Source: Streptomyces wedmorensis
GTDB taxonomy: Bacteria; Actinomycetota; Actinomycetes; Streptomycetales; Streptomycetaceae
DNA length: 54,383 bases
Direction of reading: 5' to 3'
Assembly (NCBI RefSeq): GCF_000716445.1
Contig: NZ_JNWK01000048.1
Coordinates: 1 to 54,383 of the forward strand
Shown here: positions 1 through 54,383 of the stretch, piece by piece
How the letters are laid out: each line of letters opens with the position of its first letter
Position numbering within the stretch: position 1 is the stretch's first letter
Notes under the pieces: model-generated
Databases searched by the model: none
The model's input: the letters and a program-made list of their open reading frames with translations, nothing else
Told to the model about the DNA's origin: nothing
Made by a program: the position numbers and the translations under genes

Positions 1-2
1 AC

Positions 3-641
3 CCCCGGCTCGCCGCCCCGCCGGCCCCGCCCGCTCCCCCTGCCGCCGCCCCCGTCTCCACCGGCAAGATCAACCTCGACAAGGGCCGGGTCAGCCTCCA
101 GAAGAACCAGACGGTGTCCCTGGTCAAGGGCGGCCGTCCGCTGCTCTCCCAGGTCAAGATGGGTCTCGGCTGGGAGCCCGCCTACCGGGGCAAGGACATC
201 GACCTGGACGCCTCCGTCATCGCGTACGGCCCGCAGCGCAACCACCTGGACAGCTGCTACTTCGGCAAGCTGTCCATCCTGAACGGCTCGGTCAAGCACT
301 CCGGCGACAACCTCACCGGCGAGGGCGCCGGCGACGACGAGGTGATCGTCGTCGACCTCGGCCGGCTGCCGGCCGACGCCACCGGCCTGGTCTTCACGGT
401 CAACTCGTTCTCCGGCCAGAAGTTCACCGAGGTCGCCAAGGCCTACTGCCGGCTGATCGACGCGGCGACGGGCGAGGAGCTGGTCCGCTTCGACCTCACC
501 ACCGCCGAGCCGCAGACCGGCGTGATGATGGCCAAGCTGATCAAGCAGTTCTCCGGCGAGTGGGAGATGACGGCGATGGGCGAGTTCGTGAAGTCCCGGA
601 CCGTCCGGGGCATGGTGAAGCCGGCCGCCCAGGCACTCTGA
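3..641 (+). CDS. TerD-family protein, 5' truncated by the window edge
   Basis: This is the 3' part of a TerD-domain gene, with about 212 residues visible. The frame is open to the left edge of the window, so the true start lies outside; an internal GTG at 114 is not needed as a start. The first 20 or so visible residues are a Pro/Ala-rich linker, followed by a typical TerD domain start (KINLDKG, then VSLVKGGRPLLSQVKMGLGW) and the conserved region around YFGKLSILNGSVKHSGDN. Family knowledge: TerD-type domains bind calcium and belong to tellurite-resistance or chemical-stress modules, and are abundant in Streptomyces. The Pro/Ala linker suggests a multidomain protein with another domain upstream. 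The exact role cannot be told from this part. The gene converges on the ACC deaminase gene across a 21-bp gap. Confidence 0.85.
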   Translation, partial: PRLAAPPAPPAPPAAAPVSTGKINLDKGRVSLQKNQTVSLVKGGRPLLSQVKMGLGWEPAYRGKDIDLDASVIAYGPQRNHLDSCYFGKLSILNGSVKHSGDNLTGEGAGDDEVIVVDLGRLPADATGLVFTVNSFSGQKFTEVAKAYCRLIDAATGEELVRFDLTTAEPQTGVMMAKLIKQFSGEWEMTAMGEFVKSRTVRGMVKPAAQAL

Positions 642-662
642 GCGACCGGCCCCGCCGCGCGT

Positions 663-1682
663 CTACGAGAACAGCGCGCTGTAGGCGTTGAGGGCGGGCT
701 GGCCGCCGAGGTGGGCGTAGAGCACGGTCGAGTCCCGGCCGATCTCTCCCCGGTCCACCAGGTCGACCAGGCCCGCCATCGACTTCCCCTCGTAGACGGG
801 GTCCGTGACCATGCCCTCGGTGCGGGCGGCGAGCCGCATCGCGTCGAGGGTGGCCTCGTCCGGGATGCCGTACACGCCTCCGTGGTAGCGCTCGTCCAGT
901 TCGACGTCGGCCGCCGTCACCTCGCGTTCGACACCGATGAGGGCGGCCGTGTTCCGGGCGATCCGGGTGATCTGCTCGTGGGTGGGGACGGGCTTCGCCG
1001 AGGCGTCGACGCCGATGATCCGGCGGGCCGGTCCGCCCTCCTCGGCGAGCGCGGCGAAGCCCGCGACCATGCCGGCCTGGGTGGAGCCGGTGACCGAGCA
1101 CACCACCACCGTGTCGAAGAAGACGCCGAGCGCGCTCTCCTGTTCGGCCACCTCGTACGCCCAGTTCGCGAAGCCGAGACCGCCGAGCGGGTGGTCGGAC
1201 GCGCCCGCCGGGATCGCGTACGGCTTGCCGCCGCCCTCCTCGACCTCCCGCAGCGCCTGCTCCCAGCTCTCCTTGAACCCGATGCCGAAGCCGGCCTTCA
1301 CCAGGCGCACGTCGGCGCCGGTGAGGCGGCTGATGAGGATGTTGCCGACCTTGTCGTAGACCGCGTCGGGCCAGTCGACCCAGCTCTCCTGGACGAGGAC
1401 GCACTTCAGGCCCGCGCGTGCGGCGACGGCGGCGACCTGACGGGTGTGGTTGGACTGGACGCCGCCGATCGAGACGAGGGTGTCGCAACCCTGCGCGAGG
1501 GCGTCGGCGACCAGGTACTCCAGCTTGCGGGTCTTGTTCCCGCCGTACGCCACGCCCGAGTTGCAGTCCTCGCGCTTGGCCCACAGCGTGGCCCCGCCGA
1601 GATGGTGCGTGAGCCGTTCGAGGGGGTGGACCGGGGAGGGCCCGAAGAGGAGCGGATAGCGGTCGAAGTCGGTGATCGGCAA
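663..1682 (-). CDS. acdS: 1-aminocyclopropane-1-carboxylate (ACC) deaminase
   Basis: PLP enzyme of fold type II, predicted to split ACC, the precursor of plant ethylene, into 2-oxobutyrate and ammonia. The 339-residue length matches the family (about 338-341). Seen: the N-terminal [13 protein letters not shown], then [13 protein letters not shown] containing the PLP lysine at residue 50, then [13 protein letters not shown] and a C-terminal [13 protein letters not shown]. The frame stays open well upstream, but homology begins at [13 protein letters not shown]. The codon there is TTG at 1682, preceded at 5-nt spacing by GGGAG, so I start at this TTG. A GntR gene lies upstream on the same strand and is the likely regulator. 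D-cysteine desulfhydrase is a related alternative, but the motifs fit ACC deaminase better. Confidence 0.9.
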
Positions 1683-1834
1683 AGCGGCTCCCGGTGGGTG
1701 ACGGCGGCTGGTCGACGGTCCTGGACGCGCTACGGCGGGCGCTACGACGCCGGGCGCTGCTCGGGGGCCCGATCGGCACGGCGCCACGGTGGCGGGCCCT
1801 TCACGGGCGGCCCGCCTGATCGGCAAGACACCCC

Positions 1835-2536
1835 CTAGGGCGCCGGGGGCCGTGTGGGGGCCGGGATGCCGGTGACCTCGGCGACCTCGATGGCGTCGTC
1901 CGCGAGCTGTTCGAGGGCCGCCCAGATCTCGGTGGTGACCCGGACCGCCTCCTCCGCGTCCCCGGCCGCGCACGCGTCGATGAGCCGGGCGTGCAGTTCG
2001 GCCGATCCGCAGCTTCCGGCGTCGCCGAAGAGCCGCCGCTCGACGCGGCGGATGAGGGGGGTGTACCGGGCGATCGTGGCGGCGGCCGCGTGGTTGCCGC
2101 TGGCGACGACGAGGACCTCGTGGAGCTCGTCGTCGGCGTCGAGGGCGGCCTCCACGTCGGAGGCGCGGACGGCGGCGGCGAAGCGCTCGTTGGCCTCGCG
2201 CATGGCCCGGATGCCCTCGGGGCCCAGGAGGGGCACTCCGGTCCTGGCGGCGAGCTCGTGCATCACCCGGACCACCGAGGCGGCGTCCCGGACGACCCGG
2301 CTGACCGGCCGGGTGACCCGGGTGTAGCTCTGCGGCTTGGACTCGACGAGTCCCTCGTCGCCGAGCCGGACCAGGGCCTCGCGCACGGGTGCGCGCGAGA
2401 GCCCGAGCCGGTCGGCGAGATCGGCGTCCTTGAGCTGGGCGCCGGGCGCGAGGTCGCCGCGCACGATGGCCTCGCGCAGCGCCTCGTACGCCCGGTCACG
2501 CAGCAGGGTCCGGCCCACGGGTTGCAGAGCGTCCAT
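1835..2536 (-). CDS. GntR-family transcriptional regulator (FCD type)
   Basis: A 233-residue regulator. The N-terminal winged helix is clear ([21 protein letters not shown], then [19 protein letters not shown], residues about 12-60). It is followed by an all-helical FCD-like ligand domain with spaced acidic and histidine residues ([10 protein letters not shown], then [11 protein letters not shown]). Family members sense small acids or amino acids. It sits directly upstream of acdS on the same strand with 152 bp between, so control of acdS and of itself is the simplest inference. No Shine-Dalgarno precedes the ATG. Instead TAACAT (2545-2550) lies 8 nt before it, suggesting a leaderless transcript. 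The start codon itself lies inside a perfect inverted repeat, described separately. Confidence 0.85.
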
Positions 2537-2567
2537 GGACTGACATGTTAGATGTCAGTCCATGGAC
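2531..2567. promoter_or_regulatory. Perfect 16-bp inverted repeat over the gntR promoter and start (operator)
   Basis: The left arm is GTCCATGGACTGACAT (2531-2546), the spacer GTTAG, and the right arm the exact complement (2552-2567). The core GACAT-N5-ATGTC has the look of a GntR-family operator. The gntR start codon (2534-2536) and the presumed -10 (2545-2550) both lie inside it, so a bound regulator would block its own leaderless promoter. In a transcript reading through from the phosphatase gene, the same sequence would fold into a hairpin hiding the start codon, and it could also act as a terminator. Autoregulation is inferred. Confidence 0.75.
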
Positions 2568-2590
2568 CTGAACAGGGATCAGTTTCGGCC

Positions 2591-4027
2591 TCAGCGACGG
2601 GGCTGGCGGCGCCACGGGCCGGTGATCGCCACCATGATGCCCGGATCCTGGATGTTGGCGAACAGCGTGTCGCCGTCGGGCGAGAAGGTCACCCCGGTGA
2701 ACTCGCTGTCGTTGAGGTCGTTCCGGGCGATCGGGTACGTGCGGCCGGAGTCGGTGGCGCCGAAGAGGTGCTGGACCCCCTCGCCGTCCTCGGCGATGAC
2801 GAGCCCGCCGTACGGCGAGACGGTGATGTTGTCGGGGCCGTCGTAGGCGCCGTCCTCGGCGGGCGTCGCGTTGACCCCGAGCAGCACCTTGAGGGTGAGG
2901 GTGCGGCGCTTCGGGTCGTAGAACCAGACCTGGCCGTCGTGCGCGGCGCCCGGGCTCTCCTCGCGCGCGTAGGAGGAGACGACGTAGGTGCCGCCGTCGG
3001 CCCACCACATGCCCTCCAGCTTGCGGGCGCGGGTGACCTGGCCGTCGGCGAACTGCTTGCGGACGGCGGTGGTGCGGCCGTCGCGGTCGGGGACGTCGAC
3101 CCAGTCCACGCCGTAGACCGTGCCGATCCGGGTGGCGCGGGAGAGGTCGTCCACGAACCGGCCCGTGGAGTCGGTGCACTTGAAGGCCTGGAGCACACCG
3201 GCGTCGTCGGCGAGGGTACGGAGCTTGCCCCGGCCGTGCTCGAAGCCCGCCGGCGGCGTCCAGCGGAAGAGCAGCCCGTTGGGGTTGGAGGCGTCCTCGG
3301 TGAGGTAGGCGTGGCCGCGCTTGGGGTCGACGACGACGGCCTCGTGGTCGTAGCGGCCGAAGGCCTTGACCGGCTTCGGGTCGCGGTTGGCGCGGCGGTC
3401 GCGCGGGTCGACCTCGAAGACGTAGCCGTGGTCCTTGGTCATGCCGTTGACGCCGGCGCGGTCGGAGTTCTCCTCGCCGGTCAGCCAGGTGCCCCAGGCG
3501 GTGCGGCCGCCCGCGCAGTTGGTGGAGGTGCCGGCGATGCCGACCCACTCGGCGACGGTGCCGTCGCGGTGCACCTCGACGACCGTGCAGCCGCCGGCCG
3601 CGGCCGGGTCGTAGACGAGGCCCTCGGTGAGCGGCACGGGGTGCGCCCACTTGGCGCGGGGGCCCTTGAGCTCGTGGTTGTTGACCAGGTACGTGGTGCC
3701 GCGCGGGCCGGCGAAGGCGGCCGTGCCGTCGTGGTTGGACGGCGTGAACTCGCCGCTCTCCAGACGGGTCACACCGCTGTGCGTGATGACGCGGTACGAG
3801 AACCCGGCGGGCAGCGCGAGTATCCCCTCGGGGTCGGCTTCGAGCGGCCCGTACCCGAGCGCGTGCCCGTGGCCGTGGCCGTGGCCGTGCCCGGCCCCGT
3901 ACGCCTCCGGCTCGTCGGACGCGAGCGCCTCGGGCGCGGTGGCGAGAGCACCGACGGCACCGGTGAGGGCGAGGCCCGCGCCGGCGGCGGCGGACTGCTT
4001 GGTGAACTCTCTGCGGTTGAGGGGCAT
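2591..4027 (-). CDS. PhoX-type (DUF839) secreted phosphatase with Tat signal
   Basis: Predicted alkaline phosphatase of the PhoX/DUF839 family, exported folded by the Tat system. The 478-residue protein starts MPLNRREFTKQ, a Tat-like twin-arginine motif, followed by a hydrophobic Ala-rich segment and ASD at the expected cleavage region. Family stretches seen in order: TPSNHDGTAAF, LVNNHELKG, AGGRTAWGTWLTGEEN, GRYDHEAVVVDP, LTEDASNPNGLLFRW, GMWWADGGTYVV, GPDNITVSPYGGLVIAED and FANIQDPG. A His/Gly run (GHGHGHGHGH) follows the signal. I start at the ATG at 4027, with GGGAG about 10 nt upstream, because the Tat motif begins there. Upstream are three 11-nt repeats resembling a PhoP box, which fits phosphate-starvation control. 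Confidence 0.88.
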   Translation of the reverse strand: MPLNRREFTKQSAAAGAGLALTGAVGALATAPEALASDEPEAYGAGHGHGHGHGHALGYGPLEADPEGILALPAGFSYRVITHSGVTRLESGEFTPSNHDGTAAFAGPRGTTYLVNNHELKGPRAKWAHPVPLTEGLVYDPAAAGGCTVVEVHRDGTVAEWVGIAGTSTNCAGGRTAWGTWLTGEENSDRAGVNGMTKDHGYVFEVDPRDRRANRDPKPVKAFGRYDHEAVVVDPKRGHAYLTEDASNPNGLLFRWTPPAGFEHGRGKLRTLADDAGVLQAFKCTDSTGRFVDDLSRATRIGTVYGVDWVDVPDRDGRTTAVRKQFADGQVTRARKLEGMWWADGGTYVVSSYAREESPGAAHDGQVWFYDPKRRTLTLKVLLGVNATPAEDGAYDGPDNITVSPYGGLVIAEDGEGVQHLFGATDSGRTYPIARNDLNDSEFTGVTFSPDGDTLFANIQDPGIMVAITGPWRRQPRR

Positions 4028-4078
4028 GGTGTGGCTTTCTCCCTGTGGTGGCCGGATCTCGCGGGCCACCCTGCCGCG

Positions 4079-4111
4079 CGCCCGCGAACACCGCCTGAAC
4101 ACCACGGGAAC
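4079..4111 (-). promoter_or_regulatory. Three 11-nt direct repeats, PHO-box-like, upstream of the PhoX-type gene
   Basis: Read on the minus strand, GTTC occurs three times at exact 11-nt spacing (units 4111-4101, 4100-4090, 4089-4079: GTTCCCGTGGT, GTTCAGGCGGT, GTTCGCGGGCG). Each unit is preceded by GGT, giving three identical GGTGTTC heptamers. Streptomyces PhoP binds 11-nt direct repeat units whose best-conserved part is GTTCACC; each unit here matches that heptamer at 5 of 7 positions. The array ends about 50 bp upstream of the phosphatase start codon. The repeat pattern is seen directly; PhoP binding is inferred. Confidence 0.5.
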
Positions 4112-4213
4112 ACCGGTGGGCGCCACCGCCCCACTCCCACCGCTCCCACCGACACCGGCCGGGCCGACCGCCGGCCCCTCCGCCGGGACACCCCGGCCGG
4201 CGTCGACGGCGGG

Positions 4214-5668
4214 TCAGGAGCCCGATCGCGACCGGGTCTTGAAGGCGGCCTTGCGGGCGTCCTTGGCGGCGGCCTTGTCGCGGTGGAGGCGGCCCATCGC
4301 CTCCAGGACCTCCGCGGTGGCCGGGTGCTCCACTCGCCAGGCGGTCTCGAAGAAGCCGCTGTGGCGTCCGGTCAGGCCCTCGATCAGCTCCTGGAGCTCC
4401 TCGAGGTCGCCGTCCGCGCCGAGCTGGGCGGCGATCGTGTCGATGGCCAGCCAGAAGATCATCGCCTCCGAGGGCGCGGGCACGTCGGAAGCGCCCCGCT
4501 CGGCGAGCCAGACCCGTGCCAGGCCGCCGAGTTCGGGGTCGTCGAGCACCTCCCGTACCGCGGGCTCCGCCTCGGTGCCGACCAGGGACAGCGTCTGCTG
4601 GCAGTGCAGCCGGCGCAGCGGCGAGGCCGCGTCCGCGCCGCGGGCGGCGGCGAGGAGCTCGCGGGCGGCGGTGACCGCGTCGCGGCCGGTGAGCCAGGCG
4701 GCGGTCTCCTCGCGGGCCGCGGCCTCCGGGTAGCCGGCGATCCCGTCCAGGAGCGCGTCGGCGCCCTTCTCGGCCAGGTCGCCGACGGCGGGCGCGTCCA
4801 CACCGGCCTCCAGCATGCGGGCCCGGACGCCGTACAGCCCGAGGGGGGTGAGGCGGACCATGCCGTACCGGGAGACGTCCTCGTCGTCGACCGGCGGCGC
4901 GGGCTCCTCGCCCTCCTCGGCCATCAGGGCCTCGTCGACGGGCTGGTACTCCACGAGCCCGATCGGTTCGAGGAGCCGGAACTGCTCGTCGAGCCGCATC
5001 ATCGCGTCGGAGACCTGCTCCAGGACGTCGTCGGTCGGCTCGCCCATGTCGGCGGGGACGACCATCGACGCGGCGAGCGCGGGCAGCGGCACCGGGCCTT
5101 CGCCCGCGCCGCCCTCGCTGGCGGTCAGCAGGTAGAGGTTGCCGAGGACGCCCTCGAGGAAGTCGGCCTCCACCTCGGGGTCCCAGTCCAGCGCCTCGAA
5201 GTCGATCTCGCCGTCGTCGCCGACGATCGCGTCCAGGTCGTCGAGGACGGGGGCGACGGCGTCGGCGAAGACCGCGTCGAAGCCGTCCAGCCAGAGCGCG
5301 AGGACGTCCTGGGGCGAGCCGCCCGTGACGAGCGCCAGGTTCTCGCCGGCCGCGGCCCGCCCGGGGGTCACGCCCTCCTCGGTCTCCTCGCCGTCCTCGA
5401 CGTCCACGAGGCCGGTGTCGACCGCGAGCCGCCAGGCGTCGGCGGCCAGGATCTCGGCGTCCTCCTCGTCGGCGAGACCCAGGACCTCGACGGCCTCGGC
5501 GAGTTGCTCGTCGACGAGCTCGCCGCCCGCGTCGACCCGGGTGTCGGGCCCGGCCCAGCGGGCGAGCCGTACCGCCTGGACGAGGAGGGGGGCGGCCAGG
5601 GCGTCCCGCGCCAGCTCCGCGTCCGCACGGAGCCGAACGGGGGGAAGGGTGGGGTGGTCCGCTGACAT
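4214..5668 (-). CDS. Conserved acidic protein of unknown function
   Basis: I do not recognise a named family. The 484-residue product has no signal peptide or membrane segment. It is strongly acidic over most of its length (runs such as VEDGEETEEG and EEGEEPAPPVDDEDV) but ends in a short basic tail (DKAAAKDARKAAFKTRSRS). A middle segment, RYGMVRLTPLGLYGVRARM, resembles the wing of a winged-helix domain. The C-terminal half contains repeated Ala/Leu-rich helices (EPAVREVLDDPELGGLARVW) suggesting an armadillo/HEAT-like solenoid. I start at the ATG at 5668, with AGGAG 9 nt upstream. It diverges from the secreted nuclease and lies upstream of the PhoX-type gene on the same strand, with 186 bp between. 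Confidence 0.8.
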   Translation of the reverse strand: MSADHPTLPPVRLRADAELARDALAAPLLVQAVRLARWAGPDTRVDAGGELVDEQLAEAVEVLGLADEEDAEILAADAWRLAVDTGLVDVEDGEETEEGVTPGRAAAGENLALVTGGSPQDVLALWLDGFDAVFADAVAPVLDDLDAIVGDDGEIDFEALDWDPEVEADFLEGVLGNLYLLTASEGGAGEGPVPLPALAASMVVPADMGEPTDDVLEQVSDAMMRLDEQFRLLEPIGLVEYQPVDEALMAEEGEEPAPPVDDEDVSRYGMVRLTPLGLYGVRARMLEAGVDAPAVGDLAEKGADALLDGIAGYPEAAAREETAAWLTGRDAVTAARELLAAARGADAASPLRRLHCQQTLSLVGTEAEPAVREVLDDPELGGLARVWLAERGASDVPAPSEAMIFWLAIDTIAAQLGADGDLEELQELIEGLTGRHSGFFETAWRVEHPATAEVLEAMGRLHRDKAAAKDARKAAFKTRSRSGS

Positions 5669-5758
5669 CTGGGGGGTCTCCTCGACGCGTGCGTGGGTGT
5701 GGGCGAAAGGGCTCAAAGAGCGGTCTCAGCGTAGACGCATCCGGGGGTCCGTCCGCCG

Positions 5759-5791
5759 GTTCACGGATCCGTCAGCCTTCGTACACCCGTC
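5759..5791 (+). promoter_or_regulatory. Three 11-nt direct repeats, PHO-box-like, upstream of the secreted nuclease
   Basis: Units GTTCACGGATC (5759-5769), CGTCAGCCTTC (5770-5780) and GTACACCCGTC (5781-5791) follow each other without gap. Against the PhoP unit core GTTCACC the matches are 6/7, 4/7 and 6/7. The array ends 5 bp before a consensus -35, the usual place for an activator site. A similar 11-nt array precedes the PhoX-type gene. PhoP binding is inferred from the pattern. Confidence 0.45.
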
Positions 5792-5796
5792 GACTC

Positions 5797-5826
5797 TTGA
5801 CAAGTCCACCGCTCTCGAAAGACATT
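5797..5826 (+). promoter_or_regulatory. Promoter of the secreted nuclease gene
   Basis: A perfect -35 TTGACA (5797-5802) is followed after 18 bp by GACATT (5821-5826) as a weak -10. The start codon at 5878 is about 50 nt downstream with its own ribosome site. The weak -10 fits a promoter needing an activator bound at the adjacent 11-nt repeats. Confidence 0.5.
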
Positions 5827-5877
5827 GACGCGCGTAGATCCATCTGCCGATCGTCCAAACACCCTCGGAGTGCTCTG

Positions 5878-7716
5878 ATGTCTTCCTCCATACCGAGATC
5901 CGCCGCGGTCTCCGCCGTCGTCGCCGCCGCCCTCGCCGCCGGTCTGCTCGCGAGCTCGTCGAGCGCCGCCGCCGAGGACGCCGCTGCCGGTGTCCGCATC
6001 CACGACATCCAGGGCACGACCCGCGTCTCCCCGCTCGTCGGCAAGCAGGTCACGGGCGTCACGGGCATCGTCACCGGCGTCCGCACCTACGGCTCGCGCG
6101 GCTTCTGGATCCAGGACCCCGAGGCCGACGCGGACCCGGCCACCAGCGAGGGCGTCTTCGTCTTCACCAGCTCCGTCCCGACCGTCGCCGTCGGCGACGC
6201 GGTCAGCCTGAACGGCACCGTCACGGAGTACGTCCCCGGTGGCCTGAACTCCGGGAACCAGTCGCTCACCCAGATCTCCAAGCCGGTCGTCACGGTCCTC
6301 TCCAAGGGGAACGCCGTCCCGGCCCCCGTCACGATCTCGGCCTGGTCGGTGCCGGACGAGTACACCCCCGAGGGCGACCCGGCCGCGGGCGGCTCGATCA
6401 ACGGCCTGACCCTGGACCCCGAGACGTACGCCCTGGACTACTACGAGTCCCTCGAGGGCACCAACGTCCGGATCGACTCCTCGCGGGTGGTCGGCGCCAC
6501 CGACGCGTACGCGGAGCTCTGGGTGACGGTGAAGCCCTGCGAGAACGACAACGAGCGCGGCGGCACGGTCTACGGCTCGTACGAGTCCCAGAACACCGGC
6601 CGGCTCCAGATCCAGTCGCTGACCCCGCTCGCCCAGCAGCCGTTCCCCAAGGCGAACGTCGGCGACCGGCTGACCGGCACGACCGAGGGCCCGCTCGACT
6701 TCAACCAGTTCGGCGGCTACACGCTGACGGCCCGCACCCTGGGCACGGTCGTCGACGAGGGCCTGGAGCGCGAGACCACGGACAAGCAGCACAAGAACGA
6801 GCTGGCCGTGGCGACGTACAACGTCGAGAACCTCGACCCGACCGACCCGCAGGAGAAGTTCGACGCGCTCGCGAAGGCGGTCGTCCACAACCTCGCCTCG
6901 CCCGACATCGTCGCCCTGGAGGAGATCCAGGACAACAACGGCGCCAAGAACGACGGCACGGTCGCCGCCGACCTGACGGTGAAGAAGTTCACCGACGCGA
7001 TCGTGGCCGCCGGCGGCCCGGCGTACGAGTGGCGCTCGGTCGACCCGCAGAACGGCAAGGACGGCGGTGAGCCCGGCGGCAACATCCGTCAGGTCTTCCT
7101 CTTCAACCCGGAGCGGGTCTCCTTCACGGACCGCGCGGGCGGCGACGCGACCACCGCCACCGCCGTGACCGGCACCAAGGGCCGCGCGGCCCTGACCCTC
7201 TCCCCCGGCCGCATCGACCCGGCGAACGCCGCATGGGAGGCGAGCCGCAAGCCGCTCGCGGGCGAGTTCGTCTTCCGCGGCCGCACGGTCTTCGTGATCG
7301 CCAACCACTTCGGCTCGAAGGGCGGCGACGAGTCCATCGTCTCGCACCACCAGCCGCCGAACCGTTCCTCCGAGGCGAAGCGACTCCTCCAGGCGCAGGC
7401 CGTCAACGCCTTCGTGAAGGACATCGTCGCGGTCGAGAAGCAGGCCGACGTCCTCGTCGTCGGTGACATCAACGACTTCGAGTTCTCCGGCACGGCGCAG
7501 GCGCTGACCGACGGCGGCGCGCTGTACCCGGCCGTGAAGTCGCTGCCCCGCAGCGAGCGCTACTCGTACGTCTACCAGGGCAACAGCCAGGTCCTCGACC
7601 AGATCCTGACCAGCCCGGGCGTGCACCACTTCGAGTACGACAGCGTGCACATCAACGCGGAGTTCGCCGACCAGGACAGCGACCACGACCCGCAGATCCT
7701 GCGTTTCCGTCCCTGA
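5878..7716 (+). CDS. Secreted endonuclease/exonuclease/phosphatase-family nuclease (ExeM/NucH-like)
   Basis: A 612-residue exported protein. The N-terminus is a Sec-type signal with a long Ala/Val core and cleavage near SSSAAAED. An OB-fold-like domain follows (VRIHDIQGTTRVSPLVGKQV, then TGIVTG and GFWIQDPEADADPATSEGVFVF), typical of extracellular ExeM/NucH nucleases. The C-terminal EEP domain has the metal and active-site motifs LAVATYNVENLD, IVALEEIQDNNG, FVIANHFGSKGGD, LVVGDINDFEFSG, VLDQIL and a terminal DQDSDHDPQ. It probably degrades extracellular DNA or other phosphodiesters for nutrients. The ATG at 5878 has CGGAG 7 nt upstream and begins the signal peptide; upstream in-frame codons do not. 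The PHO-like repeats suggest phosphate control. Confidence 0.9.
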   Translation: MSSSIPRSAAVSAVVAAALAAGLLASSSSAAAEDAAAGVRIHDIQGTTRVSPLVGKQVTGVTGIVTGVRTYGSRGFWIQDPEADADPATSEGVFVFTSSVPTVAVGDAVSLNGTVTEYVPGGLNSGNQSLTQISKPVVTVLSKGNAVPAPVTISAWSVPDEYTPEGDPAAGGSINGLTLDPETYALDYYESLEGTNVRIDSSRVVGATDAYAELWVTVKPCENDNERGGTVYGSYESQNTGRLQIQSLTPLAQQPFPKANVGDRLTGTTEGPLDFNQFGGYTLTARTLGTVVDEGLERETTDKQHKNELAVATYNVENLDPTDPQEKFDALAKAVVHNLASPDIVALEEIQDNNGAKNDGTVAADLTVKKFTDAIVAAGGPAYEWRSVDPQNGKDGGEPGGNIRQVFLFNPERVSFTDRAGGDATTATAVTGTKGRAALTLSPGRIDPANAAWEASRKPLAGEFVFRGRTVFVIANHFGSKGGDESIVSHHQPPNRSSEAKRLLQAQAVNAFVKDIVAVEKQADVLVVGDINDFEFSGTAQALTDGGALYPAVKSLPRSERYSYVYQGNSQVLDQILTSPGVHHFEYDSVHINAEFADQDSDHDPQILRFRP

Positions 7717-7728
7717 CGGACCGACCGG

Positions 7729-8442
7729 TCACACGCCCGCGCTGAGACTCAGCGCGGGCGTGTACCGGCGCATCCGGCCTCCCGTGAGCCCCGGGTGGTG
7801 GTGCACCCGCTTCCAGGCCCCGCTCTGCCGGGCGTCGTCCGCCAGCCACTCCTCATGGGCCTGCTCGCTCTCCCACTCGGCGTAGTTCAGGACCCGGCCG
7901 CCGTCGACCGACAGATGGAACTGTCCGCTGATCCCGCCGGACACCCGCCCCGCCGCCGCGTCCTCGTCCAGTGCGGTGAACACGCCGTCCACCCAGTCCT
8001 CCCTGCGTCCCGTCGTGGGCCCGTCGAAGTCGGCCTCGACGATCACGACGACCCCGGGCAGCTCCCCCGTGCCCGTCCCGCCGCGGACGGCGGAGCGGTG
8101 TATCGGCGCGTAGCGGCGGAGCTCGACCCGCTCGATGCCGGGTACGGCGGCGTCGATCTCGGCGTTCCGGTCGTCGCGGTGGGTGCGGACGAAGTCGTCG
8201 TAAGCCTGCTGCTCGGTCCACTGCGAGTAGTGCAGCAGCGTGTCCCCGTCGGTCCCGATGGCGATGCTGTACGACAGCAGGCCGAGGTCCGGCCACGCGC
8301 GGCTCTCCCAGGCGGCCCTGACGGCCTCGACGGCGGCGCGCTGGCGCTCGGGGGTGCCGACCCGCCAGGTGCTGACGAGGACGGCGCCGACTCCGGGGCG
8401 GTGGAGGTCGGGACGGGCATCGGGGCGTGCGACGGCGTTCAT
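7729..8442 (-). CDS. Two-domain antibiotic biosynthesis monooxygenase (ABM)-like protein
   Basis: A 237-residue cytoplasmic protein made of two similar ferredoxin-like ABM domains. Domain 1 (about residues 20-110) contains VLVSTWRVGTPERQ, LLSYSIAIGTDGDTLLHYSQWTEQQAYDDF and ends RRYAPIH. Domain 2 (about 125-235) contains VVVIVEADFDGP, GQFHLSVDGGRVLNYAEWESEQAHEEW and RRYTPAL. The two halves share the pattern 'tyrosine/phenylalanine, hydrophobic strand, YxxW, aromatic'. Members act on polyketide aromatics or as heme or quinone modifiers, so the substrate here is unknown. The ATG at 8442 follows GGAGGAG. The last codons form one side of a long terminator hairpin shared with the convergent nuclease gene. 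Confidence 0.82.
   Translation of the reverse strand: MNAVARPDARPDLHRPGVGAVLVSTWRVGTPERQRAAVEAVRAAWESRAWPDLGLLSYSIAIGTDGDTLLHYSQWTEQQAYDDFVRTHRDDRNAEIDAAVPGIERVELRRYAPIHRSAVRGGTGTGELPGVVVIVEADFDGPTTGRREDWVDGVFTALDEDAAAGRVSGGISGQFHLSVDGGRVLNYAEWESEQAHEEWLADDARQSGAWKRVHHHPGLTGGRMRRYTPALSLSAGV
7731..7763. terminator. Bidirectional terminator inside the 3' end of the ABM gene
   Basis: A perfect 15-bp stem (ACACGCCCGCGCTGA and its complement) with a 3-nt loop lies 14 bp after the nuclease stop codon. It overlaps the final codons of the convergent ABM gene (the LSLSAGV coding region). It has no U-tract, as is usual for Streptomyces hairpin terminators. Confidence 0.75.
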
Positions 8443-8536
8443 GGAGTGGTCTCCTCCTGCTCGGTGCGGATGACTCGACCCTCCCCCCTCAACCATGCTT
8501 GAGGTCAAGGGAATCCACCGTGCGAGACTCGGCACC

Positions 8537-8980
8537 ATGATCCTCCGCCCCGCCACCCGCGCCGAACTCCCCGCCGTCCTCGCCCTGCTCGCCGACGAGG
8601 AGAAGGTGGTGGACCCCGGCTCGATCGTCGTCACGCCCGCGTATGAACGGGCCTTCGCGGACATCGAGGGCGACCCGCGCAACGAGGTGCTGGTCCTCGT
8701 GGACGGCGACCTCGTCGTGGGCTGCCTCCAGGCCACGTACATCCCCGGCCTCGGCAAGGGCGGCGCCGAGCGGGCCCTGATCGAGGCGGTCCGGGTCAGG
8801 GCCGACCGGCGCGGCGGCGGTCTCGGCCGGGAGCTGATGGAGCGGGCCTCGGCGCGCGCGAAGGAGCGCGGCTGCGCGCTCGTCCAGCTGACCAGCGACA
8901 AGCAGCGGACGGACGCCCACCGCTTCTACGCCTCACTGGGCTTCGCGCGCAGCCACGACGGCTTCAAGCTGAAGCTCTGA
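8537..8980 (+). CDS. GNAT-family N-acetyltransferase
   Basis: A 147-residue acetyltransferase using acetyl-CoA. It starts MILRPATRAELPAVLALLADEE (first strand and helix) and continues with EVLVLVDGDLVVGCLQATYIPGL. The acetyl-CoA-binding motif A is VRVRADRRGGGLGRELMERASARAKERGC, containing R-x-x-G-x-G. It ends with the DAHRFYASLGFARSHDGFKLKL signature of small GNAT proteins. The substrate is unknown. I start at the ATG at 8537 because homology begins there. The ribosome site is poor, but GAGACT lies 7 nt before the ATG and could be the -10 of a leaderless mRNA. It diverges from the ABM gene. Confidence 0.85.
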   Translation: MILRPATRAELPAVLALLADEEKVVDPGSIVVTPAYERAFADIEGDPRNEVLVLVDGDLVVGCLQATYIPGLGKGGAERALIEAVRVRADRRGGGLGRELMERASARAKERGCALVQLTSDKQRTDAHRFYASLGFARSHDGFKLKL

Positions 8981-8996
8981 CGGGCGGGCCCCAGGC

Positions 8997-9037
8997 CCCG
9001 TCCGGAAGTCCCGCCCGGCTCTCCCTTTCCGGACGGG
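8997..9037. terminator. Hairpin terminator downstream of the GNAT gene
   Basis: An 11-bp perfect stem (CCCGTCCGGAA, 8997-9007, with its complement at 9027-9037) and a 19-nt loop begin 16 bp after the acetyltransferase stop. It also faces the end of the degraded SDR frame on the other strand. Confidence 0.65.
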
Positions 9038-9049
9038 ACCCGGCCCTGA

Positions 9050-9220
9050 TCCGCCGGGCAGCTCGGCGGCGAGCCGCTCCCCCGCCTCGACCGAGCGCGC
9101 GGAGTTGACGACGACCCGGTATCCGGCGTCGGCGAGACGGCGGGCGACGGCGGCCCCGATCCCCGAGGACGAGCCGGTGACCAGGGCGACGCGCTGGTCG
9201 GTCGTGTGCTGTGACGTCAT
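9050..9220 (-). pseudogene. Truncated SDR (short-chain dehydrogenase) remnant
   Basis: The first 57 codons from the ATG at 9220 encode a textbook SDR start: RVALVTGSSSGIGAAVARRL (the cofactor motif TGxxxGIG) and the second strand GYRVVVNSARS. After about AAELPGG the similarity stops. The frame stays open to 8933 but runs through the GNAT terminator and antisense to its 3' end with no SDR features: no NNAG, no catalytic Ser, no YxxxK. A complete SDR needs about 250 residues, so this is a 3'-deleted relic, probably left by a deletion that brought the GNAT gene next to dapA. A genuine short peptide cannot be excluded. Confidence 0.7.
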
Positions 9221-9318
9221 GTGGTGCGTTCTCCATGTCCCCCTGTCGCGCCCGCCGATCATGCCGGACCCTTGCCACCCTTCAGCAGTTCTTATTCCTC
9301 GAACCAAGAAGATCTAAG

Positions 9319-9348
9319 TGGACCTACATGGTCCGGTGCGCTCAGACT
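9319..9348 (+). promoter_or_regulatory. Promoter with overlapping palindrome for the dapA-like gene
   Basis: TGGACC (9319-9324) as -35 and CAGACT (9343-9348) as -10 are 18 bp apart. The -10 ends 6 nt before the ATG at 9355, predicting a leaderless transcript. The palindrome GGACC-TACAT-GGTCC (9320-9334) covers the -35 and looks like a regulator site. Low-to-moderate confidence, since it rests on motif spacing alone. Confidence 0.45.
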
Positions 9349-9354
9349 TTCCGG

Positions 9355-10239
9355 ATGACGACTGCACGCCCTTTCGGCCGCGCCCTCTGCGCGATGATCA
9401 CCCCGTTCACCCCCTCCGGCGCGCTCGACCTCGACGGAGCGGGCGAGCTGGCCGCGCGGCTCGTCACGGAGGGCTGCGACGGCCTGGTCCTCAGCGGGAC
9501 CACCGGCGAGTCGCCGACCACCACGGACGCCGAGAAGGCCGCGCTCGTGCGGGCCGTCCGGGAGGCGGTCGGCCCCGGCCCGTCGCTCGTCGCGGGCGTC
9601 GGCACCGCCGACACCCGGCACACCGCCGAGCTGGCCCGGCAGGCCGGGCGGGCCGGGGCCGACGGACTGCTCGTCGTCACCCCGTACTACAGCCGCCCGC
9701 CCCAGGCGGCGGTCGAGGCGCACTTCCTGAAGGTCGCGGACGCGACGGACCTGCCCGTGATGGTCTACGACATCCCCGGCCGCACCGGCACCCGCGTCGA
9801 GCCCGCGACGATGCTGCGGCTCGCCGCGCACCCGCGGATCGTCGCGGTGAAGGACTGCGCGTACGACCTGCTCGGGTCGGCCCGGGTGATCGCGGAGAGC
9901 GGGCTGGCGTACTACTCCGGCAGCGAGGAGCTGAACCTGCCGCTGTACGCGGTCGGCGGCGCGGGCTACGTCAGCACGGTGGCGAACGTGGCGCCCCGTC
10001 AGCTGCGCGCCGTCCTCGACGCCTTCGACGCCGGGGACACCGCCGGGGCGGCCCGGCTCAACGCCCGGCTCCTGCCGCTCACCGAACTGATGATGGCCTC
10101 GGGACTGCCCGGCACGGTCACCGCCAAGGCACTGCTCGGCGGCCCGGTCCGGGACCCGCTGCAGCCCGCCGACCGGGAGGCGGTCGACGGGCTGCGGGCG
10201 GCGTACGAGTCGCTGCTTCAGGCGGAGTCGGCGGTGTAG
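9355..10239 (+). CDS. dapA: DapA-family aldolase (4-hydroxy-tetrahydrodipicolinate synthase)
   Basis: TIM-barrel class I aldolase, 294 residues, the normal DapA length. It would condense pyruvate with aspartate semialdehyde, the first committed step to diaminopimelate and lysine. Seen: the pyruvate-binding GTTGES (Thr49, Thr50), TPYYSRPPQ, the catalytic Tyr138 in VMVYDIPGRTG with Arg143, and the Schiff-base Lys166 in IVAVKDCAYD. The usual IxxKE is here VKDC. The Asp/Cys after the lysine and the GRTGTRVEP segment mean a related aldolase specificity is possible. dapD follows nearby on the opposite strand, supporting a lysine/DAP role. The ATG at 9355 was chosen because homology begins at TTARPFGRALCAM; upstream starts add non-homologous sequence. 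Confidence 0.8.
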   Translation: MTTARPFGRALCAMITPFTPSGALDLDGAGELAARLVTEGCDGLVLSGTTGESPTTTDAEKAALVRAVREAVGPGPSLVAGVGTADTRHTAELARQAGRAGADGLLVVTPYYSRPPQAAVEAHFLKVADATDLPVMVYDIPGRTGTRVEPATMLRLAAHPRIVAVKDCAYDLLGSARVIAESGLAYYSGSEELNLPLYAVGGAGYVSTVANVAPRQLRAVLDAFDAGDTAGAARLNARLLPLTELMMASGLPGTVTAKALLGGPVRDPLQPADREAVDGLRAAYESLLQAESAV

Positions 10240-10436
10240 GTCCTGCCGAGGACGGCGGCGTGCTCCAGGACGTCCTCCAGGGGGTCGTCGATCTGCCCGG
10301 TGTGGAGCGAGAGGCTGGGGCCGTTCGTCACGGTGGGCCCGTTGTGCGTGTGCGTCTCGTCCGCCAGGGCCGCACCGGCCGGCAGCAGGACCGCCGCCAT
10401 CGTGAGCACCCCGACGACCGTGGGTTTCGTCCTCAT
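10218..10436 (-). CDS. Small secreted protein of unknown function (72 aa)
   Basis: A small exported protein. It has a signal peptide (basic MRTKP, hydrophobic VVGVLTMAAVLLPAGAALA, cleavage after ALA) and a mature part of only about 46 residues starting DETHTHNGPTVTNGP, followed by SLSLHTGQIDDPLEDVLEHA. The ATG at 10436 has a strong GGCGAGGAG site 5 nt upstream, which together with the signal peptide supports a real gene. Its 3' end overlaps the convergent dapA-like gene by 22 bp. The mature sequence has several His and Asp residues but no domain I recognise. Confidence 0.72.
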   Translation of the reverse strand: MRTKPTVVGVLTMAAVLLPAGAALADETHTHNGPTVTNGPSLSLHTGQIDDPLEDVLEHAAVLGRTYTADSA

Positions 10437-10462
10437 GTCGACTCCTCGCCTTGTCCACCCGA

Positions 10463-10495
10463 TGGAACCATGCGTTCCACTCTGTTAACGCAGAG
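10463..10495. promoter_or_regulatory. Two adjacent inverted repeats upstream of the small secreted-protein gene
   Basis: TGGAAC-N5-GTTCCA (10463-10479) is directly followed by CTCTG-N6-CAGAG (10480-10495). They lie about 27-60 bp before the start codon on the minus strand, in an intergenic region richer in A and T than its surroundings. They are possible operators. I cannot assign a regulator. Confidence 0.35.
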
Positions 10496-10567
10496 TCATC
10501 GCAACGGTTCCCGTGGGGGTGGCACGTGGCGGCGGGCACGCGGCTCGCCGCCCTGCGCGGAAAGCGG

Positions 10568-10608
10568 CTGACCGCCCTCCCGGCCGTGTGAGGGCGGGGG
10601 GCGGTCAG
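10568..10608 (-). terminator. Hairpin terminator after dapD
   Basis: CTGACCGCCC (10568-10577) pairs with its complement at 10599-10608. A competing inner pairing CCGCCCTC/GAGGGCGG also exists. It starts 23 nt beyond the dapD stop codon in the direction of transcription. Confidence 0.6.
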
Positions 10609-10630
10609 TCGTGCGCGTCCTGCCGGTGGC

Positions 10631-11614
10631 TCAGTTGTGGCTGTGCAGGATGTCGTTCAGTCCGCCCCAGACCGCGTTGTTCGGGCGGGCCTCGACGGCA
10701 CCGGTGACCGAGTTGCGGCGGAAGAGGATGTTGGAGGCGCCGGAGAGCTCGCGGGCCTTCACGATCTGACCGTCGGGCATGGTGACCCGGGTGCCGGCGG
10801 TGACATACAGGCCGGCCTCGACGACGCACTCGTCGCCGAGCGCGATGCCGACGCCCGCCTCGGCGCCGATCAGGCAGCGCTCGCCGATCGAGATGACGAC
10901 GTTGCCGCCGCCCGAGAGGGTGCCCATGGTGGAGGCGCCGCCGCCGATGTCGGAGCCGTTGCCCACGACGACACCGGCGGAGATCCGGCCCTCGACCATG
11001 GAGGTGCCGAGGGTGCCGGCGTTGAAGTTGACGAAGCCCTCGTGCATGACGGTGGTGCCGGCGGCGAGGTGGGCGCCGAGGCGGACGCGGTCGGCGTCGG
11101 CGATGCGGACGCCGGCGGGCACGACGTAGTCGGTCATGCGGGGGAACTTGTCGATCGAGGTCACCTGGAGGTGCAGGCCCTCGGCGCGGGCGTTGAGGCG
11201 CACCCTCTCGATGTCGTCGACGGCGACCGGGCCGAGCGAGGTCCAGGCGACGTTGGCGAGCAGGCCGAAGACGCCGTCCAGGCTCTGGCCGTGCGGCTTG
11301 ACCAGCCGGTGGCTGAGCAGGTGCAGACGCAGGTAGGCGTCGTGGGCGTCGAGCGGCTTGTCGTCGAGCGAGGCGATCACGGTACGGACGGCGACCACCT
11401 CGACGCCCCGGCGGGCGTCCACGCCGAGGGCCTTGGCGGCGCCCTCGCCGAGGGCGTTCGCGGCCTCGTCGGGGGTGAGCCGCTCGGTGCCGGCGGGGCC
11501 GGGAGCGTCGGTCAGCTCGGGTGCGGGGAACCAGGTGTCGAGAACGGTGCCGTCGCCGGAGACGGTGGCGAGGCCGGCGGCGACGGCGCCGGTGGTGCGA
11601 GGAGCAGTGGTCAT
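10631..11614 (-). CDS. dapD: Tetrahydrodipicolinate N-succinyltransferase
   Basis: Predicted to transfer succinyl from succinyl-CoA to tetrahydrodipicolinate in the succinylase branch of lysine/meso-DAP synthesis (cytoplasm). The 327 residues match the long actinobacterial DapD class. An N-terminal alpha/beta region is followed by a left-handed beta-helix of hexapeptide repeats: [55 protein letters not shown] and [23 protein letters not shown]. It ends with the typical [13 protein letters not shown] segment. The ATG at 11614 lacks a clear ribosome site, but TAGGTT lies 7 nt upstream, indicating a leaderless mRNA. It is the second DAP gene in this part of the window. Confidence 0.93.
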
Positions 11615-11621
11615 GACGGAA

Positions 11622-11652
11622 AACCTAACCGGCGGGCCCCCGCGCGGGCCAA
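11622..11652 (-). promoter_or_regulatory. dapD promoter (leaderless)
   Basis: On the minus strand TTGGCC (11652-11647) and TAGGTT (11627-11622) are 19 bp apart, and the -10 ends 7 nt before the ATG. This places the transcription start at or next to the start codon. Confidence 0.5.
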
Positions 11653-11723
11653 CCGGTCTCAGGTGTCGGTCGAGCGTATGGGCGGTTCCGACGAGCCGGC
11701 GGGGGACCGTTTCGGCACTTCCT

Positions 11724-12275
11724 TCAGGCCTCCGTGCGGAGGATCCGCGCCAGCACGAGGCGTGCGTACTCCTCGTCGTAGCCGCCGTCGGTGAGCAGCA
11801 CCTGGAGGCAGATGCCGTCCATGACGGCGACCAGGGCGCGGGCGGTGACGGGGTCGGTGCGGTGGGCCAGGGCGGCGACGACGGACTCGCCCCACTCGGC
11901 GGCGACCGGGCGCAGGGCGGGGCGGCGCAGGGCGGCGAGGTAGAGCTCGTACTCCAGCTCCACGCGGGCGCGTTCGCCGCCGAGCCACTCCGCCAGGAGC
12001 CGGGCGAGCGCGGCGGCGAGGTCCACGTCCGGGTCGGTGAGGGCGGGGTGCTCGCGGAGCAGCCGTCCGAAGCCCTCGTTGGCCTTGCGCAGCGCCGCGA
12101 CGAGGAGTTCGTCGAGGGAGGCGAAGTGGTAGGTGGTGGAGCCGAGGGGCACATCGGCCTCGGCGGCCACCGTGCGGTGGCTCAGGCCGCCGATCCCGGA
12201 GCGGCCGGCCACGGTGAGGGCGGCGTCGACGATCCGCTCGCGGCGCTCGGGGTCGTACCGCCGCGCCCGTGCCAT
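11724..12275 (-). CDS. TetR-family repressor, paired with the SMR efflux gene
   Basis: A 183-residue TetR-type repressor. The N-terminal HTH is clear: [27 protein letters not shown], then [21 protein letters not shown] (residues about 10-58). The helical C-terminal ligand domain is divergent. Its ATG overlaps the stop codon of the upstream SMR gene by one base (TGATG), so the two are translationally coupled and form one operon. A perfect 11-bp-arm palindrome sits in front of the operon and is the natural operator. Inference: it represses the pump until a cationic drug or metabolite binds. Confidence 0.88.
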
Positions 12276-12595
12276 CAGTGCGCCCCGCCGAGGTTGAGGA
12301 CGGCGACGCCGGCGATGATGAGGACGATTCCGGCGATCTTGGCGGCGTTGAGGCTCTCGCCGAGGAAGAGGAAGCCGATGACGGCGACGGCCGCGGTGCC
12401 GACGCCGGACCAGATGGCGTAGGCGGTGCCGACCTGGAGGGTCTTGAGCGCCTGGGCGAGGAGCGCGAAGGCGACGAGGTAGCCGACGCCGGTGACGAGC
12501 GACGGCCAGAGCCTGGTGAAGCCCTCGCTGTACTTCATCGAGGTGGTGGCCAGTATCTCCGCCACGATGGCGCCCGCAAGGAGTCCGTATCCCAC
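12275..12595 (-). CDS. Small multidrug resistance (SMR/EmrE-type) efflux protein
   Basis: A 106-residue four-helix proton/drug antiporter subunit of the inner membrane, expected to work as a dimer and expel cationic compounds. Seen: LLAGAIVAEILATTSMKYSEGFTRLWP with the essential membrane Glu in helix 1 (AEI), then YAIWSGVGTAAVAVIGFLFLGES and the final helix IAGIVLIIAGVAVLNL. I start at GTG 12595 because GYGLLAG begins the family alignment and TACGCT sits 7 nt upstream (leaderless, no ribosome site). The next gene is its TetR regulator. Guanidinium-type SMR proteins are an alternative, but the helix-1 pattern is EmrE-like. Confidence 0.9.
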   Translation of the reverse strand: MGYGLLAGAIVAEILATTSMKYSEGFTRLWPSLVTGVGYLVAFALLAQALKTLQVGTAYAIWSGVGTAAVAVIGFLFLGESLNAAKIAGIVLIIAGVAVLNLGGAH

Positions 12596-12602
12596 GCGTA
12601 CG

Positions 12603-12651
12603 AGCGTACACAACGTTGCGTACGGACGTACGCAACGGGCACCGATACGGT
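12603..12651. promoter_or_regulatory. Divergent leaderless promoters of the SMR-tetR operon and the membrane-protein gene
   Basis: Minus strand: TACGCT (12608-12603) ends 7 nt before the GTG of the SMR gene. Plus strand: TACGGT (12646-12651) ends 7 nt before the ATG at 12659. Both -35 regions fall inside the palindrome lying between them, so one repressor could control both directions. Confidence 0.6.
12614..12637. promoter_or_regulatory. Perfect palindromic TetR operator
   Basis: Arms CGTTGCGTACG (12614-12624) and the exact complement (12627-12637) are separated by GA. The size and symmetry are typical of TetR operators, and it is centred between the two divergent -10 elements. Assignment to the adjacent TetR gene is inference from position. 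Confidence 0.75.
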
Positions 12652-12658
12652 GTCCCGC

Positions 12659-13723
12659 ATGACGTATCCCCCTGGTCCGCCCTACGGCTACGGCTACCCG
12701 CCGCCGCCCCCGCCGCCGAAGCCCGGCGTGATACCCCTGGCACCGCTCTCCTTCGGCACGATCCTGGGCGGTGCCTTCACGACCTTCGGCCGCTACTGGA
12801 AGCAACTGCTCGGGGTGACCGGCGCCGTCTACGGTGGTGCGCTGGTGGTCGTCGGCGCGGCGATCGGCATCGCGTACGCCGCCGTCGGCGACGTCCTCCC
12901 CGCCGTCTTCGACCTGCCGGCCGGCCAGGAGCCGCAGTGGGACGACGTCCGTCCGCTGCTCGTCGCCTTCGGCTGCGTCTGGCTCGCCGCGATGCTCGCC
13001 ATGGTCTGCGCCAACGCCGTGGTGGCGGCGGCCTGCCCGGCCGTGATCCAGCAGGCGGTCCTCGGCCGGCCCACCACCTTCGGCGCGATCTGGCGCCTCT
13101 CCTGGGCCCGCATGCCCGCCGTCCTCGGCACGGTGCTCCTGACCAGCCTGCTCCTGTTCGTCCCGATGGTCCTCGCCGTCGTGGCCTTCGTCGGGACGGT
13201 CGTGGCGCTGCTGCTGGCCGCGGACGACGCCACGGGCACCCCGATGGCCGGCCTCCTGCTCGTCCCCCTGGTCGCGATCGGCGTGGCCCTGCTCCTCTTC
13301 CCGTTCGCGCTGTGGATCTGGGTGAAGTTCAGCCTGGCCCCGGCGGCGGCGGTGATGGAGGGGCAGGGCGCGATCGCCTCGATGCGCCGCTCCTCGCACC
13401 TGGTCCGCGACTCCTGGTGGCGGATCTTCGGCTGCCTGCTCGCCATCGGCGCGATGGCCGCGGTGGCGAGCTGGCTGATCCAGCAGATGCTCTCCCTGCT
13501 GGTCACAGCCCCGCTCGCGGCCATCGACTTCTCCGCCGACGACGCCGGCGCGGCCATCGCGTCCTTCGCCGTCTTCTTCCTCTTCCTCGCCATCGGCCAG
13601 CTCGTCAGCCAGGGAATCGTCTCCCTCTTCCCTCTGCTCGTCGCCGGCCTGCTCTACGTCGACCAGCGGATCCGCAAGGAGAACCTGGCACCGGAACTCG
13701 CCCGCGCGGCCGGGCTCTACTAG
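12659..13723 (+). CDS. Multi-pass membrane protein with Pro/Tyr-rich N-terminus
   Basis: A 354-residue integral membrane protein. A cytosolic Pro/Gly/Tyr-rich leader (PPGPPYGYGYPPPPPPPK) is followed by APLSFGTILGGAFTTFGRYWKQLLG, the entry motif of proteins resembling glycerophosphodiesterase membrane domains (DUF7544/GPDPase_memb type). About six hydrophobic segments follow, including VYGGALVVVGAAIGIAYA, WLAAMLAMVCANAVVAA, VLLTSLLLFVPMVLAVV and LLVPLVAIGVALLLFPF. No catalytic residues are seen, so no enzyme function is assigned. The ATG at 12659 is leaderless (TACGGT 7 nt upstream). It shares its regulatory region with the SMR-tetR operon, hinting at co-control with drug efflux. Confidence 0.82.
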   Translation: MTYPPGPPYGYGYPPPPPPPKPGVIPLAPLSFGTILGGAFTTFGRYWKQLLGVTGAVYGGALVVVGAAIGIAYAAVGDVLPAVFDLPAGQEPQWDDVRPLLVAFGCVWLAAMLAMVCANAVVAAACPAVIQQAVLGRPTTFGAIWRLSWARMPAVLGTVLLTSLLLFVPMVLAVVAFVGTVVALLLAADDATGTPMAGLLLVPLVAIGVALLLFPFALWIWVKFSLAPAAAVMEGQGAIASMRRSSHLVRDSWWRIFGCLLAIGAMAAVASWLIQQMLSLLVTAPLAAIDFSADDAGAAIASFAVFFLFLAIGQLVSQGIVSLFPLLVAGLLYVDQRIRKENLAPELARAAGLY

Positions 13724-13744
13724 GAACGGCCCGCGGACACGCGA

Positions 13745-13774
13745 AACGGCCGTGCCCCGAAGGGCACGGCCGTT
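13745..13774. terminator. Bidirectional terminator between the membrane-protein gene and sufT
   Basis: A perfect 13-bp stem (AACGGCCGTGCCC and complement) with a CGAA tetraloop lies between the convergent stop codons at 13723 and 13789. Confidence 0.85.
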
Positions 13775-13788
13775 CACCCGCGAACGGG

Positions 13789-14127
13789 TCAGACGTTGAA
13801 GCCGAGCGCGCGAAGCTGCTCGCGGCCGTCGTCCGTGATCTTGTCCGGACCCCACGGGGGCATCCAGACCCAGTTGATCTTCAGCTCGTTGACGATGCCG
13901 TCCGTCGCGGACTTGGCCTGGTCCTCGATCACATCGGTCAGCGGGCAGGCCGCCGACGTCAGGGTCATGTCCAGCGTCGCGACGTTCGAGTCGTCGATGT
14001 GGATGCCGTAGATCAGGCCCAGGTTGACGACGTCGATGCCCAGCTCGGGGTCGACGACGTCGTACAGCGCCTCACGGACTTCTTCCTCGGAGGCCGGCTT
14101 CATCGTGGCCTCGGCGTTCTCGGTCAT
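13789..14127 (-). CDS. sufT: SufT-type Fe-S assembly factor (MIP18/DUF59 family)
   Basis: A 112-residue DUF59/MIP18 protein, last gene of the suf operon, thought to help mature Fe-S proteins. Seen: EVREALYDVVDPELGIDVVNLGLIYG (family hallmark DPE...NLGLI), then LDMTLTSAACPLTDVIEDQ with the reactive cysteine in TSAACP, and the C-terminal WVWMPPWGPDKITDDGREQLRALG. The WxPPWxxxxIxDxGRxxLxxxGF ending is typical of the actinobacterial group. The ATG at 14127 overlaps the sufU stop by 4 bases (ATGA) and has GGAGAGGAAG upstream, so it is translationally coupled. A PaaD-like role is less likely in this context. Confidence 0.9.
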   Translation of the reverse strand: MTENAEATMKPASEEEVREALYDVVDPELGIDVVNLGLIYGIHIDDSNVATLDMTLTSAACPLTDVIEDQAKSATDGIVNELKINWVWMPPWGPDKITDDGREQLRALGFNV

Positions 14128-14585
14128 GCCGACTTCCTCTCCGCGTCGCCCAGCGCCTGGGCCGTCGCGTCCTTCCACGCCATCCAGCTGAGCAGCGCGC
14201 ACTTCACACGGGCCGGGTACTTGGAGACTCCGGCGAACGCGACCGCGTCCTCCAGGATCTCCTCCATCGCGTCGTCCGGCTCGATCTGGCCCTTGGACTG
14301 CATCAGCTCCAGGAACGTGCCCTGGATCTTCTGCGCCTCGGCCAGCTCCTTGCCGACGAGCAGCTCGTTGAGGACGGACGCCGAGGCCTGGCTGATCGAG
14401 CAGCCCTGGCCCTCGTACGACACGTCCTCGATGCGCGAGCCGTCGTACTTCACGCGGAGCGTGATCTCGTCGCCGCACGTCGGATTGACGTGGTGCACCT
14501 CGGCGTCGCCGTCCCGAAGACCGCGCCCGTGCGGGTGCTTGTAGTGGTCCAGGATGACGTCCTGGTACATCGAATCGAGCTTCAC
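14124..14585 (-). CDS. sufU: SufU Fe-S assembly sulfur-transfer protein
   Basis: A 153-residue zinc-dependent sulfurtransferase that takes persulfide sulfur from SufS and passes it to the SufBCD scaffold. The ligand and active-site residues are all visible: NPTCGDE (Cys37, Asp39), YEGQGCSISQASAS (Cys62) and YPARVKCALLSW (Cys129). The insert between the second and third cysteines (IQGTFLELMQSKGQIEPDD) distinguishes SufU from the IscU scaffold. It lies 10 bp downstream of sufS and overlaps sufT by 4 bp, within the operon. Confidence 0.95.
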   Translation of the reverse strand: MKLDSMYQDVILDHYKHPHGRGLRDGDAEVHHVNPTCGDEITLRVKYDGSRIEDVSYEGQGCSISQASASVLNELLVGKELAEAQKIQGTFLELMQSKGQIEPDDAMEEILEDAVAFAGVSKYPARVKCALLSWMAWKDATAQALGDAERKSA

Positions 14586-14595
14586 GAGCCGTCCC

Positions 14596-15864
14596 CTAGC
14601 CGAAGAAGTTCCGTACGTGCTCCAGACCCTCGACCAGGGCGTCGACCTCGGCCGGGGTGGAGTACAGATAGAACGACGCCCGCGTGGTCGCAGGAATTCC
14701 GTACCGCAGGCAGACCGGCCGCGCGCAGTGGTGACCGACCCGGACCGCGATGCCCTGCTCGTCGAGGACCTGGCCCACGTCGTGCGGGTGGATGTCGCCC
14801 AGCGTGAAGGAGATCGCCGCGCCGCGGTCCTCGGCCGTGGTGGGGCCGATGATCCGCAGGTCCGGGACCTCCTGGAGGCGCCGGACGGCGTACTCGGTGA
14901 TCGCGTGCTCGTGGCGCGCGATGTTCTCCATGCCGATCGCCGACAGGTAGTCCACGGCCGCGCCGAGGCCGACGGCCTGGGCGATCGGGGGCGTACCCGC
15001 CTCGAACTTGTGCGGTGCCGGCGCGTACGTCGAGGAGTGCATCGAGACGGTCTCGATCATCTCGCCGCCGCCGAGGAAGGGCGGGAGGTCCTCCAGGAGC
15101 TCCTGCCGTCCCCACAGCACGCCGATGCCGGTCGGGCCGCACATCTTGTGGCCGGTGAAGGCCACGAAGTCGGCCTGGAGCGCCTGCACGTCCAGGACCA
15201 TGTGCGGGGCCGCCTGGGAGGCGTCGATGCAGACGAGCGCGCCGACCTCCTGGGCGCGGCGGATGATGGTCTCCACCGGGTTGATCGTGCCCAGCAGGTT
15301 CGAGACCAGCGTGAACGAGACGATCTTGGTCTTCTCGGTGATGACCTCTTCGATGTTCGAGAGGTCGAGACGGCCGTCGTCGGTGAGGCCGAACCACTTC
15401 AGCTTCGCGCCCGTGCGCTGCGAGAGCAGCTGCCACGGCACGATGTTGGAGTGGTGCTCCATCTCCGTGATGGCGATCTCGGTCTCGTGGTCCACGCGGT
15501 AGGGCTCGTCGGCCCAGCCCAGCATGTTGGCCACGAGGTTGAGCGACTCCGAGGCGTTCTTGGTGAAGATCACCTCGTCGCGGCTCGGCGCGTTGATGAA
15601 CGCCGCGACCTTGTCACGGGCGCCTTCGTACAGCGCCGTCGCCTCCTCGGCGACCGTGTAGACGCCGCGGTGGACGTTGGCGTTGTGACGCTCGTAGTAC
15701 GTGTTGAGCGCGTCGAGGACCTGCCGCGGCTTCTGCGAGGTCGCCGCGGAGTCGAGGTACACGATCTTCTTGCCGTCGTGGACCACGCGATCCAGGAGCG
15801 GGAAGTCCTTGCGGATCGCCTCGGTGTCGAGGAGGCCGGAGAGCCCCAGATGGGCAGAAGTCAC
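14596..15864 (-). CDS. sufS: SufS cysteine desulfurase
   Basis: PLP enzyme, 422 residues, that converts cysteine to alanine and holds the sulfur as a persulfide for Fe-S cluster building. Seen: YLDSAATSQKPRQVLDAL near the N-terminus, EMEHHSN (His137 stacking on PLP), CIDASQAAPH, the PLP lysine Lys240 in VAFTGHKMCGPTG, and the catalytic Cys380 in RVGHHCARPVC. The RxGHHCA context is that of group II desulfurases (SufS rather than IscS). The ATG overlaps the sufC stop by 4 bases, so translation is coupled. Confidence 0.96.
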   Translation of the reverse strand: MTSAHLGLSGLLDTEAIRKDFPLLDRVVHDGKKIVYLDSAATSQKPRQVLDALNTYYERHNANVHRGVYTVAEEATALYEGARDKVAAFINAPSRDEVIFTKNASESLNLVANMLGWADEPYRVDHETEIAITEMEHHSNIVPWQLLSQRTGAKLKWFGLTDDGRLDLSNIEEVITEKTKIVSFTLVSNLLGTINPVETIIRRAQEVGALVCIDASQAAPHMVLDVQALQADFVAFTGHKMCGPTGIGVLWGRQELLEDLPPFLGGGEMIETVSMHSSTYAPAPHKFEAGTPPIAQAVGLGAAVDYLSAIGMENIARHEHAITEYAVRRLQEVPDLRIIGPTTAEDRGAAISFTLGDIHPHDVGQVLDEQGIAVRVGHHCARPVCLRYGIPATTRASFYLYSTPAEVDALVEGLEHVRNFFG

Positions 15865-16625
15865 GCGGACGCGCCACCCTTCACGTACTTGTCGTAGCCC
15901 TCGTTCTCCAGCTGGTCGGCGAGCTCGGCGCCGCCGGACTCGGCGATGCGGCCGTTCGCGAAGACGTGCACGAAGTCGGGCTTGATGTAGCGCAGGATGC
16001 GCGTGTAGTGGGTGATCAGCAGGGTGCCGACCTCGCCGGTCTCGCGGACGCGGTTGACGCCCTCGGAGACGATGCGGAGCGCGTCGACGTCCAGGCCGGA
16101 GTCGGTCTCGTCGAGGATCGCGATCCTCGGCTTGAGGAGCTCCAGCTGGAGGATCTCGTGGCGCTTCTTCTCACCGCCGGAGAAGCCCTCGTTGACGTTG
16201 CGCTCGGCGAAGGCCGGGTCCATCTGGAGCTGCTCCATGGCGGACTTGACCTCCTTCACCCAGGTGCGCAGCTTGGGGGCCTCGCCGCGGACGGCGGTGG
16301 CGGAGGTGCGCAGGAAGTTGGAGACCGAGACGCCGGGGACCTCGACCGGGTACTGCATGGCGAGGAAGACGCCGGCGCGGGCGCGCTCGTCGACCGACAT
16401 CTCCAGGACGTCCTCACCGTCGAGGGTGACGGTGCCGCCGGTGACCGTGTACTTCGGGTGGCCGGCGAGGGAGTACGCCAGGGTCGACTTGCCGGAGCCG
16501 TTGGGGCCCATGACGGCGTGGGTCTCGCCCTGCTTGATGGTCAGGTCGACGCCCTTGAGGATCTCGCGGGGGCCGTTCTCCGCCTCGACGGAGACGTGCA
16601 GGTCGTGGATTTCAAGCGTAGCCAT
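15861..16625 (-). CDS. sufC: SufC Fe-S assembly ATPase
   Basis: A 254-residue ABC-type ATPase of the cytosolic SufBCD scaffold complex; ATP binding by SufC opens the SufB-SufD dimer for cluster assembly. Seen: Walker A GPNGSGKST (40-48), the signature FSGGEKKRHEILQ (148 onward), and Walker B with the Suf-specific IAILDETDSGLDVDALR. The ETDSGLD form separates SufC from transport ATPases. I start at the ATG at 16625, where MATLEIHDLHV begins; the longer upstream frame is the antisense tail of the Rieske gene region. Confidence 0.96.
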   Translation of the reverse strand: MATLEIHDLHVSVEAENGPREILKGVDLTIKQGETHAVMGPNGSGKSTLAYSLAGHPKYTVTGGTVTLDGEDVLEMSVDERARAGVFLAMQYPVEVPGVSVSNFLRTSATAVRGEAPKLRTWVKEVKSAMEQLQMDPAFAERNVNEGFSGGEKKRHEILQLELLKPRIAILDETDSGLDVDALRIVSEGVNRVRETGEVGTLLITHYTRILRYIKPDFVHVFANGRIAESGGAELADQLENEGYDKYVKGGASA

Positions 16626-16632
16626 GGGTGAC

Positions 16633-16950
16633 TCAGGACTCCTGGGTGACGGAGACGAGCACATCGTCCCCTTCGATCTGTACGGGGTATACGGGGACGG
16701 GGCGCGTCGCGGGAAGGCCGGAGGGCTTGCCCGTGCGCAGGTCGAAGCTGGAGCCGTGCAGCCAGCACTCGATGGCGCAGTCCTCGACCTCGCCCTCCGA
16801 GAGGGAGACGTTCGCGTGCGAGCAGATGTCGTTGATCGCGAACACTTCGCCCTCGGTGTGCACGAGGGAGATCGGCGTGCCGTCGACCTCGACCCGCTTG
16901 GGGGTGTCGGCCTCGAGCTCGCTCAGCGCGCAGACTCGTACGAAGGCCAT
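16633..16950 (-). CDS. Rieske-type [2Fe-2S] ferredoxin within the suf operon
   Basis: A 105-residue stand-alone Rieske protein. The two cluster-binding boxes are CSHANVSL (Cys-x-His) and CWLHGSSFD (Cys-x-x-His), preceded by EVFAINDICSHA and followed by TGKPSGLPATRPVPVYPV, as in dioxygenase ferredoxins and the NirD small subunit. Its ATG overlaps the sufD stop by one base (TGATG), and sufC follows after 7 bp, so it is a true operon member. Inference: it supplies electrons, or serves as a client or reporter for Fe-S assembly. Annotation as a catabolic dioxygenase subunit would be misleading here. Confidence 0.92.
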   Translation of the reverse strand: MAFVRVCALSELEADTPKRVEVDGTPISLVHTEGEVFAINDICSHANVSLSEGEVEDCAIECWLHGSSFDLRTGKPSGLPATRPVPVYPVQIEGDDVLVSVTQES

Positions 16951-18131
16951 CAGACGGAGGCCTCCAGCTCGGCCTCGATCTTGGCGATCAGGCGCTCCTG
17001 GACGTCCGGCAGACCGATCTGCTGGACCAGCTCGGCGAAGAAGCCGCGGACGACGAGGCGGCGGGCCTCGGCCTCCGGGATGCCGCGGGCCATCAGGTAG
17101 AAGAGCTGCTCGTCGTCGAAGCGGCCGGTGGCCGAGGCGTGACCGGCGCCGGCGATCTCGCCGGTCTCGATCTCCAGGTTCGGCACGGAGTCGACCCGGG
17201 CGCCGTCCGTGAGGACCAGGTTCCGGTTGAGCTCGTACGTGTCGGTGCCCTCGGCGGCGGCCTGGATGAGCACGTCGCCGATCCACACGGCGTGCGCGTC
17301 CTGGCCCTGCAGCGCGCCCTTGTAGGCCACGTTGGACTTGCAGTGCGGGGTGTTGTGGTCGACCAGGAGGCGGTGCTCCTGGTGCTGCCCCGCGTCGGTG
17401 AAGTAGAGGCCGAAGAGCTCGGCCTCGCCGCCCGGAGCCGCGTAGGAGACGCGCGGGTGGATGCGGACGACGTCGCCGCCGAAGGTGACGACGACCGACT
17501 TGAAGGAGGCGTCGCGGCCGACCAGCGCGTTGTGCTGGGCGACGTGGACCGCGTTCTCGTCCCAGTCCTGGACGGAGACGACGGTCAGCTTGGCGCCGTC
17601 GCCGAGGACGTAGTCCACGTTGGCGGCGAGCACGGCGTCACCGGTGTGGTCGATGACCACGACGGCCTCGGCGAAGGCGCCGAGCTCGATCACCTGGTGG
17701 CCGAAGGCGACCCCGCCGACGCCGTGCACCGAGATGCGGATCGGCTCGGTGAGGACGGCCTCCTTGGCGACGGTGACGACCGAGGCCTTCTCGAAGGACG
17801 TGTACGCCTGGGCGGCGACGCGGTCGACGGGCGTGCCGGCCTTGCCGAGCCGCTGGTCGTCGCGGCCGACGGTCTCCACGGTGACGCCCTCGGGGGCCTC
17901 GATCTCGACCTTGACGCCCTCGCCGGAGGCGATCGCCGTGCCGTCGTGGAGGCCGCGCAGACGCGCCAGCGGCGTGAACCGCCACTCCTCTTCACGGCCG
18001 TGCGGGACGGGGAAGTCCGCGACGTCGAAGGACGGGGGCGCGCTCATGCGCGTGGCGACGGTGGACTCTGCGGCCACCGCGATCGAGCCCGCGGTGGTGG
18101 AACCCGCCGGGATGTTCTGAGCCTCAGCCAT
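16950..18131 (-). CDS. sufD: SufD Fe-S scaffold subunit
   Basis: A 393-residue partner of SufB in the SufBC2D scaffold; the beta-helix core and C-terminal helical region are typical. Seen: DFPVPHGREEEWRFTPLARLRGL near the N-terminus, central beta-helix strands, HKSN-like HCKSNVAYKGAL, LEIETGEIAGAGHASATGRFDDEQLFYLMARGI and the C-terminal EAEARRLVVRGFF. These last motifs carry the conserved SufD histidine (AGHASATG). The first 30 residues are low-complexity Ala/Thr-rich and probably disordered. sufB ends 62 bp upstream, the only notable gap inside the operon. Confidence 0.95.
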   Translation of the reverse strand: MAEAQNIPAGSTTAGSIAVAAESTVATRMSAPPSFDVADFPVPHGREEEWRFTPLARLRGLHDGTAIASGEGVKVEIEAPEGVTVETVGRDDQRLGKAGTPVDRVAAQAYTSFEKASVVTVAKEAVLTEPIRISVHGVGGVAFGHQVIELGAFAEAVVVIDHTGDAVLAANVDYVLGDGAKLTVVSVQDWDENAVHVAQHNALVGRDASFKSVVVTFGGDVVRIHPRVSYAAPGGEAELFGLYFTDAGQHQEHRLLVDHNTPHCKSNVAYKGALQGQDAHAVWIGDVLIQAAAEGTDTYELNRNLVLTDGARVDSVPNLEIETGEIAGAGHASATGRFDDEQLFYLMARGIPEAEARRLVVRGFFAELVQQIGLPDVQERLIAKIEAELEASV

Positions 18132-18192
18132 GGCTGTCGTGTTGCTCTCTTCCTGCGTACGTGTGAGTCGGTCGCTGCGGGTGCGGTGGCTC

Positions 18193-19608
18193 TTAGCCGA
18201 CCGCGCCTTCCATCTGCAGCTCGATCAGCCGGTTGAGCTCCAGGGCGTACTCCATCGGCAGCTCCTTGGCGATGGGCTCGACGAAGCCTCGAACGATCAT
18301 CGCCATCGCCTCGAACTCGGTGAGGCCGCGGCTCATGAGGTAGAAGAGCTGGTCCTCGGAGACCTTGGAGACGGTGGCCTCGTGGCCCATGGAGACGTCG
18401 TCCTCGCGCACGTCCACGTAGGGGTACGTGTCGGAGCGGGAGATCGTGTCGACGAGCAGCGCGTCGCAGAGCACGTTCGACTTGGAGCCGGGGGCGCCCT
18501 CGCCGATCTCGATGAGACCGCGGTAGGAGGTGCGGCCGCCGCCTCGCGCCACCGACTTGGAGACGATGTTGGAGGAGGTGTTCGGGGCCATGTGGACCAT
18601 CTTGGCGCCGGCGTCCTGGTGCTGGCCCTCGCCCGCGAAGGCGATGGACAGGGTCTCGCCCTTGGCGTGCTCGCCCATGAGGTAGACGGCCGGGTACTTC
18701 ATGGTGACCTTGGAGCCGATGTTGCCGTCGACCCACTCCATGGTGGCGCCCTCGTAGGCGACGGCGCGCTTGGTCACCAGGTTGTAGACGTTGTTCGACC
18801 AGTTCTGGATGGTCGTGTAGCGGCAGCGGCCGCCCTTCTTGACGATGATCTCGACGACCGCGGAGTGCAGCGAGTCCGAGGAGTAGATCGGGGCGGTGCA
18901 GCCCTCGACGTAGTGGACGTAGGCGTCCTCGTCGACGATGATCAGCGTCCGCTCGAACTGGCCCATGTTCTCCGTGTTGATGCGGAAGTAGGCCTGGAGC
19001 GGGATCTCGACGTGCACGCCCTTCGGCACGTAGATGAAGGAGCCGCCGGACCACACGGCCGTGTTCAGCGAGGCGAACTTGTTGTCGCCGACCGGGATGA
19101 CGGTGCCGAAGTACTCGCGGAAGAGCTCCTCGTGCTCCTTCAGCGCGGTGTCGGTGTCGACGAAGATGACGCCCTGCTCCTCCAGGTCCTCGCGGATCTG
19201 GTGGTAGACGACCTCGGACTCGTACTGGGCGGCGACACCGGCGACGAGGCGCTGCTTCTCCGCCTCGGGGATGCCGAGCTTGTCGTACGTGTTCTTGATG
19301 TCCTCCGGCAGGTCCTCCCAGGACTCGGCCTGCTTCTCGGTGGACCGCACGAAGTACTTGATGTTGTCGAAGTCGATGCCGGAGAGGTCGGAGCCCCAGG
19401 TCGGCATGGGCTTCTTGTCGAAGAGCCGCAGACCCTTGAGACGCAGCTTCAGCATCCACTCGGGCTCGTTCTTCTTCGAGGAGATGTCGCGGACGACGTC
19501 CTCGTTCAGACCGCGCTTGGCGGTGGCACCGGCGGCGTCGGAGTCGGCCCAGCCGTACTCGTACCGACCCAGGCCCTCGAGCTCGGGGTGGCTGATCTCG
19601 GTGGTCAT
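18193..19608 (-). CDS. sufB: SufB Fe-S scaffold subunit
   Basis: A 471-residue main scaffold protein on which new Fe-S clusters form. Seen: [91 protein letters not shown] (containing the conserved cysteine of EGCTAP), [25 protein letters not shown] and [21 protein letters not shown]. No intein interrupts it, unlike some mycobacterial SufB. The ATG at 19608 overlaps the sufR stop by 4 bases (ATGA), so regulator and scaffold are translated as a coupled pair. Confidence 0.97.
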
Positions 19609-20330
19609 GCGGGGTTCCTCCCGGCCGTACTGACAGATGCTGATGAACTGGTCTGTGGGGCGCCGTGCGGGATGAACGTGGTGCAGACGCCGTCACCATG
19701 CGCGATGGTGGCCAGACGCTGGACGTGCGTTCCCAGGAGGCGGGAGAAGAACTCCGTCTCCGCCTCGCACAGCTGTGGATACTGCTCGGCGACGTGGGCG
19801 ACCGGGCAGTGGTGCTGGCAGAGCTGCTCGCCGACCGGCGCGTTCCGCGCAGTGGCAGCGTACCCGTCCGCCGTCAGGACCTTGGCCAGCGCCTCGGTCC
19901 GCTGCGCCGGCTCGGCCGACTCGACGGCCTCGCGGTACGCGCCCGCCTGGGCCTCGATCCGGTCGCGGGCGAAGGCGGCGACGGCCGCCTCTCCGCCGGC
20001 GTTCCGCTCGATCCAGCGGAGCGCCTCGACGGCGAGGGAGTCGTACGACTGGTCGAAGGCGTCCCGGCCGCCGTCGGTCAGCGCGAAGACCTTCGCCGGG
20101 CGGCCGCGGGCGCGGGTGCCGTAGACGCGCTTCTCGCGCGCCTCGACGACCTTCTCCGCGACCAGCGAGTCGAGGTGGCGGCGGACGGCGGCCTGCGTGA
20201 GGCGGAGCCGTTCGGCCAGGTCGGCGACGGTCGACGGCCCGTGGTCCAGGATCGACCGCGCGACCCGGTTGCGCGTCGAACGCTCACGGGTCGCGAGTTC
20301 CTCCACCGGAGCCGCGCCAACGTTTTTCAC
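19605..20330 (-). CDS. sufR: SufR-type Fe-S-sensing repressor of the suf operon
   Basis: A 241-residue winged-helix regulator, first gene of the operon. DNA-binding part: [43 protein letters not shown], with wing [20 protein letters not shown] (residues 16-90). The C-terminal sensor holds Cys171, Cys175, Cys188 and Cys216 in [22 protein letters not shown] and GDGVCTTF, matching the cluster-binding region of SufR proteins. Family knowledge: holo-SufR represses suf, and apo-SufR releases it when clusters are short. The start is GTG 20330 with no ribosome site. A -10 (AACAAT) ends 6 nt upstream, so the mRNA is probably leaderless. Confidence 0.93.
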
Positions 20331-20366
20331 AACGCCATTGTTGCGTAATTAATCGGCGAGTGACAA
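20330..20366 (-). promoter_or_regulatory. suf operon promoter with SufR-type operator CAAC-N6-GTTG
   Basis: On the minus strand TTGTCA (20366-20361), an 18-bp spacer and AACAAT (20342-20337) form a good promoter, 6 nt before the sufR GTG. The inverted repeat CAAC-GCCATT-GTTG occupies 20330-20343, covering the -10 and the first base of the start codon. CAAC-N6-GTTG is the site reported for cyanobacterial SufR, so this is a strong candidate operator for the gene it precedes. Confidence 0.7.
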
Positions 20367-20401
20367 GCGCCGCAGGATTCGGCGGCGGTGCCGTACATCA
20401 C

Positions 20402-20420
20402 TCAGGTAAGGCTTACCTGA
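20402..20420. promoter_or_regulatory. Iron box (DtxR/IdeR/DmdR-type operator)
   Basis: TCAGGTAAG-G-CTTACCTGA is a perfect 9+1+9 palindrome. It closely matches the 19-bp DtxR/IdeR consensus (TTAGGTTAG-G-CTAACCTAA); its core AGGTAAGGCTTACCT has the essential features. It lies between the DUF72 stop and sufR, its near edge 36 bp upstream of the predicted sufR -35. It may control a second suf promoter or an unseen transcript. Iron control of suf is inferred. Confidence 0.72.
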
Positions 20421-20433
20421 CCTGCGGAAACGA

Positions 20434-21243
20434 TCATTCGTGGGATGAATCACGGCCGCCCCGACCAGCGGTTTCCCAGCCGTCCGCCGGCTCGGCCGGC
20501 AGGGCCACCGTCCGGCCCGCCTCGCTCATCAGACGGCGGAAGGAGGCCGCGTCGCGGACCGCCTCGACGCCCGGATCGTTGTTGAAGTAGACGTACGCGT
20601 CGGCCCCCTCCGGCCAGCTCCCGGCGATCCGCCCGGCCCACCCCTCCAGCGCCCGGCGGCCGTACGCGGGCCAGGGCCGGGCCCGGCCCTCGTGCAGCCG
20701 CAGATAGCCCCAGTCCGCCGTCCGCCACAGCGGCGTCACCGGCCTCGACCGCCGGTCCGCCCAGCAGAGCGCGGCACCCCTCTCCACCAGCACCGCCTCG
20801 GTCCGGTCCGTCCACCACGAGGCGTGCCGGGGCTCGACGGCGACCCGCACCCCCGCCGGGAAACAGGCGAGGACCGCGTCGAGCAGCCCCGGGTCGGCCC
20901 GCAGCGACGGCGGGAACTGGAGCAGGACCGGCCCGAGCCGGTCCCCGAGCGCCTCCGCCCGCCCCGTCAGCTGCGCCACCAGCTCCTCCGGCTCCCGCAG
21001 CCGCTCGACGTGCGTCAACCGGCGGTTCGCCTTGACCGCCATGACGAAGCCCTCGGGCGTCCGCTTCCGCCAGGTGGCGAAGGTGTCCCGCTCGGGCAGC
21101 CCGTAGAAGACGCTGTTGTTCTCCACGGTGGCGAACCGGCGCGTGTACTCCTCCAGCCAGAGCCGCTGCGGCACACCCTCGGGATAGAACGTCCCCCGCC
21201 AGTCCTTGTACTGCCACCCCGAAGTGCCCACGAAGACCGTCAT
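20434..21243 (-). CDS. DUF72-family protein
   Basis: A 269-residue DUF72 (YecE-like) protein with a TIM-barrel-like fold and unknown activity. Family landmarks: the start VFVGTSGWQYKDWRGTFYPEG, the motif FATVENNSVFYGLPERDTFATW, FVMAVKANRRLTHVERL, LGPVLLQFPPSLRADPGLL, VRVAVEPRHASWW, then WGYLRLHEGR and the end VYFNNDPGVEAVRDA. All are present, so the gene looks intact. It is transcribed toward the suf operon; the iron box lies just beyond its stop. The ATG at 21243 starts exactly at the family N-terminus. Confidence 0.88.
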   Translation of the reverse strand: MTVFVGTSGWQYKDWRGTFYPEGVPQRLWLEEYTRRFATVENNSVFYGLPERDTFATWRKRTPEGFVMAVKANRRLTHVERLREPEELVAQLTGRAEALGDRLGPVLLQFPPSLRADPGLLDAVLACFPAGVRVAVEPRHASWWTDRTEAVLVERGAALCWADRRSRPVTPLWRTADWGYLRLHEGRARPWPAYGRRALEGWAGRIAGSWPEGADAYVYFNNDPGVEAVRDAASFRRLMSEAGRTVALPAEPADGWETAGRGGRDSSHE

Positions 21244-21336
21244 ACGGAGCCGCTGCCCCGTCCGCGGCCGCTCATCCGGCACCGCCCGGCCCCGCCCCGG
21301 GCCGGGGGCGCGGCCCGGGGCGTACCGGCGGGTCCT

Positions 21337-21342
21337 TAGACT
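21337..21342 (+). promoter_or_regulatory. -10 element of the ABC exporter operon (leaderless)
   Basis: TAGACT ends 7 nt before the ATG at 21350, and no ribosome-binding site lies between. No convincing -35 is visible in the GC-rich upstream sequence. Confidence 0.5.
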
Positions 21343-21349
21343 TCCCGGC

Positions 21350-22300
21350 ATGCACGGGAAGCCCGCACCGAGTGAATCCGCCGACACCGCCGTCCGCGTC
21401 CGCGGCCTGGTCAAGCGGTACGGCGCCAAGACCGCCGTCGACGGCCTCGACCTCGACGTGCGCACGGGCACCGTCACCGCCGTCCTCGGCCCCAACGGGG
21501 CCGGCAAGACCACCACCGTCGAGACCTGTGAGGGATACCGCAGGCCCGACGGCGGCACCGTCCGCGTCCTCGGCCTCGACCCGGTCGCCGACGCGGCCGC
21601 CCTGCGCCCCAGGATCGGCGTGATGCTCCAGTCGGGCGGCGTCTACTCAGGCGCCCGCGCCGACGAGATGCTCCGCCACATGGCGAAGCTCCACGCCCAC
21701 CCCCTGGACGTCGACGCCCTGATCGAGCGCCTCGGCCTCGGCTCCTGCGGCCGTACGACCTACCGGCGCCTCTCCGGCGGCCAGCAGCAGCGCCTCGCGC
21801 TCGCCATGGCCGTCGTCGGCCGCCCCGAGCTGGTCTTCCTCGACGAACCGACCGCCGGGCTCGATCCGCAGGCCCGGCGCGCCACCTGGGAGCTGGTCCG
21901 CGAGCTGCGCGCCGACGGCGTGACCGTGGTCCTCACCACCCACTTCATGCAGGAGGCCGAGGAACTCGCCGACGACGTCGCCATCGTCGACGCCGGCCGG
22001 GTCGCGGCCCAGGGCAGCCCCGAGCAGCTGTGCCGCGGCGGCGCCGAGAACACCCTGCGCTTCACCGGCCGCCCCGGGCTCGACCTCGGCTCGCTCCTCA
22101 AGGCCCTGCCGGACGGCACCGCAGCCGCGGAGCCCCTCCCCGGCACCTACCGGATCACCGGCGACGTCGACCCCCAGCTGCTCGCCACGGTCACCAGCTG
22201 GTGCGCCCAGCACGGCGTCATGCCCGGCGGCATCTCCGTCGAGCGCCACACCCTCGAGGACGTCTTCCTCGAACTGACTGGCAAGGAGCTGCGGTCGTGA
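21350..22300 (+). CDS. ABC exporter ATP-binding protein
   Basis: A 316-residue ABC ATPase of the drug/antibiotic-export (DrrA/CcmA) group, coupling ATP hydrolysis to the membrane partner encoded next. Seen: VRVRGLVKRYGAKTAVDGLDLDV, Walker A GPNGAGKTTT, Q-loop MLQSGGVYSG, signature LSGGQQQRLALAMAVV, Walker B LVFLDEPTAGLD, H-loop TTHFMQEAEELADDVAIVDAGR. The long C-terminal extension (LRFTGRPGLDLGSLL, then ISVERHTLEDVFLELTGKELRS) is typical of DrrA-type proteins. The stop overlaps the permease start by 4 bases (GTGA). Its position upstream of ctaA recalls the heme-related exporters often found there, but the substrate is unknown. Confidence 0.92.
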   Translation: MHGKPAPSESADTAVRVRGLVKRYGAKTAVDGLDLDVRTGTVTAVLGPNGAGKTTTVETCEGYRRPDGGTVRVLGLDPVADAAALRPRIGVMLQSGGVYSGARADEMLRHMAKLHAHPLDVDALIERLGLGSCGRTTYRRLSGGQQQRLALAMAVVGRPELVFLDEPTAGLDPQARRATWELVRELRADGVTVVLTTHFMQEAEELADDVAIVDAGRVAAQGSPEQLCRGGAENTLRFTGRPGLDLGSLLKALPDGTAAAEPLPGTYRITGDVDPQLLATVTSWCAQHGVMPGGISVERHTLEDVFLELTGKELRS

Positions 22301-23061
22301 GCACCGGTACCTACTCCCCCAAGCCGGGGGCCGCCCCCGTCGGGCGGATGATCGCCGCGCAGACCTCCCTGGAGACCAGGATGCTGCTGCGCAACGGCGA
22401 GCAGCTGCTGCTGACCGTGATCATCCCCTCGCTGCTCCTGGTGCTCTTCTCGACCGTCGACATCGTCGACACCGGCTCCGACGAGGCCGTCGACTTCCTC
22501 GCCCCCGGCGTCCTCGCGCTCGCGGTGCTGTCGACCGCGTTCACCGGCCAGGCGATCGCCACCGGCTTCGAGCGGCGGTACGGGGTGCTCAAGCGGCTCG
22601 GCGCCTCACCGCTCCCCCGCTGGGCGCTGATGACCGCCAAGACGCTCGCCGTCCTCGTCACCGAGGTGCTCCAGGTCGCGCTCCTCACCGCGATCGCCCT
22701 GGCGCTGGGCTGGTCGCCGCACGGGAACCCCCTGTCGGTCCTGCTGCTCCTGCTCCTGGGCACGGCTGCCTTCTCGGGCCTCGGCCTGCTGATGGCGGGC
22801 ACGCTCAAGGCGGAGGCGACGCTGGCCGCCGCCAACCTGGTCTTCCTGCTGCTCCTGGTGGGCGGCGGGGTCATCGTGCCGCTGGACAGGTTCGGCGCCG
22901 CGGGCGACGTGCTCGCGCTGCTCCCGATCTCCGCGCTCTCGGACGGTCTGCGCGACGTCCTCCAGCACGGGGCCTCGATGCCGTGGGGCGACGCGCTGAT
23001 CCTGGCCGTCTGGGGGGTCCTGGGCCTCGGCGCGGCGGCGAGGTTCTTCCGCTGGGAGTAA
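22297..23061 (+). CDS. ABC-2 type exporter permease
   Basis: A 254-residue membrane partner of the preceding ATPase, with about six transmembrane helices (for example LLLTVIIPSLLLVLFSTVD, LAPGVLALAVLSTAFTGQAIA, VLLLLLLGTAAFSGLGLLMAGTL). It has the ABC-2 motif FERRYGVLKRLGASPLPRWALMTAKTLAV between helices 2 and 3. The C-terminal DVLALLPISALSDGLRDVL is characteristic of DrrB-like exporters. It starts at GTG 22297, which overlaps the ATPase stop and is preceded by AAGGAG. Together the two genes form a complete half-size exporter; the substrate is not evident. Confidence 0.9.
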   Translation: MSTGTYSPKPGAAPVGRMIAAQTSLETRMLLRNGEQLLLTVIIPSLLLVLFSTVDIVDTGSDEAVDFLAPGVLALAVLSTAFTGQAIATGFERRYGVLKRLGASPLPRWALMTAKTLAVLVTEVLQVALLTAIALALGWSPHGNPLSVLLLLLLGTAAFSGLGLLMAGTLKAEATLAAANLVFLLLLVGGGVIVPLDRFGAAGDVLALLPISALSDGLRDVLQHGASMPWGDALILAVWGVLGLGAAARFFRWE

Positions 23062-23121
23062 CCGTAAGGTTCCGTTCCGCCATATACGCCCCCCTCGTGA
23101 AAGCGCGCACAAGCGCCGCCC

Positions 23122-23127
23122 TACGAT
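23122..23127 (+). promoter_or_regulatory. -10 element of ctaA (leaderless)
   Basis: TACGAT ends 7 nt before the GTG start at 23135. GTGAAA (23097-23102), 19 bp upstream, is a possible weak -35. The 73-bp gap from the permease gene thus holds a separate promoter. Confidence 0.5.
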
Positions 23128-23134
23128 AGGGCCC

Positions 23135-24094
23135 GTGCTGACCCCCCTCGCCTACATCGCCCAGCGCTGGACGCCGTCCCCCCGGACGCTCCGGCGCGCC
23201 GCGCTCTCCGCCGTCGTGATGAGCGTCTTCATCATCGTCACGGGTGGCGCGGTCCGGCTGACCGGTTCCGGTCTCGGCTGCGACACCTGGCCGAAGTGCA
23301 CGGACGACAGCCTCATCGTGACGCCCGAGCAGGGCTACCGCGGCGTCATCGAGTTCGGCAACCGGATGCTGACGTACGTGCTGTCGGCGGCCGTCGGCTG
23401 GGCGATCGTCGCCGCCCGGTCCACCAAGCCGTGGCGCCGGAACCTGACCCGCTGGGCCTGGGCGCAGTTCTGGATCGTGATGAGCAACGCCGTGATCGGC
23501 GGCATCACCGTGTGGATGGGCCTCAACCCGTGGACGGTGGCCGGCCACTTCATCGCCGCGAACTCGCTGCTCACGGTCGCGGTGATCACCTGGCACCGGG
23601 CCGGCGAGGGCGACACCGCGCCCCGGCCGCGGGTGCCGCGCCCGGTCCGCAAGCTGTCCTGGGCGATCACGGTCACCTCGGGTCTGCTGATCGTGCTCGG
23701 TACGACGGTGACCGGCGCCGGCAAGCACGCCGGCGACAGCAGCGACGTGCCGCGCATGCCGTGGGACTGGACGGACGCCGCCCACGTCCACGCGATCGCC
23801 GCCTGGGTCGTCTGCGCCCTCGCGCTCGCCATGTGGCTGGTCCTGCGCGTGGTGGACGCCCCCGACGACACCAGGGCCCGCGCCCGCGACCTGCTGATCG
23901 TGCTGCTCGCGCAGGGCGGGATCGGCTACGTCCAGTACTTCACCGGCGTCCCCGAGCTCCTGGTCGCCGTCCACATGCTCGGCTCCTCGCTGATGTGGGT
24001 CGCGGTGCTGCGGCTGGCCCTGAGCCTGCGCGAGCGCCCGGTCCCGGCCCCGGAGATCCCCGCGCAGGCCGACTCCGCGCTCACGGCCGCCTGA
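23135..24094 (+). CDS. ctaA: Heme A synthase (COX15/CtaA family)
   Basis: A 319-residue membrane enzyme with about eight helices that oxidises heme O to heme A for the aa3 cytochrome oxidase. Seen: IVTGGAVRLTGSGLGCDTWPKCTDD (first helix pair and the extracellular cysteine pair), IEFGNRMLTYVLSA with the heme-ligand histidine position replaced by the EFGNR form typical of actinobacteria, VAGHFIAANSLLTVAV, GTTVTGAGKHAGDS, AAHVHAIAAWVV and VHMLGSSLMWVAVLRL. Conserved His residues in GHF, VHA and VHM support heme binding. Its metabolic partner ctaB (heme O synthase) is about 2.6 kb downstream on the other strand. Confidence 0.93.
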   Translation: MLTPLAYIAQRWTPSPRTLRRAALSAVVMSVFIIVTGGAVRLTGSGLGCDTWPKCTDDSLIVTPEQGYRGVIEFGNRMLTYVLSAAVGWAIVAARSTKPWRRNLTRWAWAQFWIVMSNAVIGGITVWMGLNPWTVAGHFIAANSLLTVAVITWHRAGEGDTAPRPRVPRPVRKLSWAITVTSGLLIVLGTTVTGAGKHAGDSSDVPRMPWDWTDAAHVHAIAAWVVCALALAMWLVLRVVDAPDDTRARARDLLIVLLAQGGIGYVQYFTGVPELLVAVHMLGSSLMWVAVLRLALSLRERPVPAPEIPAQADSALTAA

Positions 24095-24105
24095 GACCAC
24101 GCCCG

Positions 24106-24150
24106 GGACCGCCCGGACCCCCGCCCGGCGGGCGGGGGTCCGGGCGGTCC
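24106..24150. terminator. Bidirectional terminator between ctaA and the Imm49 gene
   Basis: A perfect 21-bp GC-rich stem (24106-24126 with 24130-24150) and a 3-nt loop fill almost the whole gap between the convergent stop codons. Confidence 0.88.
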
Positions 24151-24152
24151 GG

Positions 24153-25073
24153 CTATGCGGACACCGGCGCGCGCAGCAGCGCCTCGGGCAGGTAGCCGGA
24201 GCGGACGGCGGGCTCCCAGCCGTGCGCCAGACGGGCGAGGGAGGCCAGGGCGACGGTCACCACGGGCAGCAGGCTCCTCGGCTCCGGATCGGCGCCGACG
24301 TCCTCCCGGTGCGCGTCGAGCCGCGCCACGAGGGCCCGCTCGAAGGCCTCGCGGTCGTCGTCGAGCAGGACGCGCAGCAGCCGCTGGTCCGGGGTCAGCG
24401 CACCAGCCCCGTCGAGGCGGGCCGCGGCAGCGGCGAGTTCCTCGGCACCGGGGCGGCGCAGCGGGAGCTCGCCGGGGACGGCGCCGGGCACCGGGCCGTG
24501 CTCCACCGTCAGGTAGAGGCACAGGGCGTCCATCTCGGCGAGGTCCGCAGGCTCCGAGACGGAGTCGAAGCGCGAGTACGGGACCCCGGAGCGGATCGCA
24601 GGTGCGTAGTCCTCGTGGAGCAGCGGGCCGATCACCCGCCGGCGCTCCCGGACGAGGCCGCTGATCAGGCAGAGCGCGAACGCCTCCACCCAGGTCCGCG
24701 CGGTGGGCACCCGGTGTCCCCGGTCCCAGCTCTCGTCGAAGAGCTGGTCGTCGCTGCTCAGGGTCTCCCCCGTGAGGGGCAGCGGGACGTCCCAGTCACC
24801 CTCGGGGAAGCAGCCGATGCCCAGGATGCCGAGGGCGCACTCGGCGGCGGTGAGCAGCGCCTCGCGGGACGGCTCCGTGGCGAGCTCGGGGTCCTCCAGG
24901 GTGCGGGCCCCGACGTGGTCGAGGAGTTCGTCGCGGGTCTCCCCGAGGCCGGTCAGCGACATGCCGCTGCCGTACCGGAGGTCGTGCCAGCGGCCGAAGG
25001 TCCGCCCCCTGATGCCGTCGAGCGCCCGCTCGATCCTCGCCCCGTCGACCTCGTGCACGGTCGTCTCCTGCAT
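24153..25073 (-). CDS. Imm49-family immunity protein (stand-alone)
   Basis: A 306-residue protein resembling the Imm49 immunity family of polymorphic toxin systems. Seen: AAECALGILGIGCFPEGDWDVPLPL, TARTWVEAFALCLISGLVRERRRVIG, LHEDYAPAIRSGVPYSRFDSVSEPADLAEMDALCLYL, LTPDQRLLRVLLDDDREAFERAL and LLPVVTVALASLARLAHGW. No toxin, secretion gene or other immunity gene is adjacent, which is common for Imm49 in Streptomyces. A different housekeeping use is possible. Three in-frame ATGs exist (25103, 25091, 25073); I chose 25073 because GGGGAGG lies 8 nt before it. It converges on ctaA across a strong terminator. Confidence 0.78.
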   Translation of the reverse strand: MQETTVHEVDGARIERALDGIRGRTFGRWHDLRYGSGMSLTGLGETRDELLDHVGARTLEDPELATEPSREALLTAAECALGILGIGCFPEGDWDVPLPLTGETLSSDDQLFDESWDRGHRVPTARTWVEAFALCLISGLVRERRRVIGPLLHEDYAPAIRSGVPYSRFDSVSEPADLAEMDALCLYLTVEHGPVPGAVPGELPLRRPGAEELAAAAARLDGAGALTPDQRLLRVLLDDDREAFERALVARLDAHREDVGADPEPRSLLPVVTVALASLARLAHGWEPAVRSGYLPEALLRAPVSA

Positions 25074-25115
25074 GGCTGCCGCCTCCCCCATGATCGTTTC
25101 CATCTGCTCCGCACG

Positions 25116-26228
25116 TTACCGACGGGGACTGACAGCGGGTCCGAGCCGGTAGACGCGCCGGGCGTTGTCCCCCGCGATCATGGTCGCGACGCGCTGGGCG
25201 TCCGTACGGGACCAGGCGCCGTCGGCGACCCAGTCGCCGAGCACCCGGGAGAGCGCCGAGCGGAAGGTGCTCGCGGCGACCACGTGGAGCTCGGGCAGCG
25301 CGTGGGCGCCGCTGGAGAAGAGCAGCTTGCCGAAGGGCGCCCGTTCGAGGACTTCGGCGAGCGCGGCCGCCGCCCGGGCGCCGGTGTGGGCGAGGACGGG
25401 GCCGAGGTCCGCGTACACGTGCGCGTGGACGGCGGTCAGCCGCGCCGCCTCGCGGTGGTACGGGTACGCGTGCAGCAGCACGAGGTCGGCGCCGAGTCCC
25501 GCGGTGGCGGTGGCGAAGCCGGCGACGGCGGACGGGTCCCGGTCGCCGGTGTGCAGCTGGAGGGGGCGTCCTGCGGTGACGGCGACCCAGAGCAGGTGGC
25601 GCAGCAGGACGGGGTCGGTGAGGCGGTCGCCGGCGGCGCGACCGGCGAGCCAGCGGCCGGCGGCGCCGCGGACCTCGCCGGGTCCGGGGGGTTCGGGGGT
25701 GTGCGCGAGCCCCCGGCGTACGCCCGCCTCGGAGGCGAAGGCCACGGCTTCGGCGGCGGCGCCGTGGACGGCCTCGGCGAGGTCGGCGAGGAAGGCCTCG
25801 ACGGTCCCCGAGGTGTCGGCGACCTGTTCGGCGAGGTGTTCGAGGCGGACGATCTCGTGGGCCTCGGCGGCGCCGGCGGCGGCGATCTCGGCGGGTCCCG
25901 TGAGGTCGCCGGGGAGCCCGGTGTCGACCAGGTAGGTGGAGATGCCGGAGGCGCGCAGGAGCCTGCGGCCCGCTTCGGCGACGCCGAGTTCACGGCGGCG
26001 GGCGAGGTAACGGGCGGGCGGGCAGTGCGGTTCGAGGCCGAGCAGCGGCGGGCACCAGCGGCGTACGGCGAACCCGGTCTGGGTGTCGAAGAACGTGGTG
26101 CCGGCGGCGGGCAGCGCGGCGGTCCCGCCGAGCTGGGCGCCGAGCCGGGCCTCGAAGGTGCCGAGGCCGAGCTCGGTGCGGAGCACTCCGTGGCAGTACT
26201 GGTCGACCAGGGTCGGCGTGTCGATCAT
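25116..26228 (-). CDS. Amidohydrolase-2-type metal-dependent hydrolase
   Basis: A 370-residue protein of the amidohydrolase superfamily with a TIM-barrel fold. Likely metal or active-site segments: the N-terminal LVDQYCHGVL (replacing the usual HxH with a single His), LQLHTGDRD, LLHAYPYHREAARL, HVYADLGPVLAHTG, LFSSGAHALPELH and the end IAGDNARRVYRLG. The latter motifs resemble FluG/uronate-isomerase-like amidohydrolases, where the final AGDNARR is a hallmark. The substrate is unknown. The ATG at 26228 follows GGGAG. Imm49 lies 42 bp downstream on the same strand, so they might be cotranscribed. Confidence 0.8.
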   Translation of the reverse strand: MIDTPTLVDQYCHGVLRTELGLGTFEARLGAQLGGTAALPAAGTTFFDTQTGFAVRRWCPPLLGLEPHCPPARYLARRRELGVAEAGRRLLRASGISTYLVDTGLPGDLTGPAEIAAAGAAEAHEIVRLEHLAEQVADTSGTVEAFLADLAEAVHGAAAEAVAFASEAGVRRGLAHTPEPPGPGEVRGAAGRWLAGRAAGDRLTDPVLLRHLLWVAVTAGRPLQLHTGDRDPSAVAGFATATAGLGADLVLLHAYPYHREAARLTAVHAHVYADLGPVLAHTGARAAAALAEVLERAPFGKLLFSSGAHALPELHVVAASTFRSALSRVLGDWVADGAWSRTDAQRVATMIAGDNARRVYRLGPAVSPRR

Positions 26229-26243
26229 CTCGGGGGGCTCCCT

Positions 26244-26267
26244 GTGTGGACGTGTCTCCACACGTCC
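26244..26267. repeat. Overlapping inverted repeats before the amidohydrolase gene
   Basis: GGACGTGT-CTCC-ACACGTCC (26248-26267) is a perfect 8-bp-arm hairpin. A competing pairing GTGTGGA-N6-TCCACAC uses 26244-26263. It lies 15 to 39 bp upstream of the amidohydrolase ATG and 31 bp past the stop of the preceding same-strand gene. It may be a terminator for the latter or an operator for the former. Confidence 0.45.
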
Positions 26268-26298
26268 TAACGGGTGAGCCCCGCGCGAGGTTGTTGCC

Positions 26299-26619
26299 TC
26301 AGCGGTCGGAGGGTCCGCCGATCTGGATGCCGGCCATCCGGGTCCACTCGTACGGGCCGGTGGTGACCTTGGCGGCGAACTCGCCGTCGAACTCCTCGTG
26401 GAGGGTCAGTCCGGCCTTCTCGGCCGCCTGTCGCGCGACCTCGTAGGTCGGCGCCACCAGGTCGCCCCAGCCGCCGTCGGTGCCGACGAGGACGATCCGG
26501 GTGCCGGCCTGGCCGATGTGCGCGAGGTGTCCCTCGGAGCCGCCGTGCGCCTTGGAGAAGGCCCGGATCTCCTTGGCGAGCCTGGCCGCCTTGCGCTCTG
26601 CCTGCTTCGTTTCTGCCAT
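26299..26619 (-). CDS. Conserved small protein of unknown function (106 aa)
   Basis: I do not recognise a named family. The protein starts with a charged helix (AETKQAERKAARLAKEIRAFSKAHGG), then IGQAGTRIVLVGTDGGWGDLVAPTYEVARQAAEKAGLTLHEEF, a small alpha/beta unit, and ends WTRMAGIQIGGPSDR. It has no signal or membrane segment and is soluble. The ATG at 26619 has no ribosome site but TAGCAT 7 nt upstream, pointing to a leaderless transcript. It is separated from ctaB by a terminator and is therefore its own unit. Confidence 0.78.
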   Translation of the reverse strand: MAETKQAERKAARLAKEIRAFSKAHGGSEGHLAHIGQAGTRIVLVGTDGGWGDLVAPTYEVARQAAEKAGLTLHEEFDGEFAAKVTTGPYEWTRMAGIQIGGPSDR

Positions 26620-26626
26620 GACAGGG

Positions 26627-26632
26627 ATGCTA
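26627..26632 (-). promoter_or_regulatory. -10 element of the 106-aa protein gene (leaderless)
   Basis: TAGCAT on the minus strand ends 7 nt before the ATG at 26619. No clear -35 is visible at normal spacing. Confidence 0.45.
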
Positions 26633-26655
26633 CCGAGGCGTAGATCGAGTGGCGA

Positions 26656-26693
26656 CGGCCGGGTCACGTGGCCTATCCCACGTGACCCGGCCG
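26656..26693 (-). terminator. Terminator downstream of ctaB
   Basis: A perfect 16-bp stem (26656-26671 with 26678-26693) and a 6-nt loop begin 28 nt after the ctaB stop codon in its direction of transcription. The stem contains CACGTG. Confidence 0.8.
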
Positions 26694-26720
26694 CCGGCCG
26701 GACATCTCATCTGAGCGCGA

Positions 26721-27668
26721 TCAGCGCAGGAACGGGTCCACCGCGACCGCCACGAAGAGCAGCGACACATAGGTGATGGACCAGTGGAAGAGGCGCATCT
26801 CCTTGAGCTTGGCGCCGGTGGCGCCGTTCTTGGCGCGGTTGAGCAGGGCGTGCGCCTCCCACAGCCACCAGCCGCCGGTGAGCAGTGCCACGGCGGTGTA
26901 GAACCAGCCCGTGTAGCCCAGCGGGGTGAGCAGCAGCGAGACGGCGACCATGACCCAGCTGTAGAGCACGATCTGCTTGGCGACGACCTTGTTGGAGGCG
27001 AGCACCGGCAGCATGGGCACGCCCGCGCGTGCGTAGTCGTCCTTCACCTTCATCGACAGCGGCCAGTAGTGCGGCGGCGTCCAGAAGAAGATGACGAGGA
27101 AGAGGATGACCGCGGCCCACGACATCGAGTTCGTGACGGCCGACCAGCCGATGAGCACCGGCAGGCAGCCCGCGATGCCGCCCCAGACGATGTTCTGGGC
27201 GGTGCGCCGCTTCAGGATCATCGTGTAGATCACGACGTAGAAGAGGAGCGCGCCGAGCGAGAGCGCGGCGGAGAGCCAGTTGACGAGCAGGCCGAACCAG
27301 AGCGTGGAGACCACGGCGAGGGTGAGGCCGAAGACCAGGCCCTCGCGCGGGGTGAGCACGCCGGTGACCAGCGGCCGCTGGGAGGTGCGGTCCATCAGGG
27401 CGTCGATGTCGCGGTCGATGTACATGTTCAGCGCGTTCGCGCCGCCCGCCGACAGATAGCCGCCGAAGCAGGTGGCGAGCACCAGCCAGAGGTCGGGCAC
27501 GCCCTGTTCGGCGAGGAACATCACCGGGACGGTGGTGATGAGCAGAAGTTCGATGATCCGCGGCTTGGTCAGCGCCACGAATGCCTTGACGCGGGCGCCG
27601 AACGGCCGATGGCCCCCCGGGCTGGGAGTCAAGACGACCCCTGCGGGTCGGGACTCGACGGCCGTCAC
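26721..27668 (-). CDS. ctaB: Protoheme IX farnesyltransferase (heme O synthase)
   Basis: A 315-residue membrane prenyltransferase of the UbiA superfamily that adds farnesyl to heme B to give heme O, the substrate of CtaA. Seen: [25 protein letters not shown], the first Asp-rich motif [23 protein letters not shown], the second motif region [27 protein letters not shown], and about eight helices. I start at GTG 27668 ([10 protein letters not shown]) with GGGG nearby. An upstream GTG at 27743 lies within the predicted -10, so it would not be in the transcript. It diverges from tkt. Confidence 0.95.
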
Positions 27669-27982
27669 GCACACCCCTGACAGAGAAATTCCCAGCAAGC
27701 TCCCCGGATGAAGGCGGGGTGAAGCTTGCGCGTACCACGCCACTGTAGACGTTGCCCAGACGCCGATCTTCGCGGGGGTGGGGTCGTGTTGGAGGGGTAC
27801 GTCCCAAGGGGTGGACGCCGCTCGGGAGGCGAACTCTCACACCCGGCGGCAGTCTTGCCGTGTCCGCTCATTTGAGGGGCGCGCACACGAAAAGAGGGGC
27901 GTTCCGGCGGGGGTAGGCTCGACAACGCCGGTACACCCTCAGTCACCGGCCCAAGACATGTGGAGAGGAGCCCTGACCCAGG
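27669..27982. promoter_or_regulatory. Divergent ctaB-tkt regulatory region (314 bp, no gene)
   Basis: Minus strand: TACAGT (27747-27742) is a good -10 for ctaB, giving a leader of about 65 nt. The leader contains a hairpin, GCAAGCT (27695-27701) with AGCTTGC (27723-27729) and an inner CCCC/GGGG pairing. Plus strand: TAGGCT (27914-27919) is a plausible tkt -10, with a leader of about 57 nt and GAGAGGAG before the GTG. A 71-codon open frame (27778-27993) overlaps the tkt start but has no coding features I trust. Confidence 0.5.
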
Positions 27983-30070
27983 GTGAGCACTAAGCCGACC
28001 ACCACAGACCTCGAGTGGACCGAGTTGGACCAGCGGGCCGTCGACACCGCCCGCATCCTGGCCGCGGACGCCGTACAGAAGGTCGGCAACGGCCATCCCG
28101 GTACGGCGATGAGCCTGGCGCCCGCCGCGTACACCCTCTTCCAGAAGGTGATGCGGCACGACCCGGCCGACCCCGAGTGGGTCGGGCGCGACCGGTTCGT
28201 CCTCTCCGCCGGCCACTCGTCCCTGACGCTGTACACCCAGCTCTACCTGGGTGGCTTCGGTCTCGAGCTGGACGACCTGAAGTCCTTCCGCACCTGGGGC
28301 TCGAAGACCCCGGGCCACCCGGAGTACGGCCACACCGCCGGCGTCGAGACCACCACGGGCCCGCTGGGCCAGGGTGTGGCGAACGCGGTGGGCATGGCGA
28401 TGGCCGCCCGCTACGAGCGCGGTCTGTTCGACCCGGAGGCCGCCACCGGCGCGTCCCCGTTCGACCACCGGATCTACGCGATCGCCGGTGACGGCTGCCT
28501 CCAGGAGGGCATCTCCGCGGAGGCGTCCTCGCTGGCCGGCCACCAGAAGCTCGGCAACCTGATCCTGCTGTGGGACGACAACCACATCTCGATCGAGGGC
28601 GACACCGAGACGGCCGTGTCCGAGGACACGATGAAGCGGTACGAGGCGTACGGCTGGCACGTCCAGCGCGTCGAGCCGCAGGCCAACGGCGACCTGGACC
28701 CGGCCGCGCTGTACGCGGCGATCAAGGCCGCCGAGGCCGAGACCGAGCGTCCGTCGTTCATCGCGATGCGCTCGATCATCGCCTGGCCCGCTCCGAACGC
28801 GCAGAACACCGAGGCCGCGCACGGCTCGGCGCTCGGCGACGCGGAGATCGCGGCCACCAAGCGCGTCCTCGGCTTCGACCCGGAGCAGACCTTCGAGGTC
28901 TCCGACGAGGTCATCGCGCACACCCGGTCGCTCGGCGACCGCGGCCGCGAGGCCCGCGCCGCCTGGGACAAGTCGCTCGCCGAGTGGCGCACGGCCAACC
29001 CGGAGCGCGCCGCCGAGTTCGACCGCATCGAGGCGAACGAGCTGCCGGCCGGATGGGCCGACAAGCTTCCGGTCTTCGAGCCGGGCAAGGGTGTCGCCAC
29101 CCGTGCCGCCTCGGGCCAGGTCCTCAAGGCGCTCGGCGCGGTCATCCCGGAGCTGTGGGGCGGTTCGGCCGACCTCGCCGGCTCGAACAACACGACGATC
29201 GACAAGGACTCGTCGTTCCTGCCCGAGGGCAACCCGCTGCCGGAGGCCGACAAGTACGGCCGCACGATCCACTTCGGCATCCGCGAGCACTCCATGGCCG
29301 CGGAGATGAACGGCATCGCGCTGCACGGCAACACGCGCGTCTACGGCGGCACCTTCCTGGTGTTCTCCGACTACATGCGCAACGCCGTGCGTCTGTCCGC
29401 GCTGATGCACCTGCCCGTGACGTACGTCTGGACCCACGACTCGATCGGTCTGGGCGAGGACGGCCCGACGCACCAGCCGGTGGAGCACCTGGCCTCGCTG
29501 CGCGCGATCCCGGGCCTGAACGTGGTCCGTCCCGCCGACGCCAACGAGACGGCGATCGCCTGGCGCGAGATCATGCAGCGCCACACCAAGGTCTTCGGCA
29601 AGGGCGCCCCGCACGGCCTCGCGCTCACCCGCCAGGGCGTGCCCACGTACGCGCCGAACGAGGACACCGTCAAGGGCGGCTACGTCCTGTTCGACGCCGA
29701 AGGCGGCGACGCGCAGGTCGTGCTGATCGGTACGGGCTCCGAGGTGCACCTGGCCGTCGAGGCCCGCGAGCAGCTCCAGGCCGCCGGCGTCCCGACCCGC
29801 GTGGTCTCGATGCCGTGCGTGGAGTGGTTCGAGGAGCAGGACCAGGCGTACAAGGACTCGGTCCTGCCGCCGTCGGTCAAGGCCCGGGTCGCCGTCGAGG
29901 CGGGCATCGGTCTCACCTGGCACAAGTACGTCGGCGACGCCGGCCGGATCGTCTCCCTCGAGCACTTCGGTGCCTCGGCGGACGCGAAGGTCCTCTTCCG
30001 CGAGTTCGGGTTCACGCCCGAGGCGATCGTCGCCGCCGCCCGGGAATCGATCGACGCCGCCGCGCGCTGA
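27983..30070 (+). CDS. tkt: Transketolase
   Basis: A 695-residue thiamine-diphosphate enzyme of the non-oxidative pentose phosphate pathway, moving two-carbon units between sugar phosphates. Seen: [41 protein letters not shown], the ThDP motif [19 protein letters not shown]...[25 protein letters not shown] (the catalytic Glu in the pyrimidine domain), [25 protein letters not shown] and the C-terminal [12 protein letters not shown]. It begins at GTG 27983 and is the first gene of the tkt-tal-zwf-opcA-pgl operon. Confidence 0.97.
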
Positions 30071-30107
30071 CGCCCATACGTACGACTTAATTGGAGATGC
30101 AACTCTC

Positions 30108-31226
30108 ATGACAGACGCTCTCAAGCGCCTCTCCGACGAAGGCGTCGCGATCTGGCTGGACGACCTCTCGCGCCAGCGGATCACGTCCGGCAACCTGGCC
30201 GAGCTGATCGACCAGAGCCACGTGGTCGGTGTCACCACCAACCCGTCCATCTTCCAGAAGGCCATCTCGGAGGGGCACGGCTACGACCAGCAGCTCGCCG
30301 ACCTCGCCGCGCGCAAGGTGACCGTCGACGAGGCCATCCGCATGATCACGACGGCGGACGTCCGTGACGCCGCCGACATCCTGCGGCCGGTCTTCGACGC
30401 GACGGACGGTCAGGACGGCCGGGTCTCCATCGAGGTCGACCCGCGCCTCGCCCACGAGACGGCCGCGACCATCGCCGAGGCCAAGCAGCTCGCCTGGCTG
30501 GTGGACCGCCCCAACACCCTCATCAAGATCCCGGCCACCAAGGCGGGCCTGCCGGCGATCACCGAGGTCATCGGCCTCGGCATCAGCGTCAACGTCACGC
30601 TGATCTTCTCGCTGGAGCGCTACCGCGCGGTCATGGACGCCTACCTGGCGGGTCTGGAGAAGGCCCGCGAGCGCGGCCTCGACCTCTCCAAGATCCACTC
30701 GGTGGCCTCCTTCTTCGTCTCCCGCGTGGACTCGGAGATCGACAAGCGCCTGGACGGCGTCGGCACCGACGAGGCCAAGGCGCTGAAGGGCAAGGCCGCC
30801 CTGGCCAACGCCCGTCTGGCCTACGAGGCGTACGAGGAGATCTTCTCCTCGGAGCGCTGGGCCGCCCTCGACAAGGCGCAGGCCAACAAGCAGCGTCCGC
30901 TGTGGGCCTCGACCGGCGTCAAGGACCCGGCGTACAAGGACACGCTGTACGTCGTGGACCTCGTCGCGCCCGGCACCGTCAACACCATGCCGGAAGCCAC
31001 CCTGGAGGCCACCGCCGACCACGGCGAGGTCACCGGTGACACCATCCGCGGCACCTACGAGCAGTCGCGCGCCGAGCTGGCCGCCGTCGAGGAGCTGGGC
31101 ATCAGCTACGACGACGTCGTCCAGCTCCTGGAGGACGAGGGCGTCGACAAGTTCGAGGCGTCCTGGAACGACCTGCTCAAGTCCACCGAGGCGGAGCTCC
31201 AGCGCCTCGCACCTTCGGAGGCGTAA
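30108..31226 (+). CDS. tal: Transaldolase
   Basis: A 372-residue class I aldolase moving the dihydroxyacetone unit from sedoheptulose-7-P to glyceraldehyde-3-P. Seen: [48 protein letters not shown], the Schiff-base lysine in [47 protein letters not shown] and [17 protein letters not shown]. The length and motifs match the long actinobacterial Tal type found beside zwf and opcA. It follows tkt by 37 bp and is separated from zwf by only 5 bp. The ATG at 30108 begins the family N-terminus. Confidence 0.96.
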
Positions 31227-31231
31227 GCACT

Positions 31232-32764
31232 TTGAGCGCAGTCCACGGAGCCAACCCGCTCCGTGACGCCGCAGACCGACGGCTCCCGCGCATCGCGGGG
31301 CCGTCGGGCCTGGTGATCTTCGGCGTCACGGGCGATTTGTCCCGTAAGAAGCTGATGCCCGCCGTCTACGACCTGGCCAACCGCGGCCTGCTGCCGCCGG
31401 GCTTCTCGCTCGTCGGCTTCGCCCGCCGCGAGTGGGCGGACGAGGACTTCGCGCAGGAGGTCTACGAGGCCGTCAAGCAGCACGCGCGCACCCCCTTCCG
31501 CGAGGAGGTGTGGCAGCAGCTCATCCAGGGCATGCGGTTCGTCCAGGGCGACTTCGACGACGACACGGCCTTCGAGCAGCTCAAGTCGACGATCGAGGAG
31601 CTCGACAAGGCACAGGGAACGGGCGGCAACTTCGCCTTCTACCTGTCCGTGCCGCCGAAGTTCTTCCCGCTCGTCGTCCAGCAGCTCAAGAAGCACGGGC
31701 TCGCCGACCAGAAGGACGGCTCCTGGCGCCGCGCGGTCATCGAGAAGCCCTTCGGGCACGACCTGGCCTCCGCCAAGGAGCTCAACGAGGTCGTCCACGA
31801 GGTCTTCCCGCCCGACGAGGTCTTCCGGATCGACCACTACCTCGGCAAGGAGACCGTCCAGAACATCCTGGCGCTCCGCTTCGCGAACACCCTCTTCGAG
31901 CCGATCTGGAACCGGTCGTTCGTCGACCACGTGCAGATCACCATGGCCGAGGACATCGGCATCGGCGGCCGGGCCGGCTACTACGACGGCATCGGCGCCG
32001 CCCGTGACGTCATCCAGAACCACCTGCTCCAGCTGCTCGCGCTGACCGCGATGGAGGAGCCCGCCTCCTTCGACGCCGACGCGCTGGCCGCCGAGAAGAC
32101 CAAGGTCCTCGGCGCGGTGAAGCTGCCCAAGGACCTGGGCCAGTCCACGGTCCGCGGCCAGTACGCGGCCGGGTGGCAGGGCGGCGCGAAGGCCGTCGGC
32201 TACCTCCAGGAAGACGGCATCGACCCCCAGTCGAAGACCGACACCTACGCGGCCATCAAGCTGGAGATCGACAACCGCCGCTGGGCGGGCGTCCCGTTCT
32301 ACCTGCGCACCGGCAAGCGTCTGGGCCGCCGCGTCACGGAGATCGCGGTCGTGTTCCAGCGCGCCCCGCACTCCATCTTCGACCACACCGCGACCGAGGA
32401 ACTCGGTCGCAACGCCATCGTCATCCGGGTCCAGCCGGACGAGGGCGTGACGATGCGGTTCGGCTCCAAGGTGCCCGGCACCCAGATGGAGATCCGGGAC
32501 GTCTCCATGGACTTCGCGTACGGCGAGTCCTTCACGGAGTCCAGCCCCGAGGCGTACGAGCGGCTCATCCTCGACGTCCTGCTCGGCGACTCGAACCTCT
32601 TCCCGCGGGTCGAGGAGGTCGAGCTGTCGTGGAAGATCCTCGACCCGATCGAGCAGTTCTGGGACAAGCACGGCAAGCCCGCGCAGTACCAGTCCGGGAC
32701 CTGGGGTCCGGTCGAGGCGGACGAGATGCTCGCACGAGACGGCAGGAGCTGGCGCCGGCCATGA
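31232..32764 (+). CDS. zwf: Glucose-6-phosphate dehydrogenase
   Basis: A 510-residue enzyme catalysing entry to the oxidative pentose phosphate pathway and making NADPH. Seen: [26 protein letters not shown] (dinucleotide-binding), [18 protein letters not shown], the substrate and active site [21 protein letters not shown], and the C-terminal substrate region. It starts at TTG 31232; GGAGG (31217-31221) lies 10 nt upstream inside the tal 3' end, and no better start exists. The stop overlaps opcA by 4 bases (ATGA). In actinobacteria OpcA is needed for its full activity and redox control. Confidence 0.97.
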
Positions 32765-33804
32765 AGACCGACCTGACGGACACCACGTCCTCCAAGATCA
32801 ACAAGGCGCTGGTGCTCGGGCGGCGGGCGATCGGCACGCCGGCCGTCGGCATGGTGCTCACCCTCGTGATCGTCACCGACGAGGAGAACGCCTACGACGC
32901 GCTGAAGGCGGCCAACGACGCGTCCCGCGAGCACCCCTCGCGGACGCTCGTCGTCATCAAGCGGGTCTCGCGCTCGCCGCGGGACCGCGCCAAGGCGCGG
33001 CTCGACGCCGAGGTCCGCCTCGGCGCCGACGCCAGCACCGGCGAAACGGTTGTGCTCCGGCTGTACGGCGAGGTCGTCGACCACGCCCAGTCGGTGGTGC
33101 TGCCGCTGCTCCTCCCGGACGCCCCCGTCGTCGTCTGGTGGCCGGTGAACGCGCCGACCGACCCGGCGAACGACCCGCTGGGCTCCCTCGCCCAGCGCCG
33201 GGTGACCGACACGTACGCCGCCGAGCAGCCCATCCAGGAGCTGACGGCGCGCGCGGACCGTTACACCCCGGGCGACACGGACCTCTCGTGGACCCGGATC
33301 ACCCCGTGGCGTTCGATGCTGGCCGCCGCGCTCGACCAGGTCGTCTGCGAGGTCACCTCCGCCGAGGTGGAGGGCGAGGAGTTCAACCCCAGCGTCGAAC
33401 TGCTCGCGATGTGGCTGGCGGAGCGGCTGAAGGTGCCGGTGCGGCGCTCGAAGTCGACCGGCCCCGGCCTGACCTCCGTGCGCATGGAGACCAGCTCGGG
33501 TCCGATCGTCCTCGACCGGCCGGACGGCTCGCTCGCGACGCTCTCCATCCAGGGCCAGCCGGACCGTGCCGTGGCGCTGAAGCGCCGCGAGACGGCCGAG
33601 CTGATCGCGGAGGAGCTGCGCAGGCTCGACCCGGACGACACGTACGCGACGGCGCTGAAGTTCGGCCTCGAACGTCTCGACGAGGAGGCGGCGACCCTCG
33701 CGCCCGAGCCGAAGGTCCCCGGACCCGTGGCCGCCGAGGCGCCCGAGCCGGCCGCCAAGCCCGCCGCGAAGAAGGCCCCGGCCAAGAAGGCGGCGGCCAA
33801 GTGA
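32761..33804 (+). CDS. opcA: OpcA, glucose-6-phosphate dehydrogenase assembly protein
   Basis: A 347-residue partner and allosteric effector of G6PDH, as in cyanobacteria and actinobacteria. Seen: [98 protein letters not shown] and [20 protein letters not shown]. The last 35 residues are a Pro/Ala/Lys-rich tail ending in [13 protein letters not shown], not part of the folded domain and resembling histone-H1-like tails. It overlaps zwf at the start (ATGA) and pgl at the end (GTGA), so the three are translationally coupled. Confidence 0.94.
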
Positions 33805-34571
33805 GCACCCCTCAGCTGGTGGTCCACCGCGACAAGGAGCTGATGGCGCAGGCCGCCGCGGCCCGGCTGATCACCCGGATCGTGGACGCCCAGGCCACCC
33901 GCGGCTCGGCCTCGGTCGTGCTGACCGGCGGCCGCAACGGCAACGGCCTGCTCGCGGCGCTCGGTTCGGCGCCCGCGCGGGACGCGATCGACTGGTCACG
34001 GCTCGAGCTGTGGTGGGGTGACGAGCGCTTCCTGCCCGAGGGCGACCCCGAGCGCAACGTCACCCAGGCGCGTGAGGCGCTGCTCGACCGGGTGCCGCTC
34101 GACCCGGCGCGGGTGCACGCCATGCCCGCCTCGGACGGCCCGTACGGCGATGTCGACACCGCCGCGGCCGCGTACGCGGCGGAGCTGGCCGCCGCCGCGG
34201 AGCACGGCGCCGTGCCGGCGTTCGACGTGCTGATGCTGGGCGTCGGCCCCGACACGCACGTGGCCTCGCTCTTCCCGGAGCTGCCCGCGGTCCGTGAGAC
34301 CGAGCGGACGGTGGTCGGGGTGCACGGCGCGCCCAAGCCCCCGCCGCTGCGGGTCTCGCTGACCCTCCCGGCGATCCGGGCGGCGAAGGAGGTCTGGCTG
34401 CTCGCGGCCGGCGAGGACAAGGCGAAGGCGGCGGCCATCGCGCTGTCGGGCGCGGGCGAGGTGCAGGCCCCGGCGGCCGGCGCCTACGGCCGCTCGCGCA
34501 CGCTGTGGCTGCTCGACGACGCGGCGGCCTCGGAGCTGCCGCGGAGCCTGTACCCGCCGGCTTCGGCCTGA
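33801..34571 (+). CDS. pgl: 6-phosphogluconolactonase
   Basis: A 256-residue SOL/DevB-type lactonase hydrolysing 6-phosphogluconolactone, the product of Zwf. Seen: LVVHRDKELMAQAAAARLI, SVVLTGGRNGNGLLAAL, WSRLELWWGDERFLPEGDPERNVTQAREALLD, FDVLMLGVGPDTHVASLFPELP, PPPLRVSLTLPAIRAAKEVWLLAAGEDKA. The conserved WGDER and GxGxDxHxxSLFP motifs are intact. It starts at GTG 33801, overlapping the opcA stop by 4 bases. It is the last gene of the operon, followed at once by a strong terminator. Confidence 0.95.
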   Translation: MSTPQLVVHRDKELMAQAAAARLITRIVDAQATRGSASVVLTGGRNGNGLLAALGSAPARDAIDWSRLELWWGDERFLPEGDPERNVTQAREALLDRVPLDPARVHAMPASDGPYGDVDTAAAAYAAELAAAAEHGAVPAFDVLMLGVGPDTHVASLFPELPAVRETERTVVGVHGAPKPPPLRVSLTLPAIRAAKEVWLLAAGEDKAKAAAIALSGAGEVQAPAAGAYGRSRTLWLLDDAAASELPRSLYPPASA

Positions 34572-34577
34572 CGCACG

Positions 34578-34623
34578 ACGGCGGAGGCCCGGTTCACCTG
34601 CTGGTGAACCGGGCCTCCGCCGT
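34578..34623. terminator. Bidirectional terminator after the pentose phosphate operon
   Basis: A perfect 21-bp stem (34578-34598 with 34603-34623) and a TGCT loop begin 6 bp after the pgl stop. It ends just before the stop of the convergent acyltransferase gene. Confidence 0.9.
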
Positions 34624-34644
34624 TCGGTACGGGTCGCGGCGCGG

Positions 34645-35769
34645 TCAGCGGCGCCTGCGGAGCGACAGGCGCGTCTTCCCCAGGACCAGTCGGCGTCCGG
34701 GCTCCTCCACGTACGTGTAGAGGAGGGCCGCCAGGGCGAGGGAGATGACGAAGGCCAGTCCGGCGAGGCCGAACGCCGGCAGGGTGTCGAACTTGGGCTT
34801 GTCGCCCACCCACAGTCGCAGGGAGTGCATCACGAGCAGGTGGACCATGTAGAAGGCGAACGACCACTCGCCCAGCTTCACGAGCACCGGACGGCGCCAC
34901 ATCGACGGCTCCCCCTTGATGTCGGCGACGGCGCCGGCCGCGATCAGGAGGGTGAGGCCGATGAGCGGGGTCCAGGACAGCCCGCCGGGCACGAGCGGGG
35001 CGACGAAGTAGCCGATCAGCGTCAGGGCCATGGCGCCTTCGAGGCTGGGGCCGCGCCACTTGCCGAGCTGGACGAGCCTCGCCACCGCGACGCCGAGGAT
35101 GAACTCGGGGAGCCTGGCCAGCGGGAAGCTGTAGAAGAACACGTCGATGTGCAGTGCCTTGTACACGTCCGGCTGGTAGATGACGGTGAGGACGCACAGC
35201 ACCGCCACCGTGGTCAGGACCTTCGGTCCCACGCGCCGCAGCACCGCGTAGAGCAGCGGGAAGCACGCGTAGAAGAACGCCTCGCAGACCAGGGACCAGC
35301 TGACCGGGTTGGCCGCCTGCCACCACTCGAACTTCCAGGAGCTCACCAGGAGCAGGTTCGCCGCGATCGCCTCGGGTGCGGCCCGCTCGCCGTCCCTCAG
35401 CCAGGGGAGGACGGTGAAGGCGAGGGCGAGGGCGACGACCGCGGTGACCACGTGGATCGGGTAGATGCGGGCGAGCCGACGCCGGAAGAAGGAGAAGAAG
35501 CGATCCTTCGGACGGGCCGACCAGGTCAGCACGAATCCGGAGAGGACGAAGAAGAACATGACGCCGACGCTGCCGGAGCGGGTGGCCCAGGCCACCAGCT
35601 TCTCGTCCTCGGGTCCGTAATATCCGAACTTGTACGTGTGGAACGCGAAGACCAGGAACGCCGCGGCCCAGCGCATGCCCGTGAGGGAGGGCAGCATGCC
35701 GCCCGCGCGTCCGGCCGAAGGGGCGGCCGGGGCTTCGGGCAGCGGCGCCTCGCGTATGAGCGTGGGCAA
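34645..35769 (-). CDS. Membrane acyltransferase (acyltransferase-3 family)
   Basis: A 374-residue integral membrane protein with about ten helices, likely O-acylating a cell-surface sugar or secreted product. Family landmarks: LPSLTGMRWAAAFLVFAFHTYKFGY (first helix with the essential His), FFFVLSGFVLTWSARPKDRFFSFFRRRLARIYPIHVV (the R-x-x-R-x-x-P segment), WSLVCEAFFYACFPLLYAV, and LGEWSFAFYMVHLLVM near the C-terminus, followed by EEPGRRL. The best start is TTG 35769, with CGGAG 7 nt upstream, giving a 20-odd-residue cytosolic leader (TLIREAPLPEAPAAPSAG). No neighbour indicates a substrate. Confidence 0.88.
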   Translation of the reverse strand: MPTLIREAPLPEAPAAPSAGRAGGMLPSLTGMRWAAAFLVFAFHTYKFGYYGPEDEKLVAWATRSGSVGVMFFFVLSGFVLTWSARPKDRFFSFFRRRLARIYPIHVVTAVVALALAFTVLPWLRDGERAAPEAIAANLLLVSSWKFEWWQAANPVSWSLVCEAFFYACFPLLYAVLRRVGPKVLTTVAVLCVLTVIYQPDVYKALHIDVFFYSFPLARLPEFILGVAVARLVQLGKWRGPSLEGAMALTLIGYFVAPLVPGGLSWTPLIGLTLLIAAGAVADIKGEPSMWRRPVLVKLGEWSFAFYMVHLLVMHSLRLWVGDKPKFDTLPAFGLAGLAFVISLALAALLYTYVEEPGRRLVLGKTRLSLRRRR

Positions 35770-35843
35770 GAAAACACTCCGTTCGACGGTGGACCGGCAG
35801 GAGCGCGGTACACCGCGATCAGGCCCCGATTCAGGCGCACATA

Positions 35844-37409
35844 TTACGGTGCATCGGTCACACGTTTCGCACAGGCTTCTCTTTCCCCTCGCACAGGCTT
35901 CGTTTCCAGGAAGGGTGCGAGGAGGTCCGGCACCGCCCCGGCGGCGAAGGTCAGGCCCTCGTTCTCGCCGGCGTCGAGGATGTCGTACGCGCCCGTGCCC
36001 GCCGCCGTCGTGGCGGTCAGGGTGAGGAGGCCGGCCCGGCGCTGGAAGTACGACTGCCGGACGGTCCAGCCGATGACGCCGGAGCGCTGGAGCGCGACCG
36101 TGGCGCGCCGGAGGCTGCCGGATCTGGTCACCAGGTAGGCGCCGCTGACGGCGTGCCCGAGGCCGCGGTACGCGTCGAGGGCGAAGAGCACGGCGATCGG
36201 TGCGAGGACGACCGCGCAGCCGGCGGCCACGTACAGCAGCACCGGGGTGAGGAGGAGGCCGAGGACGGCGAGGACCACGACCGGGGCCAGGGCCGCCCAC
36301 AGGGCCCGGCGCAGCCGCCGGGTGCGGGCCGCCCGGGGGTGGACGGTGAGCGGCGCCGCGGTGGGCGGCTCCGGCTCGCGCAGGACCTGGGCGGCGACCC
36401 GGTCGGCGACGGCCCGCTCCACGGCCGGCAGCAGGTTCTTGAGGTCGGCGTGCTCGTCGCCGTCGTTCTGTGCGAGACCGGTGGCGACGGCGTCGACACG
36501 GGCGGCCCCGCACAGCCGCACGCCGAGCGGCTGGACCAGCTCGACCCCGCGCAGCCTCCGCTCCTCCAGGGAGACGGAGCGGGTGGTGAGGAGGCCGCGG
36601 GCGACCCGGAGGGTGCCGCCCGGTTCGCGCTCCAGGCGGTAGTTCCACCACATCTCGACCCAGAGGCCGAGGGCGCCGACGGCGCCGGTGACGGCGGCGA
36701 GAAGGACCAGGTCGACGATCATCCAGGCGAGGGAGACGTCCTGGAACCGGTCCCCTATCCAGTGGATGACCTTGCCCTGGGCGCCGAACCACTCGCTGAC
36801 CTGCATGACGGCCCCGATGGCGGCGCCGCCGAGGGCCGGCACGAGGAAGGAGACGGGAGCGAAGCGGATCCAGCGCGGGTCGAGGGCGGCGAGCGTGTCG
36901 TCGCCGTCCGGGGTCCCGGAGGGCCCGGCGGAACGGGCGAGCAGTTCGCGCCGGAGCCGCTCGCCCTCGGCCCGGGTGACCAGGTCGAGTTCGAGGGGCG
37001 ACTCGCCGCCGCTGTGCTCGCCGGTGCCGACGCGGACCTTGACGAGGCCGAAGACGCGCTGGAGGGGGTTGGCGCTCAGGTCGGCGCTGCGGACGCGCTC
37101 GCGGGCGAGCGAACGGCGCTGCACCACGAGCAGCCCGGTGTGGAGTTCGACCCGGTCCGGGCCGACGCGGTAGCGGGTGCGGCGGAAGCGGACCGTCTCG
37201 GCGACGACGGCGACGCCCAGGGCGAGGGCGGCCGCCGCGGCGACCCAGGCGAAGGCCTGCCACAGCGGGCGGTCCCCGGCCAGACCGAACGCGACGGGCA
37301 GCGCGGCGCCCACGAGGACGCCGCCGAAGAGGGCCACCCGCACGAGGACGGTACGGGGATCCAGGCGCCGCCATTCCCGGTCGTCCGCGTCACCGAGCCC
37401 TCCGCTCAC
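35844..37409 (-). CDS. Membrane protein with bacterial PH domains (YdbT-like, larger of a pair)
   Basis: A 521-residue membrane protein. An N-terminal helix pair (VLVRVALFGGVLVGAALPVAFGL, then FAWVAAAAALALGVAVV) leads into the first bPH_2 unit (YRVGPDRVELHTGLLVVQRRSLARERVRSADLSANPLQRVFGLVKVRV). A middle helix pair precedes the second unit (WNYRLEREPGGTLRVARGLLTTRSVSLEERRLRGVELVQPLG). A third unit lies near the C-terminus (GAYLVTRSGSLRRATVALQRSGVIGW). The GTG start at 37409 overlaps the stop of the smaller PH gene (GTGA). In other bacteria such pairs (YdbS/YdbT) affect membrane stress or bacteriocin tolerance; the role here is unknown. Confidence 0.87.
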   Translation of the reverse strand: MSGGLGDADDREWRRLDPRTVLVRVALFGGVLVGAALPVAFGLAGDRPLWQAFAWVAAAAALALGVAVVAETVRFRRTRYRVGPDRVELHTGLLVVQRRSLARERVRSADLSANPLQRVFGLVKVRVGTGEHSGGESPLELDLVTRAEGERLRRELLARSAGPSGTPDGDDTLAALDPRWIRFAPVSFLVPALGGAAIGAVMQVSEWFGAQGKVIHWIGDRFQDVSLAWMIVDLVLLAAVTGAVGALGLWVEMWWNYRLEREPGGTLRVARGLLTTRSVSLEERRLRGVELVQPLGVRLCGAARVDAVATGLAQNDGDEHADLKNLLPAVERAVADRVAAQVLREPEPPTAAPLTVHPRAARTRRLRRALWAALAPVVVLAVLGLLLTPVLLYVAAGCAVVLAPIAVLFALDAYRGLGHAVSGAYLVTRSGSLRRATVALQRSGVIGWTVRQSYFQRRAGLLTLTATTAAGTGAYDILDAGENEGLTFAAGAVPDLLAPFLETKPVRGEREACAKRVTDAP

Positions 37410-37906
37410 GTGGCGTCCCCGGGAGTGGCCCGGGTGAGGAGGGTGAGCCGCTCGGCGAGTCCGGCGGCCAGCTCGTGGTCGAGGCCCTCGATGCGGATCG
37501 CGCCCTTGGAGGAGGCGGTGGTCACGGTGACCGTGGCGAGCCTCAGGTACTGCTCCAGCGGGCCCCGTACGGTGTCGACGGTCTGGATCCGGGACATCGG
37601 GGCGATCCGCCACTCCTGCCGGAGGGCCCCCGTGCGGACGTAGACCGCGTCGTCGGTGACCTCCCAGCGGTGCACCCGGAACCACCAGACGGGGAGGAAC
37701 GCGGCGCAGGCCAGGCCCGGGGCCGCCACGGCCACGGCCGCGAGCAGCAGCCAGGACCGGGCGGGCCCGATGAACGCGCCGAGGACGGTGAGCACCGCCA
37801 CCGGGACGGCGGTGGCCACCAGGAGCTGCCAGCGCCACCAGGTGACGGCCCGCTCGTCCACGGCGTTCCTGGGCGGCCGCAGCCGCACCGCGTTCTCCCC
37901 CGTCAT
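37406..37906 (-). CDS. Membrane protein with bacterial PH domain (YdbS-like, smaller of a pair)
   Basis: A 166-residue protein with two hydrophobic helices (WQLLVATAVPVAVLTVLGAF and WLLLAAVAVAAPGLACAAFLP) followed by one bPH_2 domain (HRWEVTDDAVYVRTGALRQEWRIAPMSRIQTVDTVRGPLEQYLRLATVTVTTASSKG). The domain order and size match YdbS. It is coupled by a 4-base overlap to the larger PH gene. The ATG at 37906 lies 4 bp after the pgi stop, so pgi, ydbS-like and ydbT-like genes could be cotranscribed. Confidence 0.87.
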   Translation of the reverse strand: MTGENAVRLRPPRNAVDERAVTWWRWQLLVATAVPVAVLTVLGAFIGPARSWLLLAAVAVAAPGLACAAFLPVWWFRVHRWEVTDDAVYVRTGALRQEWRIAPMSRIQTVDTVRGPLEQYLRLATVTVTTASSKGAIRIEGLDHELAAGLAERLTLLTRATPGDAT

Positions 37907-37910
37907 GCGG

Positions 37911-39575
37911 TCAGCCCCGGTCGCGCAGCGACCGGTAGGCGCCGACGAGTCCGGCGGTCGAGCTGTCGAGGTGCTCGCCGCCCTCCCCGTCGGTCAGGAC
38001 CGGCTCGATCCTCTTGGCGAGGACCTTGCCGAGCTCGACGCCCCACTGGTCGAAGGAGTCGATGTTCCAGACCGCGCCCTGGACGAAGACCTTGTGCTCG
38101 TAGAGCGCGATCAGCTGGCCGAGGACGGACGGGGTGAGCGCGTCGGCGAGGATCGTGGTGGTGGGGTGGTTGCCCCGGAAGGTCTTGTGCGGGACGAGCT
38201 CCTCGGGGACGCCCTCGGCCCGTACCTCCTCGGGCGTCTTGCCGAAGGCGAGCGCCTGGGTCTGGGCGAAGAAGTTGGCCATGAGCAGGTCGTGCTGGGC
38301 CACCAGACCGGGCTGCAGGTCGGCCACGGGCCGGGCGAAGCCGATGAAGTCGGCCGGGATGACCTTGGTGCCCTGGTGGATCAACTGGTAGTACGCGTGC
38401 TGCCCGTTGGTGCCGGGGGTGCCCCAGACGACGGGGCCGGTCTGCCAGTCGACCGGGTTGCCGTCGCGGTCCACCGACTTGCCGTTGGACTCCATGTCGA
38501 GCTGCTGGAGGTAGGCGGTGAACTTGGACAGGTAGTGGGAGTACGGCAGCACCGCGTGCGACTGGGCGTCGAAGAAGGCGCCGTACCAGACGCCGAGGAG
38601 GCCGAGCAGCAGCGGCGCGTTCTCCTCGGGCGGCGCGGTGCGGAAGTGCTCGTCGACGAGGTGGAAGCCGTCGAGCATCTCCCGGAAGCGCTCCGGGCCG
38701 ATGGCGATCATCAGCGAGAGGCCGATGGCGGAGTCGTACGAGTAGCGGCCGCCGACCCAGTCCCAGAACTCGAACATGTTCGTGGTGTCGATGCCGAACT
38801 CCTCGACCTTCTCGGCGTTGGTCGAGAGGGCCACGAAGTGCTTGGCCACGGCCTCCTGGCCGGCGCCGAGGCCGCCGAGCAGCCAGTCGCGCGCGGAGGT
38901 GGCGTTGGTGATCGTCTCGATGGTCGTGAAGGTCTTCGAGGCGACGATGAAGAGGGTCTCGGCGGGGTCCAGGTCGCGGACGGCCTCGTGGAGGTCGGCG
39001 CCGTCGACGTTGGAGACGAAACGGAACGTCAGGTCCCGCTGGGTGAAGGAGCGCAGGACCTCGTAGGCCATGGCGGGTCCGAGGTCGGAGCCGCCGATGC
39101 CGATGTTCACGACGTTCTTGATCGGCTTGCCGGTGTGGCCGGTCCAGGAGCCCGCGCGGACCGTGTCGGCGAAGGCGCCCATCTTGTCGAGGACGGCGTG
39201 CACGCCCGGGACGACGTTCTCCCCGTCGACCTCGACGACGGCCCCGCGGGGGGCGCGCAGCGCGGTGTGGAGGACCGCCCGGTCCTCGGTGGTGTTGATC
39301 TTCTCGCCACGGAACATGGCGTCGCGGAGCTCGGCGACGCCGGTGGCGGCGGCGAGTTCGCGCAGCAGGGTCAGGGTCTCGCCGGTGACGAGGTGCTTGG
39401 AGTAGTCCAGATAGAGATCGCCGACCCGCAGGGTGTGGTCGGTGCCGCGCGTCGGTTCGGCGGCGAACAGCTCGCGCAGATGGGTCCCGCCCAGCTGCTC
39501 ACGGTGCTTGCCGAGGGCAGCCCACTCGGGCAGCCGGTTGAGCCTGGTACGGCCTTCGGTAGTCATGTCGGACAT
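37911..39575 (-). CDS. pgi: Glucose-6-phosphate isomerase
   Basis: A 554-residue enzyme interconverting glucose-6-P and fructose-6-P, linking glycolysis with the Zwf branch encoded nearby. Seen: [20 protein letters not shown] (sugar-phosphate site), [82 protein letters not shown] with the catalytic His, and the C-terminal [18 protein letters not shown]. All signature motifs are intact. I start at the ATG at 39575 (MSDMTTEG), which has a GAGAAGAAG-like site, rather than the ATG three codons later. Confidence 0.97.
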
Positions 39576-39623
39576 CGCCCACTTCTTCTCGTACTGCTTG
39601 TCTGCCCCGCTGCACCCCCAAAC

Positions 39624-40838
39624 CTAATTGATCAGAGGGGTCAGCGACGCGACGGCGAGCGCGAACAGCGCCGCCGCGAGGAGGGCGGGCGTGTGCGGAC
39701 CCCAGCCGGCCGCCGCTCCACCGCCGAGGAGCGCCCCGAGCGGGGCGCCGGCGACCGCGAGGGTGCGGAAGGCCGCGGCGATGCGGCCGAGCATCCCCTC
39801 GGGGGCGCGCTCCTGCATGAGGGTGGTCTGCTGGACGTTCCACACCGTCCCCATGAAGCCGAACACCGCCATGGCGGCGATCGATGCCGCGAGGACCGGC
39901 ACCGCCCCCATCAGGACCAGGCAGCCGGTCTGGACGGTCCCGGCGAGGAACACCGCGCGGACCCGACCGGTCCGTTCGGCGATCCGGCGGGCGAGGAATC
40001 CTCCGGCGACGCCGCCGACGGCGTAGGCGGTGATCGTGGCCGCGTATCCCGCGTTCCCCGCGTGGAGTCCCTCGGTGACGTGGACGACGAGCGTGGCGAT
40101 GAGCGCGCCCATGCCGACGTTGCACAGGGTGGTGGCGGTGCAGAGCCACCGTAGGTGCCGGTCGCCGCGCAGGACCGCGAGCCCCTCGGCCATCTCCTTC
40201 CGGAGGGTGGAACCGGCGGGTCTGGGCGGCCGTTCGGGGGCCCCGGTGCGCAGGGAGGCGATGAGCAGCGCGGCCAGGACGTACGTGGCGGCGTCCGCCG
40301 CGTACGGCACCGCGACTCCGGCCAGGAGCAGGGCGGGTACCAGGGGCGCGGCCAGGAGCCCGCCGGCGAGCTGCTGACCGGTCATCAGGCGGGCGTTGGC
40401 CCCGGCCAGGGACTCCGCGGGGACGAGGGCCGGGAGCAGTGCGGTGGCCGCGTTGTCGAAGAGGGTCTGCAGGGTGGTGAGGGCGAAGGCGAGGACGAGC
40501 AGCAGGGCGATGCCGGCGTGTCCGAGCGCCACGGCGACGGCGAACGCGGCCATCAGGCCGCCGCGGACGAGGTCGACGGCCCACATGGCCCGCCGCTGGT
40601 CGACCCGGTCGGCCACGGCCCCGCCGAGGAGTCCGAAGAGCAGCCACGGCAGGAAGCCGCAGGCCGTGACGGAGGCGATGAGGACGGGGTCGTCGGTGAC
40701 CGAGGCGGCGAGCAGGGGCATGGCGGCGGTGCGCAGCGAGTCGCCGAACCGCGAGACGACCGCGGCCGTCCACAGCCGTCCGAAACCGCCCCGCCAGGCG
40801 GGCACGGTCCGCTCGCCCACCGCGTCCGTCGTCGTCAC
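39624..40838 (-). CDS. MFS transporter (drug-exporter-like)
   Basis: A 404-residue, 12-helix major facilitator of the macrolide-efflux/enterobactin-exporter type. Seen: FGRLWTAAVVSRFGDSLRTAAMPLLAASV (helix 1), the loop 2-3 motif LLGGAVADRVDQRRAMWAVDLVRGG, TLQTLFDNAATALLPALVP typical of this subfamily, VGGVAGGFLARRIAERTGR and APEGMLGRIAAAFRTLAVAGAPLGALLGG. The substrate is unknown. It starts at GTG 40838, with GAGGGGG 4 nt upstream. A strong terminator separates it from the glycolytic operon; pgi follows 48 bp downstream of its stop on the same strand. Confidence 0.87.
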   Translation of the reverse strand: MTTTDAVGERTVPAWRGGFGRLWTAAVVSRFGDSLRTAAMPLLAASVTDDPVLIASVTACGFLPWLLFGLLGGAVADRVDQRRAMWAVDLVRGGLMAAFAVAVALGHAGIALLLVLAFALTTLQTLFDNAATALLPALVPAESLAGANARLMTGQQLAGGLLAAPLVPALLLAGVAVPYAADAATYVLAALLIASLRTGAPERPPRPAGSTLRKEMAEGLAVLRGDRHLRWLCTATTLCNVGMGALIATLVVHVTEGLHAGNAGYAATITAYAVGGVAGGFLARRIAERTGRVRAVFLAGTVQTGCLVLMGAVPVLAASIAAMAVFGFMGTVWNVQQTTLMQERAPEGMLGRIAAAFRTLAVAGAPLGALLGGGAAAGWGPHTPALLAAALFALAVASLTPLIN

Positions 40839-40908
40839 GCCGCCCCCTCGATCGTGCGATCTCCTGCGCGACCGACGATAGGGGGCACCACTGACAACGG
40901 GGGAAAAC

Positions 40909-40955
40909 CGAACGGGCCTCGCCCGCGAACTCGGTTCGCGGGCGAGGCCCGTTCG
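40909..40955 (-). terminator. Terminator of the gap-pgk-tpiA-secG-rbpA-like unit
   Basis: A perfect 21-bp stem (40909-40929 with 40935-40955) and a 5-nt loop begin 19 nt beyond the stop codon at 40975. Confidence 0.9.
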
Positions 40956-40974
40956 TCACACCGTCACACCACGC

Positions 40975-41310
40975 TCAGATCTCGCCGCGCAGTTTGGCGA
41001 GCGCCTCGGCGAGGATCGCCTCGCCGTCGGCGTCACTGCGCCGCTCACGCACATAGGCGAGGTGGGTCTTGTACGGCTCCGTGCGCGGCGGGTCCGGCGG
41101 GTTGTCCCGGTCCTGACCGGCCGGGAAGCCGCACCGTGGGCAGTCCCAGGTCTCGGGGATCGCCGCGTCGCTGGCGAAGCTCGGCTGCGTCTCGTGCCCG
41201 TTGGAGCACCAGAAGGAGATGCGGGCGCGCGGCGCCGATTCGCCCCGCTCGGCCTCACCCATCGGCCCCGCCCCGACCCGGCTTCCCCGGATCGCGTTGC
41301 CACTTGCCAC
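40975..41310 (-). CDS. rbpA: RbpA-like RNA polymerase-binding protein (paralogue)
   Basis: A 111-residue zinc protein of the RbpA family, actinobacterial factors that bind RNA polymerase and the principal sigma factor. The ligand pattern Cys35, His39, Cys57, Cys60 (FWCSNGHETQPSF, then WDCPRCGFPAG) matches RbpA, as do the basic linker (RTEPYKTHLAYVRERRSDADGEAILAEALAKLR) and the sigma-interaction helix. Sequence between motifs differs from the canonical vegetative RbpA, and streptomycetes carry a paralogue sometimes called RbpB; this is probably the paralogue. It starts at GTG 41310 with AGGGAG 8 nt upstream, 77 bp downstream of secG. Confidence 0.82.
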   Translation of the reverse strand: MASGNAIRGSRVGAGPMGEAERGESAPRARISFWCSNGHETQPSFASDAAIPETWDCPRCGFPAGQDRDNPPDPPRTEPYKTHLAYVRERRSDADGEAILAEALAKLRGEI

Positions 41311-41387
41311 GGTCGTAACTCCCTGCGTGATGGTGCTCGAAGATGCCCCAGTCTACGTAAGGCCCAACGCGCGTCCAGTGATTGGAG

Positions 41388-41624
41388 TTACCCGTCCAAC
41401 TTCATCAGCAGACCAAGTACCACAATGCAGGCGAACCAGAGCAGACCGACCACGACGGTGATGCGGTCCAGGTTGCGCTCGGCGACCGAGGAGCCACCGA
41501 CGGAAGACTGCATTCCGCCTCCGAACATGTCGGAGAGGCCGCCACCCTTGCCCTTGTGCATCAGAACGAGCAGCATCAGCAGCCCGCTGAAGACGATGAG
41601 GGCGATCGAGAACCCCATAACCAC
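41388..41624 (-). CDS. secG: SecG preprotein translocase subunit
   Basis: A 78-residue membrane subunit of the SecYEG channel. Two helices are clear: FSIALIVFSGLLMLLVLM and ITVVVGLLWFACIVVLGLLM. Between them is the family loop HKGKGGGLSDMFGGGMQSSVGGSSVAERNLDR. I favour GTG 41624 because GAGGAAG lies 11 nt upstream; an ATG two codons later (41618) is possible. Its position after tpiA is the common actinobacterial arrangement. A hairpin and a TATAAG hexamer upstream suggest partial separation from the glycolytic genes. Confidence 0.95.
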   Translation of the reverse strand: MVMGFSIALIVFSGLLMLLVLMHKGKGGGLSDMFGGGMQSSVGGSSVAERNLDRITVVVGLLWFACIVVLGLLMKLDG

Positions 41625-41655
41625 GGCTGGACCAACTTCCTCGGACTTATACGGA

Positions 41656-41683
41656 CGGGGGCCGGGCACCTGCCCGACCCCCG
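41656..41683 (-). terminator. Hairpin between tpiA and secG (attenuator or terminator)
   Basis: CGGGGG and CGGGC (41656-41667) pair with GCCCG and CCCCCG (41672-41683) across one C-A mismatch, with an ACCT loop. It is followed on the minus strand by TATAAG within about 10-15 nt, which may be the -10 of a separate secG promoter. Confidence 0.5.
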
Positions 41684-41715
41684 CAAGGGTACGACGTAAC
41701 TCCGCTACCGCATAC

Positions 41716-42492
41716 TCACTGGTCGCGGAAGCGGACGATCTTGACGAACTCGTCGGCGTCCAGCGCCGCGCCGCCGACCAGGGCACCGTCGACGTCCGGC
41801 TGCGCCATGATCGCGGCGACGTTCCCGGCCTTGACGGACCCGCCGTACTGGATGCGGACCTTGTCGGCCAGCTCCTGCGAGTACAGCTCCGCGAGGCGGC
41901 CGCGGATCGCCCCGCAGACCTCCTGGGCGTCCTCGGGGGTGGCGACCTCGCCGGTACCGATGGCCCACACCGGCTCGTACGCGATCACGATGGTCTCGGC
42001 CTGCTCGGCCGGGACGTCCTTCAGACCGCCGTCGAGCTGGGCGAGGGTGTACTCGACCTGCTGACCGGCCTTGCGGATGTCCAGGCCCTCGCCGACGCAG
42101 AGGATCGGGGTCACGCCGTGCTTGAAGGCGGCCTTCACCTTGGCGTTGCAGACCTCGTCGTTCTCGGCGTGGTACTGGCGGCGCTCGGAGTGGCCGACGG
42201 CGACGTAGGCGCACTTCAGCTTGGACAGCATCAGGCCGGAGATCTCGCCGGTGTAGGCACCGGAGTCGTACGCCGAGATGTCCTGGGCGCCGTACTTGAT
42301 CTTCAGCTTGTCTCCGTCGACCAGGGTCTGGACGGACCGCAGGTCGGTGAAGGGGACCAGGACCGCGACCTCACAGGCGTCGTAGTCCTTGTCGGTCAGG
42401 GCGAAGGCGAGCTTCTGGACGTGGGCGATGGCCTCGAGGTGGTTGAGGTTCATCTTCCAGTTGCCCGCCATCAGCGGGGTGCGGGTGCTCAT
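41716..42492 (-). CDS. tpiA: Triosephosphate isomerase
   Basis: A 258-residue TIM-barrel enzyme interconverting dihydroxyacetone-P and glyceraldehyde-3-P. The catalytic residues are all visible: Lys13 in [10 protein letters not shown], His101 in [12 protein letters not shown], Glu173 in [14 protein letters not shown], and the phosphate loop [17 protein letters not shown]. The length is normal. The ATG at 42492 lies 6 bp after the pgk stop, with GGAGG overlapping the end of pgk, so the two are tightly coupled. Confidence 0.98.
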
Positions 42493-42498
42493 AAAGGG

Positions 42499-43710
42499 TC
42501 AGCCCTCCAGTGCGGCGAGGCCGGGAAGCGTCTTGCCCTCGAGGTACTCGAGGGAGGCGCCGCCGCCGGTCGAAATGTGGCCGAATGCGTTCTCGTCGAA
42601 GCCCAGGATGCGGACGGCGGCGGCGGAGTCGCCACCACCGACGACCGTGAACGCGGGGGAGTCGACGAGCGCCTGGGCGACGGCCTTGGTGCCCTCGGCG
42701 TAGTCGGGGTGCTCGAAGACGCCCATCGGACCGTTCCAGAAGACGGTGCCGGCGTCGGCGAGCTTCGAGGCGTAGAGCTTACGGGTCTCCGGACCGATGT
42801 CCAGGCCCTCCTCGTCCGCCGGGATGGCGTCCGCGGCGACCGTCGTCGGGTTGGCCGGAGCCTTGGTCTTCAGGTCCGGGAACTCGGACGAGACCAGGAC
42901 GTCGACGGGGAGGACGAACTCCACGCCGCGCTCCTTGGCGCGCTTCAGGTAGTCGAGGACCGCCGGGATCTGGTCCTCCTGGAGCAGCGAGACGCCGACC
43001 TCGTGGCCCTGGGCCTTGAGGAAGGTGTACGCCATGCCGCCGCCGATGAGGATGCGGTCGGCCTTCTCCAGGAGGTGGTCGATCACGCCGAGCTTGTCGG
43101 AGACCTTGGCGCCGCCGAGCGCGACCACGTACGGCCGCTGGACGTCCTCGGTGAGCTTCTTCAGGACGCCGACCTCGGTGGCGATGAGGTAGCCCGCGGC
43201 GTGCGGGAGGCGCGCCGGGAGGTCGAAGACCGAGGCGTGCTTGCGGTGCACGGCGCCGAAGCCGTCGCCGACGTACAGGTCGGCGAGCTCGGCCAGCTGG
43301 TCCGCGAAGGCGCCGCGCTCGGCGTCGTCCTTCGAGGTCTCGCCGGCGTTGAAGCGGAGGTTCTCGATCACGGCGACCTGGCCGTCGCCGAGGGAGGCGA
43401 CGGTGGCCTTGGCGGAGTCGCCGACCGTGTCGGTCGCGAACGCCACGTCGGCGCCGAGCAGCTCACCGAGGCGCGCGGCGGCCGGGGCGAGGGAGAACGC
43501 CGGGTCCGGGGCTCCCTTGGGGCGGCCCAGGTGCGAGGCGACCACGACGCGGGCGCCGGCGTCGGCCAGCGCCTTGACCGTGGGGACGACGGCGCGGATG
43601 CGGCCGTCGTCGGTGATGGTGGTGCCGTCGAGCGGCACGTTGAGGTCGGCGCGGACGAACACGCGCTTGCCTTCGACGCCCTCGTGGAGAAGCTCGTCGA
43701 TCGTCTTCAT
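42499..43710 (-). CDS. pgk: Phosphoglycerate kinase
   Basis: A 403-residue two-domain kinase making ATP from 1,3-bisphosphoglycerate. Seen: [117 protein letters not shown] and [12 protein letters not shown] near the C-terminus. The ATG at 43710 has AAGGAG 11 nt upstream. The 105-bp gap to gap contains a hairpin but no clear promoter, so expression probably follows gap with partial attenuation. Confidence 0.98.
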
Positions 43711-43749
43711 CTGTTAACAGACTCCTTGGTACGCGGTGGAGCACACAAA

Positions 43750-43789
43750 CAGGGCTCGCACAGCGCGGCGTTGCGCTGCCCGAGCCCTG
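43750..43789 (-). terminator. Hairpin in the gap-pgk intergenic region (possible attenuator)
   Basis: CAGGGCTCG/CGAGCCCTG outer arms and CAGCGC/GCGCTG inner arms are separated by a 2x2 internal loop, with a 6-nt apical loop. It lacks a U-tract. It begins 26 nt after the gap stop and ends about 40 nt before pgk, so it may trim gap mRNA or reduce read-through. Confidence 0.6.
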
Positions 43790-43815
43790 CTCACATCGAA
43801 AGCCTGCCCTGAAGC

Positions 43816-44914
<1,099 letters not shown>

Positions 44915-44984
44915 CCCCCCCAGGGGCCGGTGAGTGACATCGGCCGCATCCGGACGAGCCCGGAAAGTGAGGGAATATGGCCGA

Positions 44985-45014
44985 CGGCCCGTACCTACCA
45001 ACGGGTACGGGCCG
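44985..45014 (-). terminator. Terminator of the zinc carboxypeptidase gene
   Basis: A perfect 11-bp stem (CGGCCCGTACC, 44985-44995, with 45004-45014) and an 8-nt loop lie 30 nt beyond the carboxypeptidase stop, upstream of the gap promoter. Confidence 0.75.
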
Positions 45015-45044
45015 CCTTGGGACCTTTGTCCCCACTACTCTCCG

Positions 45045-47996
45045 TCAGCGGCGGAGGACCGCGAGGGCGCGGCCGACGAGGCGTGCCCGATCGGCCTCGC
45101 CGGGCACGTGCTCCAGGCCGAAGCCCAGGAGGACGGTGTCACGCGTGGTGACCGCGGCCTGGGAGTGGAAGAGCGCCGCGGAGCGCGTCCAGTCGGAGGC
45201 GTTGCCGGGGCTGCCGGCCGGGGCGCCCGGCACGGTCCACGCGCCGAAGGCGGTCTCGAAGCCCTCCGCCTCGGTCGTGGTGCCGGTGACGAGCCGGGTG
45301 TCGTCGACGAAGGCGCCCGTCTCGCCCGACCCGGGGTCGGAGACGTACGAGATCGAGAGCTCGACCTGCTTGCCCGCCCAGGCGCTCAGGTCGACGGAGG
45401 CCTGGCGCCAGCCGTTGGACGGGCCGGTGAAGGCGTTCCAGGAGCCGGTGGTGCCGGACGGCGCGCAGCCGTCCTCGCCGACGGTGAGGTAGTGGGCGAG
45501 GAAGGGGTGGCCGCGGACGTAGTAGCCCTCGCCGCAGTCGGCCGGGGGTTCGGCCGAGGTGCCGCCGTTGAGGTCGGGCAGGGTGGTCCAGTCGTCCTGG
45601 CCGACGGTGTGGGCCTCGACGACGAGGTTGTCGTAGCCGGGCTCGGTGTCGTAGCTGACCTGGAAGTCGAGGCGGGGCTGCTGGGCGGCCGCGACGCCGG
45701 TGAGGTCGACGGTCCTGGCGAGCCGGGCCCAGGTGTCGTCGGCGTGCTTGACGGCGGCGAAGGTGGTCCCCTCGGCGGGCTCGAACGGGGTCCGGATGCC
45801 CGGGTAGTCACCGGCGGAGGCGCTGCTCGCGAACTGCGGGAAGAGCTTCGGCTTCAGGGTGTCCGAGGTGACCGTGTACGCGCCCGCGTTGTCGAGCGGG
45901 TTGTCGGCGGCCGAACCGAGGGGCGCGCCGATGCCGGCGAAGGCACCCGTTCCGGCGAAGGCGGGCGGGTTCTTGAGGCCCGCCCGGTGGTACGCGCCGA
46001 GGTAGTACTGGGCGAAGTCGTTGGACTCGGCCCGGCCGATCCGGGTGAGCCCGCCGGACTTCTCGCCGGCGTTGACCAGCTTGCCGCCCTCGTTGAGGTA
46101 GGCGCGGACGGCGAGCTGGGCGGCTCCGGAGGGGCGCTCGGCGCCGGTGTACCAGACGACCGTGCGGAAGTGGGAGAGGACCCCGAGGGCGTCCGGGGTG
46201 CCCTGGGTGGCGACGTCCCAGACGGCGGCGGAGCGGCCGTTGTCGGCGACCGCCTTCACGTACGCGGCGGTGTGCCGGGCGGCCGTGGTGCCGCCCTCGT
46301 CGGCGAGGACGAGCACGTCGCCGCGGGGGCGCTCGGCCACCTTGTAGGTGAAGGGGGCGGAGGCGGTGGCCCGGCCCTCCCGGGTGCGGGCGGTGAACCA
46401 GACCTCGACGGAGTCGCCGGGGCGGGCGCCCTCGACCTCGGCGCGGTACTCGTCGAAGTAGAGGTTGTCCTCGCCGCCGAAGGTCTCGCCGCCCTTCCAG
46501 GCCGCGAGCTCCTCGCTGTGGGTGCGGCCGCCGTTGATCCGGTACTTCAGCGTCTTGGCGCGCAGCGACTTGCGCGCGGTGACGGCGACCTCCTGCTCCC
46601 CGCCGCGGGCGTAGGAGGTGGCGAAGGTCTTCGGGGTGAGGTCGGGCGCCTCGATGCCGACCGGGGAGACGGGCCGGTCCGGGTGGGCGGCGGTCTCGGC
46701 GACGGCGAGCGCGAAGGGGATGTTCTTGGCGAACTCGGCCTGGATCAGCTTCTCGTCGTCCGGGAAGGTGAAGACGGAGGCGCAGTCGGCCGGGTTCCAG
46801 GCGTCGTTCGGGTCGACCCGGGAGGCGGTGGCGCAGGTCGACATCTCCGGGGTGAACATCTGCATCCCGTTGACGTTGGCGGCGTGTCCGTCCGCCTCGC
46901 CGTTGGTGATGTAGAGCTCCGAGGAGACCTGCGGGCGGTAGCCGGGCACGGCGGAGTTCTGCGGGGTGCCGGCGAGCGCCTTGAGGGCCACGTCGTCGGG
47001 GGTGTCGGTGGCGACCTGCCAGCCGACGCCGTACAACAGGAGCTGGGCGGCCGAGTGGTAGTTGATGCCGTACGCGAAGCCGATGCGCTTCTGGAACGCG
47101 TCGAGCGCCCTGGTCTCGGGCTCCGACATGGGCCCCTTGCCGCGGTAGGTCTCGTCGGCGAGGTCGGGCGACGAACCCTCGTTGTCGTAACCCCACTTGT
47201 AGGCGAAGTTGCGGTTGAGGTCGACGCCGTCGCCGGTGGCGATCCGCCCGTCCCCGTCGTTGTCGCGGAGGTTCTTGCGCCACTGCCGGTTGTCGGGGTC
47301 GGCGTGCGTGAAGTCGTAGCCGTCCGGGTTGGCGGAGAGCACGAACCACAGCTCGGTCGAGTCGACGATCCGGGTGATCCGCTCGTCCTTGCCGTAGTTG
47401 TCGAGGTAGTGGTGGAGCAGCCGCCGGGTCATCTCGGGGGTGATCCACTCGCGCGCGTGCTGGTTGGACATGTACAGCGTGGCGGGCTTGGAGCCGTCCT
47501 TGACGCGCTGCGCGCCCTTGCTGACCTTGAGGGCGAGGATGTCCTGGCCCTTGACCGTCTTGCCGATGGAGACGACCTTGGTGATGCCGGGGTTGGCCCG
47601 GGCGGCGTCCAGGACCTCCTGCTTGAGGCCGTTCGGACCGCCGTACGGCCGGAAGACGCCGTCCCCGGCGGCGTCGACCCGCTTCTCGGCCTGGGCGGTC
47701 AGCCGGTGCTCGGTGAGCTCGACGCCCTGGCCGCGCAGCTGCCCGGCCTGCCGGCCGGTGAGGAAGAGCTCGACCGTCGCGGAGCCCGTCGCGGGCACCT
47801 GCTCGGTCATCTCGTGGGCGTCGGCGCCGGCGTCGAGGAGCAGCGGCACCTGCTCCTTGGTGACCACCGCACGCCACACGGAGAGGTCGTCGCCGCCGTC
47901 CCGGTCGTTCGGCTGCGCTCCGGCGACGGGTGCCGCCGCCACTCCCGCGATCAGCAGTGAAGCCGCGGCGAGGATCGATCTCGCTCTGCGTCTCAT
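45045..47996 (-). CDS. Large secreted M14-family zinc carboxypeptidase
   Basis: A 983-residue exported peptidase. The signal peptide is MRRRAR plus a hydrophobic Ala/Leu segment, with cleavage near AGAQ. A propeptide-like region (to about 110) precedes the M14 domain (about 115-480). The zinc site and catalytic features are visible: NQHAREWITPE (His180, Glu183), LSANPDGYDFTHADPDNRQWRKN, VDLNRNFAYKWGYDNEG, GINYHSAAQLLLYG with the second zinc His, and MQMFTPEMS with the likely catalytic Glu. The long C-terminal half contains beta-rich segments and an immune-inhibitor-A-like region (WARLARTVDLTG, LVVEAHTVGQDDWTTLPDLNG, VELSISYVSDPGSGETGAFVDDTRL). I start at the ATG at 47996, with AAGGGGGG upstream. 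Confidence 0.92.
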   Translation of the reverse strand: MRRRARSILAAASLLIAGVAAAPVAGAQPNDRDGGDDLSVWRAVVTKEQVPLLLDAGADAHEMTEQVPATGSATVELFLTGRQAGQLRGQGVELTEHRLTAQAEKRVDAAGDGVFRPYGGPNGLKQEVLDAARANPGITKVVSIGKTVKGQDILALKVSKGAQRVKDGSKPATLYMSNQHAREWITPEMTRRLLHHYLDNYGKDERITRIVDSTELWFVLSANPDGYDFTHADPDNRQWRKNLRDNDGDGRIATGDGVDLNRNFAYKWGYDNEGSSPDLADETYRGKGPMSEPETRALDAFQKRIGFAYGINYHSAAQLLLYGVGWQVATDTPDDVALKALAGTPQNSAVPGYRPQVSSELYITNGEADGHAANVNGMQMFTPEMSTCATASRVDPNDAWNPADCASVFTFPDDEKLIQAEFAKNIPFALAVAETAAHPDRPVSPVGIEAPDLTPKTFATSYARGGEQEVAVTARKSLRAKTLKYRINGGRTHSEELAAWKGGETFGGEDNLYFDEYRAEVEGARPGDSVEVWFTARTREGRATASAPFTYKVAERPRGDVLVLADEGGTTAARHTAAYVKAVADNGRSAAVWDVATQGTPDALGVLSHFRTVVWYTGAERPSGAAQLAVRAYLNEGGKLVNAGEKSGGLTRIGRAESNDFAQYYLGAYHRAGLKNPPAFAGTGAFAGIGAPLGSAADNPLDNAGAYTVTSDTLKPKLFPQFASSASAGDYPGIRTPFEPAEGTTFAAVKHADDTWARLARTVDLTGVAAAQQPRLDFQVSYDTEPGYDNLVVEAHTVGQDDWTTLPDLNGGTSAEPPADCGEGYYVRGHPFLAHYLTVGEDGCAPSGTTGSWNAFTGPSNGWRQASVDLSAWAGKQVELSISYVSDPGSGETGAFVDDTRLVTGTTTEAEGFETAFGAWTVPGAPAGSPGNASDWTRSAALFHSQAAVTTRDTVLLGFGLEHVPGEADRARLVGRALAVLRR

Positions 47997-48039
47997 GAGC
48001 CCCCCTTGCTGTTGTCCGTCACGAAGGTGAACAGACGCC

Positions 48040-48068
48040 AGGCTCATGGGCGCCCATGGGCCTGTCAA
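48040..48068 (-). promoter_or_regulatory. Carboxypeptidase promoter with palindrome in the spacer
   Basis: On the minus strand a perfect -35 TTGACA (48068-48063) is followed after 17 bp by GAGCCT (48045-48040). Nearly the whole spacer is a 14-bp palindrome, CATGGGCGCCCATG (48045-48058), a likely operator. The leader to the ATG at 47996 is about 35-40 nt. Confidence 0.6.
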
Positions 48069-48092
48069 GGGTGCCTCGCGGGGGTACGAAAA

Positions 48093-48125
48093 AGCTGCCG
48101 GTGCCTCAGAAAGGCACCGGCAGCT
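48093..48125 (-). terminator. Rho-independent terminator after whiA
   Basis: A perfect 13-bp stem (AGCTGCCGGTGCC and complement) with a 7-nt loop is followed on the minus strand by a run of five U. This is the most classical terminator in the window. Confidence 0.92.
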
Positions 48126-48160
48126 CGGAGTTCACCGTTCCGTACGGCGACGGGATCCGG

Positions 48161-49150
48161 TCAGCCGACCAGGCTGTCGTCGAGCTCCTCGGTCAGGTTG
48201 GACTCGGTCCCGGGGATGCCCAGGTCCTGAGCCCGCTTGTCGGCCATCGCGAGCAGCCGGCGGATCCGGCCGGCCACCGCGTCCTTCGTCAGCGGCGGGT
48301 CGGCGAGCGCGCCCAGCTCCTCGAGGGAGGCCTGCTTGTGCTCCATGCGGAGCCGGCCGGCCGCGGCCAGGTGCTCGGGCACCTCCTCGGCGAGGATCTC
48401 CAGGGCCCGCTGCACCCGGGCGCCCGCGGCGACCGCGGCGCGGGCCGAACGGCGCAGGTTGGCGTCGTCGAAGTTGGCGAGGCGGTTGGCGGTGGCGCGG
48501 ACCTCGCGCCGCATCCGCCGCTCCTCCCAGGCGAGCACCGACTCGTGCGCGCCGAGCCGGGTCAGCAGGGCACCGATCGCGTCGCCGTCGCGGACGACGA
48601 CCCGGTCCACCCCCCGCACCTCGCGGGCCTTCGCCGCGATCGAGAGCCGGCGTGCCGCGCCGACCAGGGCGAGAGCCGCCTCGGGGCCCGGGCAGGTGAC
48701 CTCAAGGGAGGAGGACCTGCCGGGCTCCGTCAGCGAACCGTGCGCCAGGAAGGCGCCCCGCCAGGCCGCCTCCGCGTCACAGGTGGCACCGGAGACCACC
48801 TGCGGCGGCAGACCCCGGATGGGGCGGCCCCGGCCGTCCACGAGACCCGTCTGGCGGGCCAGCTGGTCGCCTCCGGCCACCACCCGCACCACGAACCGGG
48901 AACCACGGCGCAGCCCGCCGGGAGCCATCACGATCAGCTCGGAGCTGTGCCCGAAGATCTCCAGGATGTCCCGCTTGAGGCGGCGGGCCGCCATCGCCGT
49001 GTCCAGCTCCGCCTCGATCACGATGCGGCCGCTCACCAGGTGCAGCCCGCCCGCGAACCGCAGGATCGACGAGACCTCTGCCTTCCTGCAGCAGGTCCGG
49101 GTGACGGGAAGCCGGGAGATCTCGTCCTTCACCGCTGCCGTCATCGCCAT
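48161..49150 (-). CDS. whiA: Sporulation transcription factor WhiA
   Basis: A 329-residue regulator that, with WhiB, switches aerial hyphae from growth to sporulation septation. The N-terminal half has the degenerate homing-endonuclease-like (LAGLIDADG-type) fold: [58 protein letters not shown]. The C-terminal half carries the HTH ([44 protein letters not shown]). The sequence is nearly identical to the WhiA I know from other streptomycetes. Its ATG overlaps the yvcK end by 10 bp, and it is the last gene of uvrC-rapZ-yvcK-whiA. Confidence 0.97.
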
Positions 49151-50166
49151 GGGCCGATCCTTCCATGCATCCGAAAAATACGGTCGTACGCGGCGGCCAA
49201 CAGCTCCGGGTCATGCTTCGCGGAGCCGTCGGGCCCGGCCACCGGCGCCAGCTCGACCGCGGCGCCGAGCCGCTTGGCGGCATCGGCGAGGGACTCGCGG
49301 TCGGGCACGGCTGCCTCGTCGGCGAGCACCACGTCCAGGGCGAGTTTAGGGGCGTGTCGTCCCAAAACCTCCAAATGACGCTGCGGGGAGAAGCCCTCTG
49401 TTTCTCCGGGCTGCGGCGCGAGGTTCAGCGAGAGCACTTTCCGGGCCTTCGTCTCGACCAGGGCGTCGAGGAGTTCGGGGACGAGGAGGTGCGGGATCAC
49501 GGAGGAGAACCAGGAGCCCGGACCCAGCACGACCCAGTCCGCGTCGAGGACCGCCTCGACCGCCTCGGGCACGGCCGGCGGGTCGTGCGGCACCAGGTGC
49601 ACGGACTGCACGTCGCCCGGCGTGAGCGCCACCGTCGCCTGCCCGGCCACGGTGTCCACGTCGTCCGGCCGCTCCGGATCATGGCCCCTGACCAGGGCCT
49701 GGAGCTCCAGGGGCACGGCGGACATGGGCAGCACCCGGCCCTGGGCGCCGAGCAGCCGCCCCACCAGGTCCAGGGCCTGGACGGGGTCGCCGAGCTGCTC
49801 CCAGAGGGCGACGATCAGCAGGTTGCCGACGGCGTGGCCGTTGATCTCGCCCTTGGACTGGAAGCGGTGCTGGATGACCCTGGCCCAGGTCTGGCCCCAG
49901 TCGTCGTCCCCGCAGAGCGCGGCGAGCGCCTTGCGCAGGTCGCCCGGGGGCAGCACGCCGAGCTCCTCCCGGAGCCGGCCGCTGGAGCCCCCGTCGTCCG
50001 CGACGGTGACGACGGCGGTGAGGTCGCCGGTGATCCGGCGGAGAGCGGCGAGCGAGGCCGAGAGGCCCATGCCGCCGCCCAGCGCGACGACCTTCGGCTG
50101 GGTGCCGCGCCTGCGGAGCGCACGCCGCACCGCGAGGGTGGACGTACGCCGACGGTACGGTTTCAC
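49141..50166 (-). CDS. yvcK: YvcK/CofD-like gluconeogenesis factor
   Basis: A 341-residue UDP-sugar-binding protein, linked in Gram-positives to growth on gluconeogenic carbon and to cell-wall regulation. Seen: [90 protein letters not shown] and a C-terminal region with [11 protein letters not shown]. It starts at GTG 50166, overlapping the rapZ stop by 4 bases (GTGA). The CofD-like fold is clear, but no F420 role is implied. Confidence 0.95.
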
Positions 50167-51140
50167 TCGCGCCCCATGTCCCGGTGGACGACGACGGTCT
50201 CGACCCCTTCGGCCGCCAGGCGGGCGGCGAGCCGCTCGGCGGTGGCCACGGAGCGGTGCTTGCCGCCGGTGCAGCCCACGGCGACGGTGACGTACCGCTT
50301 GCCCTCGCGGCGGTAGCCCGCGGCGATCAGCTGGAGCAGCTCCGTGTAGCGGTCGAGGAACTCCTTGGCGCCGGGCTGGTTGTAGACGTAGTTCGACACC
50401 TCCTCGTTGAGGCCGGTGAAGGGACGCAGCTCGGGGACCCAGTGCGGGTTCGGCAGGAAGCGCATGTCGACGACGAGGTCGGCGTCGACCGGCAGGCCGT
50501 ACTTGAAGCCGAAGGACATCACGGTGGCCCGCAGCTCGGGCTCCTCGTCGCCCGCGAACTGGGCGTCCATCTTGGCGCGCAGCTCGTGGACGTTGAGGCT
50601 GGAGGTGTCGATCACCAGGTCGGCGTCGCCGCGCAGCTCGCGGAGCAGGTCGCGCTCGGCGGCGATGCCGTCGGTGATCCGCCCGTCGCCCTGGAGCGGG
50701 TGCGGCCTGCGGACCGACTCGAAGCGCCGGACCAGGGCGTCGTCGGACGACTCCAGGAAGACGATCCGGCGGGTGACCTGCTTGGCGTCGAGGTCGGCGA
50801 GGGACTCCCTGAGGTTGTCGAAGAACTGCCGGCCGCGGACGTCGACGACGACGGCGATCCGGGCGACGTTGCCCTGGGACCGGGCGCCGAGCTCCACCAT
50901 GGTGGGGATCAGCGCGGGCGGCAGATTGTCCACGACGAACCAGCCGAGGTCCTCCAGGCACTTCGCCGCGGTGGACCGGCCGGCTCCGGACATGCCGGAG
51001 ATGATCACCAGCTCGGGAATGGCCGCCTCGGCGCCGTTGTCGCCGGGGGTCTCCTTCGTGCCCGTACTCACGTGTCCTGCTCCGTCTTCTCGGTCGTGCT
51101 GGTCTTGCGGTTCGTTCCGGTCCTGCTCGTGCGCGGTCAT
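50163..51140 (-). CDS. rapZ: RapZ-family nucleotide-binding protein
   Basis: A 325-residue P-loop protein of the RapZ/YvcJ family. Seen: Walker [15 protein letters not shown] (about 47-60), [20 protein letters not shown], the Walker B-like [37 protein letters not shown], and the C-terminal substrate domain [18 protein letters not shown], then VHRDMGRE. The first 40 residues are polar and unconserved. The ATG at 51140 overlaps the uvrC stop (ATGA) but has a weak ribosome site; GTG 51071 ([10 protein letters not shown]) with GGAG 8 nt upstream is an equally good start. Confidence 0.95.
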
Positions 51141-53131
51141 GCCGTGCCGTCCCCGTCTTCCATGATCTCTCCTGTCGCCGTGTTCACGGCGGGTGCGGCC
51201 GGGGCCGCCTGGGCGAGGGCCACGACGACCGCCTGCGCGGTCTTCCGGCCCATGCCGGGGACTTCGCAGATCTGCTCGATTGTCGCCTGCCGGAGCCGCT
51301 TCACCGAGCCGAAATGCTTGATCAACGCCTGTTTCCGGGTGTCGCCGAGACCCGGGACCGCGTCCAGGGGGCTGGTCCGGATGCGTTTCGTCCGCTTGGA
51401 CCGCTGGTAACGGATGGCGAAGTCGTGAGCCGTGTCACGCACCCGCTGAAGGAGGTAGAGGCCCTCACTGGAACGCGGCAGCACCACCGGATCGTCGTCG
51501 CCGGGCAGCCACACCTCCTCCAGGCGCTTGGCGAGCCCGCAGACCGCGATGTCGTCGATGCCCAGCTCGTCGAGGGCCCGACGGGCCGCGGCGACCTGCG
51601 GCTGCCCGCCGTCGACCACCACGAGCTGCGGCGGGTACGCGAAGCGCTTGGGCCGCCCGTCGTCCTCGGCCGGGACCTCGCCGTCGCCGGGCCCCTCCCC
51701 GTCGGCGGCCGGCCCCCACTCCCCCGTCCTGTCCTTCTCGGCGAGGTAGCGCTTGAACCGGCGGCTGATCACCTCGTGCATCGACCGGACGTCGTCCTGG
51801 CCCTCGAAGCCCTTGATCTGGAAGCGGCGGTACTCGCTCTTGCGGGGCAGCCCGTCCTCGAACACCACCATCGAGGCCACGACGTCCTCGCCCTGGAGGT
51901 GCGAGATGTCGAAGCACTCGATCCGCAGCGGCGCCGACTCCAGGTCCAGGGCCTCGGCGATCTCCTCCAGGGCCCGGGAGCGGGTGGTCAGGTCGCTGGC
52001 CCGCTTCGTCTTGTGCAGCACCAGCGCCTGCTGCGCGTTGCGCGCGACCGTCTCCATCAGGTCCTTCTTGTCGCCGCGCTGCGGGACCCGCAGCGAGACG
52101 CCGGCCCCGCGGCGGCCGGAGAGCCAGGCCGTGACGGCCTCGACGTCCTCCGGCAGCGCCGGGACCAGGACCTCCTTCGGCACCGTGTCGCCGCTCTCCT
52201 CGCCGTACAGCTGCTGGAGCGCGTGCTCGACGAGGCCGGCCGTGTCGACGGCCTCGACCTTGTCCGTGACCCAGCCGCGCTGGCCCCGGACACGTCCCCC
52301 GCGGACGTGGAAGATCTGGACGGCGGCCTCCAGCTCGTCCTCGGCGAGGGCGATCAGGTCGGCGTCGGTCGCGTCGGCGAGGACGACGGCGCTCTTCTCC
52401 ATCGCCCGGCGCAGCGCCTCTATGTCGTCCCGGAGCCTGGCGGCCTTCTCGTACTCCATGTCCTCGGCCGCGATCGTCATCTGCTTCTCGAGCCGGCGGA
52501 TGTACGTGCCGGTGCGGCCGGCCATGAAGTCGCAGAACTCATCCGCCAGTTCACGGTGCTCCTCCGGCGTCACCCGGCCGACGCAGGGCGCCGAGCACTT
52601 GCCGATGTAGCCGAGGAGGCAGGGCCGGCCGGCCGACGCCGCGTTCCGGAACACGCCCGCCGAGCAGGTGCGGACGGGGAAGACCCGCAGCATCAGGTCG
52701 ACGGTCTCGCGGATCGCCCACGCGTGCCCGTACGGCCCGAAGTACCGCACGCCCTTCTTCTTCTGGCCGCGCATGACCTGGACCCGCGGGAACTCCTCGT
52801 TCAACGTCACCGCGAGGTACGGATAGCTCTTGTCGTCCCGGTACTTGACGTTGAACCGCGGGTCGTACTCCTTGATCCAGGTGTACTCCAGCTGCAGCGC
52901 CTCGACCTCGGTCGACACCACGGTCCACTCCACCGAGGCCGCGGTCGTCACCATCGTGGCCGTGCGCGGGTGCAGGCTCGTGAGCGGCTGGAAGTAGTTC
53001 GCCAAGCGCTGGCGGAGGGACTTCGCCTTGCCCACGTAGATCACCCTGCGGTGCTCGTCGCGGAACTTGTAGACCCCCGGGGAGTCGGGGATCTGACCCG
53101 GCTTGGGGCGGTAGCTGGAGGGGTCTGCCAT
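51137..53131 (-). CDS. uvrC: UvrC, excinuclease ABC subunit C
   Basis: A 664-residue nuclease subunit making both cuts in nucleotide excision repair. Domains in order: GIY-YIG (residues about 17-95, [28 protein letters not shown]), a cysteine cluster ([28 protein letters not shown]), the UvrB-binding UVR motif ([27 protein letters not shown]), the RNase H-like C-terminal nuclease ([32 protein letters not shown]) and tandem helix-hairpin-helix ([36 protein letters not shown]). The ATG at 53131 is chosen at [21 protein letters not shown] 7 nt upstream suggests a leaderless start, and an SD-like GGGGAG lies too close to be used. Confidence 0.97.
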
Positions 53132-53138
53132 GCTCCCC

Positions 53139-53144
53139 ACCCTA
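53139..53144 (-). promoter_or_regulatory. -10 element of the uvrC-rapZ-yvcK-whiA operon (leaderless)
   Basis: TAGGGT on the minus strand ends 7 nt before the uvrC ATG. All four genes downstream overlap, so this may be the main promoter feeding whiA; whiA may also have internal promoters I cannot see. Confidence 0.5.
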
Positions 53145-53189
53145 CTGGCGGGGACCGACACTCCGGCCTCGCGCACTCGTTTGCGAAGC

Positions 53190-53954
53190 ATGGCGAATCA
53201 TGATGCGGAAACGACTCACGGACGGCTCGCGGACCGGGTGTGCGTGATCACGGGCGCGGCGAGCGGCATCGGACGGGCGACGGTCGAACGGTTCCTCCGC
53301 GAAGGGGCCCACGTGGTGGCCGCCGACCGCGACGCGGACCGCCTCGCGACGCTGGAAGGGGTCGTCCCCGTGGTCGGCGACGTGTCCCGGGACGACGACG
53401 CCAAGCGGATGATCGCCACGGCGGTCGACCGCTTCGGACGGCTCGACGTCCTCGTCGCCAACGCGGGCGTGATCCCGCTGCTCTCCATCACCGAGGCGGA
53501 GGCGTCCGACTTCGACGAGGTGATGGCCATCGATGGCCGAGGCATGTTCCTGACCTGCAAGTACGCCATCGAGGCCATGCTCGTCTCCGGCGGCGGGGCC
53601 ATCGTCTGCACCTCGTCCATCTCCGGCGTGGCCGGCCAGGCGCGGCAGGCCGTCTACGGCCCCGCCAAGTTCGTCGCCACCGGCCTCACCAAGCACCTCG
53701 CGGTGGAGTGGGCGCAGCACGGCATCCGCGTCAACGCGGTGGCACCCGGGACCATCGAGACCGAACGGGTCGCCGCCGCGCGGCACGAGCCCGGCGGGCC
53801 CGAGTACCTCGCCGAGGTCGTCCGCGCCCATCCCATGGCGCGCTTCGGCGAGCCCTCCGAGGTCGCCTCCGCCATCCTCTTCCTCGCCTCCCCCGACGCC
53901 TCCTTCATCACCGGCGCCATCCTCCCCGTGGACGGCGGCTACCTGGCCCACTGA
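53190..53954 (+). CDS. SDR-family oxidoreductase
   Basis: A 254-residue complete short-chain dehydrogenase. Seen: the NAD(P) motif [18 protein letters not shown], Asp after the second strand (VVAADRD) suggesting NAD preference, [17 protein letters not shown] (NAG), the catalytic Ser in [11 protein letters not shown], Tyr and Lys in [34 protein letters not shown] and the end [16 protein letters not shown]. The substrate is unknown. I start at the ATG at 53190 because the preceding in-frame codons overlap the uvrC promoter. It diverges from uvrC. The downstream 430 bp hold no gene. Confidence 0.9.
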
Positions 53955-54000
53955 CCACCGTCCACCCGTCGCCGTACGGGCCTGCGCCCGCCGCACCCCC

Positions 54001-54028
54001 GTGTGGGGCGGTGCGTGTGGGGCGGTGC
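54001..54028. repeat. 14-bp tandem duplication
   Basis: GTGTGGGGCGGTGC occurs twice with no gap (54001-54014, 54015-54028). Confidence 0.85.
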
Positions 54029-54040
54029 CCACCCCCGCGC

Positions 54041-54084
54041 CCGTCGCCCGCTGCCGTGTGGGCCTGCGCCCGCTGCCGTGTGGG
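54041..54084. repeat. 22-bp tandem repeat, two full units plus a diverged third
   Basis: Units 54041-54062 and 54063-54084 differ at only two positions (core CGCCCGCTGCCGTGTGGG). A third, longer unit (54085-54112) runs into the first hairpin element. Each unit ends in CCGTGTGGG, the 5' arm of that hairpin element, so the array looks like amplification of the arm. Confidence 0.75.
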
Positions 54085-54103
54085 CCTTCGCCCTCGCCCA
54101 CCG

Positions 54104-54149
54104 CCGTGTGGGCGATCGTCCCGCTGGGGCGGGACGGGTGGGCACACGG
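54104..54149 (+). repeat. Structured hairpin element, copy 1
   Basis: Outer stem CCGTGTG/CACACGG (54104-54110 with 54143-54149), internal loop GGCGAT versus GGTGGG, inner stem CGTCCCGC/GCGGGACG (54117-54124 with 54129-54136), apical loop TGGG. The loop sequences are shared with copy 2, while both stems differ by compensating substitutions. Confidence 0.75.
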
Positions 54150-54262
54150 GACGGCGCCCTCGGCGGCGCCTCCGCCCCTTGTGCCTGGACCCGCCCCGAT
54201 ACGGCGTCGCACTCCGGGTGCGGGTTCAGGCGCGGAAGCCTGGGCCCGGCAAGGGCCGCCGT

Positions 54263-54310
54263 CCGTTGTGCCCACCCGTTCCGCCCCAGCGGAACGAATG
54301 CCCACAACGG
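54263..54310 (-). repeat. Structured hairpin element, copy 2 (inverted)
   Basis: Read on the minus strand: outer stem CCGTTGTG/CACAACGG, internal loop GGCATT versus GGTGGG, inner stem CGTTCCGC/GCGGAACG, apical loop TGGG. It has the same architecture and loops as copy 1 but lies in the opposite orientation 113 bp away. Confidence 0.75.
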
Positions 54311-54383
54311 GCGGGGCGAAGGCCCACAACGCGGGGGCGGGGCCGCAACGGGCGGGGCGCAGGCGCGGGGGTGGGTACCGCCC

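Follow-up and report, generated by a model that had tools for sequence, protein, structure and literature searches.

Two imperfect hairpins, one an inverted copy of the other, lie near the end of a contig of Streptomyces wedmorensis, and the question is what kind of sequence they represent. A preliminary description of this DNA left three options, namely an RNA motif, a DNA hairpin bound by a protein, and a miniature mobile repeat. The evidence laid out below makes it probable that the pair belongs to a REP/REPIN-like, non-autonomous mobile element of Streptomyces. The window, i.e., the whole stretch of DNA that was analysed, is 54,383 nucleotides long; the features of the locus, together with sites elsewhere that were used for comparison, are collected in Table 1.

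Architecture of the element

Inspection of the sequence confirmed what had been reported for this place, two inverted hairpins with constant loops and matched differences in their stems. Written out segment by segment, the left copy reads CCGTGTG / GGCGAT / CGTCCCGC / TGGG / GCGGGACG / GGTGGG / CACACGG on the forward strand, and the right copy, taken on the reverse strand from 54310 to 54263, reads CCGTTGTG / GGCATT / CGTTCCGC / TGGG / GCGGAACG / GGTGGG / CACAACGG. A covariance model of the family (R1), built on 105 hairpins, matches the left hairpin at 54103-54150 on the minus strand and the right hairpin with an E-value of 6.2e-16; the spacer between the two model matches is 112 nt long.

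Both hairpins are the ends of a single palindromic element of about 210 bp, whose arms (54090-54170 and 54243-54323) are 78% complementary. An alignment of 23 copies from the same genome, some of them cut by contig ends, has this core of about 210 bp in common, while the loop of the central spacer hairpin differs from copy to copy; the other copies are adjoined by arrays of approximately 22-bp units similar to those found here, in differing lengths. The units of the left flank resemble half a hairpin. On the right, the window stops inside the array at 54383 because the contig ends there, leaving the downstream neighbour off the contig; on the left, the dehydrogenase-like gene stops at 53954, 149 bp before the left hairpin.

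Each hairpin is a polar unit. In the commonest, G-C class, conservation runs about 40 nt upstream of the hairpin (10.2, 4.5, 2.6 and 3.5 bits per 10 nt) but ends shortly beyond it on the downstream side (8.0, 1.2, 0.2 and 0.4 bits), and in the doublet the conserved upstream tails of the two hairpins face each other. The unit is an asymmetric, imperfect hairpin of about 48 nt with a conserved upstream tail, and the full form consists of two such units, inverted around a spacer of about 112 nt, which could fold either as two small hairpins or as a single very long one.

Table 1. Features of the window, loci of a second hairpin, and sites compared between the S. wedmorensis genome and its relatives
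Feature	Position	Strand	Description
Left hairpin	54104..54149	+	7-bp outer stem, internal loop GGCGAT/GGTGGG, 8-bp inner stem, TGGG loop
Right hairpin, inverted copy	54263..54310	+	8-bp outer stem CCGTTGTG/CACAACGG, 8-bp inner stem CGTTCCGC/GCGGAACG
Spacer, inverted-repeat arms around a central hairpin	54150..54262	.	Alignment of 23 own-genome copies, DNA fold
Central spacer hairpin	54183..54231	.	54183-54194 facing 54220-54231 (sequence and copy alignment)
Left flank	54040..54103	.	Degenerate array of ~22-bp units (CCGTGTGGGCCTGCGCCC...); direct-repeat families D1, D2
Right flank	54311..54383	.	Array of ~22-bp units, ended by contig end; families D3, D4; inverted repeats I2-I4
Upstream gene	53130..53954	+	Short-chain dehydrogenase-like; Pfam PF13561, E 6.5e-63
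Second hairpin loci	L125:1790-1860, L089:1844-1922, L088:4966-5041, L093, L107, L123, L151, L157, L160, L170, L173, L181, L189		
Doublet and arrays	C79 72k		Gaps of 43, 65 and 115 bp in G004, G162 and G015
Doublet and arrays	C79 92k		Gap of 50 bp in G015 and of 118 bp in G162; G004 has other sequence, ~1 kb
Doublet and arrays	C79 12k		58 bp in G004; ~214 bp without hairpin match in G162
Doublet and arrays	C44 75.7k		Gap of 37 bp in G015 and of 55 bp in G004; in G162 ~350 bp with no hairpin match
Solitary first-type hairpin (L297)	C79 99k (99099-99145)		Inside called gene; lacking in G015, G004 and G162
Element in opposite orientations	C44 67k (67331-67538)		Also in G004 (C2:1693788) and G162 (C33:167821), opposite orientation; lacking in G015
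Compared site	C79 49k		No clean empty site in comparison
Degenerate hairpin	C44 60k		Partly alignable in G004 and G162

Folded as RNA on either strand, the left and right hairpins are more stable than dinucleotide-preserving shuffles, with z between -3.56 and -6.96 over the four combinations of copy and strand and none of 200 shuffles folding as well in any of them. The entire 210 nt fold as one long hairpin (as DNA, -95.7 kcal/mol, z -9.65). The strand that reads GTGGGC gives the more stable fold in both window copies (-32.3 versus -27.1 and -29.4 versus -26.4 kcal/mol), which favours a structured RNA, regulatory RNA or sRNA, acting from one strand. Against such an RNA, a search of Rfam with positions 53000-54383 returned three matches, all below threshold (21.5, 20.5 and 18.1 bits versus gathering cut-offs of 50, 32 and 43). 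The match of 20.5 bits resembles a Guanidine-II riboswitch, lies at 53358-53394 on the minus strand inside the dehydrogenase gene, and is probably due to chance.

Copies in the genome and in the genus

The hairpin pair in the window is not a chance occurrence. A BLAST search of the same genome with a 294-bp region gave 113 matches, many of them partial; the palindrome matches on both strands, so that there are fewer places than matches. The R1 model, with 150 of 22073 first-look candidates scored, gave at least 95 hairpins. Fifty of these 95 stand in close pairs, less than 400 bp apart, and all 25 pairs are in -/+ order, i.e., have the same inverted layout as the pair at the contig end, with a spacing of 112-119 nt in 18 of them. 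The remaining 45 have no partner within 400 bp, some owing to the end of a contig. Among the 76 hairpins on contigs of known extent, 22 are within 300-400 bp of a contig end; the hairpins help to explain assembly breaks, and are worth considering in 3'-end and small-RNA data from Streptomyces. On contig C2, two hairpins on the same strand, about 1 kb apart, enclose one called gene that by eye is not transposase-like.

A covariance-model search of Streptomyces, proposed in the preliminary description, yielded many further copies with the same loop set. Beyond the genome of origin, 99 of 197 genomes of the order were positive with R1, all in one of six genera, in a sample that consists mostly of that genus and has few genomes of the others. 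With the 210-bp element as BLAST query (E up to 0.001), matches came from 108 of 199 congeners, in some cases a single weak one. In a class-wide sample of 246 genomes from 103 genera there were 13 positives, of which 12, the genome of origin included, are from the same genus, and the thirteenth has one marginal match (E 6.6e-4). These model and BLAST surveys scored a capped number of candidates in each genome; the copy numbers they give are minima, and a single weak match could be due to chance. A pattern scan of sequence records produced at least 117 stretches, 80 of them named and the other 37 used unnamed; among the named records listed, 79 of 80 belong to Streptomyces, the remaining one carrying the label Actinobacteria bacterium (exact hairpin-pattern match). 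Among the genomes searched, the family is nearly completely restricted to the single genus Streptomyces. No description of it was found in the open-access papers that were searched.

One 48-bp hairpin variant, used as query against plasmid and phage collections (in which records of this genome or near ones may be absent), had no match, and the family pattern had none in viral contigs. The first of these results counts against a mobile element, since some mobile elements would be expected in such collections. Together they fit a site at which a chromosome-organising protein would bind double-stranded or cruciform DNA, as do the symmetry of the two strands and the fact that many genomes carry tens of copies. 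However, no match was found in about half of the genus, the copies are polymorphic between close relatives (see below), and the asymmetric upstream tail is not needed in a site of this kind, so that we regard a chromosomal protein site as improbable.

Paired changes in the stems

The matched differences between the two stems had been taken as a sign of selection for structure. The structure is conserved throughout the genus; selection is not proven by the pairing, as the template switching that corrects palindromes can produce paired changes in a single step. Moreover, the left/right difference is common to most of the 23 aligned copies from the same genome, and because of this it represents, within that genome, mainly one inherited difference and not many independent paired events.

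It is other species that supply independent evidence for the predicted pairing. Most of the inner-stem bases and the internal loops were fixed in the scan pattern, in which both sides of the fourth inner pair could take any base, so that only free pairs are evidence of covariation in the named set. This fourth pair is Watson-Crick in all 86 hairpins of the 80 loci (one at the edge of a stretch left out), in 83 of 83 distinct rows aligned by the model at the same 80 loci, and in 152 of 152 distinct hairpins picked by pattern, rows with N or near an edge having been dropped (105 G-C, 30 T-A and 17 C-G). The covariation score of alignment A1 is 0.277, compared to 0.106 (sd 0.007) in shuffled alignments and at most 0.105 with the partners slid; nine of its 18 pairs are invariant, mostly since the pattern had fixed them. 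Covariation of the stem is also what a one-stranded structured RNA would display.

It is possible, though in our opinion doubtful, that the paired changes are not selected at all, i.e., that intra-strand template switching in the course of replication corrects quasi-palindromes, both arms at once, and that the family is plain repetitive DNA. The uniformly Watson-Crick state of the 152 and 83 hairpins, with no G-U intermediates, fits one-step correction as well as it fits selection. Correction alone, however, should erase loops that are not fully complementary, and the internal loops (CCCACC / AnTGCC) are constant; in the named set this constancy is partly by construction, as the loops belong to the search pattern, but it is also seen in the copies from the same genome that were found by BLAST. 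Pairs changed on one strand alone, which the preliminary description had named as evidence against selection, occur to a small extent and persist, a further difficulty for correction: in the genome of origin, the variable inner pair is uncompensated in four of 35 distinct rows, twice as C-A and twice as T-G. These four include a broken hairpin, and the set of 35 includes three hairpins taken from the opposite strand. The constant, non-complementary loops argue that something beyond palindrome correction keeps the hairpin in shape.

Position relative to genes

Genes were called with a home-made caller, based on GC content by codon position and looked over on the window only. The 127 hairpins of the 117 loci comprise 91 in separate gaps that could be classified, 21 at the edges of stretches, eight inside called genes and seven in gaps already counted. 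The 91 gaps are convergent in 38 cases, co-directional in 53 and divergent in none, compared to 39, 236 and 106, respectively, of 381 hairpin-free control gaps of at least 60 bp (Fisher p 2.8e-11 for the convergent excess and 8.8e-12 for the divergent deficit). In 43 of the 53 co-directional gaps, the hairpin is closer to the 3' end of the upstream gene. The genome of origin has 13 convergent, nine co-directional and two divergent sites among 27, with three at edges, and 12, 44 and 24 among 80 control gaps; the two of 24 sites called divergent count against the reading as a mobile element. With respect to the co-directional genes, the hairpin is on the same strand in 27 cases and on the opposite strand in 26. 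Hairpins of this family sit at the 3' ends of genes without strand preference.

The lack of orientation speaks against the RNA motif in its one-stranded form. The sense-strand counts of G-U versus A-C (30/18, 7/18 and 28/23 in three sets) likewise have no consistent strand bias, and we consider a one-stranded RNA very improbable in spite of the stem covariation and the fold stability described above.

The same placement can be read differently, with the family being primarily a functional 3'-end element, either a bidirectional terminator or an RNA-stabilising hairpin under selection, whose copies would arise by local duplication and recombination instead of transposition. Avoidance of divergent gaps, enrichment at convergent ends, stable folds on both strands, and the absence of strand preference all speak for this, the last being what a hairpin that works in two directions would show. 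There are also parallels in the literature: S. clavuligerus is reported to have many structured transcript ends that lack a U-tract (PMC8269248), and short RNAs of S. coelicolor and E. coli map partly to palindromes, many of them in 3' UTRs (PMC4681348). The stem-loops of S. clavuligerus resemble the hairpins studied here in lacking a U-tract, and bidirectional ends are described there too (PMC8269248); they are, however, mapped ends with many different sequences, whereas ours form one sequence family.

Several observations are at odds with a primary role at 3' ends. No U-tract is found 3' of the window hairpins, where the sequence is G/C-rich, and the downstream flank consensus of 152 hairpins contains no T-run, unlike a canonical intrinsic terminator. 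Relatives lack copies at corresponding 3' ends, no match was obtained in about half of the congeners sampled, and avoidance of promoters alone predicts the same placement. A primary 3'-end function seems to us unlikely, if still worth keeping in mind, and the best reading is that of a mobile element tolerated, or used, as a 3'-end hairpin.

In the search for an autonomous parent element, the 182 proteins encoded beside the hairpins of the 117 loci were clustered. No group exceeds five members; the groups of that size come from recurrent sites and by eye resemble ordinary genes, and no recurrent transposase family was seen by eye among these neighbours.

Presence and absence in close relatives

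Eight sites of the S. wedmorensis genome (G000 in our numbering), on contigs C79 and C44, were compared with the relatives G015, G004 and G162 (Table 1). At four of the eight, a doublet is present in the first genome versus a gap of 37-118 bp in at least one relative. None of the relatives has the solitary hairpin of C79 99k; their aligned stretches are shorter by 21-36 nt, in multiples of three. Conversely, G162 has an element on contig C31 (680k) for which no counterpart was found at the corresponding position of the other three genomes. Element presence is lineage-specific between close relatives.

At C44 67k, the calls of orientation rest on identities of 84% vs 71% and 81% vs 77% for the two orientations of a near-palindrome; the opposite orientation suggests either inversion between the element arms or independent insertion. 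This site, C79 49k and C44 60k, three of the eight, offer no clean empty site, which counts against mobility. In the named collection, seven groups of orthologous sites were recognised by eye: three loci share one site and orientation, and the others differ in orientation or position. The flanking arrays blur the element borders at the empty sites, where no target duplication of the kind that marks a MITE of a known insertion sequence was legible.

Judged from these between-species alignments, in which no movement was observed as such, gain rather than loss would be the more parsimonious account of the empty sites. Of the three options of the preliminary description, the miniature mobile repeat is supported by dispersal, presence or absence at matching sites, and the fixed layout of doublets.

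Relationship to REPs and REPINs

REPs are described as high-copy sequences that form inverted dimers and are placed downstream of genes and between convergent ORFs (PMC3733652). The Streptomyces hairpins resemble the GTAG and CGTC super-families of REPs in being short intergenic hairpins with many copies, often in inverted dimers, in their location mostly downstream of genes, between convergent or co-directional ORFs, and in family size that varies by species; they differ in their length of 46-48 nt, in the constant internal loop, and in the absence of a conserved GTAG/CGTC tag (PMC3733652). By eye, neither 105 aligned hairpins nor the flank profiles of 152 have a conserved GTAG or CGTC beside the outer stem; a CGTC does occur just upstream of the right hairpin of the window and also in the class most like it. 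Untagged REP-like palindromes are known from M. tuberculosis, D. radiodurans, Bordetella, Brucella and cyanobacteria (PMC3733652); these, too, lack a conserved end tag, and the Streptomyces family is defined by a loop set of its own. The terms 'streptomyces' and 'actinobacter' are absent from the main text of that source.

The likeness to REPINs extends to the inverted doublet, the less conserved spacer, and the folding into one long hairpin (PMC3116915). REPINs, in contrast, move with a RAYT, and the Streptomyces element, about 210 bp long, has no associated Y1 transposase (PMC3116915 for the former). The Y1 family (PF01797) has no match in the genome of origin and is present in 66 of 199 congeners; the hairpin is found in 38 of these 66 and in 70 of the 133 without Y1 (p 0.55, no association). 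In six other genomes the best BLAST match is 1e-38 or better, and five of these lack Y1 (G004, G015, G162, G076 and G143) and one has it (G098). On these grounds we rejected Y1/RAYT as the present driver in this genome, though not as a past one. The element behaves like a REPIN; as it lacks both the tag and the RAYT, it is not classified among them.

How a mobile hairpin of this kind might persist can be sketched as follows. The element would spread in the form of a DNA hairpin that some enzyme, in this genome no recognisable Y1 transposase, mobilises in trans; copies would survive at places where they disrupt neither promoters nor genes; and a copy once established would probably have a secondary role as a strong hairpin at the 3' ends of transcripts arriving from both sides, a role that has been proposed for classical REPs. 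A bolder version, which we consider rather unlikely as a whole, is a transposition system specific to Streptomyces, in which REPIN-like doublets are served by a non-Y1/RAYT enzyme and a second small hairpin element also lands in the hairpins, with nesting leading to long palindromic arrays between genes.

If the reading as a REP-like mobile hairpin is right, such hairpins are a widespread intergenic repeat, found in about half of the sampled Streptomyces genomes, and would have spread there without the transposase that is thought to drive REPs elsewhere. What moves untagged REPs would then become directly testable in well-studied laboratory Streptomyces.

A second hairpin and neighbouring repeats

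A second small hairpin (CTCCCCCA ... GGGGGGACCCCCA) is found nested in the first at recurrent points, i.e., in the outer 5' arm, after CCCACC, and in the apical loop, where by eye it replaces about 4-5 bases. In the 117 loci, which were picked for the first hairpin, 12 of 14 matches to the pattern of the second lie, by eye, inside copies of the first; among 21 matches in loci fetched by the second-hairpin pattern itself, one is nested by rule and two by eye. The second hairpin is present in 85 of 121 congeners, with no control matches and none in the S. wedmorensis genome. At L083, L140 and L190, a GC-rich repeat (GGGGCGCGGGGAACTGCGCG and its reverse complement) adjoins the first hairpin. At L276, a copy of the second hairpin is, by eye, apparently within coding sequence, which suggests that it can insert into genes.
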